Shown here: one piece after another, positions 1 through 64,000 of the stretch
Position numbering within the stretch: the stretch's first letter is position 1
Layout of the letters: each line of letters begins with the position of its first letter
NCBI GenBank assembly: GCA_029247365.1
Contig: JAQWLJ010000047.1
Span: 1-64,000 of the forward strand
Length of the DNA: 64,000 nt
Source of the DNA: Acidimicrobiales bacterium
GTDB lineage: Bacteria; Actinomycetota; Acidimicrobiia; Acidimicrobiales; Aldehydirespiratoraceae
Reading direction: 5' to 3'
The notes under the pieces: model-generated
Told to the model about the DNA's origin: nothing
The model's input: only the letters and a program-made list of their open reading frames with translations
Database searches by the model: none
Position numbers and translations under genes: made by a program

Positions 1-3
1 TGG

Positions 4-2358
4 TCAGGAGCCGCTGGTGAGGTCGACCATCCCGCTGGGAGTGAGCAGCGTTGCGGTCATGCAGGCCGGTCCGGTCTCGACCGAGTAGGGGAGCGCGTAC
101 TCACGGAAGCGGGCGGCCACTCGCTGACCCGGATGGTGGAACGAGAGTCCGAACAGCTCGACGCCGGTCGCCGACGTCGCAGCGGGCGTCTCGCCCGGCC
201 ACTCGATGAGGAAGGGGATCAATCCATCGCCGTCCTCGGGAGGCAGCGTCAGGCGCCATTGCAATACGTCGCCCGCGGGCGTCGTTCGCTGCATATCGAA
301 CCCCGGCCCCGGGTCGAGCTTGCGCGCAGCGCACCACTGGAGCCAGAGATCGAGGTTCGGCACCGCTGCGGCCCAGGTGATGAGCTGTGGCTCGGTTATG
401 TCATCGACACCAAACGGTCGGGGCATAGCTGGTTCGGGTTGTTCGGGGTCGGGGCCGATGATCTCGAGGTAGGCGCCACCGCCGAGCGCAAGTAACTCGT
501 TGGCTGTGCCGCGGCCGTCGTGGCGCCCGCCCGGTGTCGGCACGACTCCCCACTCGTCGGTGATTTTGGCCACGGTCATCGCGAGGTCGGGGGTGGCGTA
601 CACCAGGTGGTCGACACGTATCTCGAGTGCAGCAGCTCGGTGCACTACGCCCTTTTTCGAGCGGGGATCGATATCGACGGCGATGATGCCAGCGGCGTTG
701 CCTGGCCACTGGCGGTGATCGAGCATCAGGGAACGGCCGTCGGCGGTCGTGAACCCTCCGCGCACGCCGCCCACCGAGCGCGCGATGCGATCGGGGAAGC
801 CCACGGCCAGCGTGGCGCCAAGCTGGTCGATCGACGTGTCGACAAGCCCGAGCCCTGGTTCGACCCCAGCTCGGCGCGCAAGCTGACGAGCTCGATCGCG
901 GACCTGGCGGAGGGCTCGGTTATCGAGGGCTGGGTGTTCTGCGTCGGGGTCGAGCACCAGCTCAACCCGAGTGGAGAGGTCGATGGGCAGGTCGCTGGGA
1001 CGGCCCCGAAGGACGTCGCGTTCATCCAGGATCGCAGCGGCGACGCACGCCAGCCACGGGTGGCGAGCATCAACGATGCAGCGCCCGAGGCGCGGGTGTA
1101 CCGGCAGCTCGGCTATTCGGCGTCCGACGTCGGTCGCCACCTTGCGGTCGTCGAGCGCGTCGAGTCGTTGGAGGAGGTCGAGTGCGGTTCGCCAGGATGT
1201 CTCGCCCGGCGGGGTAAGGAAGGGCACCGAGCTCGGATCGGTGATACCGCGTCGAGCGAAGTCAAGAACCACTGGCGCAAGGTCGTCTTCGATGATCGAC
1301 GGCGGTGCTGCGGCCGGTCGTGCCGAGTGCTCAGCTTTGGACCACAGCCGGATGACGGTTCCGGGTCCGGTCCGACCGGCGCGCCCCGCACGTTGCTCGC
1401 ACGACGCCTTGCTCGTCGCCACGGTACGGAGTCCTGTCATGGCTGTACGGGGGTCGAGGCGAGCGCGACGTTCGAGGCCCGCGTCGACCACGAACGTGAT
1501 GCCTTCAACGGTAAGTGACGTCTCGGCGATGTTCGTTGCAAGAACGATCCGTCGGCCGGCACGGGTCACGAGCGCGGCGTCCTGTTGGGCTGCAGGTAAC
1601 GAGCCGTGCAGTGGCAAGACCGACGGCCCGTCGGGACCCAGCTCGGCCGTGAGTTCACGTTCGACGCTGCGAATCTCGCCCACGCCCGGAAGGAAGACGA
1701 GGATGTCACCGCTTCCCTTGAGTGCCTCGTGCACGGCGCGAACGACGGCGGGGACGATCGGTGCCCGTGGCTTGCGGGGCCGCCACAGAACATCGACCGG
1801 GAACGTCCTGCCTGGGCTGGCGATGACAGGTGCATCGCCGAGATGGCCTGACAACTCGCCTGCGTCGAGGGTGGCTGACATCACAAGGAGGCGGGCGTCG
1901 TGCTCGCCTTGCTCTCGGCCGACCAGGAAGAGCGCCAGGCCGACATCGCCCGGCACCGAGCGCTCATGGAACTCATCGAAGACGACGAGGCCGACACCAA
2001 ACAGTGCAGGATCGTCGACAAGCCGTGCCGTCAGCACCCCCTCGGTGACGACCACGACCCGGGTACGAGGTCCGACCGCCCGGTCATCGCGGGTGATCCA
2101 GCCGACGGTCTCGCCCGGGTCTTCGCCGAGCAGACGAGCCATGCGGCGTGCCGCGCTGCGTGCGGCCATGCGGCGGGGCTCGAGCATCACGATCGTCCGA
2201 CCGTCCAGCCACGGCTCGTCGAGCAAGCGAAGGGGCATGATCGTCGTCTTACCCGCACCGGTTTCAGCTGTCAGCACGGCCTGTCCGGCGTCGGCGAGCG
2301 CGGCCCGGACTTCCTCGATGCAGTCCTCGATCGGAAGGTCAGTGCGCGCCAAGGCCAT
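4..2358 (-). CDS. hrpB: HrpB-type DEAH-box helicase fused to a C-terminal glyoxalase-like (VOC) domain
   Basis: Residues ~1-580 are an HrpB-like ATP-dependent helicase: Walker A GAGKTT, DEFHER box, SATL motif, and QRAGRAGRTGPG motif VI. The usual HrpB C-terminal domain is missing. The chain runs in frame into a VOC/Glyoxalase_3-like domain of ~200 residues that begins VDHLVYATPDLAMTV and contains LGGGAYLEIIGPDP. The track ORF begins 31 codons further up, but I chose the ATG at MALARTDLPIEDC because the upstream residues look non-coding and would run into the divergent exonuclease start. 784 aa. HrpB proteins are RNA-helicase-like enzymes of uncertain substrate; the role of the fused domain is unknown. 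A run of five T on the + strand lies near the junction, but the frame is open on both sides. Confidence 0.85.
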   Translation of the reverse strand: MALARTDLPIEDCIEEVRAALADAGQAVLTAETGAGKTTIMPLRLLDEPWLDGRTIVMLEPRRMAARSAARRMARLLGEDPGETVGWITRDDRAVGPRTRVVVVTEGVLTARLVDDPALFGVGLVVFDEFHERSVPGDVGLALFLVGREQGEHDARLLVMSATLDAGELSGHLGDAPVIASPGRTFPVDVLWRPRKPRAPIVPAVVRAVHEALKGSGDILVFLPGVGEIRSVERELTAELGPDGPSVLPLHGSLPAAQQDAALVTRAGRRIVLATNIAETSLTVEGITFVVDAGLERRARLDPRTAMTGLRTVATSKASCEQRAGRAGRTGPGTVIRLWSKAEHSARPAAAPPSIIEDDLAPVVLDFARRGITDPSSVPFLTPPGETSWRTALDLLQRLDALDDRKVATDVGRRIAELPVHPRLGRCIVDARHPWLACVAAAILDERDVLRGRPSDLPIDLSTRVELVLDPDAEHPALDNRALRQVRDRARQLARRAGVEPGLGLVDTSIDQLGATLAVGFPDRIARSVGGVRGGFTTADGRSLMLDHRQWPGNAAGIIAVDIDPRSKKGVVHRAAALEIRVDHLVYATPDLAMTVAKITDEWGVVPTPGGRHDGRGTANELLALGGGAYLEIIGPDPEQPEPAMPRPFGVDDITEPQLITWAAAVPNLDLWLQWCAARKLDPGPGFDMQRTTPAGDVLQWRLTLPPEDGDGLIPFLIEWPGETPAATSATGVELFGLSFHHPGQRVAARFREYALPYSVETGPACMTATLLTPSGMVDLTSGS

Positions 2359-2425
2359 GACCGCATCATGCCTGCTGACAGGGTCGTTGCCCGGGCTCGG
2401 TCCGAACTGTGCGAGTCTCAGGAGC

Positions 2426-3304
2426 GTGAAAGTCCATCTCGTCGACGGCACATATGAGCTGTTCCGGTTCCACTATGCGCCGAGTAATCGTGAACCCCGC
2501 TCCGGCGCTCAGCGCGGCGTCCTCAACACGTTGCTCGATCTGGTTGCCGACGGGGCGACCCACATCGGAATCGCCACGGACCACGTCATCAAATCATGGC
2601 GCAACGATCTGTACGACGGATACAAGGACGGTTCCGATATCGATCCTGATCTCTTCGCCCAGTTCCCCGAGGTCGAAGACCTGCTGCAATTCGCTGGGTT
2701 CGAGGTGTGGCCCCAAGTCGCCCATGAAGCCGACGACGCGATGGCTGCCGCCGCGGCCCTCGCGGCAGCAGACGGCCGGGTCGAACAGGTCATCATCTGC
2801 ACACCCGACAAGGACCTCGCCCAGTGCGTCACCGACAATGGCCGAGTCGTGCAGCTCGACCGTCGCCGGGAGCTGACTTACGACCGTGCTGGGGTGATCG
2901 AGAAGTTCGGTGTGCCACCTGAATCGATTCCCGACTATCTCGGCGTGGTCGGGGATTCGGCGGATGGATTCCCCGGCCTGGCCGGCTGGGGGGCAAAGTC
3001 GGCTGCTGCGGTGTTGACTCGATACGGGCACATCGAGAACATCCCCCGCGACGTGGCTGACTGGGATGTCACCGTGCGCGGCGCGGCCAAGCTTGCCCTC
3101 ACCCTCCACGAGAAGTTTGAGGATGCACTCCTCTTCCGACGCATTGCCACCGTCGACCTGAACGCACCGGTCAGCAACTCCGTCGACGATATGGCCTGGC
3201 GTGGACCCCAACCCGGCTTCGATGAGATGTGCGAAGCACTCGGTGCGCAGCGCCAACGCCAACGTGCCCGGAAGCTCTGGGAGGAGCACCAGAATGGATC
3301 GTGA
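2426..3304 (+). CDS. 5'-3' exonuclease (FEN/PolA-N family)
   Basis: A 292-aa stand-alone 5' nuclease. It starts VKVHLVDGTYELFRFHYAP (metal-binding Asp early, as in the PIN-like nuclease fold), has acidic metal ligands in HEADDAMAAA and TPDKDLAQ, and a helix-three-turn-helix DNA-binding segment around GLAGWGAKSAAAVL. The track ORF extends far upstream through antisense helicase sequence. I start at the GTG that gives the conserved N-terminus; there is no well-spaced ribosome-binding site (AGGAG lies one base before it). It diverges from the helicase by 67 bp and overlaps the next gene by 11 bp, so translational coupling is likely. Probable role: removal of flaps or RNA primers in DNA repair or replication. 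Confidence 0.85.
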   Translation: MKVHLVDGTYELFRFHYAPSNREPRSGAQRGVLNTLLDLVADGATHIGIATDHVIKSWRNDLYDGYKDGSDIDPDLFAQFPEVEDLLQFAGFEVWPQVAHEADDAMAAAAALAAADGRVEQVIICTPDKDLAQCVTDNGRVVQLDRRRELTYDRAGVIEKFGVPPESIPDYLGVVGDSADGFPGLAGWGAKSAAAVLTRYGHIENIPRDVADWDVTVRGAAKLALTLHEKFEDALLFRRIATVDLNAPVSNSVDDMAWRGPQPGFDEMCEALGAQRQRQRARKLWEEHQNGS

Positions 3305-3920
3305 GGCCGCAGTCGCGATCGCGGCCGAACACGGGGGTGACGAACTCGCCCGCCGAATCGATTTCATTTACGAACTCGACCGGCTCAAGACGGTGCTTCG
3401 ACAGAGCATGCTCATCGACGACAGTCGCCAGGAGAATTCTGCCGAGCACTCGTGGCACCTCGCGATGGCCGCCCTCACCCTCGCGCCGCTCGCTGCCGAG
3501 CCCATCGACGTCGAGCACGCGGTGAAGATCCTGCTCGTCCACGACATCGTCGAGATCGATGCCGGCGACGCGTTCATCTACGACGAAGCGAAGCGGGCCG
3601 AAGCCGAGGCTGCAGAGCAGGCTGCGGCCGACCGCATCTTCGGGATGCTGCCCGAACCCGAGGCGACCGAGTTCCGGGCGCTGTGGGATGAATACGAGGA
3701 ACAATCGACCCCCGAAGGGCGGTTTGCCTACAGCTGCGATCGGCTGCAGCCCCTCCTCCTCAACGTTGCGATCGACGGCGGGAGTTGGCGAAGGCACGGT
3801 GTGAGCGCCAGTCGGGTGAAACAGGTCAACGGCAAAATCGAGATTGGGCTACCGAGCGTGTGGCCCGCCGCAGAGGCGATGATCGACCGAGCCGTCGAAG
3901 AAGGGAAGCTCGAGCCATGA
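3294..3920 (+). CDS. HD-domain phosphohydrolase (YfbR/HDDC2-like)
   Basis: A 208-aa HD-family metal-dependent phosphohydrolase. The H...HD...D pattern is visible: ENSAEHSWHLA supplies the first His and LLVHDIVEIDAGD the HD pair, with a later Asp in YSCDRLQPLLLN. This layout matches the HD_3 group, whose characterised members (YfbR, HDDC2) are 5'-deoxynucleotidases; the substrate here is inferred from the family only. The start is the ATG of MDREAAVAIAAEHGG, lying inside the end of the exonuclease gene. The stop overlaps the thiolase start as ATGA. Pairing with an exonuclease suggests a nucleotide-clearing role, but that is speculative. Confidence 0.75.
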   Translation: MDREAAVAIAAEHGGDELARRIDFIYELDRLKTVLRQSMLIDDSRQENSAEHSWHLAMAALTLAPLAAEPIDVEHAVKILLVHDIVEIDAGDAFIYDEAKRAEAEAAEQAAADRIFGMLPEPEATEFRALWDEYEEQSTPEGRFAYSCDRLQPLLLNVAIDGGSWRRHGVSASRVKQVNGKIEIGLPSVWPAAEAMIDRAVEEGKLEP

Positions 3921-5122
3921 CCGATGTCTTCGTGTACGACGCAGTCCGCAGCCCGCGCGGGAAGGGAAAGCATGGCGCTCCGATGGCTGACGCCGCGCTA
4001 CCGCATCAGCTCGTCGCACAGTTGATCGCCGAACTCGATCGGCGCCACGAGGTAAACCCGCACATCGAGCAGCTCACGGTGAGCTGTGTCGGCCAGACCG
4101 GAGCTCAGGGCGGTCACATCGCGCTGGTGTCCAAGCTTGAGGCGGATCTTCCGGCGGAAACGGTCGTCCACTCCGTCAACAACTACTGCGTCGGCGGCTT
4201 GAGCGCGATCGGCGCAGCCGCCAACGCAATTCGAGCGGGAGCTATCGACCTCGCGTACGCGGGTGGCGTCGAGATGATGTCGCACGTGCCTTTCGGGGCC
4301 GATAAGGCCAGCTACTACGCCGACCCGGCAGTTGCGGGAGCCCTGTCGTACGCGCCTCCCGGTATCGGAGCTGACGTGCTCGCTCATCTCAACGACATCG
4401 ACCGAGAGACCCTGGACCGGTGGGCCCTTCGCTCGCACCATCGCGCTGCGGCGGCGTGGGATGCCGGAATCTACAACGACAGCGTTGTCGCGATCACCGG
4501 TGCCGATGGCGATGTCGCCATCGCACGTGATGAGACGATCGTCGCTGACATGACCGCCGAGAAGATCGCTGCACTGTCACCTGTGTTCGAGAAGATGGGC
4601 GAAACTGCGTTCGATGCGGTGGTCGAGGCGGCCCGCCCTGGTACCGGCCCAATCGAGCACCGCCACACGATTGCCCACTGCCCGCCGATCGCCGATGGTG
4701 CGTCGATCGTGTTGCTCGGCTCAGCCGACGCCGGCGTCCGCTGCGGCTTGGAACCGGTGGCCCGCCTCGTCGACCTCGTCGAGGCTTCCGGCGATCCGAT
4801 CCTGCAACTCACCGCTGGCGCGACCGCAATGGGGCGCTTGCTCGGCCGTAACGGTTTCGATCTCATGGCTATGGACCACATCGAGTACATGGAAGCCTTC
4901 GCCGTCGTGCCCGCCTTGTTCGAACGCGATCACGACGTCGATATGGAGCGCGTCAACCCGCATGGCGGCCACCTCGCAATGGGCCACCCGATGGGCGCCA
5001 CTGGCGCGATCCTTGCCACTGCGGTCACGGCCGAGCTGCGGCGCACGGGTGCTGGACGTGGCCTCGCCGTTGCCCACGGCGGCGCCGGGGTCGGTATCGC
5101 CGCTGTCTTCGAAGCCGCCTAA
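3917..5122 (+). CDS. Thiolase-family protein with degenerate active site
   Basis: A 401-aa thiolase-fold protein (acetyl-CoA C-acyltransferase family). The nucleophile motif is recognisable in VNNYCVGGLSAIG, and the His motif in GGHLAMGHPMGATGA. Two other hallmarks are changed: NEAF reads MEAF, and the second catalytic cysteine of the CxGG motif is lost (AVAHGGAGVG). The first Cys and the GHP His remain, so acyl transfer or CoA binding may survive while Claisen chemistry is doubtful. Start ATG overlaps the HD gene stop (ATGA). Convergent with rraA, overlapping it by 4 bp. Likely fatty acid or sterol side-chain metabolism, or a non-catalytic binding partner. Confidence 0.75.
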   Translation: MTDVFVYDAVRSPRGKGKHGAPMADAALPHQLVAQLIAELDRRHEVNPHIEQLTVSCVGQTGAQGGHIALVSKLEADLPAETVVHSVNNYCVGGLSAIGAAANAIRAGAIDLAYAGGVEMMSHVPFGADKASYYADPAVAGALSYAPPGIGADVLAHLNDIDRETLDRWALRSHHRAAAAWDAGIYNDSVVAITGADGDVAIARDETIVADMTAEKIAALSPVFEKMGETAFDAVVEAARPGTGPIEHRHTIAHCPPIADGASIVLLGSADAGVRCGLEPVARLVDLVEASGDPILQLTAGATAMGRLLGRNGFDLMAMDHIEYMEAFAVVPALFERDHDVDMERVNPHGGHLAMGHPMGATGAILATAVTAELRRTGAGRGLAVAHGGAGVGIAAVFEAA

Positions 5123-5619
5123 GCCGGGGGAAGCACGACGACCCCGTCGGAGTCGCAGTAGATGCGGTCACCCGGACTGATCGTCGCCCCGCCGAACGTG
5201 ACCGGCACGTCGCGCTTCCCGACGCCGTGCTTCTCGGTCTTGCGAGGAACCCTGCCGAGTGCGAAGACGCCGATGTCGGTCGCCTGCAGTTCATGGGTGT
5301 CTCGGACCGCGGCATAGACCACGAAACCGGCCCAGCCATTGCCGGCCGCCTCGGTGGCCACGTTGCCACCAACCATCGACCGCCGTAGCGACCCGCCGCC
5401 ATCGATGACGAGCACCCGACCCTCGCCCGGTTCGGTGATGGCGTCCTTGACGACCGAATTGTCCTCGAATGCCTTCACTGTCGAAACGGCACCGGCGAAA
5501 CCGCTACGTCCTCCCAAGCTCACAAATCGTTCGGTCAGGATCTGAGGGAGCGGTCCGTCATAGTCGTCGTGGTCATCGCAGACGTCGGAGGTCGGGCGGA
5601 ACGGGACGGATTCCGTCAT
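5119..5619 (-). CDS. rraA: RraA-family protein (RNase E inhibitor / HMG-oxaloacetate aldolase fold)
   Basis: A 166-aa RraA-like protein. Diagnostic parts are the N-terminal CDDHDDYDGPLPQI, the GEGRVLVIDGGGSLRRSMVGG phosphate-binding-like loop, and AAVRDTHELQATDIGVFA carrying the conserved Arg-Asp. Family members either regulate RNase E or act as class II 4-hydroxy-4-methyl-2-oxoglutarate aldolases; the length and G-x-x-R-D type motif do not decide between them. The track starts at TTG 5625; I prefer ATG 5619 because a TAGCCT box sits six bases before it, suggesting a leaderless mRNA. Confidence 0.85.
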   Translation of the reverse strand: MTESVPFRPTSDVCDDHDDYDGPLPQILTERFVSLGGRSGFAGAVSTVKAFEDNSVVKDAITEPGEGRVLVIDGGGSLRRSMVGGNVATEAAGNGWAGFVVYAAVRDTHELQATDIGVFALGRVPRKTEKHGVGKRDVPVTFGGATISPGDRIYCDSDGVVVLPPA

Positions 5620-5625
5620 ACCCAA

Positions 5626-5631
5626 AGGCTA
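5626..5631 (-). promoter_or_regulatory. -10 box of rraA (leaderless)
   Basis: On the minus strand TAGCCT, 6 nt, then ATG 5619. Fits the TANNNT-N6-8-start pattern seen across this window. Confidence 0.5.
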
Positions 5632-5830
5632 CAAGTCGTGCTCGGGGAGGCCAGACCGAGTCGCCTTCTCACCCTGGTCGAGCGGCAGCTTGCGGGGTGC
5701 CGGCAGGCGGCCACGGCGAGTTCCAGTCGTCTCTGACTGCCCCTAAACCATGAACGGCCCCGGCTGGCGGGCGGACGCCAGAAACGGTGCCTGTTTGCCC
5801 CCTGCCGCCGCGGGCGGCGACCATGGTGTC

Positions 5831-6970
5831 ATGAGCGATGAGATCCACCCCTTTATCGTCCACGTCTCCGACAACGAGATCGCCGACCTGCGCGGGCGAC
5901 TTCAACGCACCCGTTGGTCTGAGGCCGAGCCGGTTGACGACTGGAGCCAGGGCATCCCGCTCGCCTACGCACAAGAACTCTGTGAGTACTGGGCAACGGA
6001 GTACGACTGGCGTCGGTTCGAGGCCCAGGTCAACGCCTATGACAACTTCATCACAGAGATCGACGGTGTCGACATCCACTTCATGCATGTGCGGTCACTG
6101 CACGAGGACGCCACCCCGATGGTGCTCACGCACGGTTGGCCCGGGTCGGTCGCCGAGTTCATGGCGGTGCTCGATCCGCTCACGAACCCAACGGCCCACG
6201 GCGGCACGGCCAGCGACGCGTTCCATCTCGTCGTGCCCTCGCTGCCGGGGTATGGCTGGAGCGGGAAGCCAACCACCACCGGTTGTGGCGTCGACTGGAT
6301 CGCCACGGCCTGGGACACGCTCATGGGTCGGCTCGGGTACAACACCTATGTCGCGCAAGGCGGTGACTGGGGTGGCGCCGTCACCACGGCCATCGGCGCA
6401 CAGGCGCTCGGTCGAGTGCAGGCAATCCACACCAACATGCCCATTGCCCGCCCCGATCCGGGCAATATGGAAAATCTCGACGAGACAGAGCACGCCGCAC
6501 TCGCCGCGATGACTTACTACAACGACTGGGACTCGGGCTACAGCAAGCAGCAGTCGACCCGACCACAGACGCTCGGCTACGGACTCGTCGACTCGCCGGC
6601 TGGTCAGGCTGCGTGGATAGCGGAGAAGATGTGGGCCTGGACCGACAACGATGGTCACCCTGAGTCGGCGCTCACCCGCGACCAGATCCTCGACAACATC
6701 TCGATCTACTGGTTCAACGCAGCGGCGGCATCGTCGGGCCGGCTCTACTGGGAGAGCTTCGCCAAGTTCGGTGCCGGCACCGTCGAGATCCCGACGGGCT
6801 GTTCACTGTTCCCCAAGGAGATCATCAAGTCGTCACGTCGCTGGGCGCAGGGCCGCTACCTCGACATCCAGTACTGGAACGAACTCGATGCCGGCGGCCA
6901 CTTTGCGGCCTGGGAGGTGCCCGATGTGTTCGTCGGCGAACTCCGTGCCGCATTCCGTGTCTTGCTCTGA
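5831..6970 (+). CDS. Epoxide hydrolase (EHN-type alpha/beta hydrolase)
   Basis: A 379-aa epoxide hydrolase of the microsomal/juvenile-hormone type. The N-terminal EHN segment is seen in DEIHPFIVHVSDNEIADLR and TRWSEAEPVDDWSQG. The oxyanion region reads LTHGWPGS, the nucleophile Asp lies in AQGGDWGGAV, and the catalytic His in LDAGGHFAAWEVP. All expected catalytic residues appear present, unlike several other enzymes in this window. The track ORF starts earlier; ATG 5831 gives the family-like N-terminus. It stands alone, with ~210 bp of non-coding DNA upstream. Substrate unknown; xenobiotic or lipid epoxides are typical. Confidence 0.85.
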   Translation: MSDEIHPFIVHVSDNEIADLRGRLQRTRWSEAEPVDDWSQGIPLAYAQELCEYWATEYDWRRFEAQVNAYDNFITEIDGVDIHFMHVRSLHEDATPMVLTHGWPGSVAEFMAVLDPLTNPTAHGGTASDAFHLVVPSLPGYGWSGKPTTTGCGVDWIATAWDTLMGRLGYNTYVAQGGDWGGAVTTAIGAQALGRVQAIHTNMPIARPDPGNMENLDETEHAALAAMTYYNDWDSGYSKQQSTRPQTLGYGLVDSPAGQAAWIAEKMWAWTDNDGHPESALTRDQILDNISIYWFNAAAASSGRLYWESFAKFGAGTVEIPTGCSLFPKEIIKSSRRWAQGRYLDIQYWNELDAGGHFAAWEVPDVFVGELRAAFRVLL

Positions 6971-7081
6971 CCCGGCCACGTAGCTCGCTGAGGGGCCAAC
7001 CCGCCCAGAACGGCTCGCCGTCGATGCGCAGAAGCGGGCCAGTGCGTGTCATGGACTCGCCAGCGAGGCGCGATCCCTTGC

Positions 7082-8104
7082 TCAGCGCGGTCGCATCACC
7101 AGGTCTTCGATCCGGAGGTCGCTGCCGTAGTTTGCGAGAAACGCTGCTGGGTTGGGGATGCCCATCAGTTCGTGAGTTTCGCGATGGCAGTGGTGGATGT
7201 CGTAGTAGCGATCGATCCAGCCCTGTAGGTAGTCGAGCGCGTCGACGCCGGACACTCGCCTGAGCATCTCGGGCTGGAACTCGCTGATGACGGTAGGCCG
7301 GAGGTCGGAGAGGATCCGCTCGGCACCGGCGAAGACCAACGCCTCTGCGCCCTCGACATCGACCTTGATCAGGTCGACGGACCCAGAGACAAGCTCGTCG
7401 AGCGGGGCGACTGCAACAACCATCGCAGTTGGGTCGAGGACAGCGTCGTCGACTCCCGCAATGAAGCCTCCGTTTGAACCAAGCGCGGTGCGAATCACGG
7501 CATGCCCACGCTCCGTTCCGCACGCCAGCGGGTGGAGTTCGATCTGATTCTGGCGGTTTCGCGCTGCGCTTGTCAGCAACAACCGGCAGTTCTCGCTGTT
7601 CGGTTCAACGCTCACTACCCGACCGGTGGGCCCGACGAGGCCAGCTGCAAGAACTGAGTACAGGCCGACGTTGGCACCGACATCGACGAACGTCATCCCG
7701 GGTTTGAGGAAACCCCGCACGAAGGCGAGGAGGTGAGGCTCGTAGGTGCCATCGACGATCGGCTGGCTGACCGAGATATCGGCCGTGTCGATCATCAGTG
7801 TCGCTCCGTCGATTTCGACCTCGGCGATGTCCTTGGGTCGGAAGCGGATCGTGAACGGCGTGGGGACGTGGTGGTGATCGAAGGCGGCCACGATCTTGCG
7901 CCACGTCGCGACCGGGTCAGTTGGATCGACAGCACCGACAGTGTCGACGAGCGTCTGAACTTGTTCGATGGTGGGATCGGTCCCGTAGACCGTCATGAAC
8001 GCCGGCCCGAGTCGGCGACGAGCGACGAGGCGGCGCCAACGGCGGCGGAGTCCGGGGATAAGTCGTCTGACCAACGTCACCAGTCGAGCGTACGCTGGCC
8101 GCAT
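7082..8104 (-). CDS. FkbM-family methyltransferase
   Basis: SAM-dependent methyltransferase of the FkbM family, 340 aa. Motif I is GMTFVDVGANVGLYSVLAA, followed by RVVSVEPNSENCRLL, then VDLIKVDVEGAEALVFAG and the C-terminal RPTVISEFQPEML. The upstream ~120 residues of the track ORF are antisense to the divergent gene and are not real. The ATG at 8104 is the outermost plausible start and gives an Arg-rich N-terminus (RRLIPGLRRRW); GTG 8080 or ATG 7996 are alternatives. O-methylation of a sugar or a secondary metabolite is usual for the family; no partner genes identify the substrate. Confidence 0.8.
   Translation of the reverse strand: MRPAYARLVTLVRRLIPGLRRRWRRLVARRRLGPAFMTVYGTDPTIEQVQTLVDTVGAVDPTDPVATWRKIVAAFDHHHVPTPFTIRFRPKDIAEVEIDGATLMIDTADISVSQPIVDGTYEPHLLAFVRGFLKPGMTFVDVGANVGLYSVLAAGLVGPTGRVVSVEPNSENCRLLLTSAARNRQNQIELHPLACGTERGHAVIRTALGSNGGFIAGVDDAVLDPTAMVVAVAPLDELVSGSVDLIKVDVEGAEALVFAGAERILSDLRPTVISEFQPEMLRRVSGVDALDYLQGWIDRYYDIHHCHRETHELMGIPNPAAFLANYGSDLRIEDLVMRPR
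8091..8096 (+). promoter_or_regulatory. -10 box of the 8103 gene (leaderless)
   Basis: TACGCT, 6 nt, ATG 8103. It lies inside the 5' end of the divergent methyltransferase if that gene uses its outermost ATG. Confidence 0.45.
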
Positions 8105-8504
8105 GCCCGAGATTCGCTTCTCCGCCGATACGCATCCCGAACTCGTCCGGCACGTTCGGGTATGGCTCGAGTCGACCGAAGAACAGCGAGGGGTTGCTGA
8201 CGTCGTCGAGGCAAGTGCCGATCTCACCAAGGACGCGCTTCGGCTGATCGCGAGTGCTGCGCCAGCGCCGATCGCCCAGTCCGATCTCGTTGCGGGGCTG
8301 ACCAAGCTCGGCCACCAGGCCACTGACGCCGCACGCGATGCTGCGTTGGCTGGGCTCGACGGACTGGCGTCGGTTACCGACGGGCGCCTCGTCAAGAAGG
8401 TTGGGGAAGAAGGCGCGAAGGCGGCGTACGCGATGAACCAGGCGACCGCGAAGCAAGTTCTCAAGAGCCTGTTCGGCGGACGTCCATCGAGCGACGATGC
8501 CTAA
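8103..8504 (+). CDS. Conserved-looking small hypothetical protein
   Basis: A 133-aa soluble, mostly helical protein (MPEIRFSADTHPELVRHVRVW start, LFGGRPSSDDA end). I recognise no family. Ala/Asp-rich helices such as DATDAARDAALAGLDGL-like stretches suggest a helical bundle; there is no signal peptide, membrane segment or cysteine cluster. The start codon shares bases with the possible start of the divergent FkbM gene, inside the palindrome GCATGC. A TACGCT box six bases upstream suggests leaderless expression. Coding-like third-position GC supports it being real. Confidence 0.65.
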   Translation: MPEIRFSADTHPELVRHVRVWLESTEEQRGVADVVEASADLTKDALRLIASAAPAPIAQSDLVAGLTKLGHQATDAARDAALAGLDGLASVTDGRLVKKVGEEGAKAAYAMNQATAKQVLKSLFGGRPSSDDA

Positions 8505-8551
8505 AAGCGCTCGGCTGGATTGATGTCGTCGATGTCGGATCAGCCGCGAAG

Positions 8552-8770
8552 TCATAGCAACCGAGTGAGCGCATCTCTTGCCCTGCTCGGTTTGGGAAGC
8601 GGCCGAGGGTTCTTCGCCCCCGCCAAGCGGTGAGCATCTTGGTGTTGCGACCGGCGACGTGGTGACGCCGGTTCCGGTGCGAGTCGTTCGGCGCGCTCCA
8701 TCAAGGCATCGTGCGCCGTCTTGAGACTGTCGAACCCGCCGGCGGGGAGGGGAAGGCCATCAAAGTCCAC
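8552..8770 (-). CDS. Possible small hypothetical protein
   Basis: A 72-aa GTG-start ORF (MDFDGLPLPAGGFDSLKTAHDAL) in the 350-bp space between the 8103 gene and guaB3. The first ~40 codons have GC-rich third positions like a real gene; the Arg/Pro-rich tail is less convincing. No family recognised and no clear ribosome-binding site. The rest of this gap holds only the guaB3 promoter region. Confidence 0.3.
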   Translation of the reverse strand: MDFDGLPLPAGGFDSLKTAHDALMERAERLAPEPASPRRRSQHQDAHRLAGAKNPRPLPKPSRARDALTRLL

Positions 8771-8822
8771 CTATCGACTGGAGATCACCCGCAAGAGCCG
8801 CCTCCGCCCGAGTCGCGGCCGC

Positions 8823-8828
8823 TAGAAT
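8823..8828 (+). promoter_or_regulatory. -10 box of guaB3-guaA operon (leadered)
   Basis: TAGAAT lies 25 nt before ATG 8854, leaving a short leader with a GGGAG ribosome-binding site. A contrast to the leaderless genes nearby. Confidence 0.45.
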
Positions 8829-8853
8829 CTCTGTTTTCTAGTAGGGAGAACGC

Positions 8854-9660
8854 ATGGCCGATGTAGCGATCGGACGCGGCAAGAGCGCCCGGCAGGCCTT
8901 CGAACTTGACGACATCGTGCTCGTCCCGAGTCGGCGCGTACGCGATCGCGACGATGTCGACCTGTCGTGGAAGATCGACGCCTACCGCTTCGATCTGCCG
9001 GTGATGGCCGCCGGTGAGTCGACCACCGACGGTGTCTTGCCGGTGCTCGATCTCGAAGCCTTGATCGGTGATGCCGAGCCTGATGCGGGCGCCTTGCGCG
9101 ACGCCGTGGCCGAGGCCCGTGGCGAGGGTCGGGTCGCCGTGAGCGTCTCCCCCAATCGAGCCTCTGAACTCGTGCCGTTGGGGGTCAAGGCCGAAGCCGA
9201 ACTCATCGTCATCCGCGGCGACATCGTCTCGGCCGACCACGTGTCGTCGGAAGGTGACAGTGATCTCCGAACCCTCATCCGGTCCACCGATGCGCCGGTC
9301 ATCGTCGGCGGCTGTGTCAGCTACAGCTCGGCGAAGCACCTGATGCGCACCGGGGCTGCCGGTGTCCTGATCGGTGGCGGTCGTTCCGACCTCGGAATGG
9401 ACGTGCCGCTCGCAACGGCCATTGCTGATGCTCGCGCGGCCCGCGTGCGCCACCTCGACGAGACCAGCGTCTACTGCCACATCATCGCCATGGGCCCGTC
9501 CAACGGTGTCGATGCTGCCAAGGCCATCGCAGTTGGCGCTGATGCCGTCATGGTCGATGGCGATGTGTCGGACTACCCCGACGCGCTTCGCTCCACGATG
9601 GCGCTCTGCGGCTATACCGACGTGAAGTCGTTCCAGAAGGCCGAGGTTGTTGTCCGGTGA
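8854..9660 (+). CDS. guaB3: Shortened GuaB3-type IMP dehydrogenase-like protein
   Basis: Begins [28 protein letters not shown], the signature N-terminus of actinobacterial GuaB3, then [31 protein letters not shown] and a C-terminal [19 protein letters not shown] close to the GuaB3 tail. Length is 268 aa; GuaB3 proteins I know are about 375. From memory of the Mtb sequence, the missing parts are the segment after the first strand (the PM..VVSP and GGLGVLN region) and the flap before the final GYxDxKxFQK. No catalytic Cys loop is visible. GuaB3 function is unsettled, so purine-related activity is inferred from the 4-bp overlap with guaA. RBS GGGAG precedes the ATG. Confidence 0.8.
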
Positions 9661-11237
9661 GTACGCCTCCTGCGCCGGGCACCGATGGCGGTTTCGACAA
9701 GATCTTGGTCGTCGACTTCGGTGCTCAGTACGCGCAGCTGATTGCGCGACGGGTGCGCGAAGCCAAGGTGTACAGCGAGATCGTGGCGCCCACGATCAGT
9801 GCCGATGAGATCAGAGCTAAGGAGCCAACCGGCATCATCTTCAGCGGTGGCCCTGACTCGGTTCACGCCGAGGGTGCGATTTTGATCGATCCCGGCGTGT
9901 ACGACCTTGACGTGCCAATCCTTGGCATCTGCTACGGCGCTCAGCTGATCGCGCAGCAGAATGGGGGCATGGTCGGGCGCACCGATCGCGGCGAGTACGG
10001 CCGCACCGTGCTGAGCGTCGATGGCGACGGCGGCACGATGCTTGGTGGCACCCCCAGCGAGCAGAACGTGTGGATGTCGCACTTCGATGCGATCACGGTC
10101 GCACCCGAAGGCAGCACTGCCACTGCGTCGACGCCCGACGCACCGATCGCGGCGTTCGAATCCCAGGAGCGGGGCCTCTTCGGTGTGCAGTTCCATCCCG
10201 AGGTCATGCACACCGAGCATGGCCAGCACGTGATCGAGCGGTTTCTCCGCGATGGCTGCGGCACCCTCGGCGACTGGACGATGGCATCGATCATCGACAC
10301 GTCAGTCGAGCAGATCCGTGCACAGGTTGGAGACAAGCAGGTCATCTGCGCTCTTTCGGGTGGTGTCGACTCTGCGGTTGCGGCGGCGCTCGTGCACAAG
10401 GCGATTGGCGAGCAGCTCACCTGCGTGCACGTCGACACTGGCCTGATGCGGCTCAACGAGGCCGACCAGGTCATCGAGACCTTCGAGCGCAACTTCGGTG
10501 TTCGGCTGGTCTTCGTCGATGCCTCCGATCGCTTCTTCACTGCCCTCGCCGGAGTCACCGAACCCGAGGCCAAGCGCAAGGCGATCGGCGAGTTATTCAT
10601 CAGAGTTTTCGAGGACGCGAAGGCCGAAGCAACCGATGCCGGTGGCTCGCACGCGGACTTCCTTGTGCAGGGCACGCTCTACCCTGACGTCATCGAGTCG
10701 GGCAGCGAACACGCCTCCACGATCAAATCGCACCACAACGTCGGTGGTTTGCCCGATGACATGGAGTTCGAGCTCATCGAGCCGCTGCGGAGCCTCTTTA
10801 AGGACGAGGTCCGCATGGTTGGCTCTGAGCTTGGTTTGCCCGAAGAGATCGTCCAGCGGCAGCCATTCCCCGGTCCGGGTCTCGGTGTGCGAATCATTGG
10901 CGAGGTCACCCCCGACAAGGTCGAGACGCTGCAGCAGGCCGACTTCATCGTCCGTGAAGAGCTCGCCAAGGCCGGTCTCGAGCGAGAGATCTGGCAGTCG
11001 TTCGCCGTGCTTCCCGACATTCGTAGCGTGGGGGTAATGGGCGACGAACGCACCTATGGCTGGCCGATCATCATTCGCGCCGTCACCAGCGAAGACGCAA
11101 TGACCGCCGATTGGGCGCGTATCCCCTACGAGACGCTCGAAGCGATGAGTAGCCGCGTGATCAACGAGGTCCCCGGGGTCAACCGTGTGGCGTACGACAT
11201 CACGTCGAAGCCCCCGGGCACGATCGAGTGGGAATGA
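9657..11237 (+). CDS. guaA: GMP synthase (glutamine-hydrolysing)
   Basis: Full-length 526-aa GuaA converting XMP to GMP. The N-terminal class I glutamine amidotransferase has the nucleophile Cys in [16 protein letters not shown] and the His-Glu pair in [15 protein letters not shown]. The ATP pyrophosphatase has the P-loop [14 protein letters not shown]. The C-terminal dimerisation region has [16 protein letters not shown] and ends PPGTIEWE, as GuaA does. GTG start overlaps the guaB3 stop (GTGA), so it is coupled. The stop overlaps the next gene by ATGA. Confidence 0.97.
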
Positions 11238-11806
11238 GCGAAGCGCTCGACGCAGCTGCGTATCAGCGCGCTGCTGCCCTCTTAGGTGAGACGATCACGA
11301 GCCTGTCTGACGAGGAGTGGGACCGAACCACCCATCCCGACGACTGGACGGCCGTTACCAGCACCGCATGGGTCGTCGTCGGCGATTCCCAGCTCACCGC
11401 CGCAGCGCAAGGAGAGGCACTCGGTCAGGTCGGCGAGTTCGATGCGGCCATCCTCGGCGGCAATCCCGTAGCGGCATGGAGGGGGACCGCGGTTGCCGCC
11501 ATCGGGGCGCTGCGCGACGTCGACGCTGCGGCGGTGATCGTTCCTCACCCCGACGGCCACGTGCTGTTGGCCGACCTGATCGCTCAGCGCGTCAGCGAGA
11601 ACCTCATACGTGCCTGGGATATCGGACGCGCTGCGGGACGCCCGGTCGAAGTCCCTGAAGACCTGGCTGACGCCTGCCTCGGCTTCTGGGCCGACCATAC
11701 CGATGCAGTGCTCGCGGGCGGAGTATTGCCCGACGAACCGGTTGAACCGCGCGCCGGAGCCGGCGTCGTCGAACGGTTCCTCGGTCTCATGGGCCGCAGC
11801 GTCTGA
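11234..11806 (+). CDS. DinB-like / maleylpyruvate isomerase N-terminal domain protein (TIGR03086-like)
   Basis: 190-aa helical-bundle protein starting [30 protein letters not shown], with [24 protein letters not shown] in the second helix. This resembles the mycothiol-dependent maleylpyruvate isomerase N-domain / DinB group common in actinobacteria. The expected His metal ligands are not obvious (WVVVGDS in place of W.V..HV), so metal binding is doubtful. Coupled to guaA through ATGA, ending just before the first pstS promoter. Function unknown. Confidence 0.6.
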
Positions 11807-11810
11807 CCTC

Positions 11811-11854
11811 GTTCACGTGAAGTTCGGGCAATAGCCTGATCGGCTTCATGCCGG
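11811..11854 (+). promoter_or_regulatory. PHO-box-like 11-nt repeat array upstream of first pstS
   Basis: Successive 11-nt units GTTCACGTGAA, GTTCGGGCAAT, AGCCTGATCGG, CTTCATGCCGG. Units 1, 2 and 4 match the direct-repeat PHO unit (GTTCAYCC...) known for Streptomyces PhoP. Likely RegX3 target, by inference. Confidence 0.55.
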
Positions 11855-11884
11855 GCAACCTCCTCGAAACCTGAGGTTCCTACC

Positions 11885-13018
11885 GTGCGGTCCATGGATC
11901 AATCCAACCCACGACAGGCGCGCCTGCTCGTTATAACCCTGCTGACTGTTTTCGCTCTGTTCGCTGCTGCGTGCGGCGACGATGACACGAGCGCATCGGG
12001 CGGCACCACTGACACAAGCGCTGCCGACGACACTGCTTCGGCTTCCGACTCGGTCAGTGCCAGCGGCGAACTCGATGGCGAGTTCCTCGTCTCCGGCTCG
12101 TCGACCGTGTATCCGATCGTGCTCGAGCAAGCCGAGGCGTTCGGCGCTGCGAACGGCGGCGTTGCGATCTCCGTGGAAGGCCCTGGCTCCGGTGACGGTG
12201 CCCAGAAGTTCTGCAACGGTGAGGTTCCGATCGCCAACGCCTCCCGGACCTACAAGGACGCAGAGATCGAGATTTGCGAGGCCAACGGCATCGAGTTCAT
12301 CGAGATCCGTCGCGGTATCGACGGCATTTCCGTCGTCACTTCGCCGGAGAACGACGCCGTCGAGTGCGTCAGCTTCAACCAGCTGTACTCGCTGATCTCT
12401 GAGGAGGCCACAGGTTCGGACAGTTGGGCCGACGGCAACGGCCTGCTCACGGAAATGGGTGCCGTCGACGCTAACTTCCCAGATGCCCAGCTAGACGTCT
12501 TCGGGCCTGGTGAAGAGTCGGGGACGTTCGACTCCTTCGCTGAGATCGTTATCGAGTCGGTTGCCAAGGGCAAGACTGGTCTCGACTCCGAGGCCCGCGA
12601 GTTCGTGAAGACGATTCGACCCGACTACACCTCGAGCCCTGACGACAACATCATCGTCGAAGGTATCTCGTCGAGTCAGTACAGCATCGGCTGGGTCGGC
12701 TTCGCCTTTGCGAAGGAAGCCGAGGAGTCCGGTCAGGCCAAGCTTCTCGCGGTCAGCAAGGAAGACGGCGGTGAGTGTGTCACGCCGAGCCCCGGGACCA
12801 TCGCCTCTGCCGAGTTCCCGATCGCTCGCTTCCTCTACACCTACGTCAACGCCGCCGCGGCGAACGACCCGGCAGTGGTCGCGTTCGTCGACTACATGAT
12901 GAGCGCGGAAGGTCTCGAGTCCGTCACCAGTGCCGGGTACATCGATCTGTCGAACGTCGACCAGAGCCTGGCGCAGGCCATCTGGGAGAACCGCACAACT
13001 GGGCGCAGTTGGGGCTGA
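11885..13018 (+). CDS. pstS: Phosphate ABC transporter substrate-binding lipoprotein PstS
   Basis: A 377-aa PstS. The signal peptide ends in a lipobox (LFAAACGDD) and is followed by a Ser/Thr/Asp-rich linker. The phosphate-binding fold begins FLVSGSSTVYPIVLEQAEAF, with phosphate-contact motifs VEGPGSGDGAQKF, ANASR and FGPGEESGTFDSF. GTG 11885 or ATG 11894 could start it. It is separate from the pstCAB operon: after it come a strong terminator and two genes on the other strand. It is a close paralogue of the second PstS 2.1 kb away (shared IRPDYTSSPDDN and IGWVGFAFAKEAEE). High-affinity phosphate capture at the cell surface. Confidence 0.95.
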   Translation: MRSMDQSNPRQARLLVITLLTVFALFAAACGDDDTSASGGTTDTSAADDTASASDSVSASGELDGEFLVSGSSTVYPIVLEQAEAFGAANGGVAISVEGPGSGDGAQKFCNGEVPIANASRTYKDAEIEICEANGIEFIEIRRGIDGISVVTSPENDAVECVSFNQLYSLISEEATGSDSWADGNGLLTEMGAVDANFPDAQLDVFGPGEESGTFDSFAEIVIESVAKGKTGLDSEAREFVKTIRPDYTSSPDDNIIVEGISSSQYSIGWVGFAFAKEAEESGQAKLLAVSKEDGGECVTPSPGTIASAEFPIARFLYTYVNAAAANDPAVVAFVDYMMSAEGLESVTSAGYIDLSNVDQSLAQAIWENRTTGRSWG

Positions 13019-13093
13019 CACTGAATCGTTGCAGCTGACGCTGACGCTGACCGCGGATGGCGGCGCAGATATCCACCGAATCCCCTCCATGAC

Positions 13094-13130
13094 AACGGCC
13101 CCGGCATGTGCCCGGGGCCGTTCGTCGTTT
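13094..13130 (+). terminator. Rho-independent terminator of pstS, probably bidirectional
   Basis: Perfect 11-bp stem AACGGCCCCGG / CCGGGGCCGTT with a 7-nt loop, followed by a T-rich CGTCGTTTT. It lies between convergent genes. Confidence 0.85.
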
Positions 13131-13145
13131 TGGCGGAGGGGTAGA

Positions 13146-13823
13146 TCAGTCGTCAATATCGGTGGCGCCGTCGTCTTGATAGCCCTGGTGCTGGAGTGGC
13201 TCGGTTGCGGTCGTCACGACGCCGGCAATGTTTGCCACGATGCGCTTCCAGTAGCGATACAGAATCGCTCGCGGCACGACCTTGTGCCCCGGCTCCTCAG
13301 AGTGCATGAGCTCACGAATATGGTCCTGCAGTTCGACCTGCAGATCGTTGGTCCGCTTGCGAAGTTCGGTCGCGCCGTCCTCGTCGCCGGCGGCGATGAT
13401 GTCGGCCGCCTGACCGAGCATCTCGCTGATGGTCCGGCGGAAGCCGATCAGCATCTCAAGATCGGGGGCCTCGCTCAGATCGGCGCCGTCCTCGGCGAGA
13501 TACAGGATGTTCTTGTTCTGGTCGCCGATGCGTTCGATCTTTTTTATTAGCAGGATCAGACCCAGTACCTCGCCGATGTCGCTGCTGCCCTGCACGCTCA
13601 CGTGCACCACGAGTTGGCCACGCAGATCCTGCTCGGCTTCGTTGATGCGCTCATCGGTCTGGCGGACGTCTTGGCCAATAGTCTCGACATCGGCCCCACT
13701 CAGCAGTGCGGCAGACGCGAGGTCAAAGCTGTGGCGGGCGTCGGAAACCATCGACACAGTTCGAGCCGTGATTTGATCGAGGCTGTTCTCGCCGTCGCCT
13801 CGGCGGAAGAAGGTCATGACCAT
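13146..13823 (-). CDS. PhoU-like (DUF47) regulator of the Na/Pi transporter
   Basis: 225-aa all-helical PhoU-domain/DUF47 protein. GLILLIKKIERIGDQNKNILYLAE carries an E-R-x-G-D-x-x-x-N motif like the metal-binding PhoU helices. Such proteins accompany phosphate transporters of the PNaS or PiT type and modulate their uptake. It is 40 bp downstream of the Na/Pi cotransporter on the same strand, with AAGGAG six bases before the ATG, so it belongs to that transporter rather than to Pst. Second PhoU-type protein in the locus, apart from the PhoU-kinase fusion. Confidence 0.85.
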   Translation of the reverse strand: MVMTFFRRGDGENSLDQITARTVSMVSDARHSFDLASAALLSGADVETIGQDVRQTDERINEAEQDLRGQLVVHVSVQGSSDIGEVLGLILLIKKIERIGDQNKNILYLAEDGADLSEAPDLEMLIGFRRTISEMLGQAADIIAAGDEDGATELRKRTNDLQVELQDHIRELMHSEEPGHKVVPRAILYRYWKRIVANIAGVVTTATEPLQHQGYQDDGATDIDD

Positions 13824-13863
13824 GAGGTCGCTCCTTGGGTGGGTGAGATGAGTTTCGCGCTTG

Positions 13864-15000
13864 TCATCGGAAGATCGCCACGCCGATCAATGGGATCACG
13901 ATGAACAAGGTGATGACGTACGCAACAGCCATCGTGTGACGTTCGACTGCGAGGTCGGCCATGCGCTCGGCCGCTCGCAAGGGGATCATGCGGATTCGAG
14001 GCATCGGATAGAGGAGCGCGATGCCGATCACATTGAACGTCGTATGCACCAATGCGATTGTCAGCGCGTCGACCGACCCCGATGCCAGCGCAGCCAAGAG
14101 GGCGGTGATCGTGGTGCCTACGTTGGCACCGAGGGTCACGGGGAAGATGTTTCGTAGGGTCACGACACCGGCTGCAGCAAGCGGGACCATGATCGAGGTA
14201 GTGATGCTCGACGACTGCACGGCGACGGTGATCACCAGGCCGAGCACCATCGCAACGGTGCCACCACCACTGCCGAGGACGGCGTTGAGTGAGCGCTCGA
14301 CACGGTCCGCAACGAGCTTCTTCATGTTTTTGGTGATGAAGGTCAGCGCAGCGAGCACGATGACGAGGCCGACGAGGACCATCGATGTGCCGAGGAAGTT
14401 CTCTTCCAACCCCAGCTCGCCGAGGCCGTCTTTCAACCAGCCGACGGGTTCCTTGACCCATTTCTTGATCGGGCTTTTCCACTCACTGCCGGCGGAACCG
14501 CCGAGCGCCTCGGTGATTGAGGTGGCGATGCTCGACAGGGCACCGGTCAGCAGCTCGATCGGGAGGAGGATTGTGACCGCGAGCAGGTTGAAGAAGTCGT
14601 GGACCGTGGCGGCGGCAAATGCCCGCTTGAATTCGTCGGACTGACGGATTGAGCCGAGCGAGACGAGTGTGTTGGTGACAGTGGTGCCGATGTTGGCGCC
14701 CATAATCATCGGGACCGCGGCGTCAACGCCGAGTGCGCCTGAGGCGACAAGGCCGACGACCACCGATGTGCTCGCCGACGACGACTGCACGAGCACCGTG
14801 CCCAGGATGCCAACGAACAGGCCGGCGATCGGGTTGTTGACGCTCTCGAACAGGTTGGCCTGGGTGTCGGCCCCCATCACCTTGATGCCGGATTCGAGGC
14901 TGGAAACGCCGACCAGGAAGATGTAGATCAGCGCGAAAACGAGCACGGACCGTGCCCACGTGGGCAGACCTCGATCGGCTGCCGTCGTGGTCCCCGTCAT
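13864..15000 (-). CDS. Na+/phosphate cotransporter (PNaS/NptA family)
   Basis: A 378-aa membrane protein with about eight hydrophobic helices and the two inverted repeats of the family: GTVLVQSSSASTSVVVGLV and VITVAVQSSSITTSIMVPL, the QSSS motifs that form the substrate path. Low-affinity sodium-driven phosphate uptake is expected. It shares a divergent promoter region with the second pstS, so both could be controlled by the repeat array there. A minus-strand TACGTT lies 26 nt before its ATG, and a GGGAGAG ribosome-binding site precedes it. Confidence 0.9.
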   Translation of the reverse strand: MTGTTTAADRGLPTWARSVLVFALIYIFLVGVSSLESGIKVMGADTQANLFESVNNPIAGLFVGILGTVLVQSSSASTSVVVGLVASGALGVDAAVPMIMGANIGTTVTNTLVSLGSIRQSDEFKRAFAAATVHDFFNLLAVTILLPIELLTGALSSIATSITEALGGSAGSEWKSPIKKWVKEPVGWLKDGLGELGLEENFLGTSMVLVGLVIVLAALTFITKNMKKLVADRVERSLNAVLGSGGGTVAMVLGLVITVAVQSSSITTSIMVPLAAAGVVTLRNIFPVTLGANVGTTITALLAALASGSVDALTIALVHTTFNVIGIALLYPMPRIRMIPLRAAERMADLAVERHTMAVAYVITLFIVIPLIGVAIFR

Positions 15001-15026
15001 GACTCTCCCTCGATGTCAGCGGCGGA

Positions 15027-15032
15027 AACGTA
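15027..15032 (-). promoter_or_regulatory. -10 box of Na/Pi cotransporter
   Basis: Minus-strand TACGTT with a 26-nt leader and a ribosome-binding site before ATG 15000. Confidence 0.4.
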
Positions 15033-15062
15033 GCACCTTGGCTCTCGGCGCGCCCGCACGCC

Positions 15063-15106
15063 GTTCGCCAACTGTTTACCTGGAGTGGGTTTGCCGTTCA
15101 TCCGAG
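15063..15106 (+). promoter_or_regulatory. PHO-box-like 11-nt repeat array upstream of second pstS
   Basis: Successive 11-nt units GTTCGCCAACT, GTTTACCTGGA, GTGGGTTTGCC, GTTCATCCGAG, ending 27 nt before the TAGCAT box. Same 1-2-(3)-4 pattern as at the first pstS. Lies in the divergent pstS / Na-Pi transporter region. Confidence 0.6.
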
Positions 15107-15133
15107 GCCCCCAGAGGTGACAGCTCCGGTTCG

Positions 15134-15139
15134 TAGCAT
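15134..15139 (+). promoter_or_regulatory. -10 box of second pstS (leaderless)
   Basis: TAGCAT, 8 nt, GTG 15148. Sits downstream of the PHO-box-like array, as expected for an activated promoter. Confidence 0.5.
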
Positions 15140-15147
15140 TGCGTTCC

Positions 15148-16275
15148 GTGCACGAACTTCTTCCTCCGAGCCGGTCCGATCGGTTCCGGAGTGTCGGCCT
15201 GATCGTCGGTTTACTTGCGCTGTTCGCGCTGATTTCTGCGCTCGTCAACGATGACGCGTCGGTCACCGTTGTGGCGGCCGAACCCAGCGTCGATGGCTCC
15301 ACCGAGGGTGACGTAGCCCCCGCAGGGCCGTTGGACGGCGAGTTCCTCATCTCCGGTTCATCGACCGTCTACCCGATCGTGCTCGAACAGGCCGAGGCGT
15401 TTAGCGATGCGAACGATGGCGTTGCGATCTCGGTCGAAGGGCCGGGTTCGGGCGATGGCGCTCAGAAGTTCTGCAACGGTGAAGTCCCGATCGCCAACGC
15501 TTCTCGCCTCTACAAGCAGCAAGAGCTCGAAATCTGTGAGGCAAATGGCATTGAGTACATCGAGTTGCGGCGCGGCATCGATGGCATCACCGTGATCAGC
15601 TCGCCGGCAAACGATCGCATCGAGTGCCTGTCGTTCAACGATCTCTATGCCCTTATTTCCGAAGAGGCGAGCGGCTTCGATAGCTGGGCCGACGCCAATG
15701 CCCTCACCTCTCTATGGGACGGCACCGCATTCCCCGATGTCGCCCTCGATGTCTACGGTCCTGGGGAGGAGTCCGGCACCTTCGACTCGTTCGGCGAGAT
15801 CGTCATCGAGGGGGTCGCTAAGGGCAAGACCGGTCTCGACACAGAGTCCCGCGACTTCGTGACGTCGATTCGGCCCGACTACACGTCGAGCCCGGATGAC
15901 AATGTCATCCTCCAAGGCATCGGCGCGTCCGACTACTCGATTGGCTGGGTCGGCTTCGCCTTTGCAAAGGAGGCCGAGGAGGCTGGCGCGGCCAAGCTCG
16001 TGCAGGTTGCCAAAGAAGACGGGGGCTTGTGTGTGAGCCCGACTGAGGAGACGATCGCGTCGGCCGCCTTTCCGATCGCCCGGTTCCTCTACACCTACGT
16101 CAACGCCAACGCTGCCGCGAACGACCCAGCCGTGATCGCGTTCGTTGATTACATGATGAGCGACGAGGGACTCGATGCCGTCAGCTCTGCTGGCTACATC
16201 AACCTCGCCGATTCCGACCAGCTGCGGGCCCAGGCGATCTGGGTGAACCGGGTGAGTGGACCGGCGTGGGATTGA
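15148..16275 (+). CDS. pstS: Second PstS phosphate-binding protein, no lipobox
   Basis: 375-aa PstS paralogue with the same motifs as the first (FLISGSSTVYPIVLEQAEAF, VEGPGSGDGAQKF, YGPGEESGTFDSFGE). It heads the pstCAB operon. The N-terminal hydrophobic segment GLIVGLLALFALISALVND has no cysteine lipobox, so it is either a cleaved secreted protein or anchored by an uncleaved N-terminal helix, unlike the first copy. The track starts at TTG 15139; I choose GTG 15148, which puts TAGCAT eight bases upstream. Two gap bases separate its stop from pstC. Confidence 0.92.
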   Translation: MHELLPPSRSDRFRSVGLIVGLLALFALISALVNDDASVTVVAAEPSVDGSTEGDVAPAGPLDGEFLISGSSTVYPIVLEQAEAFSDANDGVAISVEGPGSGDGAQKFCNGEVPIANASRLYKQQELEICEANGIEYIELRRGIDGITVISSPANDRIECLSFNDLYALISEEASGFDSWADANALTSLWDGTAFPDVALDVYGPGEESGTFDSFGEIVIEGVAKGKTGLDTESRDFVTSIRPDYTSSPDDNVILQGIGASDYSIGWVGFAFAKEAEEAGAAKLVQVAKEDGGLCVSPTEETIASAAFPIARFLYTYVNANAAANDPAVIAFVDYMMSDEGLDAVSSAGYINLADSDQLRAQAIWVNRVSGPAWD

Positions 16276-16277
16276 CG

Positions 16278-17717
16278 ATGCCCACCGAGTCGGCCGGCCT
16301 CTCGGCGGAGCCGCCGACGGTCTCGCTTCCGTCGGTGAACTCCCGAGCCGTCGGCGCAGTTCTCGAACCGGCGACCTTCCTGGTCGTCGCTGCTGCGGTC
16401 GCTGTGGCCGAGCACTTCATTGAGGGGCCGATCGGTGGTTTCGGTCCATCGGCGTTCTGGGTCGCCTTCTGGGCCATGGCGATGTGGAGCGCGTGGCACT
16501 GGCCTGCTGCCCAGACCCTTGCCTCCTCGTTCTCGGGCAACCACCTCGCCATGCTCGACGGGCGTCCCGCATCGCCCCTCACCCTCGCTGCTCGTGAGCT
16601 GACTCGAGCCGGGTTCCTCTACGGTCTGCCGTTGCTCGCCATCGAGAAGAACATCGTGCCGGTGCTGGCAATGATGGCGTTGTCAGGTTTTGTTATCGCC
16701 AAGGCACCTGGTCGTCGGGCGCCGTGGGACTTCGTGGTCGGCACCGTTGTGATCGAGGATTTCGGCGGACCGGCGGCGGTTATCGAACGTACTGAAGTCC
16801 ATTCGGTGGCTGACCTCCAGCTCAACGAGTCGCGCAATCGGCAAAACGTCCGGGCTCGAGCCCTCGTGCTCGCGTTCGGCATGACGTCGGTCCTGGTGAG
16901 TGCCTTGATCGTCTGGAGCATTTTCAGCGAGGCATGGGAGTTCTTTGCCGCCCAAGAGTTCAGTTGGTCGAGCCTGCAGGGCATTGGCTGGTTCCCACGC
17001 CGCGGCATCTTTGATGTCTGGACCCTCTTCATCGGCACCCTCTGGATCACCGGCATCGCGATTGCCCTCGCCGGTCCCGTTGGCCTGGGTGTGGCCTTCT
17101 ACCTCTCCGAATACGCAAGCCCACGGGTCCGCCGCACGGTCAAGCCGATCATCGAGACCCTGGCCAGCATCCCGTCGGTTGTACTCGGCCTCTTCGCCAT
17201 CAGCTTCATCACTCCACAGGTCCTGCAGCCGATCGACGGATCGATTGGCTTCGCGTCGCTGCTCGCGGCCGGCCTCGGTGTCGGAATTCTGACCGTCCCG
17301 ATCATCGCCTCGATCTCTGAGGACGCGATGCGAGCTGTTCCAATGGAGCTCCGGGAAGCGAGCTACGGCCTCGGCGGTCGCCGGGTGACCACATCGCTTC
17401 GGGTTGTGTTCCCTGCGGCCCTGTCGGGTATCTCCGCAGCTTTCATCGTGGGTATCTCCCGCGCCATTGGCGAGACGATGGTGGTCTACATCGCCGCCGG
17501 TGGTTCGGGCGGTGCGGTCCTCGAGTACGACGCTCGCAACGAGGGCCAGACCTTCACCGCAGCGATGGCATCCCTTGGTGCCGGCACCGACTCGGTCGCC
17601 GGTGTAGGCATCGCATTCCAGAGCCTCTACGCCCTCGGCGCGCTGTTGTTCGTGATCACACTGCTGCTCAACGTCTTGTCCGACGCGATCGTTCGCCGTT
17701 TCCGGCAGGCGTACTGA
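16278..17717 (+). CDS. pstC: Phosphate permease PstC with N-terminal RDD-like domain
   Basis: A 479-aa protein of two parts. Residues ~15-165 form a membrane domain resembling the RDD family: AQTLASSFSGNHLAMLDGRPASPLTLAARELTR then GRRAPWDFVVGTVVIED matches the RDD pattern of QTLGK...DGRP...RE......R...D...GTVVI. From ~190 on is a standard PstC: IIETLASIPSVVLGLFAI, the EAA loop MELREASYGLGGRRVTT, and GISRAIGETMVVYIAAG. PstC is normally about 300-340 aa, so the front domain is an addition. ATG 16278 is the first in-frame ATG after the pstS stop. Its stop overlaps pstA by one base. Confidence 0.9.
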   Translation: MPTESAGLSAEPPTVSLPSVNSRAVGAVLEPATFLVVAAAVAVAEHFIEGPIGGFGPSAFWVAFWAMAMWSAWHWPAAQTLASSFSGNHLAMLDGRPASPLTLAARELTRAGFLYGLPLLAIEKNIVPVLAMMALSGFVIAKAPGRRAPWDFVVGTVVIEDFGGPAAVIERTEVHSVADLQLNESRNRQNVRARALVLAFGMTSVLVSALIVWSIFSEAWEFFAAQEFSWSSLQGIGWFPRRGIFDVWTLFIGTLWITGIAIALAGPVGLGVAFYLSEYASPRVRRTVKPIIETLASIPSVVLGLFAISFITPQVLQPIDGSIGFASLLAAGLGVGILTVPIIASISEDAMRAVPMELREASYGLGGRRVTTSLRVVFPAALSGISAAFIVGISRAIGETMVVYIAAGGSGGAVLEYDARNEGQTFTAAMASLGAGTDSVAGVGIAFQSLYALGALLFVITLLLNVLSDAIVRRFRQAY

Positions 17718-18634
17718 TGCACGACCGCCAGACCGTCTCCCTTGACTCCCTGCGGGCCCGCCGCGGTGATGATGCAGCAGGTCATGTCTTCTTCCTGCTG
17801 ATCACTGCGGCGGTTGGACTTGCGTTCTTCATCGTCGCTGCTGTCGGCGTCGACGTGGTTGTTGAAGCATGGGACATCCTCGCCAACCGGCTGTGGGACT
17901 TCCTGGCCTCCCCGAGCTCGGCCGACGAAGCCAAGTCCGGCGTCTCGCAGGGCATCCGGGGCAGTGCGCTCATCGCAGCGTTCGTGATCCTGACGTTCCC
18001 GGCCGGGGTCGGCGCCGCGATTTACCTTGAGGAATACGCCGACGACACGTGGCTGTCGCGGCTGATACAGGTGACGGTGCGAAATCTTGCCGGTGTGCCG
18101 TCGATTGTTTACGGCCTGCTCGGCGTCGCCGTGTTCGTGAAGGGGCTCGACGGCCTCACTGGTGGTCGCAGCGTCATTGCGGCTGGCCTTGCGATTGCGG
18201 TCCTTGTGCTCCCAGTGATCGTCATCACTGCGGGCGAGGCGCTTCGCGCAGTCCCGACGCCACTGCGCGAAGGTGCCTACGGTCTTGGCGCAACGCAGTG
18301 GGAGGTCATTCGGACGCAGGTGCTGCCTGCTGCGCTGCCCGGCATCCTCACCGGCACCGTCCTTGGCGTTGCGCGTGCGCTCGGTGAAGCCGCTCCGCTA
18401 CTCGTGATCGGCGCTGTGGGCTTCTACACCACCGGTAACCAGGACTTTGTCGAGCAACTCCGGGGGGCGTTCACGGCATTGCCGATGAACATCGCCAACT
18501 ACGCGCGGCTGCCAGCCGAGACCTGGCGAGGCCATGCCGCGGCGGCGAGCTTTGTGCTGCTCGTCCTTGTGTTCTTGATCAATCTCGTGGCGATCGTCGT
18601 CCGAGCCCGAATCTCCAAGCGACTCGGTCGCTGA
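17717..18634 (+). CDS. pstA: Phosphate ABC transporter permease PstA
   Basis: 305-aa permease with six predicted membrane segments. Family motifs: [40 protein letters not shown] and the EAA loop [18 protein letters not shown], then [20 protein letters not shown]. It pairs with PstC to form the channel. Start ATG overlaps the pstC stop by one base (TGATG), indicating coupling; pstB follows after 23 bp. Confidence 0.96.
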
Positions 18635-18657
18635 CCCCTGCCCGAGCAGAAGTGAGA

Positions 18658-19497
18658 ATGATGACAATGACCGAATTCGCCATCACCGCCGGTGTGAAAG
18701 CTGCCTCCGGAACGGGGGCCAACGATGTGTTTACCGTCGATGGCCTTAATGTCTTCTACGGCGATCATCACGCCGTCTCTGAGGTCGACTTGGCCGTCAA
18801 GGAGCGCGAGATTACGGCCTTCATCGGGCCGTCGGGCTGCGGCAAGTCGACGGTGCTGCGCTGCTTCAACCGCATGAACGATCTCATCGATATCGCCCGG
18901 GTGGAGGGCACCGTTCGCTACCACGGCGTCGACCTTTATGACGAGGCCGTCGATCCGGTGGCAGTGCGGCGTCGTATCGGCATGGTGTTCCAGAAACCGA
19001 ACCCGTTCCCGAAATCGATCTTTGACAACGTCGCCTACGGACCGCGTGTCGGTGGTCGAAAAGGCAACCTTGACGAGGTCGTCGAGCGCTCGCTTCGTAG
19101 CGCCGGTCTCTGGGACGAAGTGAAGGACCGCCTCAGTGAGTCGGCCCTCGGAATGTCGGGTGGTCAGCAGCAGCGCCTCTGCATCGCCCGCGCCATCGCA
19201 GTAAATCCCGATGTGCTCCTCATGGACGAGCCCTGCTCGGCCCTTGACCCGATTGCCACCGGCGTGATCGAGGAACTCATGAAGGAGATTCAGAGCGAGT
19301 ACACGATCATCATCGTGACCCACAACATGCAGCAAGCGGCCCGAGTGAGCGACCGAACGGCGTTCTTCACCGCCGAGATCGACGAGCGCTCAGGGCAGCG
19401 GCGGGGCAAGCTGGTCGAGTTCGAGGAGACCGGCACGATCTTTTCGAATCCCGGCGACGAACGCACCGAGGCGTATGTGACCGGCCGCTTCGGCTGA
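18658..19497 (+). CDS. pstB: Phosphate ABC transporter ATPase PstB
   Basis: 279-aa ATPase of the Pst importer. Walker [11 protein letters not shown]-loop [20 protein letters not shown], signature [14 protein letters not shown], Walker [14 protein letters not shown] and H-loop [13 protein letters not shown], all typical PstB sequences. Start lies in GTGAGAATGATGACAATG; ATG 18658 or 18661 are equally plausible. Followed after 14 bp by the PhoU-kinase fusion gene, in the place where phoU usually sits. Confidence 0.97.
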
Positions 19498-19511
19498 GCG
19501 GAGGAACCCCT

Positions 19512-20945
19512 ATGGAATCTAGTGAGATCCGATCCCAACTTGATGAGCGGCTGGCGCTGATCCAAGCCGACCTCGTCCAGATGATGGCGACCGTTGCCAC
19601 CCGGGTCGGCGAGGTCACGTCAGCGATGCTCGAAGGCGATATCGAGACCGCCGACCGATTGATCGCCGGCGATGACGAGGTCGACCTTCTGTCGCTGCGC
19701 GTCGAAGAGGGCTGCGTCGAGACGCTGATACGCGAGCAACCAGTGGCATCCGACTTGCGCTTCGTGGTCGCCGCAATCCATATGAACAGCGATATCGAGC
19801 GTTCGGGTGATCTCGTCGCCAACATCGCCAAGGCGGTAGGCCGGCTGCAGGGCGCTCACCCGGACCATCATGTGCGCGATCTGGTCGCCCGCATGTCGTC
19901 GGAGGCACAGACCCTTCTTCGTCGAGCGTCGGAGTCGTTTGTGACCCGTGATGCCGAACTCGCGGCATCGATCGACGAGCTTGACGATCTCCTCGATGAC
20001 CTCCATTACCGATACATCCAGCACGTCATTGCCGACGCTCGACGCGGCGATCTCGACCCACAGCAGTCGCTGCAGCTTGCGCTCGTCGGCCGGTTCTACG
20101 AACGGATCGGCGACCACGCCGAGAACATTGGAGAACGAGTTCGCTACATCGTCGATGGCTGGCTGCCCGAGGCCCAGGCGGCCGAGCGGGCACAGGCCCG
20201 CTTAGAAGCCGGCGAGCTGAAGCCGCACCGCGGCCTCGCCGTCATCGACTCGATTGCCGAGGAGCGTCGCATCGATGCCATCCGGCGTGACTTCGTGGCC
20301 AATGTCTCCCACGAACTCAAGACGCCCGTTGGCGCAATGAGCCTGCTGGCCGAGACCCTCGTCGGCGAGACGGAGCCCGCCGACCGTGATCGGCTGAGCG
20401 ACATGCTGCAGCGCGAGGCCAAGCGGGTGGAGGACATCATCGATGACCTGCTCGAGCTCACCCGTCTCGAAGAGGGCGAAAGCGAGACAGAAAAGATCAA
20501 GGTCTCGAAGATCGTCGCCAAGTCGGTCGACAAAGTCCGCACCTTTGCCGACGGTATGCATGTGCAGCTCGTGGTCACCGGCGACTCAGGCGAGGAGAAA
20601 GTCAAGGTCGATCGGCGAGCTGTTGTACGAGCGCTCACGAACCTGATCGACAATGCTGTGCGCTACTCCGAGGCTGACCAGCAGGTCACGGTTGCGGTCG
20701 AGGTGCTCGAGCACGTCGTGGCAATAAGCATCAAGGACGACGGTGTCGGTATCCCTCGTGCTGAACTCGAGCGCGTGTTTGAACGGTTCTACCGCGTCGA
20801 TCGGGCCCGGAGTCGCGAGACCGGTGGTACCGGCCTCGGCCTAGCGATCGTTCGGCACGTCGCGGAAAACCATGGCGGGCGAGTGCTTGTCGAATCGAAG
20901 CCGGGCGATGGTTCGACGTTCACCATCGAGCTGCCGCGACTCTAG
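19512..20945 (+). CDS. PhoU-SenX3 fusion: phosphate-sensing soluble histidine kinase
   Basis: 477 aa. Residues 1-~218 are a complete two-repeat PhoU: ERSGD at 96-100 and ERIGD at 197-201 supply the two E-R-x-x-D metal motifs, with IREQPVASDLRFVVAAIHMN the usual PhoU helix. After a ~25-residue charged linker a SenX3-like kinase core follows: H-box FVANVSHELKTPVGAM (His267), N-box NLIDNAVRYS, G1 DDGVGIP, F-box ERFYRVD, G2 GGTGLGLAIVRH. There is no membrane helix, PAS or HAMP. It starts 14 bp after pstB with a GGAGGA ribosome-binding site, and its stop is 10 bp before regX3. Known: PhoU links Pst activity to the kinase. Inferred: here the link is covalent, and the kinase is cytosolic, docked to Pst through PhoU. 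Confidence 0.93.
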   Translation: MESSEIRSQLDERLALIQADLVQMMATVATRVGEVTSAMLEGDIETADRLIAGDDEVDLLSLRVEEGCVETLIREQPVASDLRFVVAAIHMNSDIERSGDLVANIAKAVGRLQGAHPDHHVRDLVARMSSEAQTLLRRASESFVTRDAELAASIDELDDLLDDLHYRYIQHVIADARRGDLDPQQSLQLALVGRFYERIGDHAENIGERVRYIVDGWLPEAQAAERAQARLEAGELKPHRGLAVIDSIAEERRIDAIRRDFVANVSHELKTPVGAMSLLAETLVGETEPADRDRLSDMLQREAKRVEDIIDDLLELTRLEEGESETEKIKVSKIVAKSVDKVRTFADGMHVQLVVTGDSGEEKVKVDRRAVVRALTNLIDNAVRYSEADQQVTVAVEVLEHVVAISIKDDGVGIPRAELERVFERFYRVDRARSRETGGTGLGLAIVRHVAENHGGRVLVESKPGDGSTFTIELPRL

Positions 20946-20948
20946 GGT
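20943..20948 (+). promoter_or_regulatory. -10 box giving a separate leaderless regX3 transcript
   Basis: TAGGGT, 7 nt, ATG 20956. It overlaps the stop codon of the PhoU-kinase gene, so regX3 may also be transcribed alone. Confidence 0.4.
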
Positions 20949-20955
20949 CAATGCT

Positions 20956-21654
20956 ATGACCGACCTGCTGAGTGTCTTGGTCGTCGATGACGAGCCGGCT
21001 TTTCGTGAAGGGCTGCGCCAGGCGCTGAAGCAGGAGGGGTTCGTGGTGCACCTCGCTTCCGATGGTGAGGAGGCCCTCGAGGTCTGGCGGGCCTATCACC
21101 CCGACATCGTTTTGCTCGACGTGATGCTGCCCCGCATGTCGGGCATCGATGTGTGCCGCGAGATTCGTGCAGTCGACGACACGCCGGTGATCATGGTTTC
21201 GGCCCGCAACGAGGAGATCGACGCGGTCGTCGCGCTGGAGGTTGGTGCCGATGACTATGTTGCCAAGCCGTACCGCGTCCGTGAACTGGTCGCCCGAATG
21301 CGAACAGTGCTGCGCCGCGCTGGACTTCGAAACGCAGCGCCCGGCACCGATGGTTCGGTGCTCGAAGTCGGTGACATCTCACTCGACAAGGAACGGCACG
21401 AGGTGTCGGTGGCTGGTGAGGCCGTACAACTCCCGCTGAAGGAGTTCCAGCTTCTCGCTCTCCTGATGGAGAACGCAGGCATCGTGGTGACTCGCCAGAC
21501 CCTGATCAACCGAGTGTGGGGCTTCGATTATGTGGGTGATACCAAAACGCTCGACGTTCACGTCAAGCGCCTTCGGGCGAAGGTCGAGCCGTCACCCGAC
21601 CGCCCGGAGCGTCTCGTCACCATCCGCGGGCTTGGCTACAAGCTGAACTCCTGA
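20956..21654 (+). CDS. regX3: OmpR-family response regulator RegX3/PhoB-type
   Basis: 232 aa. The receiver domain has acidic DDE (VVDDEPAF), phospho-acceptor Asp in IVLLDVMLPRMSG, the Thr/Ser in MVSARN and Lys in VAKPYRVREL. The C-terminal winged helix has LPLKEFQLLALLMENAG, TRQTLINRVWGFDY and TLDVHVKRLRAKVEPSP with RGLGYKL at the end, very like mycobacterial RegX3. The track ORF begins inside the kinase gene; ATG 20956 is the family start. Cognate regulator of the PhoU-kinase fusion by position. Predicted to bind the 11-nt repeat arrays in front of both pstS genes. Confidence 0.95.
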   Translation: MTDLLSVLVVDDEPAFREGLRQALKQEGFVVHLASDGEEALEVWRAYHPDIVLLDVMLPRMSGIDVCREIRAVDDTPVIMVSARNEEIDAVVALEVGADDYVAKPYRVRELVARMRTVLRRAGLRNAAPGTDGSVLEVGDISLDKERHEVSVAGEAVQLPLKEFQLLALLMENAGIVVTRQTLINRVWGFDYVGDTKTLDVHVKRLRAKVEPSPDRPERLVTIRGLGYKLNS

Positions 21655-21678
21655 GCCTTCCGTGCCAGGCTGCAGGGT

Positions 21679-22329
21679 GTGAGTATTGACCTGTACGACG
21701 CAATGAGCACGCTGCGAGCCGTTCGGCGGTTGCGGCCTGACCCGATTCCCGACGCCGTGCTTGAGCGGGTGTTGCAAGCCGCCTGTTGGGCGCCGACTGG
21801 TGGAAATCAGCAACCGTGGAAGGTGTTGGTGATCACCGACCCTGAACGCAAGGCTGGGCTCAAGGAGATCTACAAGGCCGAGTGGGATCCCTACGTCGTG
21901 AACTTCCTCGAGCGCGTTGCTGGCACGCCGGGGGAGGAGCAGTGGAGGAAGGTCGCCGACTCCGGCAACTATCTGGCCGAACACTTGCACGAGACCCCCG
22001 CGATCCTGCTGTTTCTCGCCAACCCGGCGTTCATGGCGATCACTGATGCAAAGCTCGACAGGATCTCGATGGTGGGTGGTGGATCGGTGTACCCGGCCGT
22101 TCAGAACGCAATGCTTGCCTGCGTCGCTGAAGGGCTGGGCTGCACGCTCACCACCCTCCACTGTTTCCGGGAGGACGAGGTGAAGGAGTTGCTCGGCATC
22201 CCCGACGGATGGGCGACGGTCGGCATGGTCCCGATCGGCTATCCACTTCTGAAAGGCCATGGTCCGATCACCCGTAAGCCACCGTCGGTCATGGCCGCCC
22301 GCGACAACTTCGACGGGTCGTGGCCATAG
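21679..22329 (+). CDS. Nitroreductase-family flavoprotein
   Basis: 216-aa FMN-dependent nitroreductase-fold protein. It begins LYDAMSTLRAVRRLRPDPIPD, with the FMN-phosphate Arg pattern, then AACWAPTGGNQQPWKVLVITD and, in the second half, GGSVYPAVQNAMLACVAEGLGCTLTT and GWATVGMVPIGYP. GTG start. Substrate cannot be deduced. No obvious functional link to regX3, which ends 24 bp upstream. Confidence 0.85.
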   Translation: MSIDLYDAMSTLRAVRRLRPDPIPDAVLERVLQAACWAPTGGNQQPWKVLVITDPERKAGLKEIYKAEWDPYVVNFLERVAGTPGEEQWRKVADSGNYLAEHLHETPAILLFLANPAFMAITDAKLDRISMVGGGSVYPAVQNAMLACVAEGLGCTLTTLHCFREDEVKELLGIPDGWATVGMVPIGYPLLKGHGPITRKPPSVMAARDNFDGSWP

Positions 22330-22396
22330 CGAAGGCACTGCGGTTGCCGCAGCGAAGGCACTGCGGTTGTCGTAGCGAAAAGCACTGTCATCGTCG
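22327..22396 (+). repeat. Three tandem 23-24 bp repeats upstream of pcrA
   Basis: Units start TAGCGAAGGCACTGCGG, CAGCGAAGGCACTGCGG and TAGCGAAAAGCACTGTC; the first two differ at only two of 23 positions and the third is diverged. They begin over the nitroreductase stop codon and end six bases before the pcrA -10 box. Confidence 0.8.
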
Positions 22397-22401
22397 CTCG
22401 C

Positions 22402-22407
22402 TAGGGT
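22402..22407 (+). promoter_or_regulatory. -10 box of pcrA (leaderless)
   Basis: TAGGGT, 7 nt, ATG 22415. The tandem repeats cover the -35 region. Confidence 0.5.
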
Positions 22408-22414
22408 GAGGCCG

Positions 22415-24661
22415 ATGTCGGAGTCGCAGCTGCTCGCCGGGCTCAACCCGGCCCAATACGACGCCGTTGTTCATAGCGACGGCCCCTTGCTTGTGGTGGC
22501 CGGTGCGGGTTCAGGCAAGACCCGTGTACTCACACATCGCATTGCTCACCTTGTCGAAGAGGGCATGTCGCCGTTTGAGATCCTGGCGATCACTTTCACC
22601 AACAAGGCGGCGGGCGAGATGAAGGAGCGGGTCGGCAGTCTCGTCGGCCCGGTTGCCCAGAAGATGTGGGTATCGACCTTTCACTCGGCCTGTGTGCGGA
22701 TCCTTCGGCGCGACGTCGAACGCCTCGGCTTCCCCGGCCGCTTCTCTATCTACGACCAGGCTGATGCGGTCCGCCTCACCGGGTACGTCATCCGAGACCT
22801 CAATCTCGACCCGAAACGATTCCCACCTCGATCGGTCCACGCCGCCATCTCGATGGCCAAGAACGAGAACATCGGGCCCGAGCAGTACGCGGCGGAAGCG
22901 TCGCAGATTTTCCAGCGCAAGCTCAGCGACGTCTACTTCGAGTATCAGAAGCGTCTGCTCAACGCCGGTGCTATGGACTTCGACGACCTCCTCATGCGCA
23001 CATCGCAACTGTTTCGCGAACACCCCGACGTGCTTGCTTCGTGGCGCCGACGCTTCGGCCACGTCCTTGTCGACGAGTACCAAGACACCAACCCTGTCCA
23101 GAACGCACTCGTCCTCCAACTCGCAGAAGAACACCGCCAAGTCACGGTCGTGGGTGACAGCGACCAGAGCGTGTACAAGTTCCGCGGCGCCGATATTCGC
23201 AACATCTTGGAGTTCGAAGAGGCCTTCCCCGACACCACGGTGATCGTGCTCGAACAGAACTACCGGTCGACCCAGGCGATCCTCGACGCTGCGAACGCAG
23301 TGATCTCGAAGAACTCTGCCCGCAAACCCAAGGAGCTGTGGACCGACAAAGGGAGCGGCGAGAAGATCATCCGCTACCACGCCGACGACGAAGCCGACGA
23401 GGCCCAGTACGTCGCCAACGAGCTCGCCAAGCTGCACGACCACGAGCACCGGCGGTGGGGCGACATGGCCGTCTTCTACCGCACGAACTCGATGTCTCGT
23501 GTAGTTGAGGAGTTCCTCGTCCGGGTCGGCATTCCCTACAAGGTTGTCGGCGGCACCCGTTTCTATGACCGGCGCGAAATAAAGGACGCAGTCGCCTACC
23601 TGCGAGCGATTGTCAACCCGACCGACGAGGTGTCGGTCAAGCGAGCGATCAACACACCCAAGCGCGGCGTGGGTGACTCGTCGATAGCGAAGCTCGATTC
23701 GTGGGCGGCACAGCACGGCGAGTCGTTCGACCAGGCGGTGCTTCGCTTCGACGAGGCCGGCGTAAGCGGTCGGGCTGCGACCGGCATCGAGAAGTTCCTC
23801 GTGCTCACTACCGAGATCCGCAAACTTGATGCCGGTCCCGCAACCATCATCGAAGAAGCGCTCGACCGGTCCGGTTATCTCGAAGAGCTGCAGATCGAAC
23901 GGTCGATCGAAGCCGAGGGCCGACTCGAGAATCTGTCCGAACTCGTTGGCATGGCGCGCGAGTACGAAACCGTCGACGATTTCCTGGAGCAGGTCTCGCT
24001 CGTGAGCGACACCGATGACATCGACGAAGAAGACTCGTCGGTCACCCTGATGACGCTCCATGCGGCCAAGGGCCTTGAGTATCCGGTCGTCTTCCTGATC
24101 GGCATGGAAGACGGCGTCTTCCCCCACATTCGCTCACTGGGCGAACCTGACGAACTCGAAGAGGAACGTCGGCTCGCCTATGTTGGTATCACCCGGGCGA
24201 TGGAGAAGTTGCATCTCACATCGGCGTGGAGCCGGATGATGCACGGTCAGACTCAGTACAACCCGCCGAGTCGGTTCCTCGAGGAGATCCCCTCCGAACT
24301 GCTCGACGATCACGGCGGGAACCGAATGTTGCGCTCTCGCCGCGATCGCGGCGGCGGAGGGCGGACCTACGGCGGCGGCAGCGACGCAACCCCGACGGGC
24401 CGAACATTCGGGGGTGGGGCCGGCAGCTTGCATGCCGACGATGTCGTCGAGGCAGCCCTTGCGGCGGCCAAAAAACCCACCCCGTCAGGTGCTGAAGCCC
24501 TCGGCCTCAAGGTCGGCGACGACGTCCGCCACACCCAGTGGGGGGAAGGTGTCATCACCGACATTGCGGGTGTCGGCGACAAGGCCGAAGCGTCGGTCTA
24601 TTTCGGCTCCGTGGGCGAGAAGCGTCTGCTGCTCGGTTGGGCGCCACTCGAAAAGATCTGA
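22415..24661 (+). CDS. pcrA: ATP-dependent DNA helicase PcrA/UvrD1
   Basis: 748-aa superfamily 1A helicase. Motifs: LNPAQYDAV (Q), VAGAGSGKTRVL (Walker A), AITFTNKAAGEMKER (Ia), VDEYQDTNPVQ (II), VVGDSDQSVYKFRGAD (III), LEQNYRST (IV), TLMTLHAAKGLEYPVVF (V), EERRLAYVGITRAM (VI). A Gly-rich linker (RDRGGGGRTYGGGS) leads to a C-terminal Tudor-like segment, VGDDVRHTQWGEGVITDI, as in mycobacterial UvrD1. Role in nucleotide excision repair and clearing of stalled forks. ATG 22415 with a TAGGGT seven bases upstream. Confidence 0.95.
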   Translation: MSESQLLAGLNPAQYDAVVHSDGPLLVVAGAGSGKTRVLTHRIAHLVEEGMSPFEILAITFTNKAAGEMKERVGSLVGPVAQKMWVSTFHSACVRILRRDVERLGFPGRFSIYDQADAVRLTGYVIRDLNLDPKRFPPRSVHAAISMAKNENIGPEQYAAEASQIFQRKLSDVYFEYQKRLLNAGAMDFDDLLMRTSQLFREHPDVLASWRRRFGHVLVDEYQDTNPVQNALVLQLAEEHRQVTVVGDSDQSVYKFRGADIRNILEFEEAFPDTTVIVLEQNYRSTQAILDAANAVISKNSARKPKELWTDKGSGEKIIRYHADDEADEAQYVANELAKLHDHEHRRWGDMAVFYRTNSMSRVVEEFLVRVGIPYKVVGGTRFYDRREIKDAVAYLRAIVNPTDEVSVKRAINTPKRGVGDSSIAKLDSWAAQHGESFDQAVLRFDEAGVSGRAATGIEKFLVLTTEIRKLDAGPATIIEEALDRSGYLEELQIERSIEAEGRLENLSELVGMAREYETVDDFLEQVSLVSDTDDIDEEDSSVTLMTLHAAKGLEYPVVFLIGMEDGVFPHIRSLGEPDELEEERRLAYVGITRAMEKLHLTSAWSRMMHGQTQYNPPSRFLEEIPSELLDDHGGNRMLRSRRDRGGGGRTYGGGSDATPTGRTFGGGAGSLHADDVVEAALAAAKKPTPSGAEALGLKVGDDVRHTQWGEGVITDIAGVGDKAEASVYFGSVGEKRLLLGWAPLEKI

Positions 24662-24699
24662 CCTCCGCGGCTACCGGCTCCGACAAGCACGCCGTCCGT

Positions 24700-24783
24700 T
24701 CAGGGGTCGTGGAAAGCAATGCGCAGGCGTTTGTTGCCCTTGCCCTTCGACTCGGTTTTCACGACCTCCAAGCGACCGACCTC
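24700..24783 (-). pseudogene. Remnant of a second alaX gene (C-terminus only)
   Basis: Minus-strand translation reads SEVGRLEVVKTESKGKGNK... and ends RLRIAFHDP before a stop. It closely matches the last ~28 residues of the intact AlaX protein at 26199 (GEVGRFEVVKTESKGKGNKR). Nucleotide identity is clearly lower than protein identity, with many synonymous changes, so it is an old paralogue or xenologue and not a recent copy. Homology stops abruptly at about 24783. Confidence 0.7.
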
Positions 24784-25283
24784 GCTGCGCCTCAAGCAAT
24801 TACCGACGACCGCATGCCACAACACGGAAAGACGGAGACGGCATCACTAGACGATGGGTCCCTCGGCGAAACAGCCACCGTCATCTGGCGGCAGGTAGCC
24901 GAAATCTGACGGCCTGAACACGCGAGGTACACCGAATAATGCTCCTTTGTACGAGCACATTTCAGGCCCATCGCCGCTATCCGCGGGATCGGCACGAAGA
25001 ACCGTCTGGCTCAGCCAGGAGTTGAGCGGGGACGAAGATGCCGAGATCTGGGAACTCCGCAGTCGCTCTGAGGCCGCAGAAGCGGCTTTGCGCGGTCTTG
25101 GGCCCAGAAACGGGGCGAGGGGCCGCCATCCGGTCGGACAGTGAGTACCAGGTGGGGGAACCGGTACGCCAGTAATGGAAGCGGACCAGATCGGACCGAA
25201 CTGCTGCGAGGGTTCGGCGGCGACGAGGCGGCGGTGCATACCGCACAGTCGCTGCGGTTCCAGTTCGGTGCGATGATTGAGAC
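24784..25283. other. Gene-free stretch within the scar
   Basis: About 500 bp without a convincing gene. Short ORFs on both strands (for example 24847..25239 minus and 24947..25144 plus) match nothing I recognise. Probably decayed sequence left by a rearrangement. Confidence 0.5.
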
Positions 25284-25889
25284 ATGCGACGCTTTGGTCC
25301 TCTAGTTCTCTTTGCTTCTTTAACCGCTTCCGGTTGTTTTGGCAGCGACAACCCAGCCGACCCAGTAGTAGAAATTGGAGTGATTGAAGAACTCGAAGAG
25401 CTTCCTGCAGAAGACCAACGCCCGGATTTAGTCCCTCTTCAAGATGAAGAACTTCCTCCTCTGGTTCCGTTGGAGAGCGAAGATGACCTTGGACTCACCG
25501 GCAACTTTTGTCAGGACTGGCTCGTTATTCAGGGTCAAACATTCAGCAATGTAAGTATGACTGCCGCTCTGTCGTTGGAGGCTGAAGATCCTGCCTGGTG
25601 GACCGCAGTACAGGGCCTTTGGGAGGCTCAAGCTCAACAGGCTGATTGGGTCAGCTCTGCCGCTCCGAGAAACGAAACAGAAGTAATCGCTAACGCTGAA
25701 GCCCTCGCCGAGGCTATCCGCTCACAAATCCCCCTAATCACAAGAGAATCTAGCCAACAAGTAGATGGATCCGAGATTGAATTTCACTATCCCGTTGTCT
25801 ATAAGTATCTCATAGAACGCTGCGCTACTTGGATGGGTGGAGACCTCTCAATAGACGAGGTTTTCGCCGGATTTTTCACTTTTGATTGA
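25284..25889 (+). CDS. Orphan lipoprotein of atypical composition
   Basis: 201 aa with a lipoprotein signal (MRRFGPLVLFASLTASGCFG) and then an acidic, Glu/Pro-rich stretch (EELEELPAEDQRPDLVPLQ). The remainder is a soluble domain with two Cys (FCQDWL and ERCATW), which could form a disulfide outside the cell. No family recognised. Codon use differs clearly from the neighbours: many A/T third positions and codons such as TTA, AGA and GTA, pointing to recent transfer. It lies in the scar between the two alaX ends. Confidence 0.75.
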   Translation: MRRFGPLVLFASLTASGCFGSDNPADPVVEIGVIEELEELPAEDQRPDLVPLQDEELPPLVPLESEDDLGLTGNFCQDWLVIQGQTFSNVSMTAALSLEAEDPAWWTAVQGLWEAQAQQADWVSSAAPRNETEVIANAEALAEAIRSQIPLITRESSQQVDGSEIEFHYPVVYKYLIERCATWMGGDLSIDEVFAGFFTFD

Positions 25890-26045
25890 ATAGGGGCGAA
25901 CCAGAAAACGTGGGGGGCCGTGACCTATCTCAACGACTTGATCGGGGAGCTAAGCACGATGATCAATAATCAGCGAGGTCTCACTTCCATGAACCGGACT
26001 GAAGCGATTGACTTTGAGTGGCAAGTGGAAGGCTCCGAGGTCTAG
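25890..26045 (+). pseudogene. Possible transposase C-terminal remnant
   Basis: A ~50-codon open stretch (GTG at 25920) reads TYLNDLIGELSTMINNQRGL then TSMNRTEAIDFEWQ. This resembles the TNN.IEGG.N..L....RGLS...R..A..W ending of IS1249-like transposases. Too short to be a working gene, and no inverted repeats were found. The identification is tentative. Confidence 0.35.
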
Positions 26046-26198
26046 TCACTAGGCGAGAAAGTCGGTAGGGAAGCAGCGCTCCGAGGCGGGCTAGTCGTGC
26101 TCTAAGGATCGCTCCACCGCGGCTTATGAGTGAGTGGACGGTTACTCAAGTTGTTGGTCCGCGCGATCCTCGACGCGGTTCGAAATTGACTCCAGGCG

Positions 26199-26921
26199 TC
26201 AGCCGTTGTGCACTCGGAGCCGGATCCGCTTGTTGCCTTTGCCTTTGGATTCGGTCTTCACGACTTCGAAGCGACCGACCTCACCGGTCGAGGCCACATG
26301 GGTCCCGCCGTCGGCCTGTTTGTCGAGTCCGACGATGTCGACCACGCGGATCTCAGTGACCGATTCGGGGATGAGGTTGACCTTGGTGCGGATGAGGTCG
26401 TCGTCGGCAAGGGCGACATCGCGAGGAAGGAACGACACCTCGATCGGGCGATCGGCGGCGATCTCGGCATTGACCAGGTCGGTGACCTGGTCAGCGAACC
26501 CATCGGGCAGGGGATCGAACTCGAAGTCCATGCGGGCGGTGAGCGGTTCCATGTTGCCGCCCGTGACCGAGGTGCCCCACTCGTTCCAGATCACGCCGCA
26601 GAGGATGTGGAGCGCAGTGTGGGTACGCATGAGTTTGTGCCGACGATCCCAGTCGACCACCCCGGCCACGAGGGTGCCGGGCTCGGGAACGTCACCGTCG
26701 ACGGTGTGGTAGACGATCGGACCACGCCCCTTCACGTCGGTGACAGCGCACTCGCCGCCATGCCACGTGAAGAACCCCGTGTCATGGGGCTGGCCACCGC
26801 CGGTGGGGTAGAAGCACGTCTGATCCAAGCCGATTGCACCCTCGTCGTTGACGTCGACGACGAGCGCTATGAACTCACGCTGTTCTGCTTCGCGGAGGTA
26901 GATCCGATCGGTGGTTTGCAT
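26199..26921 (-). CDS. AlaX-type alanyl-tRNA editing protein
   Basis: 240-aa stand-alone relative of the AlaRS editing domain. Zinc ligands are seen in RTHTALHILCGVIW (HxxxH) and QADGGTHVASTGEVGRFE (the Cys of CGGTH replaced by Asp, as in several AlaX proteins). FYPTGGGQPHDTG near the N-terminus is the usual AlaX/AlaRS motif, and VTGGNMEPLTARMDFE is also typical. Removes Ser or Gly from mischarged tRNA(Ala). The gene is intact; a separate C-terminal remnant lies 1.4 kb downstream. Confidence 0.92.
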   Translation of the reverse strand: MQTTDRIYLREAEQREFIALVVDVNDEGAIGLDQTCFYPTGGGQPHDTGFFTWHGGECAVTDVKGRGPIVYHTVDGDVPEPGTLVAGVVDWDRRHKLMRTHTALHILCGVIWNEWGTSVTGGNMEPLTARMDFEFDPLPDGFADQVTDLVNAEIAADRPIEVSFLPRDVALADDDLIRTKVNLIPESVTEIRVVDIVGLDKQADGGTHVASTGEVGRFEVVKTESKGKGNKRIRLRVHNG

Positions 26922-26927
26922 GGCCGA

Positions 26928-26933
26928 ACAGTA
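26928..26933 (-). promoter_or_regulatory. -10 box of alaX (leaderless)
   Basis: On the minus strand TACTGT, 6 nt, ATG 26921. Confidence 0.5.
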
Positions 26934-26959
26934 CGGCGGAGCGCGGGTAGAACGCAGTT

Positions 26960-27490
26960 CTAGCCGTCGTCGGTCTCGTCGTTGTCGCGGCCGAAGTTCA
27001 GGTCGACGCGGACGTTGTTGTTGTCGTCGATGGTCACCGGGTAGGTGTCGATGGTGCCGCCGGTTGACAGGTTGCCGCGTTCGTCCATCGTGACTTCGGC
27101 ACAGTCGCCGTCGTCGGTGATGGTGATCAGCTCAAACACTTGGACGTCGTCGTCCCATTGGAAGAAGCAGTTGCGTGGCTCGCCGATCGGTCGAGCTTCG
27201 AACGCAAGCCACCCCGCCTCAGGGTCGTCACCGAGATGTTGGAGAATCAGATCACGCGAGCGGCCGGCAACGTCGCTGTAGAGAATTGGGCCGCGATCGT
27301 CGATTTCTTCGGAGATGCGACCGATCTGTCCGGCATCGAAGTCGGCGTCGCCCAACTGGATCTCGACGTCGCTGCCCTGCGATGCGAGGAAGAGCACACC
27401 GCCACCGAGCACGACTGCGATTGCGATGCCGGTCAGACCGACCAGCACCGCGGAGCGGGCATTCATTTGGGGGCCACGTGCGACCGGCAT
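26960..27490 (-). CDS. Membrane-anchored extracytoplasmic hypothetical protein
   Basis: 176 aa: a short basic N-terminus, one membrane helix (AVLVGLTGIAIAVVLGGGVLFLA), then an acidic external domain. The part DDRGPILYSDVAGRSRDLILQ, with later NCFFQWDDD and GDCAEV, faintly recalls Rieske-like surface proteins but lacks the CxH motifs. It ends with a DNNNVRVDLNFGRDNDETDDG tail. GGAGG four bases before ATG 27490. Diverges from sucC by about 70 bp. Confidence 0.7.
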   Translation of the reverse strand: MPVARGPQMNARSAVLVGLTGIAIAVVLGGGVLFLASQGSDVEIQLGDADFDAGQIGRISEEIDDRGPILYSDVAGRSRDLILQHLGDDPEAGWLAFEARPIGEPRNCFFQWDDDVQVFELITITDDGDCAEVTMDERGNLSTGGTIDTYPVTIDDNNNVRVDLNFGRDNDETDDG

Positions 27491-27526
27491 CGGTCCTCCA
27501 TCTGAGGGAGTGGGAAGTGCGCTGCC

Positions 27527-27532
27527 TAGTAT
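27527..27532 (+). promoter_or_regulatory. -10 box of sucCD (leadered)
   Basis: TAGTAT 31 nt before the GTG of sucC, with GGGAGG as ribosome-binding site in the leader. Confidence 0.45.
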
Positions 27533-27563
27533 CTCCCGGTACGCGATCCGGGAGGCAACGCCG

Positions 27564-28703
27564 GTGGATTTGTTCGAGTATCAGGGCAAGCAGTTCTTCG
27601 CCCAGTACGGAATGCCAGTGAGCCCTGGCCAGGTGGCGTTCTCGGTCGATGAGGCCGTCGCCGTCGCGGAGGGGCTGGGAACCCCGGTCATGGTGAAGGC
27701 GCAGGTCCATACGGGCGGGCGCGGCAAGGCCGGCGGGGTGAAGTTCGCGGCCGACATCGACGCAGTGCGCGAACATGCCACCAACATTCTCGGCCTCGAC
27801 ATCAACGGCCACATCGTGAAGCGGGTGTGGATCGAGAAGGCATCCGACATTGCTGAGGAGTACTACGCCTCGTTCACGCTCGACCGGTCCGCCAAGAAGC
27901 ACCTCGGCATGCTCTCCAAAGAGGGCGGTGTCGAGATCGAGACCGTGGCTGAGGAGAACCCTGACGCGATCGCCAAGATCTGGGTTGACCCCGTCGGTGG
28001 TCTCTCCGAGGAGGCCACACGCGAGTGGGTCGCCGCCGCCAACCTGCCCGATGCTGCGGTCGAAGGATCGGTCGACATTCTTCAGAAGCTTTACACGGCC
28101 TATACCGAAGGCGACTGCGACCTGGTCGAGATCAACCCGCTGATCCTCACCCCTGAAGGCAAGGTCCACGTGCTCGACGCAAAGGTCACGCTCGACAGCA
28201 ACAGCACGTTCCGCCACGAGAACTACGAGCAGTACGACGAGTCGCAGCCCCGCGACGAACGCGAAGAGGCCGCCCACGCCAAGGGCCTGCAGTACGTCGG
28301 TCTCGACGGCAGCGTCGGCGTGATCGCCAACGGTGCCGGCCTGGCCATGAGCACGGTCGACGTCGTGAACCAGGTCGGGGGAAGCCCGGCCAACTTCCTT
28401 GACATCGGCGGCGGCGCCAACGCCGACGTCATGGCCGGTGCGCTCGAGGTCATCAACAACGATCCTGCCGTCAAGTCGATCTTCATCAACATCTTCGGTG
28501 GCATCACCCGGGGCGAAGAGGTCGCCAACGGCATCCTCGAAGCGATGCAGCGGGTCACAATCGACGCCCCGATCGTGATCCGACTCGATGGCACCAACGC
28601 CGATGAGGGCCGGGCGATTCTCGCTCCGAACCTCAACGACAAGCTGATGATGGAAGACACGATGCTCAGCGCGGCCGAGAAGGCCGTGGAGCTGGCGAGC
28701 TGA
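27564..28703 (+). CDS. sucC: Succinyl-CoA synthetase beta subunit
   Basis: 379-aa SucC: VDLFEYQGKQFFAQYGMPV start, ATP-grasp VKAQVHTGGRGKAGGVKFA, EINPLILTPEGKVHVLDAKV, and NIFGGITRGEEVANGI near the C-terminus. It catalyses the substrate-level phosphorylation step of the TCA cycle with SucD. The track ORF begins earlier; the GTG at 27564 has GGGAGG eight bases upstream. SucD follows after 30 bp. Confidence 0.97.
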   Translation: MDLFEYQGKQFFAQYGMPVSPGQVAFSVDEAVAVAEGLGTPVMVKAQVHTGGRGKAGGVKFAADIDAVREHATNILGLDINGHIVKRVWIEKASDIAEEYYASFTLDRSAKKHLGMLSKEGGVEIETVAEENPDAIAKIWVDPVGGLSEEATREWVAAANLPDAAVEGSVDILQKLYTAYTEGDCDLVEINPLILTPEGKVHVLDAKVTLDSNSTFRHENYEQYDESQPRDEREEAAHAKGLQYVGLDGSVGVIANGAGLAMSTVDVVNQVGGSPANFLDIGGGANADVMAGALEVINNDPAVKSIFINIFGGITRGEEVANGILEAMQRVTIDAPIVIRLDGTNADEGRAILAPNLNDKLMMEDTMLSAAEKAVELAS

Positions 28704-28733
28704 GAAGAAGCGAAGCGAGAGAGACACAGAACC

Positions 28734-29618
28734 ATGAGCATCTTCGTTGATGAGAACACCAAGGTCATCTACCAGGGCCTCACCGGCTCGCAAGGCAGCT
28801 ATTACGGCGGCCTCAACAAGGCGTACGGGACGCAGGTCGTCGCCGGCACCCATCCAAAGAAAGCTGGCACTGACGTCGACGGCGTGCCGATCTGCGCCTC
28901 GGTCGCCGAGGCGATCGACGCAACCGGAGCGACCGCCACGTGCATCTTCATCCCGGCCCCTGGTGTGCAGGGTGCTGTGCTTGAAGCGGCCGAGGCCGGT
29001 ATTGAGTTCATCGTGGCCATCACCGAAGGGGTGCCGGCCCACGATGAGGCCTACTTCTTCAACAAGCTGAGAGCGGACTTCCCGAACACCCGCCTGCTCG
29101 GTCCGAACTGTCCGGGAATCATCAGCCCTGGCAAGTGCAACATCGGTATCACCGCCGGTCACATTGCGAAGGCGGGCGGCCCGGTCGGCATTGTGAGCCG
29201 CTCAGGAACGCTCACCTACCAGGCGCTCTACGAACTGAAGCAGAAGGACATCGGCGTCACGACGTGCGTCGGTATTGGTGGCGACCCAGTTCCGGGCACA
29301 TCGTTCATCGATTGCCTCGAGGCCTTCGAAGCCGACCCCGACACCAAGGCCGTCATGATGATCGGCGAGATCGGTGGCTCGGCCGAGGAGGAAGCTGCTG
29401 AGTTCATCAAGCACCACATGACCAAGCCGGTCAGCTCCTACATCGCCGGTGTCACTGCCCCTCCCGGCAAGAAGATGGGTCACGCGGGCGCCATCGTGTC
29501 CGGGGGCAAGGGCACGGCGGCAGCCAAGATGGAAGCGCTCGAGGACGCCGGTGTGAAGGTCGGCCAGAACCCGACCGAAGCCGGCGAACTCATGGCTGAG
29601 ATCGTCGCAGGGCTCTGA
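28734..29618 (+). CDS. sucD: Succinyl-CoA synthetase alpha subunit
   Basis: 294-aa SucD. CoA-binding Rossmann part has YQGLTGSQGSYYG and TCIFIPAPGVQGAVLEA; LLGPNCPGIISPGKCNIG is typical. The phospho-histidine is in KKMGHAGAIVSGGKGTA. Co-transcribed with sucC. Confidence 0.97.
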   Translation: MSIFVDENTKVIYQGLTGSQGSYYGGLNKAYGTQVVAGTHPKKAGTDVDGVPICASVAEAIDATGATATCIFIPAPGVQGAVLEAAEAGIEFIVAITEGVPAHDEAYFFNKLRADFPNTRLLGPNCPGIISPGKCNIGITAGHIAKAGGPVGIVSRSGTLTYQALYELKQKDIGVTTCVGIGGDPVPGTSFIDCLEAFEADPDTKAVMMIGEIGGSAEEEAAEFIKHHMTKPVSSYIAGVTAPPGKKMGHAGAIVSGGKGTAAAKMEALEDAGVKVGQNPTEAGELMAEIVAGL

Positions 29619-29698
29619 ATCGGTACAACCGAGTCTCATGATCGGCACGACGCTGCCAGCGCCGACCGGCGATGGCCTGTAAGCGTGTGGAGATGCAC

Positions 29699-30760
29699 GT
29701 GAGTCGCCTCGTCACACTTGCGATCTTGGCGTTGCTGACGTCATGCAGTCCGACGTCAGTCGTCCTCGACCCCGAAGCGGCGACGTCGAGCACCACTACG
29801 GCCTCGACGTCGACGACCGGCACGTCGCCGTCCACCACGACAACGTCCACCACGACCACCCTGACGACGCCGACTACAACGGTCCCGGCGGTGCTGCCTG
29901 AGCTGCAGTTTGACGAGGCGGGCGTTCCGCTCAATGGTCAGTCCGATGGCGTGCTCGTTTCGAACACGGGCTGGGTTCTCCCGATCCTGAGCGGGCTTGA
30001 CCGTGGTCGTCACCGGATCTGGACCCCGTGCGGACGACAGGCCGATGTCTCCGGCGGCAAGGTGATTCCCGAGGCCGACTTCGTGCTGGACCCTGGCCAT
30101 GGTGGATCCGAGCCCGGCGCCGTCGGCCAAGGCGGCCTCGAAGAGAAGGATCTCAACCTTGAGGTCACCCTGAAGATCCGCGACGCGCTGGTCGGCGCTG
30201 GCTACTCGGTAGTCATGACCAGGCAGAGCGACGTCCGGGTTCCCATCGTGACGCGCGCTGAGATCGGCCAAGCGCTCGATCCGATCGCCTTTCTTTCGGT
30301 GCACTTCAACGCAGGAACCAATGCGCGCAGTGAGATCCCGGGTACCGAGATGTACCACCAGATCGAGAACGCCGATTCCAAGCGGCTCGCCGGACTTCTC
30401 TATGAGGAGACCCGCGCCGTGCTCGACCAGTTCGACATTCCATGGGTGGCGCTCGGCGACTCTGGCACGACCTTCCGGCCCAACCAGGCGGGTGGCGACT
30501 ACTACGGCGTGCTTCGTCGCCCAGCGCCGGTAGTGAGTGTCCTGCTGGAGTTCGCGTATCTGTCGAACCCAGCCGAGGAAGAGCTCGTTTCCGACCCTGC
30601 GGTACAGGGCCAGCTTGCGCACGCGGTGCTGGTTGCGGTCGGGCGGTTCCTCGAGACCGACGACCCCGGTTCGGGGTTCATCGACGAACCGATCTTTCGG
30701 GGCTATGGCCCGTCGGGGGCCGGCCGGACGGATAACTGCACCGACCCGATGCTCGAGTGA
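29699..30760 (+). CDS. N-acetylmuramoyl-L-alanine amidase lipoprotein (Amidase_3)
   Basis: A ~353-aa zinc amidase. Signal peptide with lipobox LALLTSCSP, a long Thr/Ser linker (TTTTSTTTTLTTPTTT), then Amidase_3: FVLDPGHGGSEPGAVG (Zn His), GLEEKDLNLEVTLK (Zn Glu), AFLSVHFNAGTN (Zn His) and VVSVLLEFAYLSNPAEE (catalytic Glu). I chose GTG 29699 because GGAG lies exactly six bases before it; the track's ATG 29672 lacks this. Cleaves the peptide stem from peptidoglycan. Its stop overlaps the next ORF as GTGA. Confidence 0.9.
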   Translation: MSRLVTLAILALLTSCSPTSVVLDPEAATSSTTTASTSTTGTSPSTTTTSTTTTLTTPTTTVPAVLPELQFDEAGVPLNGQSDGVLVSNTGWVLPILSGLDRGRHRIWTPCGRQADVSGGKVIPEADFVLDPGHGGSEPGAVGQGGLEEKDLNLEVTLKIRDALVGAGYSVVMTRQSDVRVPIVTRAEIGQALDPIAFLSVHFNAGTNARSEIPGTEMYHQIENADSKRLAGLLYEETRAVLDQFDIPWVALGDSGTTFRPNQAGGDYYGVLRRPAPVVSVLLEFAYLSNPAEEELVSDPAVQGQLAHAVLVAVGRFLETDDPGSGFIDEPIFRGYGPSGAGRTDNCTDPMLE

Positions 30761-31037
30761 TCACCCGTCTGCGGTCCATCGTTGTTGCCGCAGCAGTTCT
30801 TGTCACCGCCTGGCGATGTCCGGCGTCGGTTTCGACAATGCCGAACGTGCCGTCATGTTGGTCCCCGGCGAAGCCGGAGCCGACGCGAGCTTCGCAGCGG
30901 TCGATGCGAGCGGCGCGCGGGTCCTGGTACCGGAGGCGGCGGTCACCGAGCTCGACGGTGCTGATCTCGACGGTAACCCCTCGGTCTCCACCTTCGCAGC
31001 CCGGCTCGGCATCATCGACCCGACTGCACCCGATTGA
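30757..31037 (+). pseudogene. Frameshifted small exported protein coupled to the amidase
   Basis: Translation from GTG 30757 gives a good signal/anchor helix, MITRLRSIVVAAAVLVTAW, then turns to nonsense. One frame over, a coding-like stretch begins AMSGVGFDNAERAVMLVPGE and ends RLGIIDPTAPD at 31037. Restoring one C in the GCCTGG at ~30809-30813 would join them as VLVTALAMSGVG. This is either a real frameshift or an assembly error. If the second part is used alone it is a 73-aa ORF from ATG 30816. No family recognised. Confidence 0.6.
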
Positions 31038-31211
31038 TCGGCCCCGCTTGTAAAGAAGCAGCTGGCAAGGACTTCGTCGGAATCGATCGCCGATGCGTTC
31101 GAACTCGTCGAGATGTCCCCCTCGCTGACGGTTCGCCAGTTGAAGCGCCTAGGCCCGCATGATCACGACGCCAGTCCTGCGATGCCCCCGGGTTCGAAGG
31201 AACGCTCCTGG

Positions 31212-31217
31212 TAGGTT
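31212..31217 (+). promoter_or_regulatory. -10 box of purH (leaderless)
   Basis: TAGGTT, 7 nt, GTG 31225. Confidence 0.5.
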
Positions 31218-31224
31218 CCGTTCC

Positions 31225-32775
31225 GTGAGTGGTCCCCGTCGCGCCCTGCTGTCCGTCTACGACAAGACGGGGATCGCTGATCTCGCAGGTGCGCTCGTCG
31301 ATGCCGGATGGGAGCTGATCTCCAGCGGCGGGACGGCACGGGTGATCGCCGATGCCGGTCTGCCCGTCATTGACGTCGCCGACCACACCGGATCGCCGAT
31401 CATGCTCGGTCATCGCGTCGTGACGCTTCATCCGAAGGTGCATGGCGGAATCCTCGCCGACCGCCACGACCCCGAGCATCAAGCCGACATGGCCGAACAC
31501 GGCATCGCGCCGATCGACCTCGTGGTCGGCAACCTGTACCCGTTCGGATCGAGCGTGGCCGAGTTCCAGTACGGCGCTGGTCAACCCGAGGAGCTCATCG
31601 ATATCGGCGGGCCCGCTATGGTCCGGGCAGCCGCGAAGAACCACGCCCAGGTCGGCGTGCTGGTCAGCTCCGACGACTACGCCGCTGTCACCGAGGAGAT
31701 CCGAACCGACGGCTGGCTGTGCGACTCGACAAGGCGCCGGCTCGCCCGCGACGCCTTCGCCCACACCGCCGCGTACGACGCCGCCATTGTGACCTGGTTC
31801 GACCAGACCGCGGATGAGCCCGAGGTCCTGCCGCCCACCATCCACCTTTCGCTCGAACGGGCCGACGTGCTGCGTTACGGCGAGAACCCTCACCAGCAGG
31901 GGGCGCGTTACCGGCGCGCCGACGAGCCCGGCATCTGGGATCGCGTTGAGCAACACGCCGGTGTTGCGCTCAGCTATCTGAACTTCTTCGACGCTGATGC
32001 GGCGTGGCGCCTCGCCCACGACATGGGTGGGCCAGCCGCAGTCGCGATCATCAAGCACGCCAATCCATGTGGCGCTGCTGTCGGCGGTGACCTTGCCACT
32101 GCGTACGCCGAAGCGTTCGCCTGTGATCCTCGCTCGGCGTTCGGTGGCGTCGTCGCGTGCAACCAGGTCGTCGGGCTCGACACCGTTGAAGCGATGGAGG
32201 GGGCTGCGCAAGCCGACGTCATCCTCGCTCCCGGCTTCGCCGAGGGTGTCGTCGACCGCCTGATCGCCAAGCGCAAAAACACCCGCATTCTCACGATGCC
32301 TGCACCTGAGGTTCCCCCGGCACTCGCGCTCCGCCAGATGGCCGACGGCTTTCTGGTCCAGGAAAAGCATCGTTTCGCAACCGCACCAGACTCGTGGCAG
32401 GTCGTCACCGAGCGTCAGCCGACCGATTCGGAACTCGCCGACGCTGCGTTCGCGTGGCGAGTGTGCGGCCACGTCAGCTCGAACGCCATTGTCCTCGCAA
32501 AGGGTGGGGTCGCCTGGGGGATCGGAGCCGGGCAACAGAACCGAGTCGAGTCCGGCGAGATCGCGGCAAGCAAGGCTGCGGGACGGGCAGACGGTGGCGC
32601 CTGCGCCAGCGACGCGTTCTACCCATTCCCCGATGGCATCCACGCCGCCGCCGACGCCGGGGCTGCGATCATCGCCCAGCCCGGCGGTTCGGTCGGCGAC
32701 GAAAGAACCATCGCGGCGGCGAATGAGCGTGGCGTCGCCATGGTCTTCACCGGCGAACGACAGTTCCTTCACTAG
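31225..32775 (+). CDS. purH: AICAR transformylase / IMP cyclohydrolase
   Basis: 516-aa bifunctional PurH, last two steps of IMP synthesis. The MGS-like cyclohydrolase part has [31 protein letters not shown] and [11 protein letters not shown]-like [14 protein letters not shown]. The AICARFT part has [14 protein letters not shown] and [13 protein letters not shown] (catalytic Lys-His), and ends [11 protein letters not shown], the canonical PurH C-terminus. GTG 31225 gives normal length. The large antisense ORF over it is a shadow. Confidence 0.96.
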
Positions 32776-32789
32776 ATCGGGGTCTGAAC

Positions 32790-33500
32790 GTGAGCGAGAT
32801 CGAGCCGACCGACACCGAGCCAACACAACCCAAGTCTGTCGAGTGGGCGATGAAGGTGCATGCCAGCCGTGCTGGTCGCGGCTTTTACTGGGTCACCGTG
32901 CGGTTCCTGCGGCTCACGCTCATGCGTTGGCTTCGCGTTCGCAAGCAGGGCACGCACCACCTGTCGATGGAAGGCCCGCTGATTCTGGCTCCCGTTCATC
33001 GCAGCAACCTCGACTCGATCATCATCGCGTGTTCCGCCAAGCGTCGATTGCGAGCCATCGGCAAGGAGTCGTTGTTCGCCCACCCCGTCTTCGCGTGGGT
33101 CAACTCGGCCCTCGGAGCAATTCCAGTCCGACGCGGGGGCCCCGATCGGGTGGCGATGAAGTCGTCGCAAAACATCATCCGTGACGGGGCGATGATGGCC
33201 GTGTTCCCCGAGGGGACACGTCAGATCGGCAATGAGGTCACCGGCGTCTTCGGCGGCACTACGTATCTCGCACAAAAGACCGGTGCCCCAATCATCCCCA
33301 TCGGCATCGGTGGCACAGAGGCCGCGATGGCCAGTGGGGCGAAGGGGATCAAGCGCGTCCGGTGCTCGATCGTGGTCGGCGAACCGATCGCTCCACCCGA
33401 AGGACGGCTGAGCCAACCGCAGCGCCGGGCCTTCAGTGAAGATGTGAGTGCAAAGCTCCAAGCGGTGTTCGATCAGGCGATCGCGCTGGCCGAGAGCTGA
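32790..33500 (+). CDS. 1-acyl-sn-glycerol-3-phosphate acyltransferase (PlsC family)
   Basis: 236-aa acyltransferase: the HX4D motif in APVHRSNLDSIIIA, GAIPVRRGG for substrate binding, and VFPEGTRQIGNEV. One hydrophobic segment near GFYWVTVRFLRLTLMRWL suggests peripheral membrane attachment. Makes phosphatidic acid in phospholipid synthesis, or acylates a related lipid. GTG start 14 bp after purH, so co-transcription is likely. Confidence 0.88.
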   Translation: MSEIEPTDTEPTQPKSVEWAMKVHASRAGRGFYWVTVRFLRLTLMRWLRVRKQGTHHLSMEGPLILAPVHRSNLDSIIIACSAKRRLRAIGKESLFAHPVFAWVNSALGAIPVRRGGPDRVAMKSSQNIIRDGAMMAVFPEGTRQIGNEVTGVFGGTTYLAQKTGAPIIPIGIGGTEAAMASGAKGIKRVRCSIVVGEPIAPPEGRLSQPQRRAFSEDVSAKLQAVFDQAIALAES

Positions 33501-33526
33501 CCCGGCGGGAGCGCTTCTTGGCCCGC

Positions 33527-33532
33527 TAGGTT
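33527..33532 (+). promoter_or_regulatory. -10 box of icd (leaderless)
   Basis: TAGGTT, 7 nt, ATG 33540; nearly the same string as at purH. Confidence 0.5.
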
Positions 33533-33539
33533 GGGCTGC

Positions 33540-34736
33540 ATGGCTGAAAAGATCACGATGCAGGACGACGGCACGCTCCACGTGCCGGACAACCCGATAA
33601 TCCCCTTCATCGAAGGTGATGGAACAGGGGTCGATATCTGGCCTGCTGCCAAGCTCGTGCTCGATGCCGCCGCAGCCAAGTACGGCAAGTCCATCGAATG
33701 GATGGAGGTCCTCGCCGGCGAGAAGGCCTTCAACGAGACCGGCGACTGGCTGCCTCAGGACACGATCAACAAGTTCGAGGAGTACCTGATCGGGATCAAG
33801 GGTCCACTCACCACGCCGATTGGTGGCGGTTTCCGCAGCCTCAACGTTGCGATTCGTCAGATCATGGATCTCTACGTCTGCTTGCGTCCGGTTCGCTGGT
33901 TCGAGGGTGTCCCATCACCAGTCAAGGAGCCGCAGTTGGTTGACATGGTGATCTTCCGAGAGAACACCGAAGACATCTACGCCGGTATGGAGGTCGAGTC
34001 GGGTACGCCCGAGGCCAAGCGAATGATCGAGCTTCTTCACGATGCTTACGGCTGGGAGATCCGGGAGGACTCCGGTATCGGCATCAAGCCCATCTCGAGG
34101 TTCGGTTCGCAACGTCTGCAGCGGGCTGCGCTCGACTACGCCGTGCGCCGCAACCTTGGCCGGTTGCACTGGGTGCACAAGGGCAACATCATGAAGTTCA
34201 CCGAGGGCGCCTTCCAGAAGTGGGGCTACGACCTCGTGCGCGAGGAGTACGCCGACGTGGCGGTTGGCTGGGAGGACTGCGGCGGCGATCCCGGCGACAA
34301 GATCCTCGTCCAAGACGCCATTGCCGACATTGCGCTGCAGCAGGTCCTGACCCGTCCGGCCGAGTTCGACGTCATTGCCACGATGAACCTCAACGGCGAC
34401 TACCTGTCCGACGCCCTGGCCGCCCAGGTCGGCGGTATTGGCATCGCGCCGGGCGCCAATATCAACTACATGACGGGCCACGGTGTGTTCGAAGCCACAC
34501 ATGGCACTGCGCCGAAGTACGCCGGCCAGGACAAGGTCAACCCGTCGTCCGTGCTGCTGTCGGGCGTCATGATGTTCGAGCACCTGGGTTGGCAGGACGC
34601 AGCCGACGACATCGTGAGCGCGGTCGAGGCCACGATCGGCGACAAGGTCGTCACCTATGACTTCGCCCGTCTCATGGACGGGGCCACTGAGGTCAAGTGT
34701 TCCGAGTTCGCGAGCGCGATCGTCGACCGTCTGTAA
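33540..34736 (+). CDS. icd: NADP-type isocitrate dehydrogenase (E. coli-like)
   Basis: 398-aa homodimeric-type Icd. N-terminal [18 protein letters not shown], isocitrate-binding [20 protein letters not shown], then [26 protein letters not shown] and [18 protein letters not shown] with [18 protein letters not shown]-cycle oxidative decarboxylation. ATG 33540 gives [10 protein letters not shown]; the track's TTG nine bases earlier overlaps the -10 box. Confidence 0.96.
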
Positions 34737-34926
34737 CTCGCCGGGCCGGTAGGCGTGCATCGCAGGTGGGTGACGAAGGTCGACTTGCCGGGCGTGAGGT
34801 GACGGCGAACGGCATCGAGTGGATATCCACCCTTCGCAAACGTTTGGCAAGCCTCGGGACCTTGTTCTCGAGCAGGGCATCAATGATGCCGAGAACGTTC
34901 TCCTGGTCGTAGTTGGCGAGCGACAT
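34693..34926 (-). CDS. Possible small ORF or gene fragment, convergent with icd
   Basis: The N-terminal ~42 residues ([20 protein letters not shown], then [20 protein letters not shown]) look like real protein with GC-rich third positions; the tail is Arg/Ser/Pro-rich and may be out of frame. 77 aa in all, no family recognised, no ribosome-binding site. It overlaps the icd 3' end by 44 bp. Confidence 0.3.
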
Positions 34927-35104
34927 GGACGAGCCGCTGGCGGACGCTCAATCGACGGCGTCATTCCGGGCAGCAGACCCGAGCACGCATTCCCCGGTAT
35001 CTTCCACTTCGTCAGCAACAGCAGGCTTCGTGGGGCCCTTGTTGTGGCGTTCAGTTCCCCTCGTTCGGGTCACAATCAGTGCGGGATGAGTGGTTCGGCG
35101 CCAG
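34927..35104. other. Intergenic region before the ABC exporter
   Basis: The icd-to-exporter gap is about 380 bp. Beyond the doubtful minus-strand ORF it holds only the exporter promoter; no terminator or RNA gene seen. Confidence 0.4.
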
Positions 35105-35110
35105 TACGGT
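35105..35110 (+). promoter_or_regulatory. -10 box of ABC exporter operon (leaderless)
   Basis: TACGGT, 6 nt, ATG 35117. Confidence 0.45.
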
Positions 35111-35116
35111 GCAGTG

Positions 35117-36871
35117 ATGGATCCGGCCTCCACCGATGAACACATGTGGCGTCGCGGCAGTCGTCTGATCATGCGGTCACTGCGGCTCCATCCCACCATG
35201 CACGCGACTGCGATGCTTGGTGCTCTGATGTACGTTGCGGCCTCGATCGGCGGCGCGGTCATCCTTGGCCGGGTGACCGACGATCTTGTCGTCCCAGCCT
35301 TCGAGGACGGCACGGTCGACCGAGGCGATATCTGGACGATGATGGCGATCGTTGTCGTCGTGTCCTTCGTGCGCGGCGCCGGGGTTGTGGTCCGCCGCTG
35401 GTTTCTGTCACTCGCCGAGAACCGGACCCAGCGAGACTGGCGACGCGATCTCGTATGGCACTACCTCGATGTGCCGCTTCGCTTCCACCGCGAGCGTCCC
35501 ACGGGCGAACTGCTTGCCCACGCCGACCTCGACCTCACGACCGCCACCATGGTGCTTAAGCCGCTGGCGTTCTCGGCCAGCGTGGTCGTGCTCGTTGTGG
35601 TCGCCACGGTCACGCTGTTGATCATCCATCCGCTCGTGGCGCTCGTCGGTGTCATCTTGTTCCCGACACTGGTGATCCTCAGTCAGATCTATACAAGCCG
35701 AGTCGAGGAGCCCGCAGCCCGGGCGCAGCAGGGCGTGGGCGATGTGTCGGCGGTGGCTTTCGAGAGCTTCGAAGGTGCGCTGATCGTCAAGACGCTCGGT
35801 CGTGAGGAGGCCGAGATCGAGCGCATGCGCGCTGCTTCGGCTCGACTGCGCGATGAGCGTTTGGTCGTCGGCCGGATCCGGGCGTTCTTTGAACCGTCTA
35901 TCGACGCGCTTCCCCACGTCGGCAGCATCGCGCTCCTGCTGCTCGGCAGTTGGTTGGTGTCGCGCGGTTCGGCAACACCGGGAGACCTTGTCCTGGCCGC
36001 CGTCATCTTCGGCCTGCTCGCAACACCGTTGCGGGTTTTCGGGTTTTTCCTTGAGGAGCTTCCTCGTTCAGTAGTTGCGCTCGACCGTATCGACCGGGTG
36101 ATGGCGACCGATATCGAGCCTCGCGAGGGTGTCACGTCGCTGCCTGACGGCCCGCTCCCGATTCGGGTGCGACACCTCACTGTCGCCTATGGCCCGAACG
36201 ACATCTTGACCGATGTCGACATCGATGTCCCGGCCGGTCGTGTCGCTGCATTGGTTGGACCTACCGGGTCGGGCAAGTCGACCCTTATGGAGGCAATCGC
36301 CGGCCTACTCGACCCGTCGTCGGGCACCGTCGACCTCGGAGGAATCGACGTCGACGATGTCTCGGCCAAGGAATGGTCAGCCGCAGTAGCGTTTGCGTTC
36401 CAGGAATCCTTTCTCTTCACCGACTCGATCGATCAAAACGTCGGGCTGGGGGTACGTACCGACGCCGAGATCGCCGACGCGCTGGCCGTCGCCCAAGCCG
36501 ACACCTTCGTGGCCGAACTTACCGACGGGCGTTCAACTGTTGTCGGTGAGCGGGGGACCACGCTCTCCGGTGGCCAACGCCAGCGGGTGGCGTTGGCCCG
36601 GGCCTTGGCTCGCAAGCCCAAGGTCCTGCTGCTTGACGATGCGACGAGCGCAGTCGACCCGGTCGTCGAGGCAGAGATCCTTGCAGGCTTGCGTCGGTCA
36701 CTCGACATGACGGTGATGGTCGTCGCACACCGCATTTCGACCATCCTTCTCGCTGACTCCGTCGTGTATCTCGACGAAGGTCGGGTCGTTGCAACGGGGA
36801 CCCATGACGAGTTGCTGAAGCGTGATGACTACCGCGCCCTCGTGACCGCCTATGAGCAAGGTGATGCCTGA
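35117..36871 (+). CDS. ABC exporter half-transporter, degenerate catalytic site subunit
   Basis: 584 aa: a six-helix exporter membrane domain (~residues 25-320) and an ATPase domain with Walker A VGPTGSGKSTLME, Q-loop FAFQESFLFTDS, consensus signature LSGGQRQRVALARAL and Walker B KVLLLDDATSAVDP. The catalytic Glu after Walker B is Asp. It overlaps its partner gene by one base (TGATG). With the partner's altered signature, this forms the degenerate nucleotide site of an asymmetric heterodimer. Substrate unknown; lipid or drug export is typical. Confidence 0.9.
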   Translation: MDPASTDEHMWRRGSRLIMRSLRLHPTMHATAMLGALMYVAASIGGAVILGRVTDDLVVPAFEDGTVDRGDIWTMMAIVVVVSFVRGAGVVVRRWFLSLAENRTQRDWRRDLVWHYLDVPLRFHRERPTGELLAHADLDLTTATMVLKPLAFSASVVVLVVVATVTLLIIHPLVALVGVILFPTLVILSQIYTSRVEEPAARAQQGVGDVSAVAFESFEGALIVKTLGREEAEIERMRAASARLRDERLVVGRIRAFFEPSIDALPHVGSIALLLLGSWLVSRGSATPGDLVLAAVIFGLLATPLRVFGFFLEELPRSVVALDRIDRVMATDIEPREGVTSLPDGPLPIRVRHLTVAYGPNDILTDVDIDVPAGRVAALVGPTGSGKSTLMEAIAGLLDPSSGTVDLGGIDVDDVSAKEWSAAVAFAFQESFLFTDSIDQNVGLGVRTDAEIADALAVAQADTFVAELTDGRSTVVGERGTTLSGGQRQRVALARALARKPKVLLLDDATSAVDPVVEAEILAGLRRSLDMTVMVVAHRISTILLADSVVYLDEGRVVATGTHDELLKRDDYRALVTAYEQGDA

Positions 36872-38706
36872 TGGCTGGTCAACTTCCCGAGCTCGAAGCC
36901 CTCGACGCTGTCGCCTCCTTGATCGACGATGAGTCGCCGGAGATCGGCGGCCTCACGGTCTTCAAACGCGGCCTCAAAGTCTCACCCGATCTCCGCAATG
37001 GCCTGCTTGTTACGGTCCTGTTGGCGCTTACCGCGGCGGCAGGGCGCCTGATCATTCCGATCCTCGTCCAGCTTGTGCTCGACCGCGGGCTCCTTGGCGA
37101 CGATGGCTATCGCCCCGGCTTCTTGTGGGCTGTGGCGCTCGGCGCGCTTGGCGTCGTCGCATTGGTTACCTGGGCCACCCGGGTCACGCTCATCCGTCTG
37201 GTCGATATGACCGAGACCGTGCTGATGAACCTGAGGGTGCGGGTTTTCGGCCACATCCACCGACTGAGCCTCGCCGACCACACCGAGAGTCGTCGCGGCG
37301 TGCTCGTGGCTCGGGTCACGAGCGACATCGAAACGCTCACCCGGTTCACCCAGTGGGGCCTCATCAGCTGGATCACCGACACCGCGATCATCCTCGGCAC
37401 GGTCGCGGTGATGCTCTGGTATAGCTGGCAGTTGACCCTGCTGGTCCTGGCTGTCCACGCACCACTCGTGCCGTTCCTGCGATGGGTCCAGCGTCGTCAG
37501 TTCGTCTCGTATGGGCTCGTTCGCACGCGAGTGGCTGAGACACTTGGTCATGTGTCCGAGACCGTGTCGGGCGCTGAGGTCATCCGGGCCTACGACTACG
37601 AGGGTCCGGTCCGTGAGCGCATGGAGGACTCGATCCAGCGGCAGTACCGGCAGCAGCAGCGGAGCATGATCTGGTTCGCCGGCATGTTGCCGGTCGTCGA
37701 TCTCGTGTCCTCGATTTCCCTTGCGGCTGCGGTCGGGGTCGGGGTGTGGTGGCGCGGTGATCTCGGCCTCGGCGTTGGTGAACTCGTAGCGTTCTTGTTC
37801 CTCGTCAACCTCATTCTCAACCCAATCGCCCAGCTTGGCGAGGTGCTGGACCAGACCCAGACTGCGCTCGCCGGCTGGTGGAAGGTGCTACGGGTGCTCG
37901 AAGTGCCCGTCGATGTTGTCGAGCCTGACGATGGCGAGCCCCTGCCTGAGGGGCCGCTGTCAATCGAGCTCGACGGCGTTGGCTTCTCCTATCGCACCGG
38001 TCCGCCAGTTCTCCGCGGGGTCGGTCTGCGCATTCCCCCCGAGACTGTGGTTGCGGTCGTGGGTGAAACCGGCTCAGGCAAGACCACGTGTGCCCGCCTG
38101 CTTACCCGCCTGGCCGATCCAACCGAAGGTGTGGTCCGGATCGGTGGGGTCGATCTCCGCGTCGTTTCGCCCGAGGCTCGGCGCCAGTCGATCCGAATGG
38201 TCCCACAGGACGGCTTCCTGTTTGACACCACGATCCGCAACAACATCCGATTCGGTCGTGATGACGCGACCGATACCGATGTCGAACAGGCGATCGACGA
38301 GCTTGGTCTCCGCGACTGGGTCGGGGGCCTGCCCGACGGCCTGGACACGGTGGTCGGTGAGCGGGGTGGGCGCCTGTCAGTTGGTGAGCGTCAGCTCGTT
38401 GCACTGGCCCGGGCCCAGGTCGCTGATCCGGGGTTGCTCCTGCTCGACGAGGCCACATCGGCGGTCGATCCCGAGACCGAAGAAGCCTTGGCGGCCGCCC
38501 TGGATCGGCTCGCGGGCGGCCGGACCATGGTGTCGATCGCCCACCGTCTTTCGACGGCGGAGCGTGCCGACCTCGTGGTGGTCTTTGACGCCGGCGAGAT
38601 CGCCCAGGTTGGCTCGCACGAGGAACTCGTGGCGCAACCCGGGATCTACTCAGCGCTGTATGCGTCCTGGATCGGCAACACCCGATCCGACCCGTCAGCC
38701 GCCTGA
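36871..38706 (+). CDS. ABC exporter half-transporter, catalytic-Glu subunit
   Basis: 611 aa. Membrane domain ~50-350; ATPase with Walker A VGETGSGKTTCARLL, Q-loop RMVPQDGFLFDTTI, Walker B LLLLDEATSAVDPETEE (Glu present) and H-loop SIAHRLSTAERAD. The signature is LSVGERQ instead of LSGGQ. Complements the upstream subunit: its Walker motifs with the partner's LSGGQ make the one competent site. Translationally coupled to the upstream gene. Confidence 0.9.
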   Translation: MAGQLPELEALDAVASLIDDESPEIGGLTVFKRGLKVSPDLRNGLLVTVLLALTAAAGRLIIPILVQLVLDRGLLGDDGYRPGFLWAVALGALGVVALVTWATRVTLIRLVDMTETVLMNLRVRVFGHIHRLSLADHTESRRGVLVARVTSDIETLTRFTQWGLISWITDTAIILGTVAVMLWYSWQLTLLVLAVHAPLVPFLRWVQRRQFVSYGLVRTRVAETLGHVSETVSGAEVIRAYDYEGPVRERMEDSIQRQYRQQQRSMIWFAGMLPVVDLVSSISLAAAVGVGVWWRGDLGLGVGELVAFLFLVNLILNPIAQLGEVLDQTQTALAGWWKVLRVLEVPVDVVEPDDGEPLPEGPLSIELDGVGFSYRTGPPVLRGVGLRIPPETVVAVVGETGSGKTTCARLLTRLADPTEGVVRIGGVDLRVVSPEARRQSIRMVPQDGFLFDTTIRNNIRFGRDDATDTDVEQAIDELGLRDWVGGLPDGLDTVVGERGGRLSVGERQLVALARAQVADPGLLLLDEATSAVDPETEEALAAALDRLAGGRTMVSIAHRLSTAERADLVVVFDAGEIAQVGSHEELVAQPGIYSALYASWIGNTRSDPSAA

Positions 38707-38900
38707 TCCTGCGGCCGTAGGAGCCGCAGAGCGGCCACGCCGAGCACCACGAAGATCACGAGAATAAACGGGCAGACATCAGCAATCGTCTTGGTGAGCT
38801 GGATCGTCCCGCTGAGCCAGATCAGCAGGGCTGCCCAGCCGTTGATCAGTCGACGATCGAGCAGAATCAGGGTGGCGACAACGACGGGGTCGGGCAGCAT
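38646..38900 (-). CDS. Small membrane protein, unknown
   Basis: 84 aa from ATG 38900 (MLPDPVVVATLILLDRRLIN), with two likely membrane segments (GWAALLIWLSGTIQL and PFILVIFVVLGVAALRLL) and an acidic tail. An upstream GTG at 38969 would add 23 residues. The 3' end overlaps the exporter gene by 61 bp on the other strand. Coding-like codon positions, but no family recognised. Confidence 0.5.
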   Translation of the reverse strand: MLPDPVVVATLILLDRRLINGWAALLIWLSGTIQLTKTIADVCPFILVIFVVLGVAALRLLRPQDQAADGSDRVLPIQDAYSAE

Positions 38901-39077
38901 CGCGATCGCGTCGGCGGGGGTGGGTGGGCGTGAGGAAATCAGTACATCATCGGCCGGTTGCGCCCGCACAAAACAAAATGGTCCAAATGCACTACCGAGG
39001 TGACTCAGCGCAGTGGGGGCGCTCCAGCGGTGCTGGTAGCGTCACGTGCGATCGACTCACCTCCGCGGAGAATGCTC

Positions 39078-40064
39078 ATGACGTCCCCAGTTCGCGTTGC
39101 TGTCACCGGTGCTGCCGGCCAGATTGGCTACAGCCTCCTCTTTCGGATTGCCAGCGGTTCCATGCTTGGTCCTGACCAGCCGGTGATTCTGCAACTGCTG
39201 GAAATTCCGCCCGCCATGGGCGCGCTTGAGGGTGTCGCAATGGAACTCGACGACGGTGCCTTTCCGTTGCTCGCCGGCATGACGCTGAGCGATGATCCGA
39301 ACGCCGCCTTCGTCGGTGCCAACATTGCGATGCTCGTCGGCTCCCGTCCCCGTTCGAAGGGTATGGAGCGCAAGGACCTCCTCGAGGCCAACGGTGCAAT
39401 CTTTACCGCTCAGGGCAAGGCCATCAACGACAACGCCGACGACGACGTCAAGGTGCTGGTGGTCGGCAACCCGGCGAACACCAACTCCCTTATCGCGATG
39501 AACAACGCGCCTGACGTCCCCAACGCCCGGTTCACCGCCATGACCCGGCTCGACCACAATAGGGCCAAGGCGCAGCTTGCCCAGAAGCTCGAAGTCACGG
39601 TGAACGACATCACCAATATGACGATCTGGGGTAACCATTCCGCGACCCAGTACCCAGACCTCTTCCACTGCAACGTCAACGGAGCGAACGCCGCTGACAC
39701 GGTTGACGATCAGGATTGGCTCGAGAACACCTTCATTCCCACTGTCCAGCAGCGTGGCGCGGCGATCATCGAGGCCCGCGGCCTCTCGTCGGCTGCGTCG
39801 GCCGCCTCAGCTGCGGTCGACCATGTCCACGATTGGATGCTCGGCACCCCTGACGGGGACTGGGTGTCGATGGCTATCCCGTCCGACGGCAGCTACGGCG
39901 TCCCAGAGGGGCTTATGTCGTCGTTTCCGGTCACCTGTTCGGGTGGCGAGTACTCCGTCGTACAGGGTCTCGACATCGATGACTTCTCGCAGGGCCGCAT
40001 CGACGCGACGGTCGCCGAGTTGGCCGAAGAACGCGACACCGTCGCAGGGCTTGGCCTGATCTGA
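39078..40064 (+). CDS. mdh: Malate dehydrogenase
   Basis: 328-aa MDH of the cytosolic/actinobacterial type: [20 protein letters not shown], substrate-loop [45 protein letters not shown] and catalytic His in [15 protein letters not shown] 39078 has GGAG seven bases upstream. A TAGCGT box at ~39027 would give a ~45-nt leader, so this gene is not leaderless. Completes the TCA set of this window with sucCD, icd and sdhCAB. Confidence 0.96.
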
Positions 40065-40068
40065 GCCG

Positions 40069-40908
40069 GTGCCGGAGCTGCCGGAGATTACGGCGCACGC
40101 CGAGCGACTGGCAGCTGACTACACCGGCGCGGAACTGACAGCGTTTCGGCCACTGCATCTCGCTGCGCTCAAGACGTTCGATCCGAACCCGAGCGACGCA
40201 CACGGGCTCGCTCTTACCGGCACAGGTCGGCGTGGAAAGTATCTGACGCTGCGCTTCGGGGATGAGCTGACCTTTGTCATCCATCTGATGCAGGGTGGGC
40301 GACTCCGCTCCGACCCCAAGAGAGCGAAGAAACCGCGTGGCGGTATGGCTCGCTGGGAGTTTGGCGATGGCGGTGCGCTGCTCCTCACCGAGGCCGGCAC
40401 CGAACGCAAGGTCGGTGTCTGGTTGGTCCGCGGCGAGACGGAGGGGGCCGATCCTCTGATTGGCCTTGGCCCCGACGTCGACACGGTTTCCCGGGAGCAG
40501 CTCGCCGAGATCCTGCAGATGGAGAACTCCCGGATTCACGGCTTTCTTCGACGGCAAGGCCACATTGCGGGCATCGGTCGCCTCCTTGCCAACGAGGTCT
40601 TGCACACGGCGAAACTCAGTCCGTTTGCGATGAGCACCAAGCTCAACGACGGTCAGATCGACCGCCTGCACGCGGCGCTGCAGTCCGTCGTCACCGCCGC
40701 GATCGAGCACGAGCGGACGCTCGACGACATCGGCATGTCTGCCGATCGCCCAAACAACGTCCATCATCGTGTCGGCTTTAGCTGCCCGCTGTGCGGCTAC
40801 GAGATCCGATCCGTCGAGTACCGCCGCTACACCGTCGCCTACTGCCCGACCTGCCAGACCGATGGCAAGGTCTTGGCCGACAATACGACCAGCAAGTTCC
40901 TCAAGTAG
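40069..40908 (+). CDS. Fpg/Nei-family DNA glycosylase
   Basis: 279-aa base-excision repair glycosylase/AP lyase. The catalytic Pro-Glu is in MPELPEITAHAERL, a Lys in GRRGKYLTLRF, the helix-two-turn-helix around LLANEVLHTAKLSPF, and a zinc finger formed by SCPLCGYEIRSV and YCPTCQTDGK. The sequence is not close enough to separate Fpg (8-oxoG) from Nei (oxidised pyrimidines). GTG start five bases after mdh. Confidence 0.9.
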   Translation: MPELPEITAHAERLAADYTGAELTAFRPLHLAALKTFDPNPSDAHGLALTGTGRRGKYLTLRFGDELTFVIHLMQGGRLRSDPKRAKKPRGGMARWEFGDGGALLLTEAGTERKVGVWLVRGETEGADPLIGLGPDVDTVSREQLAEILQMENSRIHGFLRRQGHIAGIGRLLANEVLHTAKLSPFAMSTKLNDGQIDRLHAALQSVVTAAIEHERTLDDIGMSADRPNNVHHRVGFSCPLCGYEIRSVEYRRYTVAYCPTCQTDGKVLADNTTSKFLK

Positions 40909-40914
40909 CCGGGT

Positions 40915-41256
40915 TCAGACCGGCCCGATAGCGAGTCCGGCCAACACATCACGATGCTCGATCAGTGCGGCGACATCGCCGCCGATGCGGAGCTGACCGT
41001 TGAGGAACGCTCGCTGTGCCGACACGGTGCCGTTGCGGATCCCTTCCGCGGTTTCAGCGTCGGTAACGATCCGGATGTCGGCGTCGTCGGATCTTCCTCG
41101 CTGGAGTTCAGCTGTGCCGGATCCGATTCGCACGGTCCAGGACTCGCTATCCACGATCTGCTGTTCGATGCTCAGCTCGAGATCGGCCGGGGGTTGGGCT
41201 GTGGCGGCAGCGGTCGCCATCTCGTCAAACCACTCGTCGGAGAGAAAGGTCGTCAC
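40915..41256 (-). CDS. SCP2 sterol-transfer domain protein
   Basis: 113 aa, one SCP2-type lipid-binding domain: FLSDEWFDEMATAAA start, then ADIRIVTDAETAEGIRNGTV and NGQLRIGGDVAALIEHRDV, as in actinobacterial SCP2 proteins. Probable binding of acyl-CoA or a steroid-like ligand. A minus-strand TAACCT lies only four bases before the ATG. Convergent with the glycosylase gene, six bp apart. Confidence 0.8.
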   Translation of the reverse strand: MTTFLSDEWFDEMATAAATAQPPADLELSIEQQIVDSESWTVRIGSGTAELQRGRSDDADIRIVTDAETAEGIRNGTVSAQRAFLNGQLRIGGDVAALIEHRDVLAGLAIGPV

Positions 41257-41281
41257 ATGGTCAGGTTACGGCGCCGGGCCC

Positions 41282-41287
41282 TAGCCT
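41282..41287 (+). promoter_or_regulatory. -10 box of RDD gene (leaderless)
   Basis: TAGCCT, 7 nt, GTG 41295. Confidence 0.5.
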
Positions 41288-41294
41288 CGGCCGC

Positions 41295-41789
41295 GTGGGA
41301 CCTGAACGCAGACCCCCGGCAAAGCTGACTCACCGGTTGGGCGCCCGGATCCTCGATGTCGTCACGCTCACCTGGGTGCTCTTCTTCGTCCTGGTCGAGG
41401 TTGACCAACGGCTGCTTGGTGGCGACCCCTGGGGGCAGCGACCGCTGCAGATCGACCTCACCGAGGCCCGCCCACTCCTGTTGACAATCCTTGTCATTGG
41501 GCTCTACGAGACCGTTCCAGTCGCCGCGAAGGGCGCAACGCTCGGCAAGGTGCTCTTTGGTTTGCGGCTCGTCTCCTCAGAACGGCGCAACCCACTTCCT
41601 TGGCCCCGGGCCCTCGCTCGCACCCTTGTCCTCTACGGGGCGCCGGTGGCCCTTGGGGCCTATGGCGGCACGGTGCTGCTCGTCCTGCTGGCCAGTCTCG
41701 CCCTGCCGGCGACGGGTCGAGGCCTCCACGACCGGCTGGCTGGATCGATTGTTGTGGTCGCCGAGGGCAAACAGGAGGACCACGAGTGA
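41295..41789 (+). CDS. RDD-family membrane protein
   Basis: 164 aa with RLGARILDVVTLTWVLFFVL (the R...D opening of RDD), AAKGATLGKVLFGLRLVSSE and the closing GRGLHDRLAGSIVVVAEG. Three or four membrane helices. Function of the family is poorly known; some members are implicated in Na+ transport. Overlaps the next gene by four bases (GTGA). Useful comparison for the RDD-like front domain of PstC. Confidence 0.85.
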   Translation: MGPERRPPAKLTHRLGARILDVVTLTWVLFFVLVEVDQRLLGGDPWGQRPLQIDLTEARPLLLTILVIGLYETVPVAAKGATLGKVLFGLRLVSSERRNPLPWPRALARTLVLYGAPVALGAYGGTVLLVLLASLALPATGRGLHDRLAGSIVVVAEGKQEDHE

Positions 41790-42442
41790 TCGACACCGAC
41801 GCATTCGACCCTGGCTACCCGCATCCTGGCCTCGATGACACAATCGACATTGAGTGGGTCGACAAGCGGGCCGGGGTCGCTGGCTTGCTGCGAGTTGCGG
41901 TCCGGCCCGCCGCGGGCGCGACCTGGTTCCTCGCCGTTGTCCATGAGCGCACGGCGCCCCCGGTCGTCGTCCTGGACTACGACCTGCCCCTGGTGTCGAA
42001 CGCGTGGGAGTTCCGTGCCCCCGGTATCTGGGCTGATTTCGTGTGCGAGACGCCAGTCGAGCAGTGGACGGTCGGCCTTGAAGCCTTCGGCCTGGCGGTC
42101 GATCCAACAGTTCTGCTGACACCGGCGTCGTTCGGTGACCGAACGCCGGTTGGTCTCGACGTTGATGTCGAGGCTGTGATGGCACCGGATGAAGACGACG
42201 AGGGATTTGCCCACGAGATCACGTTTCGCGGTGAGGTGCTCGTCGGCTCGAAGGGGTATGACATCGATGCCGTCGGCATGCGACGTCGACGCTGGGATGG
42301 TGGTTGGCCTCGCCTGACGCCGCTACCCCCGGGCTTCGAGGCCGAGACGCGGATCGCAGTGCAGTGGCCAGGCCAGCCGTCGCCGGAGATCCGCAGCTGG
42401 GTCGCTGGGAACCGACCCGGCTGGGTCGAGCTGCCGGTCTAG
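41786..42442 (+). CDS. Hypothetical protein coupled to the RDD protein
   Basis: 218-aa soluble, beta-rich protein with many Trp and Asp residues (TWFLAVVHERTAPPVVVLDY, FRGEVLVGSKGYDIDAVGMR). No family recognised with certainty; the layout recalls lipocalin-like olefin hydratase-type proteins seen in actinobacteria. GTG start with AGGAGG eight bases upstream, overlapping the RDD stop, so the two are probably made together. Confidence 0.7.
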   Translation: MIDTDAFDPGYPHPGLDDTIDIEWVDKRAGVAGLLRVAVRPAAGATWFLAVVHERTAPPVVVLDYDLPLVSNAWEFRAPGIWADFVCETPVEQWTVGLEAFGLAVDPTVLLTPASFGDRTPVGLDVDVEAVMAPDEDDEGFAHEITFRGEVLVGSKGYDIDAVGMRRRRWDGGWPRLTPLPPGFEAETRIAVQWPGQPSPEIRSWVAGNRPGWVELPV

Positions 42443-42454
42443 CGGCAGCCTGGA

Positions 42455-43366
42455 TCACGATTCGTAGCGTCTGCCGACTTGGGTAAGCACCATCACTAAG
42501 CTGAAACCCACCACGGTGAGAACAGCCGGCCCGACGAACGCGTCGACGTTGGTGGGCCATTCAAGCCCAGTTCCGTCGATCACTTCAGACTCGTCTTCTG
42601 CGACGACGCCGACGCCGTTCGGCCACGGCCAGAGCACCCGGAGCGACCCGAGCATCAGGCCGATGAGGGCTGCCATGACCCGGTTGAACTGGCGGTCGAG
42701 TACCCACCCCAAGAGTGAGGAGAACAAGGCGAGGCCGATGATCGCACCGATGCCAACGAGGGCGATATCGGTGAACGCTTGGTCGTGAACGGCACCGAGC
42801 ACTGCGGCGTACATCCCCATCATCAAGAGGATGAACGAGCCCGAAATTCCGGGAAGGATCATGGCGCAAATCGCCAGCGCGCCGGCGCCGACGAACACGA
42901 GTGGGCTCGGGTCGATGACCGGTCCGGACTGGAAACCGAGGAGCTGAAAGACAGCGACGCCGACGACCAGCATGATGACAACGTGTTCATTGGTTCGCTT
43001 GGTCAGGAGGCCGAGCCCGACGGTCACGGAACCAGTGACGAGACCGAAGAACAGGCCCGCCATCTCTTCGGGGTTGTCGTGGAGTTGCGTTTCGATGATC
43101 GGAGCGAGCGAGACTACGGCGATCCCGATACCGGCGATGAGCGGCGCGAGGAACAGCCAATCGATGGAGGTGAACCGCTTCCAGAACCCCTTGAGGTCGC
43201 CTTTGAGCAGCATGCCGAGGGCTCGAGCCCCAGAACGGACCGTGGCGATGAGCTTGTTGTAGATCCCAAGGACGAGTGCGATCGTGCCTCCCGAGACCCC
43301 TGGGACGACATCGGCCGCTCCCATGAGGAATCCGCGAGCGAGCTGGGCTGTGATCTTGGGGAACAC
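42455..43366 (-). CDS. DUF368 membrane protein (PopT-type polyprenyl-phosphate translocase)
   Basis: 303-aa protein with about eight hydrophobic helices and the DUF368 signature ARGFLMGAADVVPGVSGGTIALVLG, repeated later as AMILPGISGSFILLMMGMY. DUF368 proteins include PopT, described as recycling undecaprenyl phosphate across the membrane. GTG 43366 chosen: the upstream 84 residues of the track ORF are antisense to the hydrolase, and TACAGT lies eight bases before the GTG. Confidence 0.88.
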   Translation of the reverse strand: MFPKITAQLARGFLMGAADVVPGVSGGTIALVLGIYNKLIATVRSGARALGMLLKGDLKGFWKRFTSIDWLFLAPLIAGIGIAVVSLAPIIETQLHDNPEEMAGLFFGLVTGSVTVGLGLLTKRTNEHVVIMLVVGVAVFQLLGFQSGPVIDPSPLVFVGAGALAICAMILPGISGSFILLMMGMYAAVLGAVHDQAFTDIALVGIGAIIGLALFSSLLGWVLDRQFNRVMAALIGLMLGSLRVLWPWPNGVGVVAEDESEVIDGTGLEWPTNVDAFVGPAVLTVVGFSLVMVLTQVGRRYES

Positions 43367-43374
43367 GGCAGCCG

Positions 43375-43380
43375 ACTGTA
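43375..43380 (-). promoter_or_regulatory. -10 box of the DUF368 gene (leaderless)
   Basis: Minus-strand TACAGT, 8 nt, GTG 43366. It shares two bases with the -10 box of the divergent hydrolase. Confidence 0.45.
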
Positions 43381-43384
43381 CCGT
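43379..43384 (+). promoter_or_regulatory. -10 box of the hydrolase gene (leaderless)
   Basis: TACCGT, 8 nt, ATG 43393. Confidence 0.45.
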
Positions 43385-43392
43385 CGAGTCCG

Positions 43393-44268
43393 ATGACGGA
43401 CGCGGCACGCGACGTAGACCGAGGGCGCTTGATCGACGTCGGTCCGGTCGAACTGTGGGTCGACGACGTCGGGTCGGCCTCGGGCGATCCTGTCGTGCTC
43501 CTTGCCGGTGCCGATACCCCCGGCTTCCGGTGGGCGCCATCGTTTGTCGACCAACTCGTGGCCGCCGGCCATCATGTGATCCGGTACGACCACCGAGACT
43601 GCGGCCGATCGACCTCACTTGGCCCCGAAGCGGGCTATCTCCTCGACGATCTCGCCGCAGACCTCGTCGGCCTGCTCGACCGGTTGACGATCGGCTCGGC
43701 TCACCTCGTGGGCCGAGCGATGGGAGGCATGGTCGCTCAGGTGATGGGACTCGAGCACGCCGACCGTGTCGCGTCGCTCACCTTGCTTTCGACCACGGCG
43801 GGGGTCGATGACGAACGTCTCCCTGGCCCGGACGAGGGCTTCGTTGACAAGATGATGCAGCGTCTCTACGCCGGTCCACCCGACGATCACGCTGGGCGGG
43901 TTCAGTGGCTCGTCGAGCTTGCCGAGTCCATGGCTGGTACGGCGTATCGGCTCGATCTCGAAGCGGAGGTGGTGCTGGCCGACGCTCAACTCCGTACCGG
44001 ATGGTCACCCAACTCCGGTCATGGTGGCGCTGCGTTCGGGTCGCCGTCTCGGCTCGAACGTCTTGGCGAGATCCAGCATCCGACGATGGTGGTTCACGGC
44101 ACCGCCGACCCCGTGCTGCCAATCGAGCACGGCAAGGCGCTCGCGCTGGGGATTGATGGCGCGGTGTATATCGAGGTTGAGCGACTCGGTCACGAAGCGC
44201 CAGCGGCGTTCCTCAAGGAACTTACGCCGTCGCTTCTCCATCACCTCGCCCACGCTCGGCAAGGCTGA
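43393..44268 (+). CDS. Alpha/beta hydrolase-fold protein, nucleophile Ser replaced
   Basis: 291 aa. Fold landmarks: VVLLAGADTPGFRW (oxyanion region), YDHRDCGRSTSLGPE, VHGTADPVLPIEHG (catalytic Asp) and VERLGHEAPAAFL (catalytic His). The nucleophile elbow reads LVGRAMGGMVAQ where relatives have GHSMGG, so the Ser is Ala. Without it, ester hydrolysis is unlikely; a cofactor-free or binding role is possible. A single T-to-G change would explain it, so a sequencing error cannot be excluded. About 180 bp of featureless DNA follows. Confidence 0.8.
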   Translation: MTDAARDVDRGRLIDVGPVELWVDDVGSASGDPVVLLAGADTPGFRWAPSFVDQLVAAGHHVIRYDHRDCGRSTSLGPEAGYLLDDLAADLVGLLDRLTIGSAHLVGRAMGGMVAQVMGLEHADRVASLTLLSTTAGVDDERLPGPDEGFVDKMMQRLYAGPPDDHAGRVQWLVELAESMAGTAYRLDLEAEVVLADAQLRTGWSPNSGHGGAAFGSPSRLERLGEIQHPTMVVHGTADPVLPIEHGKALALGIDGAVYIEVERLGHEAPAAFLKELTPSLLHHLAHARQG

Positions 44269-44448
44269 ACGTCCACCCACAACGAGGCATCGCACAGCGA
44301 CGGCACGTCACAGAAGTACCGACCGCGGGTGCATCGACGGGCGACATCGCCTGGTGATGGCTCGTGAAGGTTCAGACGATCGTGAACGGAGGGCTCATCA
44401 GAGCCAGACGATAAGGATGATGCGTGCCTGATCGGATTTGCGTCGTTC

Positions 44449-46011
44449 TCAGATCATCACCTCTATGAGGCTGGGTCCTGGTGTGGCGACGCTCTTGGCG
44501 AGGGTGGCGTTGAACTCCTCGGCTGTGGTCGCCTGTTGGGCCGGTACGCCCATACCGGTAGCCAGCGACACCCAGTCGAGGGCGGGGTTCGTGAGGTCGA
44601 GCATGCTCATCGCCTTCGGCCCAGGCGAGTGGGCGCCGACCCGATCGAACTCATGCTGCAGGATTGCGTACTTGCCGTTGTTGAAGATCACGTTGGTGAC
44701 GTCAAGGCCTTCTCGGGCCTGCGTCCAGAGTGCCTGCAGGGTGTACATGCCGCCGCCGTCAGCCTGCATCGCGAACACGCGCTGGTCGGGGCAGGCGATC
44801 GCAGCCCCGGTCGCGGCCGGCAGCCCGTAGCCGATCGAGCCTCCGGTGAGCGCAAGGAGCGAGAACGCCGGCGTCCCGCGAAGGGCGCCCTGGTAGCCGC
44901 CACCGGCAGTGCCAGCCTCGTTGACCACCACGGCGTTGTCGGGCATGAGGTGGGCGATCGCCCGCCCGACCGCGGCCGAGTCAAGCTCGCCTTCGGGGAG
45001 CGATGGCCGGTCGAGCTCGAGAAGCTTCGGGGCTGCGTTCGTTGCCCCCGCTCGGTCGACCAGCGCAGCGAGTGCTCCATCGATGTCGCCGGTGATCTCG
45101 CAGATCTGGTGCACGGTGGCACCTTCGGGAGTCAGCTCGTTGGGCTTGTCGGGGTATGCGAAGAACGTGATGGGTGGATGACCCCCAATGATGATCAGGT
45201 GTTCGGTGCCCTCGAGTTGCTGGGCCGCCATCTCACCGAAGTATTGGAGTCGGGCCACCGGTGAACGGCCGGCACCGGTCTCTTGGCGGGGCGCCCATGT
45301 CGAACAGAACACACGGGTGCCGGTTCCGGCTGTGAGCTGGCTCGTGAGACGGGCTCGAGATTCGGTGACATTGCCGCCAAGCATGAGCGTGCATCGCGCG
45401 CCTGAGGCGATTGCTACGGCAGCCGAATCGATTGCGGCTTCGTCTGGTGCGTCGGGCATCGGCACGTTGGACATGTCCGCAACGGCGGTTGCCGAGGTTG
45501 GGTTCCACGCGGTGTCGGCCGGGAGGATCACGCTGGCAACTTGGCCGGGCGCGACCATCGACGCCTCGATCGCAGCTGCACCGATGGCCGCGACCTCATC
45601 GGCGGTGTTGGCGTTGCCGACCCAATGCGACATCGGGGCGGCGATGCCTTCGACGTCGGCAGAGAGCGGGGCGTCGAACCGGCGGTGATAGGTCGCGTGG
45701 TCGCCGATGATGTTCACCATCGGGGTTCGAGCCTTCTTGGCGTTGTGAATATTGGCTAGGCCGTTGGCCAGGCCGGGCCCGGTGTGAAGCAGGGTTGCAG
45801 CGGGCTTGCCGGCCATACGGGCGTACCCGTCGGCTGCGCCCGTGACCACACCCTCGAACAGGCCAAGCACACATCGCATCTGTGGGTTCGTGTCGAGCGC
45901 GGCGACAAAGTGCATCTCGGACGTGCCCGGGTTCGCGAAGCACACATCGACGTCGGAGTCGGTGAGGGCCTTGACGAGGGCTTGGGCGCCGTTCATCTGC
46001 TGGTCGGTCAT
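44449..46011 (-). CDS. Thiamine-diphosphate enzyme, acetolactate synthase-like
   Basis: 520 aa of the IlvB/benzoylformate decarboxylase superfamily: DVCFANPGTSEMHFV, catalytic Glu in LGLFEGVVTGAADGYARM, and the TPP-binding ADGGGMYTLQALWTQARE ending NNGKYAILQ. There is no regulatory subunit nearby and the FAD-binding middle looks reduced, so it may be a decarboxylase or a non-FAD 2-oxoacid enzyme and not true IlvB. Start at ATG 46011 (MTDQQMNGAQALVKAL) is the family start. Confidence 0.82.
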   Translation of the reverse strand: MTDQQMNGAQALVKALTDSDVDVCFANPGTSEMHFVAALDTNPQMRCVLGLFEGVVTGAADGYARMAGKPAATLLHTGPGLANGLANIHNAKKARTPMVNIIGDHATYHRRFDAPLSADVEGIAAPMSHWVGNANTADEVAAIGAAAIEASMVAPGQVASVILPADTAWNPTSATAVADMSNVPMPDAPDEAAIDSAAVAIASGARCTLMLGGNVTESRARLTSQLTAGTGTRVFCSTWAPRQETGAGRSPVARLQYFGEMAAQQLEGTEHLIIIGGHPPITFFAYPDKPNELTPEGATVHQICEITGDIDGALAALVDRAGATNAAPKLLELDRPSLPEGELDSAAVGRAIAHLMPDNAVVVNEAGTAGGGYQGALRGTPAFSLLALTGGSIGYGLPAATGAAIACPDQRVFAMQADGGGMYTLQALWTQAREGLDVTNVIFNNGKYAILQHEFDRVGAHSPGPKAMSMLDLTNPALDWVSLATGMGVPAQQATTAEEFNATLAKSVATPGPSLIEVMI

Positions 46012-46131
46012 GATGCACTGGCTATCACGAGCCTCGGTTCCGCTGCATGTTGCCGGCATCGGAACTGATGAACGCGAACTCCGATCAACGCCAACCAACG
46101 ACGGGGCGGCGTTTGATGGCCGCCTACATCG

Positions 46132-46902
46132 CTATTGGCTGGCCAGCGAGCGGTTCTTGATCTTTGCCTTGACGTAATCGCGGTTCATGAACGCGATGAA
46201 GTCGAGTGAGATCTCCTTGGGGCACGCCTCGTGGCATTCGCCGTGGTTGGTGCAGGAGCCGAAGAAGCCCTCCATGGTCTCGACCATGGCCTCGGTGCGC
46301 TTCCAGCGTTCGGGCTGACCCTGCGGCATCACGTTGAGGTGGTGCAGCTTGGCAGAAGTGAACAGCTGGGCGGCCGAGTTTGGGCATGCCGCGACGCACG
46401 CACCACATCCGATGCAGGCGGCAGCATCCATCGATGAGTCGGCTACTTCCTTCGGAATGGGAATCTCGTTGGCGTCAGGTGCGGTGCCGGTGGGGGCCGA
46501 GATGTAGCCGCCCGCCTCGACGATGCGATCGAACGCACGACGGTCGACCATCAGGTCCTTGAGGACCGGGAAGGACGTGGCCTGCCATGGTTCGATGACG
46601 ATCTCATCACCATTGTTGAACTTTCGCATGTGGAGCTGACATGTCGCGGTGGCCTTCTCGGGGCCATGGGCTTGCCCATTGATCATCACACCGCACGTGC
46701 CGCAAATACCTTCTCGACAGTCATGACCGAACGTGACCGGTTCGATGTCGTCGGCGATCAGGCGCTCGTTGACAACATCGAGCATCTCGAGAAACGAGGC
46801 GTCTTCGGGAATGTCATTGGCGTCGACCTCGAGGAACGCACCTTGGGCATGCGGGCCATTCTGGCGCCAGATCTTCAGCTTGAGGTTCAGCATTTTGCTC
46901 AC
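46132..46902 (-). CDS. sdhB: Succinate dehydrogenase iron-sulfur subunit
   Basis: 256-aa SdhB: 2Fe-2S plant-type centre in HDCREGICGTCGVMINGQAHG, then CIGCGACVAACPNSA and SCTNHGECHEACPKEI for the 4Fe-4S and 3Fe-4S centres. GTG start 16 bp after sdhA. Last gene of the sdhCAB operon. Passes electrons from FAD to quinone. Confidence 0.96.
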   Translation of the reverse strand: MSKMLNLKLKIWRQNGPHAQGAFLEVDANDIPEDASFLEMLDVVNERLIADDIEPVTFGHDCREGICGTCGVMINGQAHGPEKATATCQLHMRKFNNGDEIVIEPWQATSFPVLKDLMVDRRAFDRIVEAGGYISAPTGTAPDANEIPIPKEVADSSMDAAACIGCGACVAACPNSAAQLFTSAKLHHLNVMPQGQPERWKRTEAMVETMEGFFGSCTNHGECHEACPKEISLDFIAFMNRDYVKAKIKNRSLASQ

Positions 46903-46918
46903 GTGTTGCTACTCCCGA

Positions 46919-48838
46919 TCACTTGTACGAGCGCTGCGTGAGCGCCACGTTCTCGAAGGTGAGGTCTTCTTTGTGGAGCGTCTGCTCTTGGCCGGGACCG
47001 TTCCACTCCCATGCACCGACGTAGGCGAAGTTCTCGTCATCGCGCAGTGCCTCGCCGTCCTCGGTCTGGGACTCCTCACGGAAGTGGCCCCCGCAACTCT
47101 CCCTGCGGTGAAGCGCGTCTCGCGCCTTGAGCTCGGCGAACTCCATGAAGTCGTCGACTCGGTTGACCTTCTCGAGCATCGTGTTGATGCCGTCGGGGCT
47201 GCCGAGCACCTTGACGTTCTTTCGGAACTCTTCACGCAGGGCGGGGATCTCCGAGAGTGCCTTCTCGAGGCCGGTCTCGTTGCGGGCCATACCGCAGTAT
47301 TCCCAAACGATCTTGCCGAGCTCACGGTGGTAGTACTCGACGCCGTGGGTACCGGTGTTGGAGGTCCACTGCCGGTTCTTGTCATCGATGGTCTGGATCG
47401 CCTCGGTGAAGACCGAGTCGTCGGTCGGCAGCACCGACTCACCGAGCTTCGGGGCGAGGTAGTCGCCGATCGTGTACGGCAACACGAAGTAGCCGTCAGC
47501 GAGGCCCTGCATGAGTGCCGACGCGCCGAGTCGGTTCGCGCCGTGGTCGGAGAAGTTCGATTCGCCCAAGGCGTACAAACCGGGGATGGTGGTCATCAGG
47601 TTGTAGTCGACCCACAGGCCGCCCATCGTGTAGTGGATGGCGGGGTAGATACGCATCGGCACGGAATACGGATCCTCACCGGTGATCCGCTCGTACATGT
47701 CGAAGAGGTTGCCGTAGCGCTCCTTGACCGCTTCGACGCCGTCACGCCCGATGGCCGCGGCGAAGTCGAGGTACACACCGTTCTTGAGCGGTCCGACACC
47801 ACGACCTTGATCGACGACCGTCTTCGCGTTCCGGCTGGCGACATCGCGCGGGACAAGGTTACCGAAGCTCGGGTACTTCTCCTCGAGGTAGTAGTAGCGG
47901 TCCTCTTCGGGGATGTTCGCCACGGCACGCTTCTCGTCGATGTCGCGCGGGACCCAGATCCGGCCGTCGTTGCGCAACGACTCAGACATGAGGGTGAGCT
48001 TCGACTGGAACTCGTCGGAGGCGGGGATGCAGGTTGGGTGGATCTGCGAGTAGCTGGGGTTGGCGAACAACGCGCCCTTGCGGTGGGCCCGCCACGCTGC
48101 AGTGACGTTCGAGGCCATCGCGTTCGTCGACAGGTAGTAGACGTTGCCGTAGCCGCCGGTGGCGAGCACGACCGCATGGGCCGAGTGAGCGTGCACCTGG
48201 CCGGTGAGCATGTCGCGCACGACAATGCCCTTCGCCTCGCCATCCTTGGTAACTATGTCGAGCACGTCGGAGCGGTTGTAGAGCGTGACCTTGCCGGCAG
48301 CGATCTGGCCAGCGAGAGCCTGGTAGGCACCGAGCAGCAGCTGCTGGCCGGTCTGGCCCCGGGCGTAGAAGGTGCGGCTCACCTGGGCGCCGCCGAACGA
48401 GCGGTTGGCGAGCAGACCGCCATACTCGCGAGCGAACGGAACACCCTGAGCAGCGCACTGATCAATGATGTCGATCGACACCTGGGCCAGGCGGTGGACG
48501 TTGGCTTCTCGGGACCGGTAATCGCCACCCTTGACCGTGTCGTAGAAGAGGCGATGCACCGAGTCGCCGTCGTTGCGGTAGTTCTTCGCTGCGTTGATGC
48601 CGCCCTGCGCAGCGATCGAGTGGGCACGACGGGGCGAGTCGTGGAAGGTGAAGACCTTTACGTTGTACCCGAGCTCGGCGAGCGAGGCCGCGGCCGACGC
48701 ACCGGCCAGGCCGGTGCCGACAACGATTACGTCGAACTTGCGCTTGTTGGCCGGGTTGACGAGCTTGACTGAGAACTTGTGGTTGTCCCACTTCTCAGCG
48801 ATTGGCCCTTCTGGAATCTTGGCGTCGAGCGTGACCAT
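46919..48838 (-). CDS. sdhA: Succinate dehydrogenase flavoprotein subunit
   Basis: 639-aa SdhA. FAD-binding [20 protein letters not shown], covalent-FAD His in [19 protein letters not shown], active-site [17 protein letters not shown] and [19 protein letters not shown]. Length and the single SdhC place it in the B-type, Sdh1-like group also found in Bacteroidetes and mycobacteria. Start overlaps the sdhC stop by one base. Confidence 0.96.
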
Positions 48839-49623
48839 CAGCCTTGCTCCTCATCGTCGAATGCGTACGAACCGGGTGTGTGATTGTCGATGTCGATCAG
48901 ACCGCCCTGCACTGCCAGCGGGAAGCTCAGGTTGCCGATCAGGATCAGGCCAGCGATGCCTCGGGCGAAGCTCCGTCGCAGGCCGTTGTACCTCGGATTG
49001 TTGATGCCGAGCGTCTGGAACATCGACCAAGCACCATGGAAGATGTGCACCGCAAGCACCACGTTGGCGATGACGTAGATAATCGCAATCGGCAACGCGT
49101 CCAACGAGACATACACGTTGTTGTAGGGGTCGCCGGCGTACCAGTCGTCGTTCAGCCAGCCCCACGTGAGGTCGGCGAGGTGGAAGAGCACATAGAGCAG
49201 GATGATTGGCCCGGTCCAGCGCATCGTGCGGCTTGCGAAGCTGGCGGCGACGTAGTCGCGCTTACCGACGTAGGACTTGTCGGCCTTGTGGTTCATCCGG
49301 CTCAGCGAGTACGCAGCGTGGATGTGGACGGCAAACATGGCGATGAGGCTGAGCCGCAACGCCCACAGCACGCCAGTTCGGGGGACGAGGTGGCCGCCGA
49401 GATCACGGAGCGCTTCGGCGTACTCGTGCACCTCGGTTGGGCCTTCGTAGAGGTGGAGATTGCCGATCATGTGCACCACGACGAAGCCCAGGAGGCCTAT
49501 GCCGGTGAGCGCCATGGCGTACTTCTTGCCGATGGCCGTCTGGTACAGATTGAGCGGCCAGGGGAGTTGCGGGGCCCGTGTCGTAACGGGCGAGACCGAA
49601 TGGTCAGCGATGGTCTGCGCCAT
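48838..49623 (-). CDS. sdhC: Succinate dehydrogenase cytochrome b subunit (b558 type)
   Basis: 261 aa with five membrane helices, the single large anchor of B-type SQR. Heme-ligand His candidates: [39 protein letters not shown] and [14 protein letters not shown]. The track starts 29 codons earlier; ATG 49623 ([15 protein letters not shown]) has AAGGA upstream. Heads the sdhCAB operon. Confidence 0.93.
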
Positions 49624-49734
49624 TGATTGTCGTTCCTTGGTGATGCTCACGCCCTCGTGGACGGGCGACGTCGGCCGCAACGGTAGTTGCCTTTGACTTG
49701 TACGGCCCACTTCTGCGCACAGATGCGCGGGGTG

Positions 49735-51855
49735 TTAACCGACGGGGGAGCGATAACGGTTGTGGGCGGCCACCGGACCGTCGGGGCTGGTGGCCGCGAA
49801 ATCCAGAGTGAGGGCGAGTTCCCCCGTTCCCCGGATGACGATTGGCAGGGTCGCAATGAGCTCGACTGCGTCGGCCCCGATGGCGCCCGCGTACCGGCGC
49901 GTCTCCATCGAACCGTCCGGGTGCTGCACCGTGGCGATGACCTCGGCACCGGTCAACGGATCATGGAGGTCGGAGACGACGTGGATGGCCAGGTCGATGT
50001 GCGCGCCGTTGGCCAGCCCGGTCGGGAACGGGTCGGCGACCGCGATCACCGGAGCGCAGGCCGCCTCAACGGCGCGCCACGCCGGTTTTGCTCGACGGTT
50101 GTGGTCGAGGATCCCGAACCCGCCCGCTGGCGAGGGGTCGGCAAGGTAGAACGCGCAGAAACCGCCGGTCGGCCGGTACTTGAGACGTCGCAGCGTCTCG
50201 ATCGCAGTGCGGAGTACCTCGGCTTGCGCGGCCTGGCCGAATCGGGCCCACGTCGCGCCGTCGGTGACGGGTGCGGGCGGCACAAGGTGGCGCAGCGAGC
50301 GGGCTGGTGCCCCAACCGCATCGCCGATCTCATCCCAGTCGAGTGTGGGCCAGCGGGACGAGTCGAGTCCGGGCAGGTCGGGGTCGACAGTTGCGGCGCC
50401 GAACGCGGTCACGAAGCGGCCCATGCGAGGCACGCGGGCGATTGCTGCGCCGAGGTCGGCAGCGCGGACGTCGTGCCACCCGAACCACAGATGACTGGTC
50501 GTGCCGTCGAGTTGGGGCAGGTGGGGCGGCACCGCAGTGTGGATCACGATCGGTCGCGAGCCGTCGGTTCGCTGGAGGACCCGTCGAACCGATGTATCGA
50601 GTACGGCCCGGTTCCACGACGGCCGCTGCTGGCCGATGACCGGTGGCGTAACCGGCGCGATGATCGGCCGCCGGAACGGTTCGTCGTGCGCGCACCACAC
50701 TGCGACCGAGGGGTGGTGGGAGAGGAGGTCGACCATCTCGCGCGCCTGACGTACCGCCTGACTGCGAACGCTCCGGGCCATGACGCCCCGCAACGGCATC
50801 TCCTGCCAGATCAGCATGCCCAGTTCGTCAGCCGCCTCGTAGACCTCGGGGTGCGCAACATGGGCGACGAGCCGGATCAGGTCGAAGCCGAGCGCCTTGG
50901 CGGCTTCAACGTCGGCCCGCACCTGTGGGGCCGGCGCGTTGCCCAGCTGGGGCATCGTCGGCAGCATCACGACACCCTTCGTGAAGATTGGCACGCTGTT
51001 GACCTCGAGGTGCCAGCTCTGCATTTTCACCGTGCGAAACGCGATGCGGCAGCTCCGTTGGTCCTGGATGGTGTCGTCGACGATCAGCTCACACGAGAGT
51101 GGATAGAGCGGCTGGTCGCCAAGGCCGTGGGGCCACCAGAGCTGGGGCTCGGGAACCTCGATCGTCCACTCGACGCGGTTCTCGCCGTGGGCTGCCGGGT
51201 GACGGAGTTCGTGATCGACGCCCGCGACCCGAGTGCGAAGCACGACGGGCCCTCCGCCCGGATGGTCAAACACGCAACGAAGGGTGAGGTGAGCACACGC
51301 TGCGTTGGCGTCGACACATGTTGCGCGGAAGTGCTGGATCGCGGCGGCGCCTGTGTCGTGGAGCGAAACTCCCTGCCAGATCCCGCCCGGGTTGTGACCC
51401 GCCACCCCTGAGAGTTCTGGGTCGAGGATGGCGCCCATCAGATTGGTGCGTTCGTCTGGATCGCCAAAGCGCGGGACGGTTACGTCCACGGCAAGCACGT
51501 GCTGGTCTGGCGATTCGCCGGTCGGTCGGTCGGGCCTCATCAGGTGCGTGACCTCAAACTGATGGGGAACGAAGTACCCGTCGGTATCGCCCACGTAGGC
51601 GCCGTTCAGCCAGACATCGCCTTGTTGGGCGATGCCGTCGAGCCGCAGCCAGCGCCGCCGGCCCTCCATGACCGGCTCCATCTCGAACCGACGGCGGTAG
51701 AGCACCGAGCGCTCGTCAGCGAGCCCTTCGTTGGTGGCCCAATGGCCGGGGACCACCACATCGGCCCAATTCCGGTCGTCGAGCGCGGGTTCGTGGAACG
51801 TCCTCCGCAGCTCCTCGCGTGCCGGCGCGGCGCGCCACGACCCCGACAGATCCAT
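49735..51855 (-). CDS. Glycoside hydrolase family 2-like protein, nucleophile missing
   Basis: 706 aa with the GH2 order: N-terminal sugar-binding jelly roll (SGSWRAAP; VVVPGHWATNEG; WLRLDGIAQQGDVWLNGAYVG), Ig-like domain (WWPHGLGDQPLYPL) and TIM barrel (AAKALGFDLIRLV; LSHHPSVAVWCAHDEPF). The acid/base NE reads DE, and the nucleophile motif (normally FVSEFG) reads RFVTAFG, with Ala for Glu. It is therefore probably not a working hydrolase; carbohydrate binding is possible. ATG 51855 preceded by a -10 box seven bases away. Confidence 0.82.
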   Translation of the reverse strand: MDLSGSWRAAPAREELRRTFHEPALDDRNWADVVVPGHWATNEGLADERSVLYRRRFEMEPVMEGRRRWLRLDGIAQQGDVWLNGAYVGDTDGYFVPHQFEVTHLMRPDRPTGESPDQHVLAVDVTVPRFGDPDERTNLMGAILDPELSGVAGHNPGGIWQGVSLHDTGAAAIQHFRATCVDANAACAHLTLRCVFDHPGGGPVVLRTRVAGVDHELRHPAAHGENRVEWTIEVPEPQLWWPHGLGDQPLYPLSCELIVDDTIQDQRSCRIAFRTVKMQSWHLEVNSVPIFTKGVVMLPTMPQLGNAPAPQVRADVEAAKALGFDLIRLVAHVAHPEVYEAADELGMLIWQEMPLRGVMARSVRSQAVRQAREMVDLLSHHPSVAVWCAHDEPFRRPIIAPVTPPVIGQQRPSWNRAVLDTSVRRVLQRTDGSRPIVIHTAVPPHLPQLDGTTSHLWFGWHDVRAADLGAAIARVPRMGRFVTAFGAATVDPDLPGLDSSRWPTLDWDEIGDAVGAPARSLRHLVPPAPVTDGATWARFGQAAQAEVLRTAIETLRRLKYRPTGGFCAFYLADPSPAGGFGILDHNRRAKPAWRAVEAACAPVIAVADPFPTGLANGAHIDLAIHVVSDLHDPLTGAEVIATVQHPDGSMETRRYAGAIGADAVELIATLPIVIRGTGELALTLDFAATSPDGPVAAHNRYRSPVG

Positions 51856-51862
51856 GAGGGGA

Positions 51863-51868
51863 ACGCTA
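51863..51868 (-). promoter_or_regulatory. -10 box of the GH2-like gene (leaderless)
   Basis: Minus-strand TAGCGT, 7 nt, ATG 51855. Confidence 0.5.
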
Positions 51869-51915
51869 CCGGCCTGACACGGTTGGGTCGTCTGGGACAA
51901 GGTTGAGGCCGCGTG

Positions 51916-51921
51916 TAGGGT
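51916..51921 (+). promoter_or_regulatory. -10 box of the AAA gene (leaderless)
   Basis: TAGGGT, 7 nt, ATG 51929. Confidence 0.5.
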
Positions 51922-51928
51922 CCGCGTC

Positions 51929-53356
51929 ATGTCGAGATCTGAGACCCCCTCCGCGAACACACTCGGTGCCTTGAAGGCGAGCGGCTGGGAGTCGACGCCG
52001 CTGCGTCAAGAGCTGCGGCGCAATGCCATCGAGCGGATCAAGAACGACCAGCCACTGTTCCCTGAGGTTCTTGGCTACGAGAACACCGTTACGCCGCAGC
52101 TCGAGAATGCCTTGCTTGCGGGCCACGACATCATCTTCCTGGGTGAGCGGGGGCAGGCGAAGACCCGGATGATTCGTGGTCTCACGGACCTGCTCGATGA
52201 GTGGATGCCGATCATCGCCGGGTCAGAGATTCATGACGATCCGTATAACCCGATCTCGCGCCACGCCCGCGAAGCGACTGCGGAGCACGGTGACGACACA
52301 CCGATCGCCTGGGTTCATCGCGACGATCGCTTTGGCGAGAAGCTCGCCACCCCTGACACGTCAATCGCCGACCTGATCGGGGAGGTCGACCCGATCAAGG
52401 TGGCCGAGGGCCGCTACCTCTCCGACGAACTCACGCTGCACTACGGCCTAGTCCCGCGCACCAACCGTGGCATCTTCGCGATGAACGAGCTGCCCGATCT
52501 GTCCGAGCGGATCCAGGTCGGTCTCCTCAACGTGCTCGAGGAACGCGACGTCCAGATCCGGGGTCACAAGGTCCGGCTGCCGCTCGACGTGATCCTCGTC
52601 GCGTCGGCGAATCCCGAGGACTACACCAACCGTGGCCGCCTGATCACCCCCCTGAAAGACCGCTTTGGTAGCCAGATCCGCACCCACTACCCGCTCGATG
52701 TCGACACGGAAGTTGCGATCATCGAGCAAGAAGCTGATGTGTCGGTGAGCGAGGGCTTCGATCTTGCGATCCCGTCGTTCATGACCGAGATCGTCGCCGA
52801 GGTCACCCACGCTGCTCGCCGGAGCCAGAACGTCTCGCAGCGTTCGGGTGTGTCGGTGCGCCTGTCGATTTCGAACTTCGAGATCATGATTGCGAACTCG
52901 GTCCGTCGAGCGCTGCGTTCTGGTGCGGGTGTCGCAGTGCCCCGCGTTGTCGACCTCGAGGCGCTGCCCGCGTCGACGAGCGGCAAGGTCGAGATCGAGA
53001 CGCTCGACGAGGGCCGCGATGCCGAGATCCTTGCGGGTCTCGTGAAGGCCGGCATCCTCGCCGTCTTCAAGGACCGGGTTCCGCCCGATATGCATCGCGC
53101 TGTCGTCGACGCCTTCGACGAGGAGCTCGTCGTCGACACCGGCGAGGACGTCACCGACGAGGCCTATGTCGGGCTGGTCGACAAGATCGGGGCGCTCAAG
53201 GCACCGGTCAACGCCCTGCTCGACGGTGAGCCCGACGCCGAGTCCTCGGCCATGATCGCCAGCGCCTGCGAGCTGGTACTCGAAGGTCTGCACTTGGCCA
53301 AACGCCTCAATAAGGACGCCGTCGGCACCCGGGCACAGTTCCGCGCTCGCAACTGA
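51929..53356 (+). CDS. AAA+ ATPase, magnesium chelatase ChlI/MoxR type
   Basis: 475 aa. The ATPase is ChlI-like: IIFLGERGQAKTRMIRGL (Walker A variant GERGQAKT), NRGIFAMNELPDLSERIQVG (Walker B with ELPDL), LLNVLEERDVQIRG and VASANPEDYTNRGRLI (sensor 1). The C-terminal part is a helical lid. It resembles mycobacterial Rv0958, whose neighbour is a VWA protein; the matching VWA gene here is 2.9 kb downstream. Probable role: chaperone-like insertion or remodelling with the VWA partner, not chlorophyll synthesis. Confidence 0.88.
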   Translation: MSRSETPSANTLGALKASGWESTPLRQELRRNAIERIKNDQPLFPEVLGYENTVTPQLENALLAGHDIIFLGERGQAKTRMIRGLTDLLDEWMPIIAGSEIHDDPYNPISRHAREATAEHGDDTPIAWVHRDDRFGEKLATPDTSIADLIGEVDPIKVAEGRYLSDELTLHYGLVPRTNRGIFAMNELPDLSERIQVGLLNVLEERDVQIRGHKVRLPLDVILVASANPEDYTNRGRLITPLKDRFGSQIRTHYPLDVDTEVAIIEQEADVSVSEGFDLAIPSFMTEIVAEVTHAARRSQNVSQRSGVSVRLSISNFEIMIANSVRRALRSGAGVAVPRVVDLEALPASTSGKVEIETLDEGRDAEILAGLVKAGILAVFKDRVPPDMHRAVVDAFDEELVVDTGEDVTDEAYVGLVDKIGALKAPVNALLDGEPDAESSAMIASACELVLEGLHLAKRLNKDAVGTRAQFRARN

Positions 53357-53439
53357 TTCCCGAACAACTCAAGCCGACCGACTGAGGTCTTGCGCCGCGA
53401 GAAGCTCAGCCGGGCGAGGGCCGGGTCAGGAGGGCCGGG

Positions 53440-54651
53440 TCAGATGGTGAAGGCTGCGAAGGTCTCGGCGGCTTGCTTGCGGGTGCGATCGCGGCTGAGG
53501 AGACCGCGGGGACGTTCGAAGCCGAGTTTCCAGTCGTAGCCATCGATTCCACTGTCGTGGAAGTAGCCGGCGAGGCCGATGTCATGGTGGGCATCGCGGA
53601 TGTGCTCGAGCGATCGGGCGAGCAGATGGTCACGCCATGCCTCGTCGTCGGTGTTGACACCATGGCCAGCGACGACAAGGGAATGATCGGGGAGTGCCTC
53701 ACGTGTGCGGTGGATGGCCTCGGCGAACTCGTCGGGCTCGGGCGCCAGACCCGACCCGCTCCGCCGAGCCGACTCCGGCCACGCGGCGAACCCGCCGTCA
53801 GGTCCGATCCCGACCGGATGGTCATGGACGAGGCCAACGTGGTCGACCGCGTTCACGAACAGGGGCACATCGACCGGCGGGCGACCCCCGAGCTCGAGCA
53901 CGCCGTTGGCGTGGGCGCGCAGCCAGCACCAGAACAGATTGTCCCAGCCCCGCGCCGCCTGGGTTGCCTCAAGCGACACCCTGCCGTCGTCCTCCGCGAG
54001 GGCGTGGATCGGGTCGGCTCGCCACGCAGTCATGACCGGCTGGCGTCCCGATGAGAGCAGCCGCACCGCGTCGTGAGTCGCAAGCACGGCGCCCTCGACC
54101 GACTCGCGCAGCACGACCCGGTCGCGCCGTCCGGGAGGTCGGGAGCCGAGGCCGTAGCCGCGAACCGCCCAGCCGACCGGGTCGTCGATCGGGACGAAAC
54201 CGTCAGCGAACTCATCGAGTTCCTCGGCGACCCGGTCGACGTGTCGCTGCCAGAATCGTCCTCGAGCCAACTCGTCTCGGTGGCCGCCCTCGTCGTCGAC
54301 GTACCAGCCTGGGAGCGTAGTTGACTGCAGGGTCAGCCAGTTCGCGAGACCCGCGTCGCGCGCCGCGCTGAGGATGTCGCGGTAAACGTCGAGCGCGTCG
54401 TTGTCGACTCGGCCCGGTTCGGGCTCGACGCGAGCCCACTCGATCGTGACTCGCCACGCGTTGCAGCCGAGGGCGGCAAACTGTTGGACGTCGTCTCGAA
54501 AGTCGGTTGCGAGCCCGGCGCCGTCGTTCGAGAGCGGCGCGAGGGAATCTCGTTCCCAGGTCGACCAATCGGCTGCGGGCGCGACCCCCTCAGCCGAGAC
54601 CGCCGATGCGGTGACGCCGAGCAGGAATGGGTCAGCGGTTGGTGAAGACAC
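53440..54651 (-). CDS. Glycoside hydrolase family 1-like protein lacking both catalytic Glu
   Basis: 403 aa with GH1 architecture: FLLGVTASAVSAEGVAPAAD at the start, WRVTIEWARVEPEPGRVDND, LTLQSTTLPGWY, GYGLGSRPPG, and GLAGYFHDSGIDGYDWKLGF at the end. The acid/base motif NEP reads DDP, and the nucleophile ENG reads GHG (LVVAGHGVNTDDEAW). The His-Trp of the sugar subsite is Ser-Thr. So the barrel is kept but catalysis should be lost. GTG start overlaps the MaoC gene end by 20 bp, indicating co-transcription. Confidence 0.8.
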   Translation of the reverse strand: MSSPTADPFLLGVTASAVSAEGVAPAADWSTWERDSLAPLSNDGAGLATDFRDDVQQFAALGCNAWRVTIEWARVEPEPGRVDNDALDVYRDILSAARDAGLANWLTLQSTTLPGWYVDDEGGHRDELARGRFWQRHVDRVAEELDEFADGFVPIDDPVGWAVRGYGLGSRPPGRRDRVVLRESVEGAVLATHDAVRLLSSGRQPVMTAWRADPIHALAEDDGRVSLEATQAARGWDNLFWCWLRAHANGVLELGGRPPVDVPLFVNAVDHVGLVHDHPVGIGPDGGFAAWPESARRSGSGLAPEPDEFAEAIHRTREALPDHSLVVAGHGVNTDDEAWRDHLLARSLEHIRDAHHDIGLAGYFHDSGIDGYDWKLGFERPRGLLSRDRTRKQAAETFAAFTI

Positions 54652-55486
54652 CGGCGTCGATCACGACCCGCTCGCCGACGCGGGTTTGGAAGAGGGTGCG
54701 GTCACCGTCAACCCACATATGGACGTCGAGACGTTCGCCTGGCAGGACCGGTGATCGGAAGCGGGCGCTCATCGAGCCGAAGTGGTCGGGGTCGCTGTCG
54801 CACCGCGCATGCAGGAGGGCGCGACCGCTAACCCCGTACGTGCAGAGACCGTGCAGGATCGGAGTGTCGAAGCCGGCAAGGGCGGCGAATGAGGGGTCGG
54901 AATGAAGCGGGTTGCGGTCGCCGTTGAGGCGGTAAAGGAGCGCCTGGTCGGTGCGCGTGTCGAAGCCGAGCACGTGGTCGGCATCGCGGTCGGGGAGCGC
55001 CCAGTCCGATGCTGGGCCGCGATCTCCACCCCAGCCGCCTTCGCCCGAGATGAACAGGCCGCTGCGAGCGGTCCACATCGGGTTGCTGGCGTGGTCGCTG
55101 ACGTGCGTCTCGTTGATCACGAGCGCAGCCTTGCTCTTGTCGTAGATGGCTGCGACCTTGCCCTGGCCGACCGCAGAGCCTGCTGACGGAAGTGTCTGAT
55201 GCAGCGTGATCGACTGCTCACCGTGGAGCAGCATCGCTGGGTTGAAGTCGCCGAAGTCGATGCCACCGCCACCGCCGAGCACGACGCCCATCGTCGGGAA
55301 CGCTTTCTGTTCGTTGACGCCACCCCCGGGATGTCTGGTGTTCTCAGTCGTGAACTCGAGTTCGAACCCGGTCGGGTCGGTGGCGCCAGCCCCGACGCCC
55401 AGGGCGTAGAGGAGGCTGTCGGAAGATGTCCAGCTGATCTCGTTCTCCGGACCGACTGAACCGGCGGCATCGGGGTTGATCGCCAT
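54632..55486 (-). CDS. MaoC-family enoyl-CoA hydratase 2
   Basis: 284-aa double hot-dog protein. The hydratase 2 motif is YRLNGDRNPLHSDPSFAALAGF (Asp and His catalytic) followed by PILHGLCTYGVSGRALL. The N-terminal hot-dog has lost the catalytic pair, as usual. Adds water to trans-2-enoyl-CoA, giving (R)-3-hydroxyacyl-CoA, in fatty acid or sterol side-chain breakdown. AGGAGG six bases before ATG 55486; 13 bp from the TetR gene, which likely regulates it. Confidence 0.9.
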   Translation of the reverse strand: MAINPDAAGSVGPENEISWTSSDSLLYALGVGAGATDPTGFELEFTTENTRHPGGGVNEQKAFPTMGVVLGGGGGIDFGDFNPAMLLHGEQSITLHQTLPSAGSAVGQGKVAAIYDKSKAALVINETHVSDHASNPMWTARSGLFISGEGGWGGDRGPASDWALPDRDADHVLGFDTRTDQALLYRLNGDRNPLHSDPSFAALAGFDTPILHGLCTYGVSGRALLHARCDSDPDHFGSMSARFRSPVLPGERLDVHMWVDGDRTLFQTRVGERVVIDAGVFTNR

Positions 55487-55499
55487 GAGGGCCTCCTGG

Positions 55500-56120
55500 T
55501 TAGGCGACGGGTGCGTCCAGCGTCGCGAGCGCCATCGACGTGATCGAATCGGTGAGCCCTTCGACCTCGGTGGTGGCAGGCCCGGTGGTAACGCTGGTAA
55601 TCATGCCGATCGCACCGTTGACGAGGAGCCGAGCGGTCGGTTCGTCGAGTTCGGGACGGGCGTCTTGGAGCGCCTCGATCCACTCGGTCGACCAGCTGCG
55701 GAGACGGCGACTCATCGGCGAGCGTCGCTCGCTGCTCAGGTGTCGGGCTTCGCTGTTCCAGACTGCGATGAGGGCGGAGCGCTCGAGGGCCACGTCGACA
55801 TAGGCCCGGATGTACCCGGCGAGAAGTTCGCGAGCGTCAGATGCTTCGGCCCGGGCCCGACCGTTAATGGCGTGGACCTCATCGGCGGCCAGCTTGATTG
55901 CCTCGAGAAGGAGATCTTCCTTCGATGAGAAGTGGCGGTAGATCGCTGGCCCCGAGACATCAACTGCCTTGCCGATGTCATCGACGCTTGTCGCCGGGTA
56001 GCCGCGCTGATGGAAGAGATCGATGGCGGCGTAGAGGATTAGATCGCGTCGGTTGGCTGGTCGCCGCCCCGACGCAGTGGAGTCCGCCGAGGCCGTGGAG
56101 GCTGCATCCGTCGTCGTCAT
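55500..56120 (-). CDS. TetR-family transcriptional repressor
   Basis: 206 aa. N-terminal DNA-binding domain RRDLILYAAIDLFHQRGYPA then TSVDDIGKAVDVSGPAIYRH FSSKEDLL, the classic TetR helix-turn-helix. The C-terminal ligand domain (LLAGYIRAYVDVALERSALI) resembles fatty-acyl-CoA responsive regulators. First gene of the TetR-MaoC-GH1-like operon, with an inverted repeat at its start that is a likely autoregulatory site. Confidence 0.9.
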   Translation of the reverse strand: MTTTDAASTASADSTASGRRPANRRDLILYAAIDLFHQRGYPATSVDDIGKAVDVSGPAIYRHFSSKEDLLLEAIKLAADEVHAINGRARAEASDARELLAGYIRAYVDVALERSALIAVWNSEARHLSSERRSPMSRRLRSWSTEWIEALQDARPELDEPTARLLVNGAIGMITSVTTGPATTEVEGLTDSITSMALATLDAPVA

Positions 56121-56124
56121 GGTT

Positions 56125-56142
56125 AGTGAACGTTAACGCACT
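56125..56142. promoter_or_regulatory. Candidate TetR operator
   Basis: AGTG-N10-CACT inverted repeat (AGTGAACGTTAACGCACT), five bases upstream of the TetR ATG and overlapping a possible minus-strand -10 box TAACGT. Confidence 0.45.
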
Positions 56143-56232
56143 TCACCGGCCGAGCACGATGCGTGCCGAGCCGCTCTCGGCAACACGACGCGTCGCCACG
56201 TCGCCCACCTGTACGTACTGTGGCGGTCCCGC

Positions 56233-56238
56233 TACATT
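56233..56238 (+). promoter_or_regulatory. -10 box of VWA gene (leaderless)
   Basis: TACATT, 6 nt, ATG 56245. Confidence 0.45.
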
Positions 56239-56244
56239 CCGGGA

Positions 56245-58278
56245 ATGGTCCTCCGTCGTCGCCCCCGCCGCCGCAGGGAGCCGGCGCACTTCACCTACTC
56301 GCGGTGGGACGGTACCCAGACGGGGTTCGACCTCGATGCCGACCACCTCTTCAGCGAGATGGCCGACGAGTTGCTCTATCACGGCGACGTCAACTCAGCC
56401 CTCCGCCAGATGATGCAGAACGGTCTGATGGATCGCGACGGCCGCGACATGGAGGGCATCCGCGACATGATGCAGCGCCTTCGGGAGCGGCGACGCGACA
56501 TTCTCGAGAACCACGATCTCGGCGGGGTCTTCGACGACATTGCTGGCTCGCTTCGAAGCGTGGTCGAACAGGAGCGGCAGGCGCTGGACGATCTCACCCA
56601 GCGAGGTGCCGACTCCGGCGACGAGCGCCAGCATCAGCTCCAGAACGACACCGCCGCCACGAAGAATATGGAGCTCGACATGCTCCCACCCGATCTCGCC
56701 GGGCAGGTGAAGGGACTACAGAACTACGACTTCGAGAGCGAAGAGGCTCGGCAGCAGTTCGAGGAGTTGATGGACCAATTGCGCGAGCAGCTCATGCAGC
56801 AGCAACTCGATCAGGTTGCCGAGGGCGTCAACGACATGTCACCTGAAGATATGCAGCGGATGAAAGACATGCTCGCCGAGCTCAATCACATGCTCGAGCA
56901 GCGCGCCGCCGGTGAGGAGCCCGACTTCCAGGGATTCATGGACCGCTACGGCGACTTCTTCCCCGAGAACCCGCGGACCCTCGACGAGCTGCTCGAGGTG
57001 ATGGCTCAGCGGATGGCCCAGGCCCAGCAAATGCTCAACTCGATGACCCCCGAGCAGCGTCAGCAGCTCCAAGAGCTGAGCGATCAACTGATGGAGGACA
57101 TGGACCTCCAATTCCAGATGAGCCAGCTCGCCGACAACCTTCGTGAGCAGTTCCCACAGATGGGCTGGGGTCAGTCGCACGACTTCGATGGGTTTGACCC
57201 GCTCGATATGCCCTCGGCGATGGACATGATGGGCGAACTGGGCGATATCGATCAGCTCGACAACCTGTTGCGCGGCGCCACCAATCCGGGGGCACTCGCC
57301 GAGGTCGACATCGACCGTGCCCGCGACCTCCTGGGCGACGAGTCGGCCGAGTCACTCGAGCGCATGGCCGAACTCGCCCGGATGCTCGAAGAGTCGGGCC
57401 TCATCGAGAACAAGGAAGGCAAGTACGAGCTCACACCGCGCGCGATCCGCAAGATCGGCAACGGTGCGCTTGACGAGCTCTTCAAACGGATGTCGGCCGA
57501 CACGCTCGGCAAGCATGCACTCGAGAAGACCGGTGCCGGCCACGAGCGCGACTTTGACACTAAGCCATATGAGTACGGCGACCGGTTCAACCTCCACATC
57601 GAAAAGACACTTCGAAACGCAGTCGCCCGCACGGGTGGTGGCACGCCCGTGAAGCTGCACCCAGACGACTTCGAAATCGAGCGAACCGAGCAGCTCGTTC
57701 GGTCGTCAACCGTGCTGATGCTCGATGTGTCGATGTCGATGGCGATGCGCGACAACTTCCTGCCGGCCAAGAAGGTCACGATGGCGCTGCACTCGCTCAT
57801 CTCGAGCCAGTACCCGCGCGACTTCCTCGGCATGGTGAGCTTCAGTGAGGTGGCACGCGAGTTCAACGCTGCAACCCTGCCCGAGCTCAGCTGGGACTAC
57901 GTGTACGGCACCAACATGCAGCACTCGTTCCAGATCGCCCGCAAGATGCTGTCGAAGCAGACGGGCACCAAGCAGATCATCATGATCACCGACGGCGAAC
58001 CTACCGCTCACATCACCCCGTCGGGGCAGCCGTACTTCAACTACCCGCCATCGCAACAGACCGTCGACCTGACCCTTGGTGAGGTCGCCAAGTGCACGCG
58101 GGAAGACATCCGCATCAACACCTTCGTGCTCGACGCCACCCACTATTTGCAGAACTTCGTGGAGCAGATCTCGAAGGTAAACGGCGGGCGGGCTTTCTTC
58201 ACGACCAACGAGAACCTGGGTGACTATGTCCTGATGGACTTTGTCGATCACAAGCGCAGCCTGGTCCGCGGGCGCTGA
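56245..58278 (+). CDS. VWA-domain (CoxE-like) partner of the AAA+ ATPase
   Basis: 677 aa. The first ~450 residues are acidic helices rich in Gln and Met (RQQFEELMDQLREQLMQQQL; MAQRMAQAQQMLNSMTPEQR), probably coiled coils. The C-terminal ~200 residues are a von Willebrand A domain with MIDAS motif VLMLDVSMSMAMRD and MITDGEPTAH. Resembles mycobacterial Rv0959. It should work with the ChlI-like ATPase at 51929; in this genome a three-gene minus-strand operon lies between them. Confidence 0.88.
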   Translation: MVLRRRPRRRREPAHFTYSRWDGTQTGFDLDADHLFSEMADELLYHGDVNSALRQMMQNGLMDRDGRDMEGIRDMMQRLRERRRDILENHDLGGVFDDIAGSLRSVVEQERQALDDLTQRGADSGDERQHQLQNDTAATKNMELDMLPPDLAGQVKGLQNYDFESEEARQQFEELMDQLREQLMQQQLDQVAEGVNDMSPEDMQRMKDMLAELNHMLEQRAAGEEPDFQGFMDRYGDFFPENPRTLDELLEVMAQRMAQAQQMLNSMTPEQRQQLQELSDQLMEDMDLQFQMSQLADNLREQFPQMGWGQSHDFDGFDPLDMPSAMDMMGELGDIDQLDNLLRGATNPGALAEVDIDRARDLLGDESAESLERMAELARMLEESGLIENKEGKYELTPRAIRKIGNGALDELFKRMSADTLGKHALEKTGAGHERDFDTKPYEYGDRFNLHIEKTLRNAVARTGGGTPVKLHPDDFEIERTEQLVRSSTVLMLDVSMSMAMRDNFLPAKKVTMALHSLISSQYPRDFLGMVSFSEVAREFNAATLPELSWDYVYGTNMQHSFQIARKMLSKQTGTKQIIMITDGEPTAHITPSGQPYFNYPPSQQTVDLTLGEVAKCTREDIRINTFVLDATHYLQNFVEQISKVNGGRAFFTTNENLGDYVLMDFVDHKRSLVRGR

Positions 58279-58305
58279 TCGACAGGGAAGAAGCACGCAT
58301 TTGCT

Positions 58306-58335
58306 GGGCGTGTAGCTCAGTGCGTAAGCGTTTCG
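58306..58335 (+). other. tRNA 5'-half-like fragment
   Basis: GGGCGTGTAGCTCAGTGCG then TAAGCG resembles the 5' half of a tRNA (acceptor strand and D-arm), but the D-stem pairs poorly and no anticodon stem, T-arm or 3' acceptor follows. Probably a degenerate remnant or chance. The rest of the 350-bp gap 58279-58629 contains only the whiB promoter region. Confidence 0.2.
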
Positions 58336-58544
58336 ACCGAGCAAATCGCAGTGATGGCAGATGGGCGCGTGCCCCGCGATGACCAGCGATCCACCGATAC
58401 GGCATGTCCGGTTGAAGCAGCGGCCGCTGCGCGGGAGCTGTGTGGTACCTCTGGGCGCCAGGTACTCACCGCCAACGGTGAGCACCACCGCTGGGTTTGC
58501 TGCGGAAAATCAAGGGCCTCGGCCGATCTCGGGCTTTACAAACC

Positions 58545-58550
58545 TAGGGT
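58545..58550 (+). promoter_or_regulatory. -10 box of first whiB gene
   Basis: TAGGGT, with the expected transcription start falling within the following palindrome; leader about 70 nt. Confidence 0.45.
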
Positions 58551-58552
58551 TA

Positions 58553-58574
58553 CAGTGCTGTAATTACAGCAGTG
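58553..58574. promoter_or_regulatory. Palindromic operator upstream of whiB
   Basis: Perfect 16-bp core TGCTGTAATTACAGCA extended to 22 bp with one mismatch pair. It begins two bases after the -10 box, so a bound dimer would block transcription start. Confidence 0.7.
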
Positions 58575-58629
58575 GCAGCTGGCGGACGATCCACTCGGAT
58601 CGCAACGCTGCACTGCCGGAGGAAATCAC

Positions 58630-58923
58630 ATGGCGATTCACCACGAAACCGAAACGGACGAGAAGTCCTGGCAGGACTATGCAAACTGCCTTGGGGTCGA
58701 TCCAGATCTCTTTTTTCCTGAGCGTGGCGCGTCCACTCGTGAGGCCAAAGAGGTCTGCCGCGGCTGTGTCGTGCGTGAGGATTGCCTCGAGTACGCCCTC
58801 CAAAACGGCGAGAAATTCGGCATCTGGGGCGGTATGAGCGAACGTGAGCGTCGCCGAATCCGCCGCCAACGGGCGCTGGCCCGGGCTGCGGCTGCGGCGC
58901 AAGTTTCCAACGTCACCGCCTGA
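58630..58923 (+). CDS. whiB: WhiB-family iron-sulfur regulator
   Basis: 97 aa. The four 4Fe-4S cysteines are present: ANCLG, then CRGCVVREDC (C-x2-C-x5-C). PDLFFPERG, the G[V/I]WGG turn (FGIWGGMSERERRR) and a basic C-terminal tail for DNA are all typical of Wbl proteins. Probably the WhiB1/2-like essential type, but the subgroup is uncertain. GGAGGA precedes ATG 58630. Regulated by the palindrome upstream, perhaps by itself. Confidence 0.93.
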   Translation: MAIHHETETDEKSWQDYANCLGVDPDLFFPERGASTREAKEVCRGCVVREDCLEYALQNGEKFGIWGGMSERERRRIRRQRALARAAAAAQVSNVTA

Positions 58924-58975
58924 CCTCTCGACTTCGCCGTGCGGGGCGCTCACGAAATCCTCACGGGCTTCGGGG

Positions 58976-58981
58976 TACGCT
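58976..58981 (+). promoter_or_regulatory. -10 box of tatA (leaderless)
   Basis: TACGCT, 7 nt, ATG 58989. Confidence 0.5.
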
Positions 58982-58988
58982 CTGTCGC

Positions 58989-59150
58989 ATGAACCTCGGA
59001 ACTCCGGAACTCCTGGTCATCCTGGTGATCGTTCTCCTCGTCTTCGGTGGCGCCAAGCTTCCGAAGCTCGCTCGTTCATTGGGCCAAGCCCAGAAGGAGT
59101 TCAAGGACGGTCTGGCCGAGGATCCCTCCGACGGCGACGGCGACGCCTGA
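58989..59150 (+). CDS. tatA: Twin-arginine translocase subunit TatA
   Basis: 53-aa protein below the ORF-track cutoff: MNLGTPELLVILVIVLLVFG, one membrane helix, then the amphipathic GGAKLPKLARSLGQAQKEFK with the conserved FGxxKLP hinge and an acidic tail. Forms the Tat export pore. The next gene, an ECF sigma factor, begins nine bases after its stop, so co-transcription is likely, reminiscent of the mycobacterial sigE-rseA-htrA-tatB cluster. Confidence 0.9.
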   Translation: MNLGTPELLVILVIVLLVFGGAKLPKLARSLGQAQKEFKDGLAEDPSDGDGDA

Positions 59151-59159
59151 TCGAGGGCC

Positions 59160-59705
59160 GTGAGCCCGTCTGGTTCGCCCGACCCTGCAGGGTCTGAACC
59201 GACCGATACCAACGACCTCATCCCAACGTGGGACGAGATCGCGCGTGATCACGCGGGTTTTATGTATTCAGTCGCGTATCGACTCGCCGGGAACCAATCC
59301 GATGCCGAGGACGTTGTCCAGGAGTCGCTCCTGCGGGTGAAGCGTGGTTTGGAGCGATATATCCCGGGTTCCCTCCATGGATGGCTCGCTCGTATCGTGA
59401 CCAACGTCTTTCTCGATGAGACCCGCCGCCGCAAGCGGCGGCCGCAGACCCATCTGCCCGATGATCCTGACCGGGTGATTGAGGGTGGTCCGGCGGCCGA
59501 CGAGGCGTTGGCGATGGTCTCGCTGCCCGATCACATTCAGGATGCGCTGAACACGCTGGCCGATGAGTTCCGCCAGGCGGTCGTGCTGTGCGATCTCGCC
59601 GGGTTGACCTACGACGAGATCGCCGAGCAGGTCGGTGTTCCGGTCGGCACCGTTCGCAGCCGTGTCCATCGTGGCCGGGTTCGGCTTCGGGAGGCGTTGT
59701 CGTGA
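59160..59705 (+). CDS. ECF sigma factor (SigE-like)
   Basis: 181 aa. Region 2: FMYSVAYRLAGNQSDAEDVV and QESLLRVKRGLERY, then GWLARIVTNVFLDETRRRKR. Region 4: LPDHIQDALNTLADEFRQAV and LTYDEIAEQVGVPVGTVRSR VHRGR. Similar to SigE of mycobacteria in neighbourhood and sequence style. GTG start; overlaps the anti-sigma start by four bases (GTGA). Confidence 0.93.
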   Translation: MSPSGSPDPAGSEPTDTNDLIPTWDEIARDHAGFMYSVAYRLAGNQSDAEDVVQESLLRVKRGLERYIPGSLHGWLARIVTNVFLDETRRRKRRPQTHLPDDPDRVIEGGPAADEALAMVSLPDHIQDALNTLADEFRQAVVLCDLAGLTYDEIAEQVGVPVGTVRSRVHRGRVRLREALS

Positions 59706-60520
59706 GTCTCGACCAACGCCACAGCGTTTGGCTCGATGGTGAACTCGAAACCGCTGAGGCGGCAGCGGTCGAGGCCGAACTGGCAGCGGACCCGGCTCTC
59801 GCTGCCGAGGTGGAGGCGCTCCGGTCAGTGCGCTCGCTCCTTCGCGAGCGGGCCATGATCGATCTTCACAGCGATGCCAGCGACCGCCTCATCGCCCGGG
59901 TCGAGGTGCTCGATGCCGCCGGGCAGGCAGTAGCTCGGGCGCCGGTGGTCGATGTGGTGACTCGGCATCGCCTGATCCGGCGCTTCGCTGCTGCTGCGGC
60001 GGTGTTCGCAATCATTGTTTCCGTCATCGGTGGACTCGGCGGGGACACAACGCTGCCGGCAATCGGCGATCTCGTCGAACGCCACAACGCAGCTGCAGCC
60101 GAGATGCCGAACGAGCCGAAGGGCGAGTCGATGTCGGGTATGCCAAAGATGGCTGCTGAGATGGACATGATGGCCGCCACCGTTGCCGACGGCATGGCGC
60201 ACGCGGTCTATGTTGCGAAGGACAGTTCGATTGTGTCGGTCTTCCGCCTCGATGGGGAGCTCGACAGTGAGGCGTTAGTCGATGACATGGGTGGCTCGAT
60301 CGGCGAAATGGATGGCCACGATCTGTGGGCTAAGGACATCGGGACGCGCCACGTGACGGTTCTCGACGGCGATGGGTATGTCTGGACGATCGTCAGCGAC
60401 GTCGAGATCGACCTTATGGCCGACCTGGTGAATGAGCTCCCGGAACGGACTCCGTCATTAGCGCAGCGGATACGAGCGGCGGCCGAGGCCGTCATCGAGC
60501 CGTTTGGGCTGGGAAGCTAA
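59702..60520 (+). CDS. Membrane anti-sigma factor, Cys-less, Met-rich
   Basis: 272 aa. N-terminal anti-sigma domain (VWLDGELETAEAAAVEAELA ADPAL), one membrane helix (FAAAAAVFAIIVSVIGGLGG, ~residues 95-115) and an external domain. It contains no cysteine at all, so the zinc HxxxCxxC motif of ZAS anti-sigmas is absent. Just outside the membrane lies a Met cluster (SMSGMPKMAAEMDMMAATVA), eight Met in ~34 residues. Coupled to the sigma gene, so it is its antagonist by position; the external Met cluster may sense oxidants or copper (inference). Confidence 0.85.
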   Translation: MSLDQRHSVWLDGELETAEAAAVEAELAADPALAAEVEALRSVRSLLRERAMIDLHSDASDRLIARVEVLDAAGQAVARAPVVDVVTRHRLIRRFAAAAAVFAIIVSVIGGLGGDTTLPAIGDLVERHNAAAAEMPNEPKGESMSGMPKMAAEMDMMAATVADGMAHAVYVAKDSSIVSVFRLDGELDSEALVDDMGGSIGEMDGHDLWAKDIGTRHVTVLDGDGYVWTIVSDVEIDLMADLVNELPERTPSLAQRIRAAAEAVIEPFGLGS

Positions 60521-60549
60521 AAGCGGCCGAGGGCACCGGAAGGCACGGT

Positions 60550-60586
60550 GGTCGGGCCGAACGAAAAAGGCTTGTCGGGCCCGACC
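60550..60586. terminator. Inverted repeat between convergent anti-sigma and whiB genes
   Basis: GGTCGGGCC / GGCCCGACC, 9-bp perfect stem with a 19-nt loop, no clear T-run. Suits a bidirectional terminator. Confidence 0.5.
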
Positions 60587-60607
60587 GGAGTCAGTTGGGC
60601 GACGTAC

Positions 60608-60844
60608 TTAGGCGACTGCCTCAAGCTTGCGGGCCCGGAGAATACGACGCCGCTGGCGTTCGCTGCATCCGCCCCATACGCCGTGATCTATGCGGTTGCG
60701 CAGCGCATACTCAAGGCAGCGCTCCTGCACGGGACAACCTTCACAGAGGCGTTTGGCGACTTCGACGCCGACACCATCGGAGGGGAAGAACGTGTCAGGG
60801 TGTTGGGTAGCGCAGTTCCCTCGTGCCATCCACTTGGTGTCCAT
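60608..60844 (-). CDS. Second WhiB-family regulator
   Basis: 78 aa from ATG 60844 (MDTKWMARGNCATQHPDTFF). The cysteines ARGNCA, then CEGCPVQERC, and the HGVWGGCSERQRRRI turn are in place, including an extra Cys in WGGC. AAGGAG lies seven bases before the ATG. It differs from the first WhiB and is convergent with the sigma operon. About 210 bp of upstream DNA carries no other gene. Confidence 0.92.
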   Translation of the reverse strand: MDTKWMARGNCATQHPDTFFPSDGVGVEVAKRLCEGCPVQERCLEYALRNRIDHGVWGGCSERQRRRILRARKLEAVA

Positions 60845-61045
60845 TCGGATCTCCTTGGTCAGACCGACGTCCAACCGCCCGCGTTGTGCGTACTGGTATT
60901 ACGCCCAGATCCCGGGGAAAGTTCCCGTAAAACCGTGTCTTTGGGAGCGAAATCTCGTTTTAGTCGAGCGTGATCTGAGCAGATTTTCCCTGAAATCGTG
61001 GGTGAAACCGGCTCATGGGCAGGAAATCTCACCTCATTTTCCCAC

Positions 61046-61051
61046 TACACT
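61046..61051 (+). promoter_or_regulatory. -10 box of 61059 gene (leaderless)
   Basis: TACACT, 7 nt, ATG 61059. Confidence 0.5.
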
Positions 61052-61058
61052 GCGCCGA

Positions 61059-61343
61059 ATGAGCGACACTGCCGAACTCGAAACCGAGGAGCCCCCGATC
61101 GGGCAGGCGACTATTATCTACCTCGGTCCGGCCGCCCCCCATTGGGAGATCCGAGCCGTGTTCGGCGAGCGTGAGGTGATGGACAGCTTCCGCGACCGGG
61201 TCAACGCCCGTCTGTTGTTGCTTCCGCCCCACGATCCGCAGTTCCGTCGCAATCGCGAGCGCGTCAACCGTGACGGTGAGCGGGAGCGAATCGTTGTCGA
61301 GTGGGATCTTGGGTACCCCGAAGACGAGCCTTCTGAGGGCTGA
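61059..61343 (+). CDS. Small hypothetical protein
   Basis: 94 aa: ATIIYLGPAAPHWEIRAVFG then VMDSFRDRVNARLLLLPPHD, ending in acidic residues. Looks like a compact alpha/beta domain; no family recognised. Lies 23 bp before the ROK kinase and probably shares its mRNA. Confidence 0.7.
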   Translation: MSDTAELETEEPPIGQATIIYLGPAAPHWEIRAVFGEREVMDSFRDRVNARLLLLPPHDPQFRRNRERVNRDGERERIVVEWDLGYPEDEPSEG

Positions 61344-61366
61344 TCCCTGCGCAAGGCGACACAGTC

Positions 61367-62296
61367 ATGAGTACGGTCGGTATCGACCTCGGCGGCACCA
61401 AGGTCATGGCGGTCTTGGTGGAGAACGGCGAGGTTCTGGCCAAGGCCAAGCGACCTACACCGATCTCCGGCGGCTCCGACGCCGTGATCGCTGCAATGGT
61501 TGCGGCTGCGCGCAAAGTCGATCCTGACGGCTCGGCTACCGGCATTGGAATCGGCGCGCCCGGTCCGGTCGTGCCGGGCACCGGGGTCTTGCCGGCTGCA
61601 CCGAATCTCCCCGGGTGGGATCATGACGTCAATGTCGTGGACCGGGTGAGTGCCGCACTCGGAGGCCGGGCTGTCAAGCTCGACAACGACGTGAATGTGG
61701 GCACGTTGGCCGAATGGAAGCTCGGTGCCGGGAGAGGCGCCGATGACCTCCTCGGCGTCTTCGTGGGCACCGGTGTTGGTGCCGGCCTGATCCTCGACGG
61801 CCGTCTTCGTCAGGGGCCGCGCGGTCTGGCCGGAGAGATTGGGCACACGTTCGTAGCGTTCGATCAGCTCCGTAATGCACCGGTTGGCCGCGGTGAACTC
61901 GAGGACTTTGCGGGCCGCCGGTCACTTCAGCAGTGGGTCGATGTTGCACCGCTCGGGGAGTCAACGTTCCTGCACAGCCTCATGCGCGAGGGTCGGCTCA
62001 AGTCGAAGGCCTGGGCGGAGGGGATTGAGGCCGAAGACCCGCTGACCTTGCAGCTGGTTGGCCGTGCCTGCTCGGCCCTTTCCGCGGCGATCGCCTCGGT
62101 GATCACTCTGGTCGACGTCGAGCGGGTGGTGCTTGGTGGTGGGTTTGCGGAACGACTAGGTGAGCCCTTCCGAGTGCGTCTCGAGGCTGAGGTTACGGAG
62201 CGGGCGTTTGCGGGCCAGACCGCACCGGTGGTGACCGCTCGGCTCGGTGATACAGGCGGTGCCGTCGGGGCCGCTCTGCTGTTGGAGCACACATGA
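61367..62296 (+). CDS. ROK-family sugar kinase (glucokinase-like)
   Basis: 309 aa: phosphate-binding VGIDLGGTKVMAVL, IGIGAPGPVVPGTGVL, LDNDVNVGTLAEWKLGAG with the catalytic Asp, GVFVGTGVGAGLIL and AGEIGHTFV. The CxCGxxGCxE zinc motif of most ROK proteins is absent (NAPVGRGELEDFAGRRSL). Probably phosphorylates glucose or a related sugar. Its stop overlaps the ppk start (ATGA), so the two are coupled; polyphosphate as phosphate donor is worth considering, since actinobacterial polyphosphate glucokinases are ROK members. Confidence 0.88.
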   Translation: MSTVGIDLGGTKVMAVLVENGEVLAKAKRPTPISGGSDAVIAAMVAAARKVDPDGSATGIGIGAPGPVVPGTGVLPAAPNLPGWDHDVNVVDRVSAALGGRAVKLDNDVNVGTLAEWKLGAGRGADDLLGVFVGTGVGAGLILDGRLRQGPRGLAGEIGHTFVAFDQLRNAPVGRGELEDFAGRRSLQQWVDVAPLGESTFLHSLMREGRLKSKAWAEGIEAEDPLTLQLVGRACSALSAAIASVITLVDVERVVLGGGFAERLGEPFRVRLEAEVTERAFAGQTAPVVTARLGDTGGAVGAALLLEHT

Positions 62297-64000
62297 CGTC
62301 GGTCGACGCACCGACCGATATCGTCGCCCAGGTCGGCGGCTGGGATGTCAACGCCACGGTCTTTCTCAACCGGGAGCTGAGCTGGCTCGCGTTCAACGCA
62401 CGCGTTCTGCAGCTGGCGTCCGACGGCGATGTTCCCCTGCTTGAGCAGGTGCGCTTCCTGTCGATCTTCTCGAGCAACCTCGACGAGTTTTTCCAGGTTC
62501 GGGTGTCGGGCTTGTTCGATCAGGCTGCCGCCGGTGTGACGTCGCCGTCCCCTGATGGCCGTCTCCCCGGTGAGCAGCTCGCGATCGTGCGTGATGTCGT
62601 GCGTTCGCTCGTCGCCGAGCAGGAAGGGCGGCTGGTCCGTTCGATCATGGCGCAGCTCGCAGCCGAGGGCATCGAACTTGTCAACTGGCACGACCTCACT
62701 GATGTCGAGCGGACCGGATTGGCCGAGCGTTTCCGAGATCGGATTTTCCCGGTCCTGACGCCGCTCGCAGTTGACCCGGGGCATCCGTTCCCGTACGTGT
62801 CCGACCTGTCGCTCAATCTTGCGGTTGTCGTTCACGACCCGGTTGACGACCGCCAGCTGTTCGCTCGGGTGAAAGTTCCCAACACGCTGCCCCGGTGGAC
62901 GCGTGCCGGTGACGACCACCGGTACGTACCTCTCGAACAGGTGATCGCTGCACATCTCGATGAGCTCTTCCCTGGGATGGAGATCGTCGAGCATCACCCG
63001 TTCCGCGTCACCCGCAACGCCGACCTCTCCGACGCCCTTGACGAAGCCGATGATCTTCTGTCGGCGGTCGAATTCGAGCTTCGGCGCCGCCGATTCGGGC
63101 GGGCGACCCGGCTCGAGGTCGGCTCGGCGATGAGTGACCATGTCGCCGAGCTGCTGATACGCGAGTTCGATCTCGAAGCGTCGGCGCTCTACACCGCTGA
63201 CGCCCCCCTCGATCTCACATCACTGTCAGAGGTCGCCGATATTGAGCGCCCCGACCTGCGGTACCCGGCGTGGAAGGGCGTGCGCGATCCCCGGCTTGAG
63301 GCCGATGACGAACCGGTCGACCTCTTCGCCGAGATTCGCAAGGCCGAAATCGTCGTGCACCACCCGTACGAGTCCTTCAGCCGTTCTGTCGTCGAGTTCA
63401 TCCATCAAGCTGCGCACGACCCCAAGGTGCTCGCTATCAAGATCACGCTGTATCGCACGGCGTCCAACAGTCCCATCGTCGACGCGTTGATTCAGGCGGC
63501 CGAGCGGGGCAAGCAGGTCGCAGTCTTGGTCGAACTGAAAGCCCGGTTCGACGAAGCGGCGAACATTGGGTGGGCCCGTCGGCTCGAACAAGCAGGTGTG
63601 CATGTCGCGTATGGTTTGCTCGGGCTCAAGATCCACACGAAGATCGCGATGGTTGTTCGCGAAGACTCCGATGGCATCCGGCGCTACTGCCACATCGGCA
63701 CCGGCAATTACAACCACCGCACCGCGCGGGTCTACGAAGACATCGGGATCATCTCTGCCGAGCCGCAGTTTGGCGCCGACCTCGCCCACCTCTTCAACCA
63801 TCTCACTGGCTATAGCCGCGAGATCGAGTACGACACGCTCCTCGTTGCCCCCGACCAACTGCGACCCCGGCTTGAGGCACTGATCGACGGTGAGATCGCG
63901 TCGGGTCGTGGTCGGATCATCATGAAGATGAACGCCCTCGTCGATGCGTCGATGATCGAGAAGCTCTACGAAGCGTCACAGGCTGGCGTCGACATCGATC
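62293..64000 (+). CDS. ppk: Polyphosphate kinase, 3' end cut by window
   Basis: First ~569 residues, absent from the ORF track because it runs off the end. N-domain FLNRELSWLAFNARVLQLA and FLSIFSSNLDEFFQVRVSGL, ending DRIFPVLTPLAVDPGHPFP. C1 domain: HHPYESFSRSVVEFIHQAA, AIKITLYRTASNSPIVDALI, the phospho-His region LLGLKIHTKIAMVVRE and HIGTGNYNHRTARVYEDIG. Makes polyphosphate from ATP. Coupled to the ROK kinase. Belongs with the phosphate theme of the window, though no PHO-like repeat is seen upstream. Confidence 0.95.
   Translation, partial: MTSVDAPTDIVAQVGGWDVNATVFLNRELSWLAFNARVLQLASDGDVPLLEQVRFLSIFSSNLDEFFQVRVSGLFDQAAAGVTSPSPDGRLPGEQLAIVRDVVRSLVAEQEGRLVRSIMAQLAAEGIELVNWHDLTDVERTGLAERFRDRIFPVLTPLAVDPGHPFPYVSDLSLNLAVVVHDPVDDRQLFARVKVPNTLPRWTRAGDDHRYVPLEQVIAAHLDELFPGMEIVEHHPFRVTRNADLSDALDEADDLLSAVEFELRRRRFGRATRLEVGSAMSDHVAELLIREFDLEASALYTADAPLDLTSLSEVADIERPDLRYPAWKGVRDPRLEADDEPVDLFAEIRKAEIVVHHPYESFSRSVVEFIHQAAHDPKVLAIKITLYRTASNSPIVDALIQAAERGKQVAVLVELKARFDEAANIGWARRLEQAGVHVAYGLLGLKIHTKIAMVVREDSDGIRRYCHIGTGNYNHRTARVYEDIGIISAEPQFGADLAHLFNHLTGYSREIEYDTLLVAPDQLRPRLEALIDGEIASGRGRIIMKMNALVDASMIEKLYEASQAGVDID

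Follow-up and report, generated by a model that had tools for sequence, protein, structure and literature searches.

GTTCACC is the published core of the Streptomyces PhoP box (PMC4415409), and in S. coelicolor PhoP activates, and does not repress, the low-affinity pitH2 (PMC7866108). In Microlunatus, PolR binds GTTCACnnnnnGTTCaC (PMC6754071). On the sensing side, PhoU of M. smegmatis has been reported to be Pst-independent and to act through the PAS domain of SenX3 (PMC12301784), and a survey of 926 genomes found Pst also in 99.4% of those bearing PhoU (PMC13170248). Here we describe an array of GTTCACC-like repeats at the second pstS promoter of an Acidimicrobiales bacterium, in a window of 64,000 nucleotides (the whole stretch of DNA analysed, part of a 3.11-Mb, 75-contig assembly). 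Judged by its sequence and conservation, the array is a real PHO box of the PhoP/RegX3 type: an operator of ordinary type with an unusually rigid layout. The more surprising element is a PhoU-histidine kinase fusion encoded in the operon that follows.

The genes run in the order guaA, a TIGR03086-like ORF (named from sequence reading), pstS1, a PhoU-like gene and NaPi on the minus strand, pstS2, pstC, pstA, pstB, the fusion and a regX3-like gene. Those that matter here are:

13146..13823, minus strand: PhoU-like accessory protein, downstream of NaPi (PF01895, 54 bits; TIGR02135 below cut-off)
13864..15000, minus strand: NaPi, Na/Pi symporter family (PF02690; NF037997 above cut-off)
15148..16275, plus strand: pstS2, phosphate-binding protein with a GTG start (PF12849, TIGR02136)
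16266..17717, plus strand: pstC, named from sequence reading, conserved order and homology
17717..18634, plus strand: pstA, from order and homology
18652..19497, plus strand: pstB, from order and homology
19512..20945, plus strand: PhoU-histidine kinase fusion of 477 amino acids (PF01895 twice, PF00512, PF02518), the probable sensor of the circuit
20956..21654, plus strand: RegX3/PhoP-type response regulator (PF00072 and PF00486), the probable ligand of the array

The array falls within the 147-bp intergenic stretch that separates the NaPi ATG (15000, minus strand) from the pstS2 GTG (15148), and thus does lie between divergent phosphate-uptake genes, as the preliminary description had it. The order NaPi, array, pstS2-pstCAB, fusion is kept in four relatives (G007, G021, G015 and G014), and in a fifth, G027, this order holds as far as the contig end. 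The elements within the intergenic region are:

15027..15032, minus strand: predicted NaPi -10 hexamer, TACGTT, 30 nt from the array edge
15063..15073, plus strand: PHO unit 1, GTTCGCCAACT, 6 of 7 matches to GTTCACC
15074..15084, plus strand: PHO unit 2, GTTTACCTGGA, 6 of 7, an exact 11-nt step from unit 1 and kept in relatives
15085..15095, plus strand: register 3, the skipped register or spacer, GTGGGTTTGCC, 2 of 7
15096..15106, plus strand: PHO unit 4, the proximal unit, GTTCATCCGAG, 6 of 7 and in register
15134..15139, plus strand: predicted pstS2 -10 hexamer, TAGCAT, with TANNNT conserved at equal distance in relatives

The four 11-nt strings starting at 15063, 15074, 15085 and 15096, and the TAGCAT that follows the array after a 27-nt gap, are exactly as first reported, and the sequence comparisons also bear out the preliminary identification of a PhoP/RegX3-type site at the second pstS promoter. 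The reading of them as a four-register array holds for registers 1, 2 and 4, which match the core, and breaks down at register 3, which scores only 2 of 7 here and a mean of 1.7 of 7 in relatives. Units 1 and 2 are adjoining 11-nt direct repeats with a GTTCACC-like core, at least two of which make a PHO box, but the core is not found in all four registers, as a four-unit site would have it. Four equal registers are thus ruled out, register 3 matching the core at chance level, and we regard the array as three units plus one skipped register. Over both strands of the 64-kb window, the top-scoring pair of GTTCACC-like 7-mers at an 11-nt step is the array itself (12 of 14; p=0.0016 in shuffles of the 147-bp intergenic region). 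The triple at 0, +11 and +33 scores 18 of 21, a value reached by 0 of 5000 shuffles of that region; a triple of at least 18 occurred in 0 of 40 shuffled windows, and the second-best triple of the real window scores 16.

The same layout recurs in relatives. A perfect GTTCACC-N4-GTTCACC stands at the orthologous place in five of them (G007, G021, G015, G014 and G027), each followed by one more unit, GTTCAYC-like, at +32 or +33, and across the arrays of 13 relatives the mean matches at registers 0, 11, 22 and 33 are 6.6, 6.5, 1.7 and 6.2 of 7. The register-3 spacer may be 10 nt long. Both sequence and geometry are conserved across several genera, and the array accordingly has the position and the conservation expected of a PHO box, upstream of a phosphate-gene promoter and retained in relatives.

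The promoter side is more rigid still. From the start of unit 4 to the -10 hexamer the distance is 38 nt in 10 of the 10 pstS2 promoters tabulated (our own and those of G007, G021, G015, G014, G027, G008, G003, G001 and G006, where the hexamer is TAATGT), and the same 38 nt separate the proximal unit from the -10 in the pstS1 promoters of G021, G004 and G072. Because this distance is constant while the unit spacing is +32 or +33, the proximal unit is locked to the promoter and the distal pair free to slide by one base. The start codon lies 8-9 nt past the -10 in divergent pstS2 promoters, 7 nt past it in pstS1 promoters and about 12 nt past it in G003, G001 and G006. That most start codons lie only 7-9 nt beyond the -10 suggests leaderless mRNAs, and the pstS2 mRNA of our genome, with its GTG 8 nt past the -10, is probably one. 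The first pstS gene has a fainter version of the same site:

11811..11854, plus strand: weaker pstS1 array, GTTCACGTGAA GTTCGGGCAAT spacer CTTCATGCCGG, with 6, 4, 1 and 4 of 7 matches
11881..11886, plus strand: pstS1 -10 hexamer, TACCGT, 7 nt before the ATG at 11894

This array (p=0.011 in shuffles of its own intergenic region) shares the register of the pstS2 array and is stronger in orthologues; its proximal unit stands 37 nt from the -10, and the motif model described below returned no match to it in our genome. The two PstS paralogues of the window (11894-13018 and 15148-16275) are 71% identical. In G001, G003, G006 and G008 the pstS pair is in tandem with no NaPi between, and an array, in some cases weak, precedes each gene.

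How far does the motif reach? We built R1, a model of sequence alone, from 13 promoter arrays of other genomes. In our genome it ranks the array first (E=0.059), ahead of a match inside a gene (E=0.34), and it gave no credible site beyond the pstS2 array that would point to a wider regulon there. Over 51 genomes of the family, matches at E<0.01 precede pstS, pstB or the phoU-kinase fusion, also in seven genomes outside the training set (G072, G026, G032, G023, G028, G016 and G033); in L143 the box overlaps only a predicted 5' extension of the fusion ORF, whose homologous part begins downstream. Matches at E 0.01-0.1 are a mix of pstS promoters (genus g5) and chance matches in genes. Enrichment of the motif before phosphate genes, which the preliminary description had named as a test, is thus seen across the family at E<0.01, but our own genome adds no further convincing site. 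A two-unit pattern with up to 2 mismatches returned 41 sites there, compared with 9 for the reversed-pattern control, and most of the sites examined were intragenic; we rejected a wider regulon in this genome. Two further pairs were seen in relatives. At about position 1501 of L079, L112 and L123, a PHO-like pair, which could be chance, lies 46 nt ahead of a GAPDH gene of the ArsJ type, and the transporter gene after it resembles arsJ (arsenate detoxification; named from reading); as a regulatory site it is unproven, lying in or beside the end of the upstream coding region without a third unit. A GTTCACGGTGTGTTCACC-like pair, conserved in 5 genomes of its genus (L106, L110, L113, L115 and L116, at about 1501), stands 91 nt ahead of the gene for a different response regulator, which a sensor kinase gene follows; the pair may reflect cross-regulation, or may belong to some other regulator that shares the core.

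A genuine PHO box should have a cognate PhoB-family regulator in the same genome, and one is encoded at 20956-21654 (PF00072 plus PF00486); its RegX3 subtype, as opposed to another PhoB-family type, is assigned from operon context. It stands at the end of the operon and is the natural candidate to bind the array. The kinase before it is less conventional. Its N-terminal part is a full-length PhoU (TIGR02135 at 163.4 bits against a cut-off of 130.25, two PF01895 stretches), followed by HisKA at 258-322 and HATPase_c at 367-476. A SenX3 or PhoR kinase has a membrane segment and a PAS domain before the kinase core; here domain profile search gave no PAS match, PhoU standing in that place, and no hydrophobic segment was seen on reading the sequence, so that the kinase is apparently soluble. 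No canonical PhoU other than the fusion was found in the genome, the sole other PhoU-domain protein being the accessory beside NaPi. The fusion occurs in several genera, in genomes of families f1, f18 and f28, and 18 aligned sequences share invariant PhoU and kinase residues, including the phospho-acceptor H267. In other Acidimicrobiales phoU is a gene of its own, and the kinase is SenX3-like, with both a PAS domain and a hydrophobic N-terminus (L048, PAS_4). The AlphaFold model (mean pLDDT 75) shows PhoU helices, a long dimerisation helix pair and the ATPase domain, with low confidence in the linker at 234-262. Among the matches listed, no solved chain spans the two halves, and we found no description of a PhoU-kinase fusion in the literature searched, although such reports may still exist.

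In five relatives (G026, G032, G023, G033 and G017; L139, L140, L143, L145 and L137) the array is flanked by NaPi and the fusion gene, and the interval holds no pst gene. A search for PstA found nothing in the incomplete assemblies of G032, G023 and G033, and only weak ABC-permease matches in G017 and G026; because the assemblies are incomplete, the absence of Pst is likely rather than proven. We lean slightly towards the view that the array is the output of a circuit sensed by a single, apparently soluble PhoU-kinase fusion with PhoU as the sensory domain, and that the array-NaPi-fusion module runs Pst-free in G032, G023 and G033. If Pst is truly absent, the fusion would signal without it, in agreement with the M. 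smegmatis report (PMC12301784), and these fusions would contrast with the near-universal PhoU-Pst pairing of the 926-genome survey (PMC13170248). The fusion thereby bears on the debated identity of the phosphate sensor, PhoU or the Pst transporter: array-NaPi-fusion lineages are a natural test of whether phosphate sensing by PhoU needs Pst, and fusions from genomes without detected PstA are direct material for it.

From sequence, conservation, geometry, gene order and domains, we infer binding, phosphorylation, the direction of control and the transcript starts in the following mechanism. Under phosphate limitation the fusion (19512-20945) would phosphorylate the RegX3/PhoP-type regulator (20956-21654), one pair of which would bind units 1 and 2 head to tail. 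Unit 4, two helical turns on, would position one more molecule or pair at a fixed 38 nt from the -10. The bound regulator would activate the probably leaderless pstS2 promoter and with it pstSCAB and the genes of its own sensor and regulator, a positive feedback loop that PhoU would damp when phosphate is sufficient. NaPi is possibly co-activated, since its -10 keeps a helically phased distance to the other array edge.

That the array is a PHO operator read by the regulator at 20956-21654, and activates pstS2-pstCAB-fusion-regX3, strikes us as highly probable. The core is that of Streptomyces PhoP (PMC4415409) and is shared by the PolR site (PMC6754071). A model built only from other genomes ranks the array first in its own (E=0.059), the perfect GTTCACC pairs stand at the orthologous place in five relatives, the 38-nt distance recurs in 10 of 10 pstS2 promoters and in the pstS1 promoters of three relatives, matches at E<0.01 precede pstS, pstB and the phoU-kinase gene family-wide, even in genomes outside the model, and the downstream operon encodes both a PhoB-family regulator and its kinase. 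On the other side, each unit of our array carries one mismatch, the own-genome E is only 0.059, and the genome holds no second convincing site. Geometry adds a further difficulty: the E. coli pho box lies nearer the -10 than the present array, whose end, 27 nt upstream of the -10, leaves the contact with RNA polymerase unexplained. Another regulator of the same family could also read the core, as PolR does in Microlunatus. The mismatches, and the match in three of four registers only, would suit a chance pattern without function, yet we give that reading next to no credence: the triple score was reached by 0 of 5000 intergenic shuffles, and the conservation of sequence and geometry over several genera refutes chance.

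Granted an operator, in which direction does it act? In each of the 12 divergent regions examined, the NaPi -10 reads TACGTT (TACCTT in one) and stands at 27-31 or 38-39 nt from the edge of the array; its identity is supported by the NaPi start codon lying 10-12 nt past TACGTT in most relatives. Since the two spacing classes differ by about one turn, the hexamer appears helically phased to the array (resultant length 0.80 at a 10.5-bp period, in related genomes whose spacings are non-independent). For both promoters the array is located immediately upstream of the -35 region, and it overlaps neither core promoter, which suits activation better than repression of NaPi, and co-activation or activation of pst alone better than opposite control. 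The chances seem to us evenly poised that a single bound complex works both ways, co-activating pstS2 together with NaPi, which would extend the operator reading above: the NaPi -10 keeps its two distances, one helical turn apart, in all 12 divergent regions, and G004, without a pst operon at the locus, keeps units 1 and 2 at 28 nt from the NaPi -10. Against this, the genomes are related and their spacings not independent, arrays of the PhoB type have a polarity, no box was seen at the unlinked NaPi genes of G282 and G161 and only a weak one at that of G263, and the G004 junction is possibly an assembly join. There is a real though smaller likelihood that the array activates the pst side only and that NaPi merely adjoins it, under a constitutive promoter of its own; unit 4 keeps a locked distance to the -10 on the pst side, the array before pstS is kept where NaPi was not found (G003, G001, G006 and G008), and unlinked NaPi genes mostly lack a box, but the phased distance of the NaPi -10, seen in several genera, speaks against it. 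The preliminary description had suggested that one array could control the two systems in opposite directions, which would here mean activation of pstS2 and repression of NaPi under starvation. The divergent arrangement is all that favours this, the array is placed ahead of the NaPi -35 region and not over the core promoter, and low-affinity pitH2 of S. coelicolor is activated by PhoP (PMC7866108); we consider this version improbable, and the geometry does not support it.

Two observations belong beside this question. In G004 (L045, 12476-12700) a 3' regX3 stub directly follows PHO unit 2, and the pst operon, the fusion and most of regX3 are gone, a gap that may be a natural deletion or an assembly join. 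NaPi was also considered as an independent member of the Pho regulon and set aside: among unlinked NaPi genes of family f28, two have no box and one a weak box.

The operator carries the actinobacterial PHO-box code into the Acidimicrobiales and gives it an exact layout of two adjacent units, one skipped register and a last unit that starts 38 nt before the -10 of a probably leaderless mRNA. With so defined a layout, the regulon can be predicted in uncultured relatives of Ca. Microthrix. The operator resembles the Streptomyces PHO box (PMC4415409, PMC7866108) in its core, its 11-nt unit, its place upstream of pstS and the unequal strength of its units, but it runs unit, unit, skip, unit, holds its proximal unit at a constant 38 nt from the -10, and is situated between divergent NaPi and pstS2. 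The Microlunatus PolR site (PMC6754071) has the same core and 11-nt period, and stands before pstS and pit of a polyphosphate-accumulating actinobacterium; PolS-PolR is described as DevS-DevR-like (PMC6754071), whereas the regulator here is of the PhoB family and is encoded in the pst operon. With mycobacterial SenX3-RegX3 (PMC12301784) the circuit shares a RegX3-like regulator and a SenX3-like kinase core, and there PhoU sets the kinase/phosphatase balance. Mycobacterial SenX3, however, carries a membrane segment as well as a PAS domain that is essential, and works with a separate PhoU (PMC12301784), whereas here PhoU replaces both in one polypeptide.
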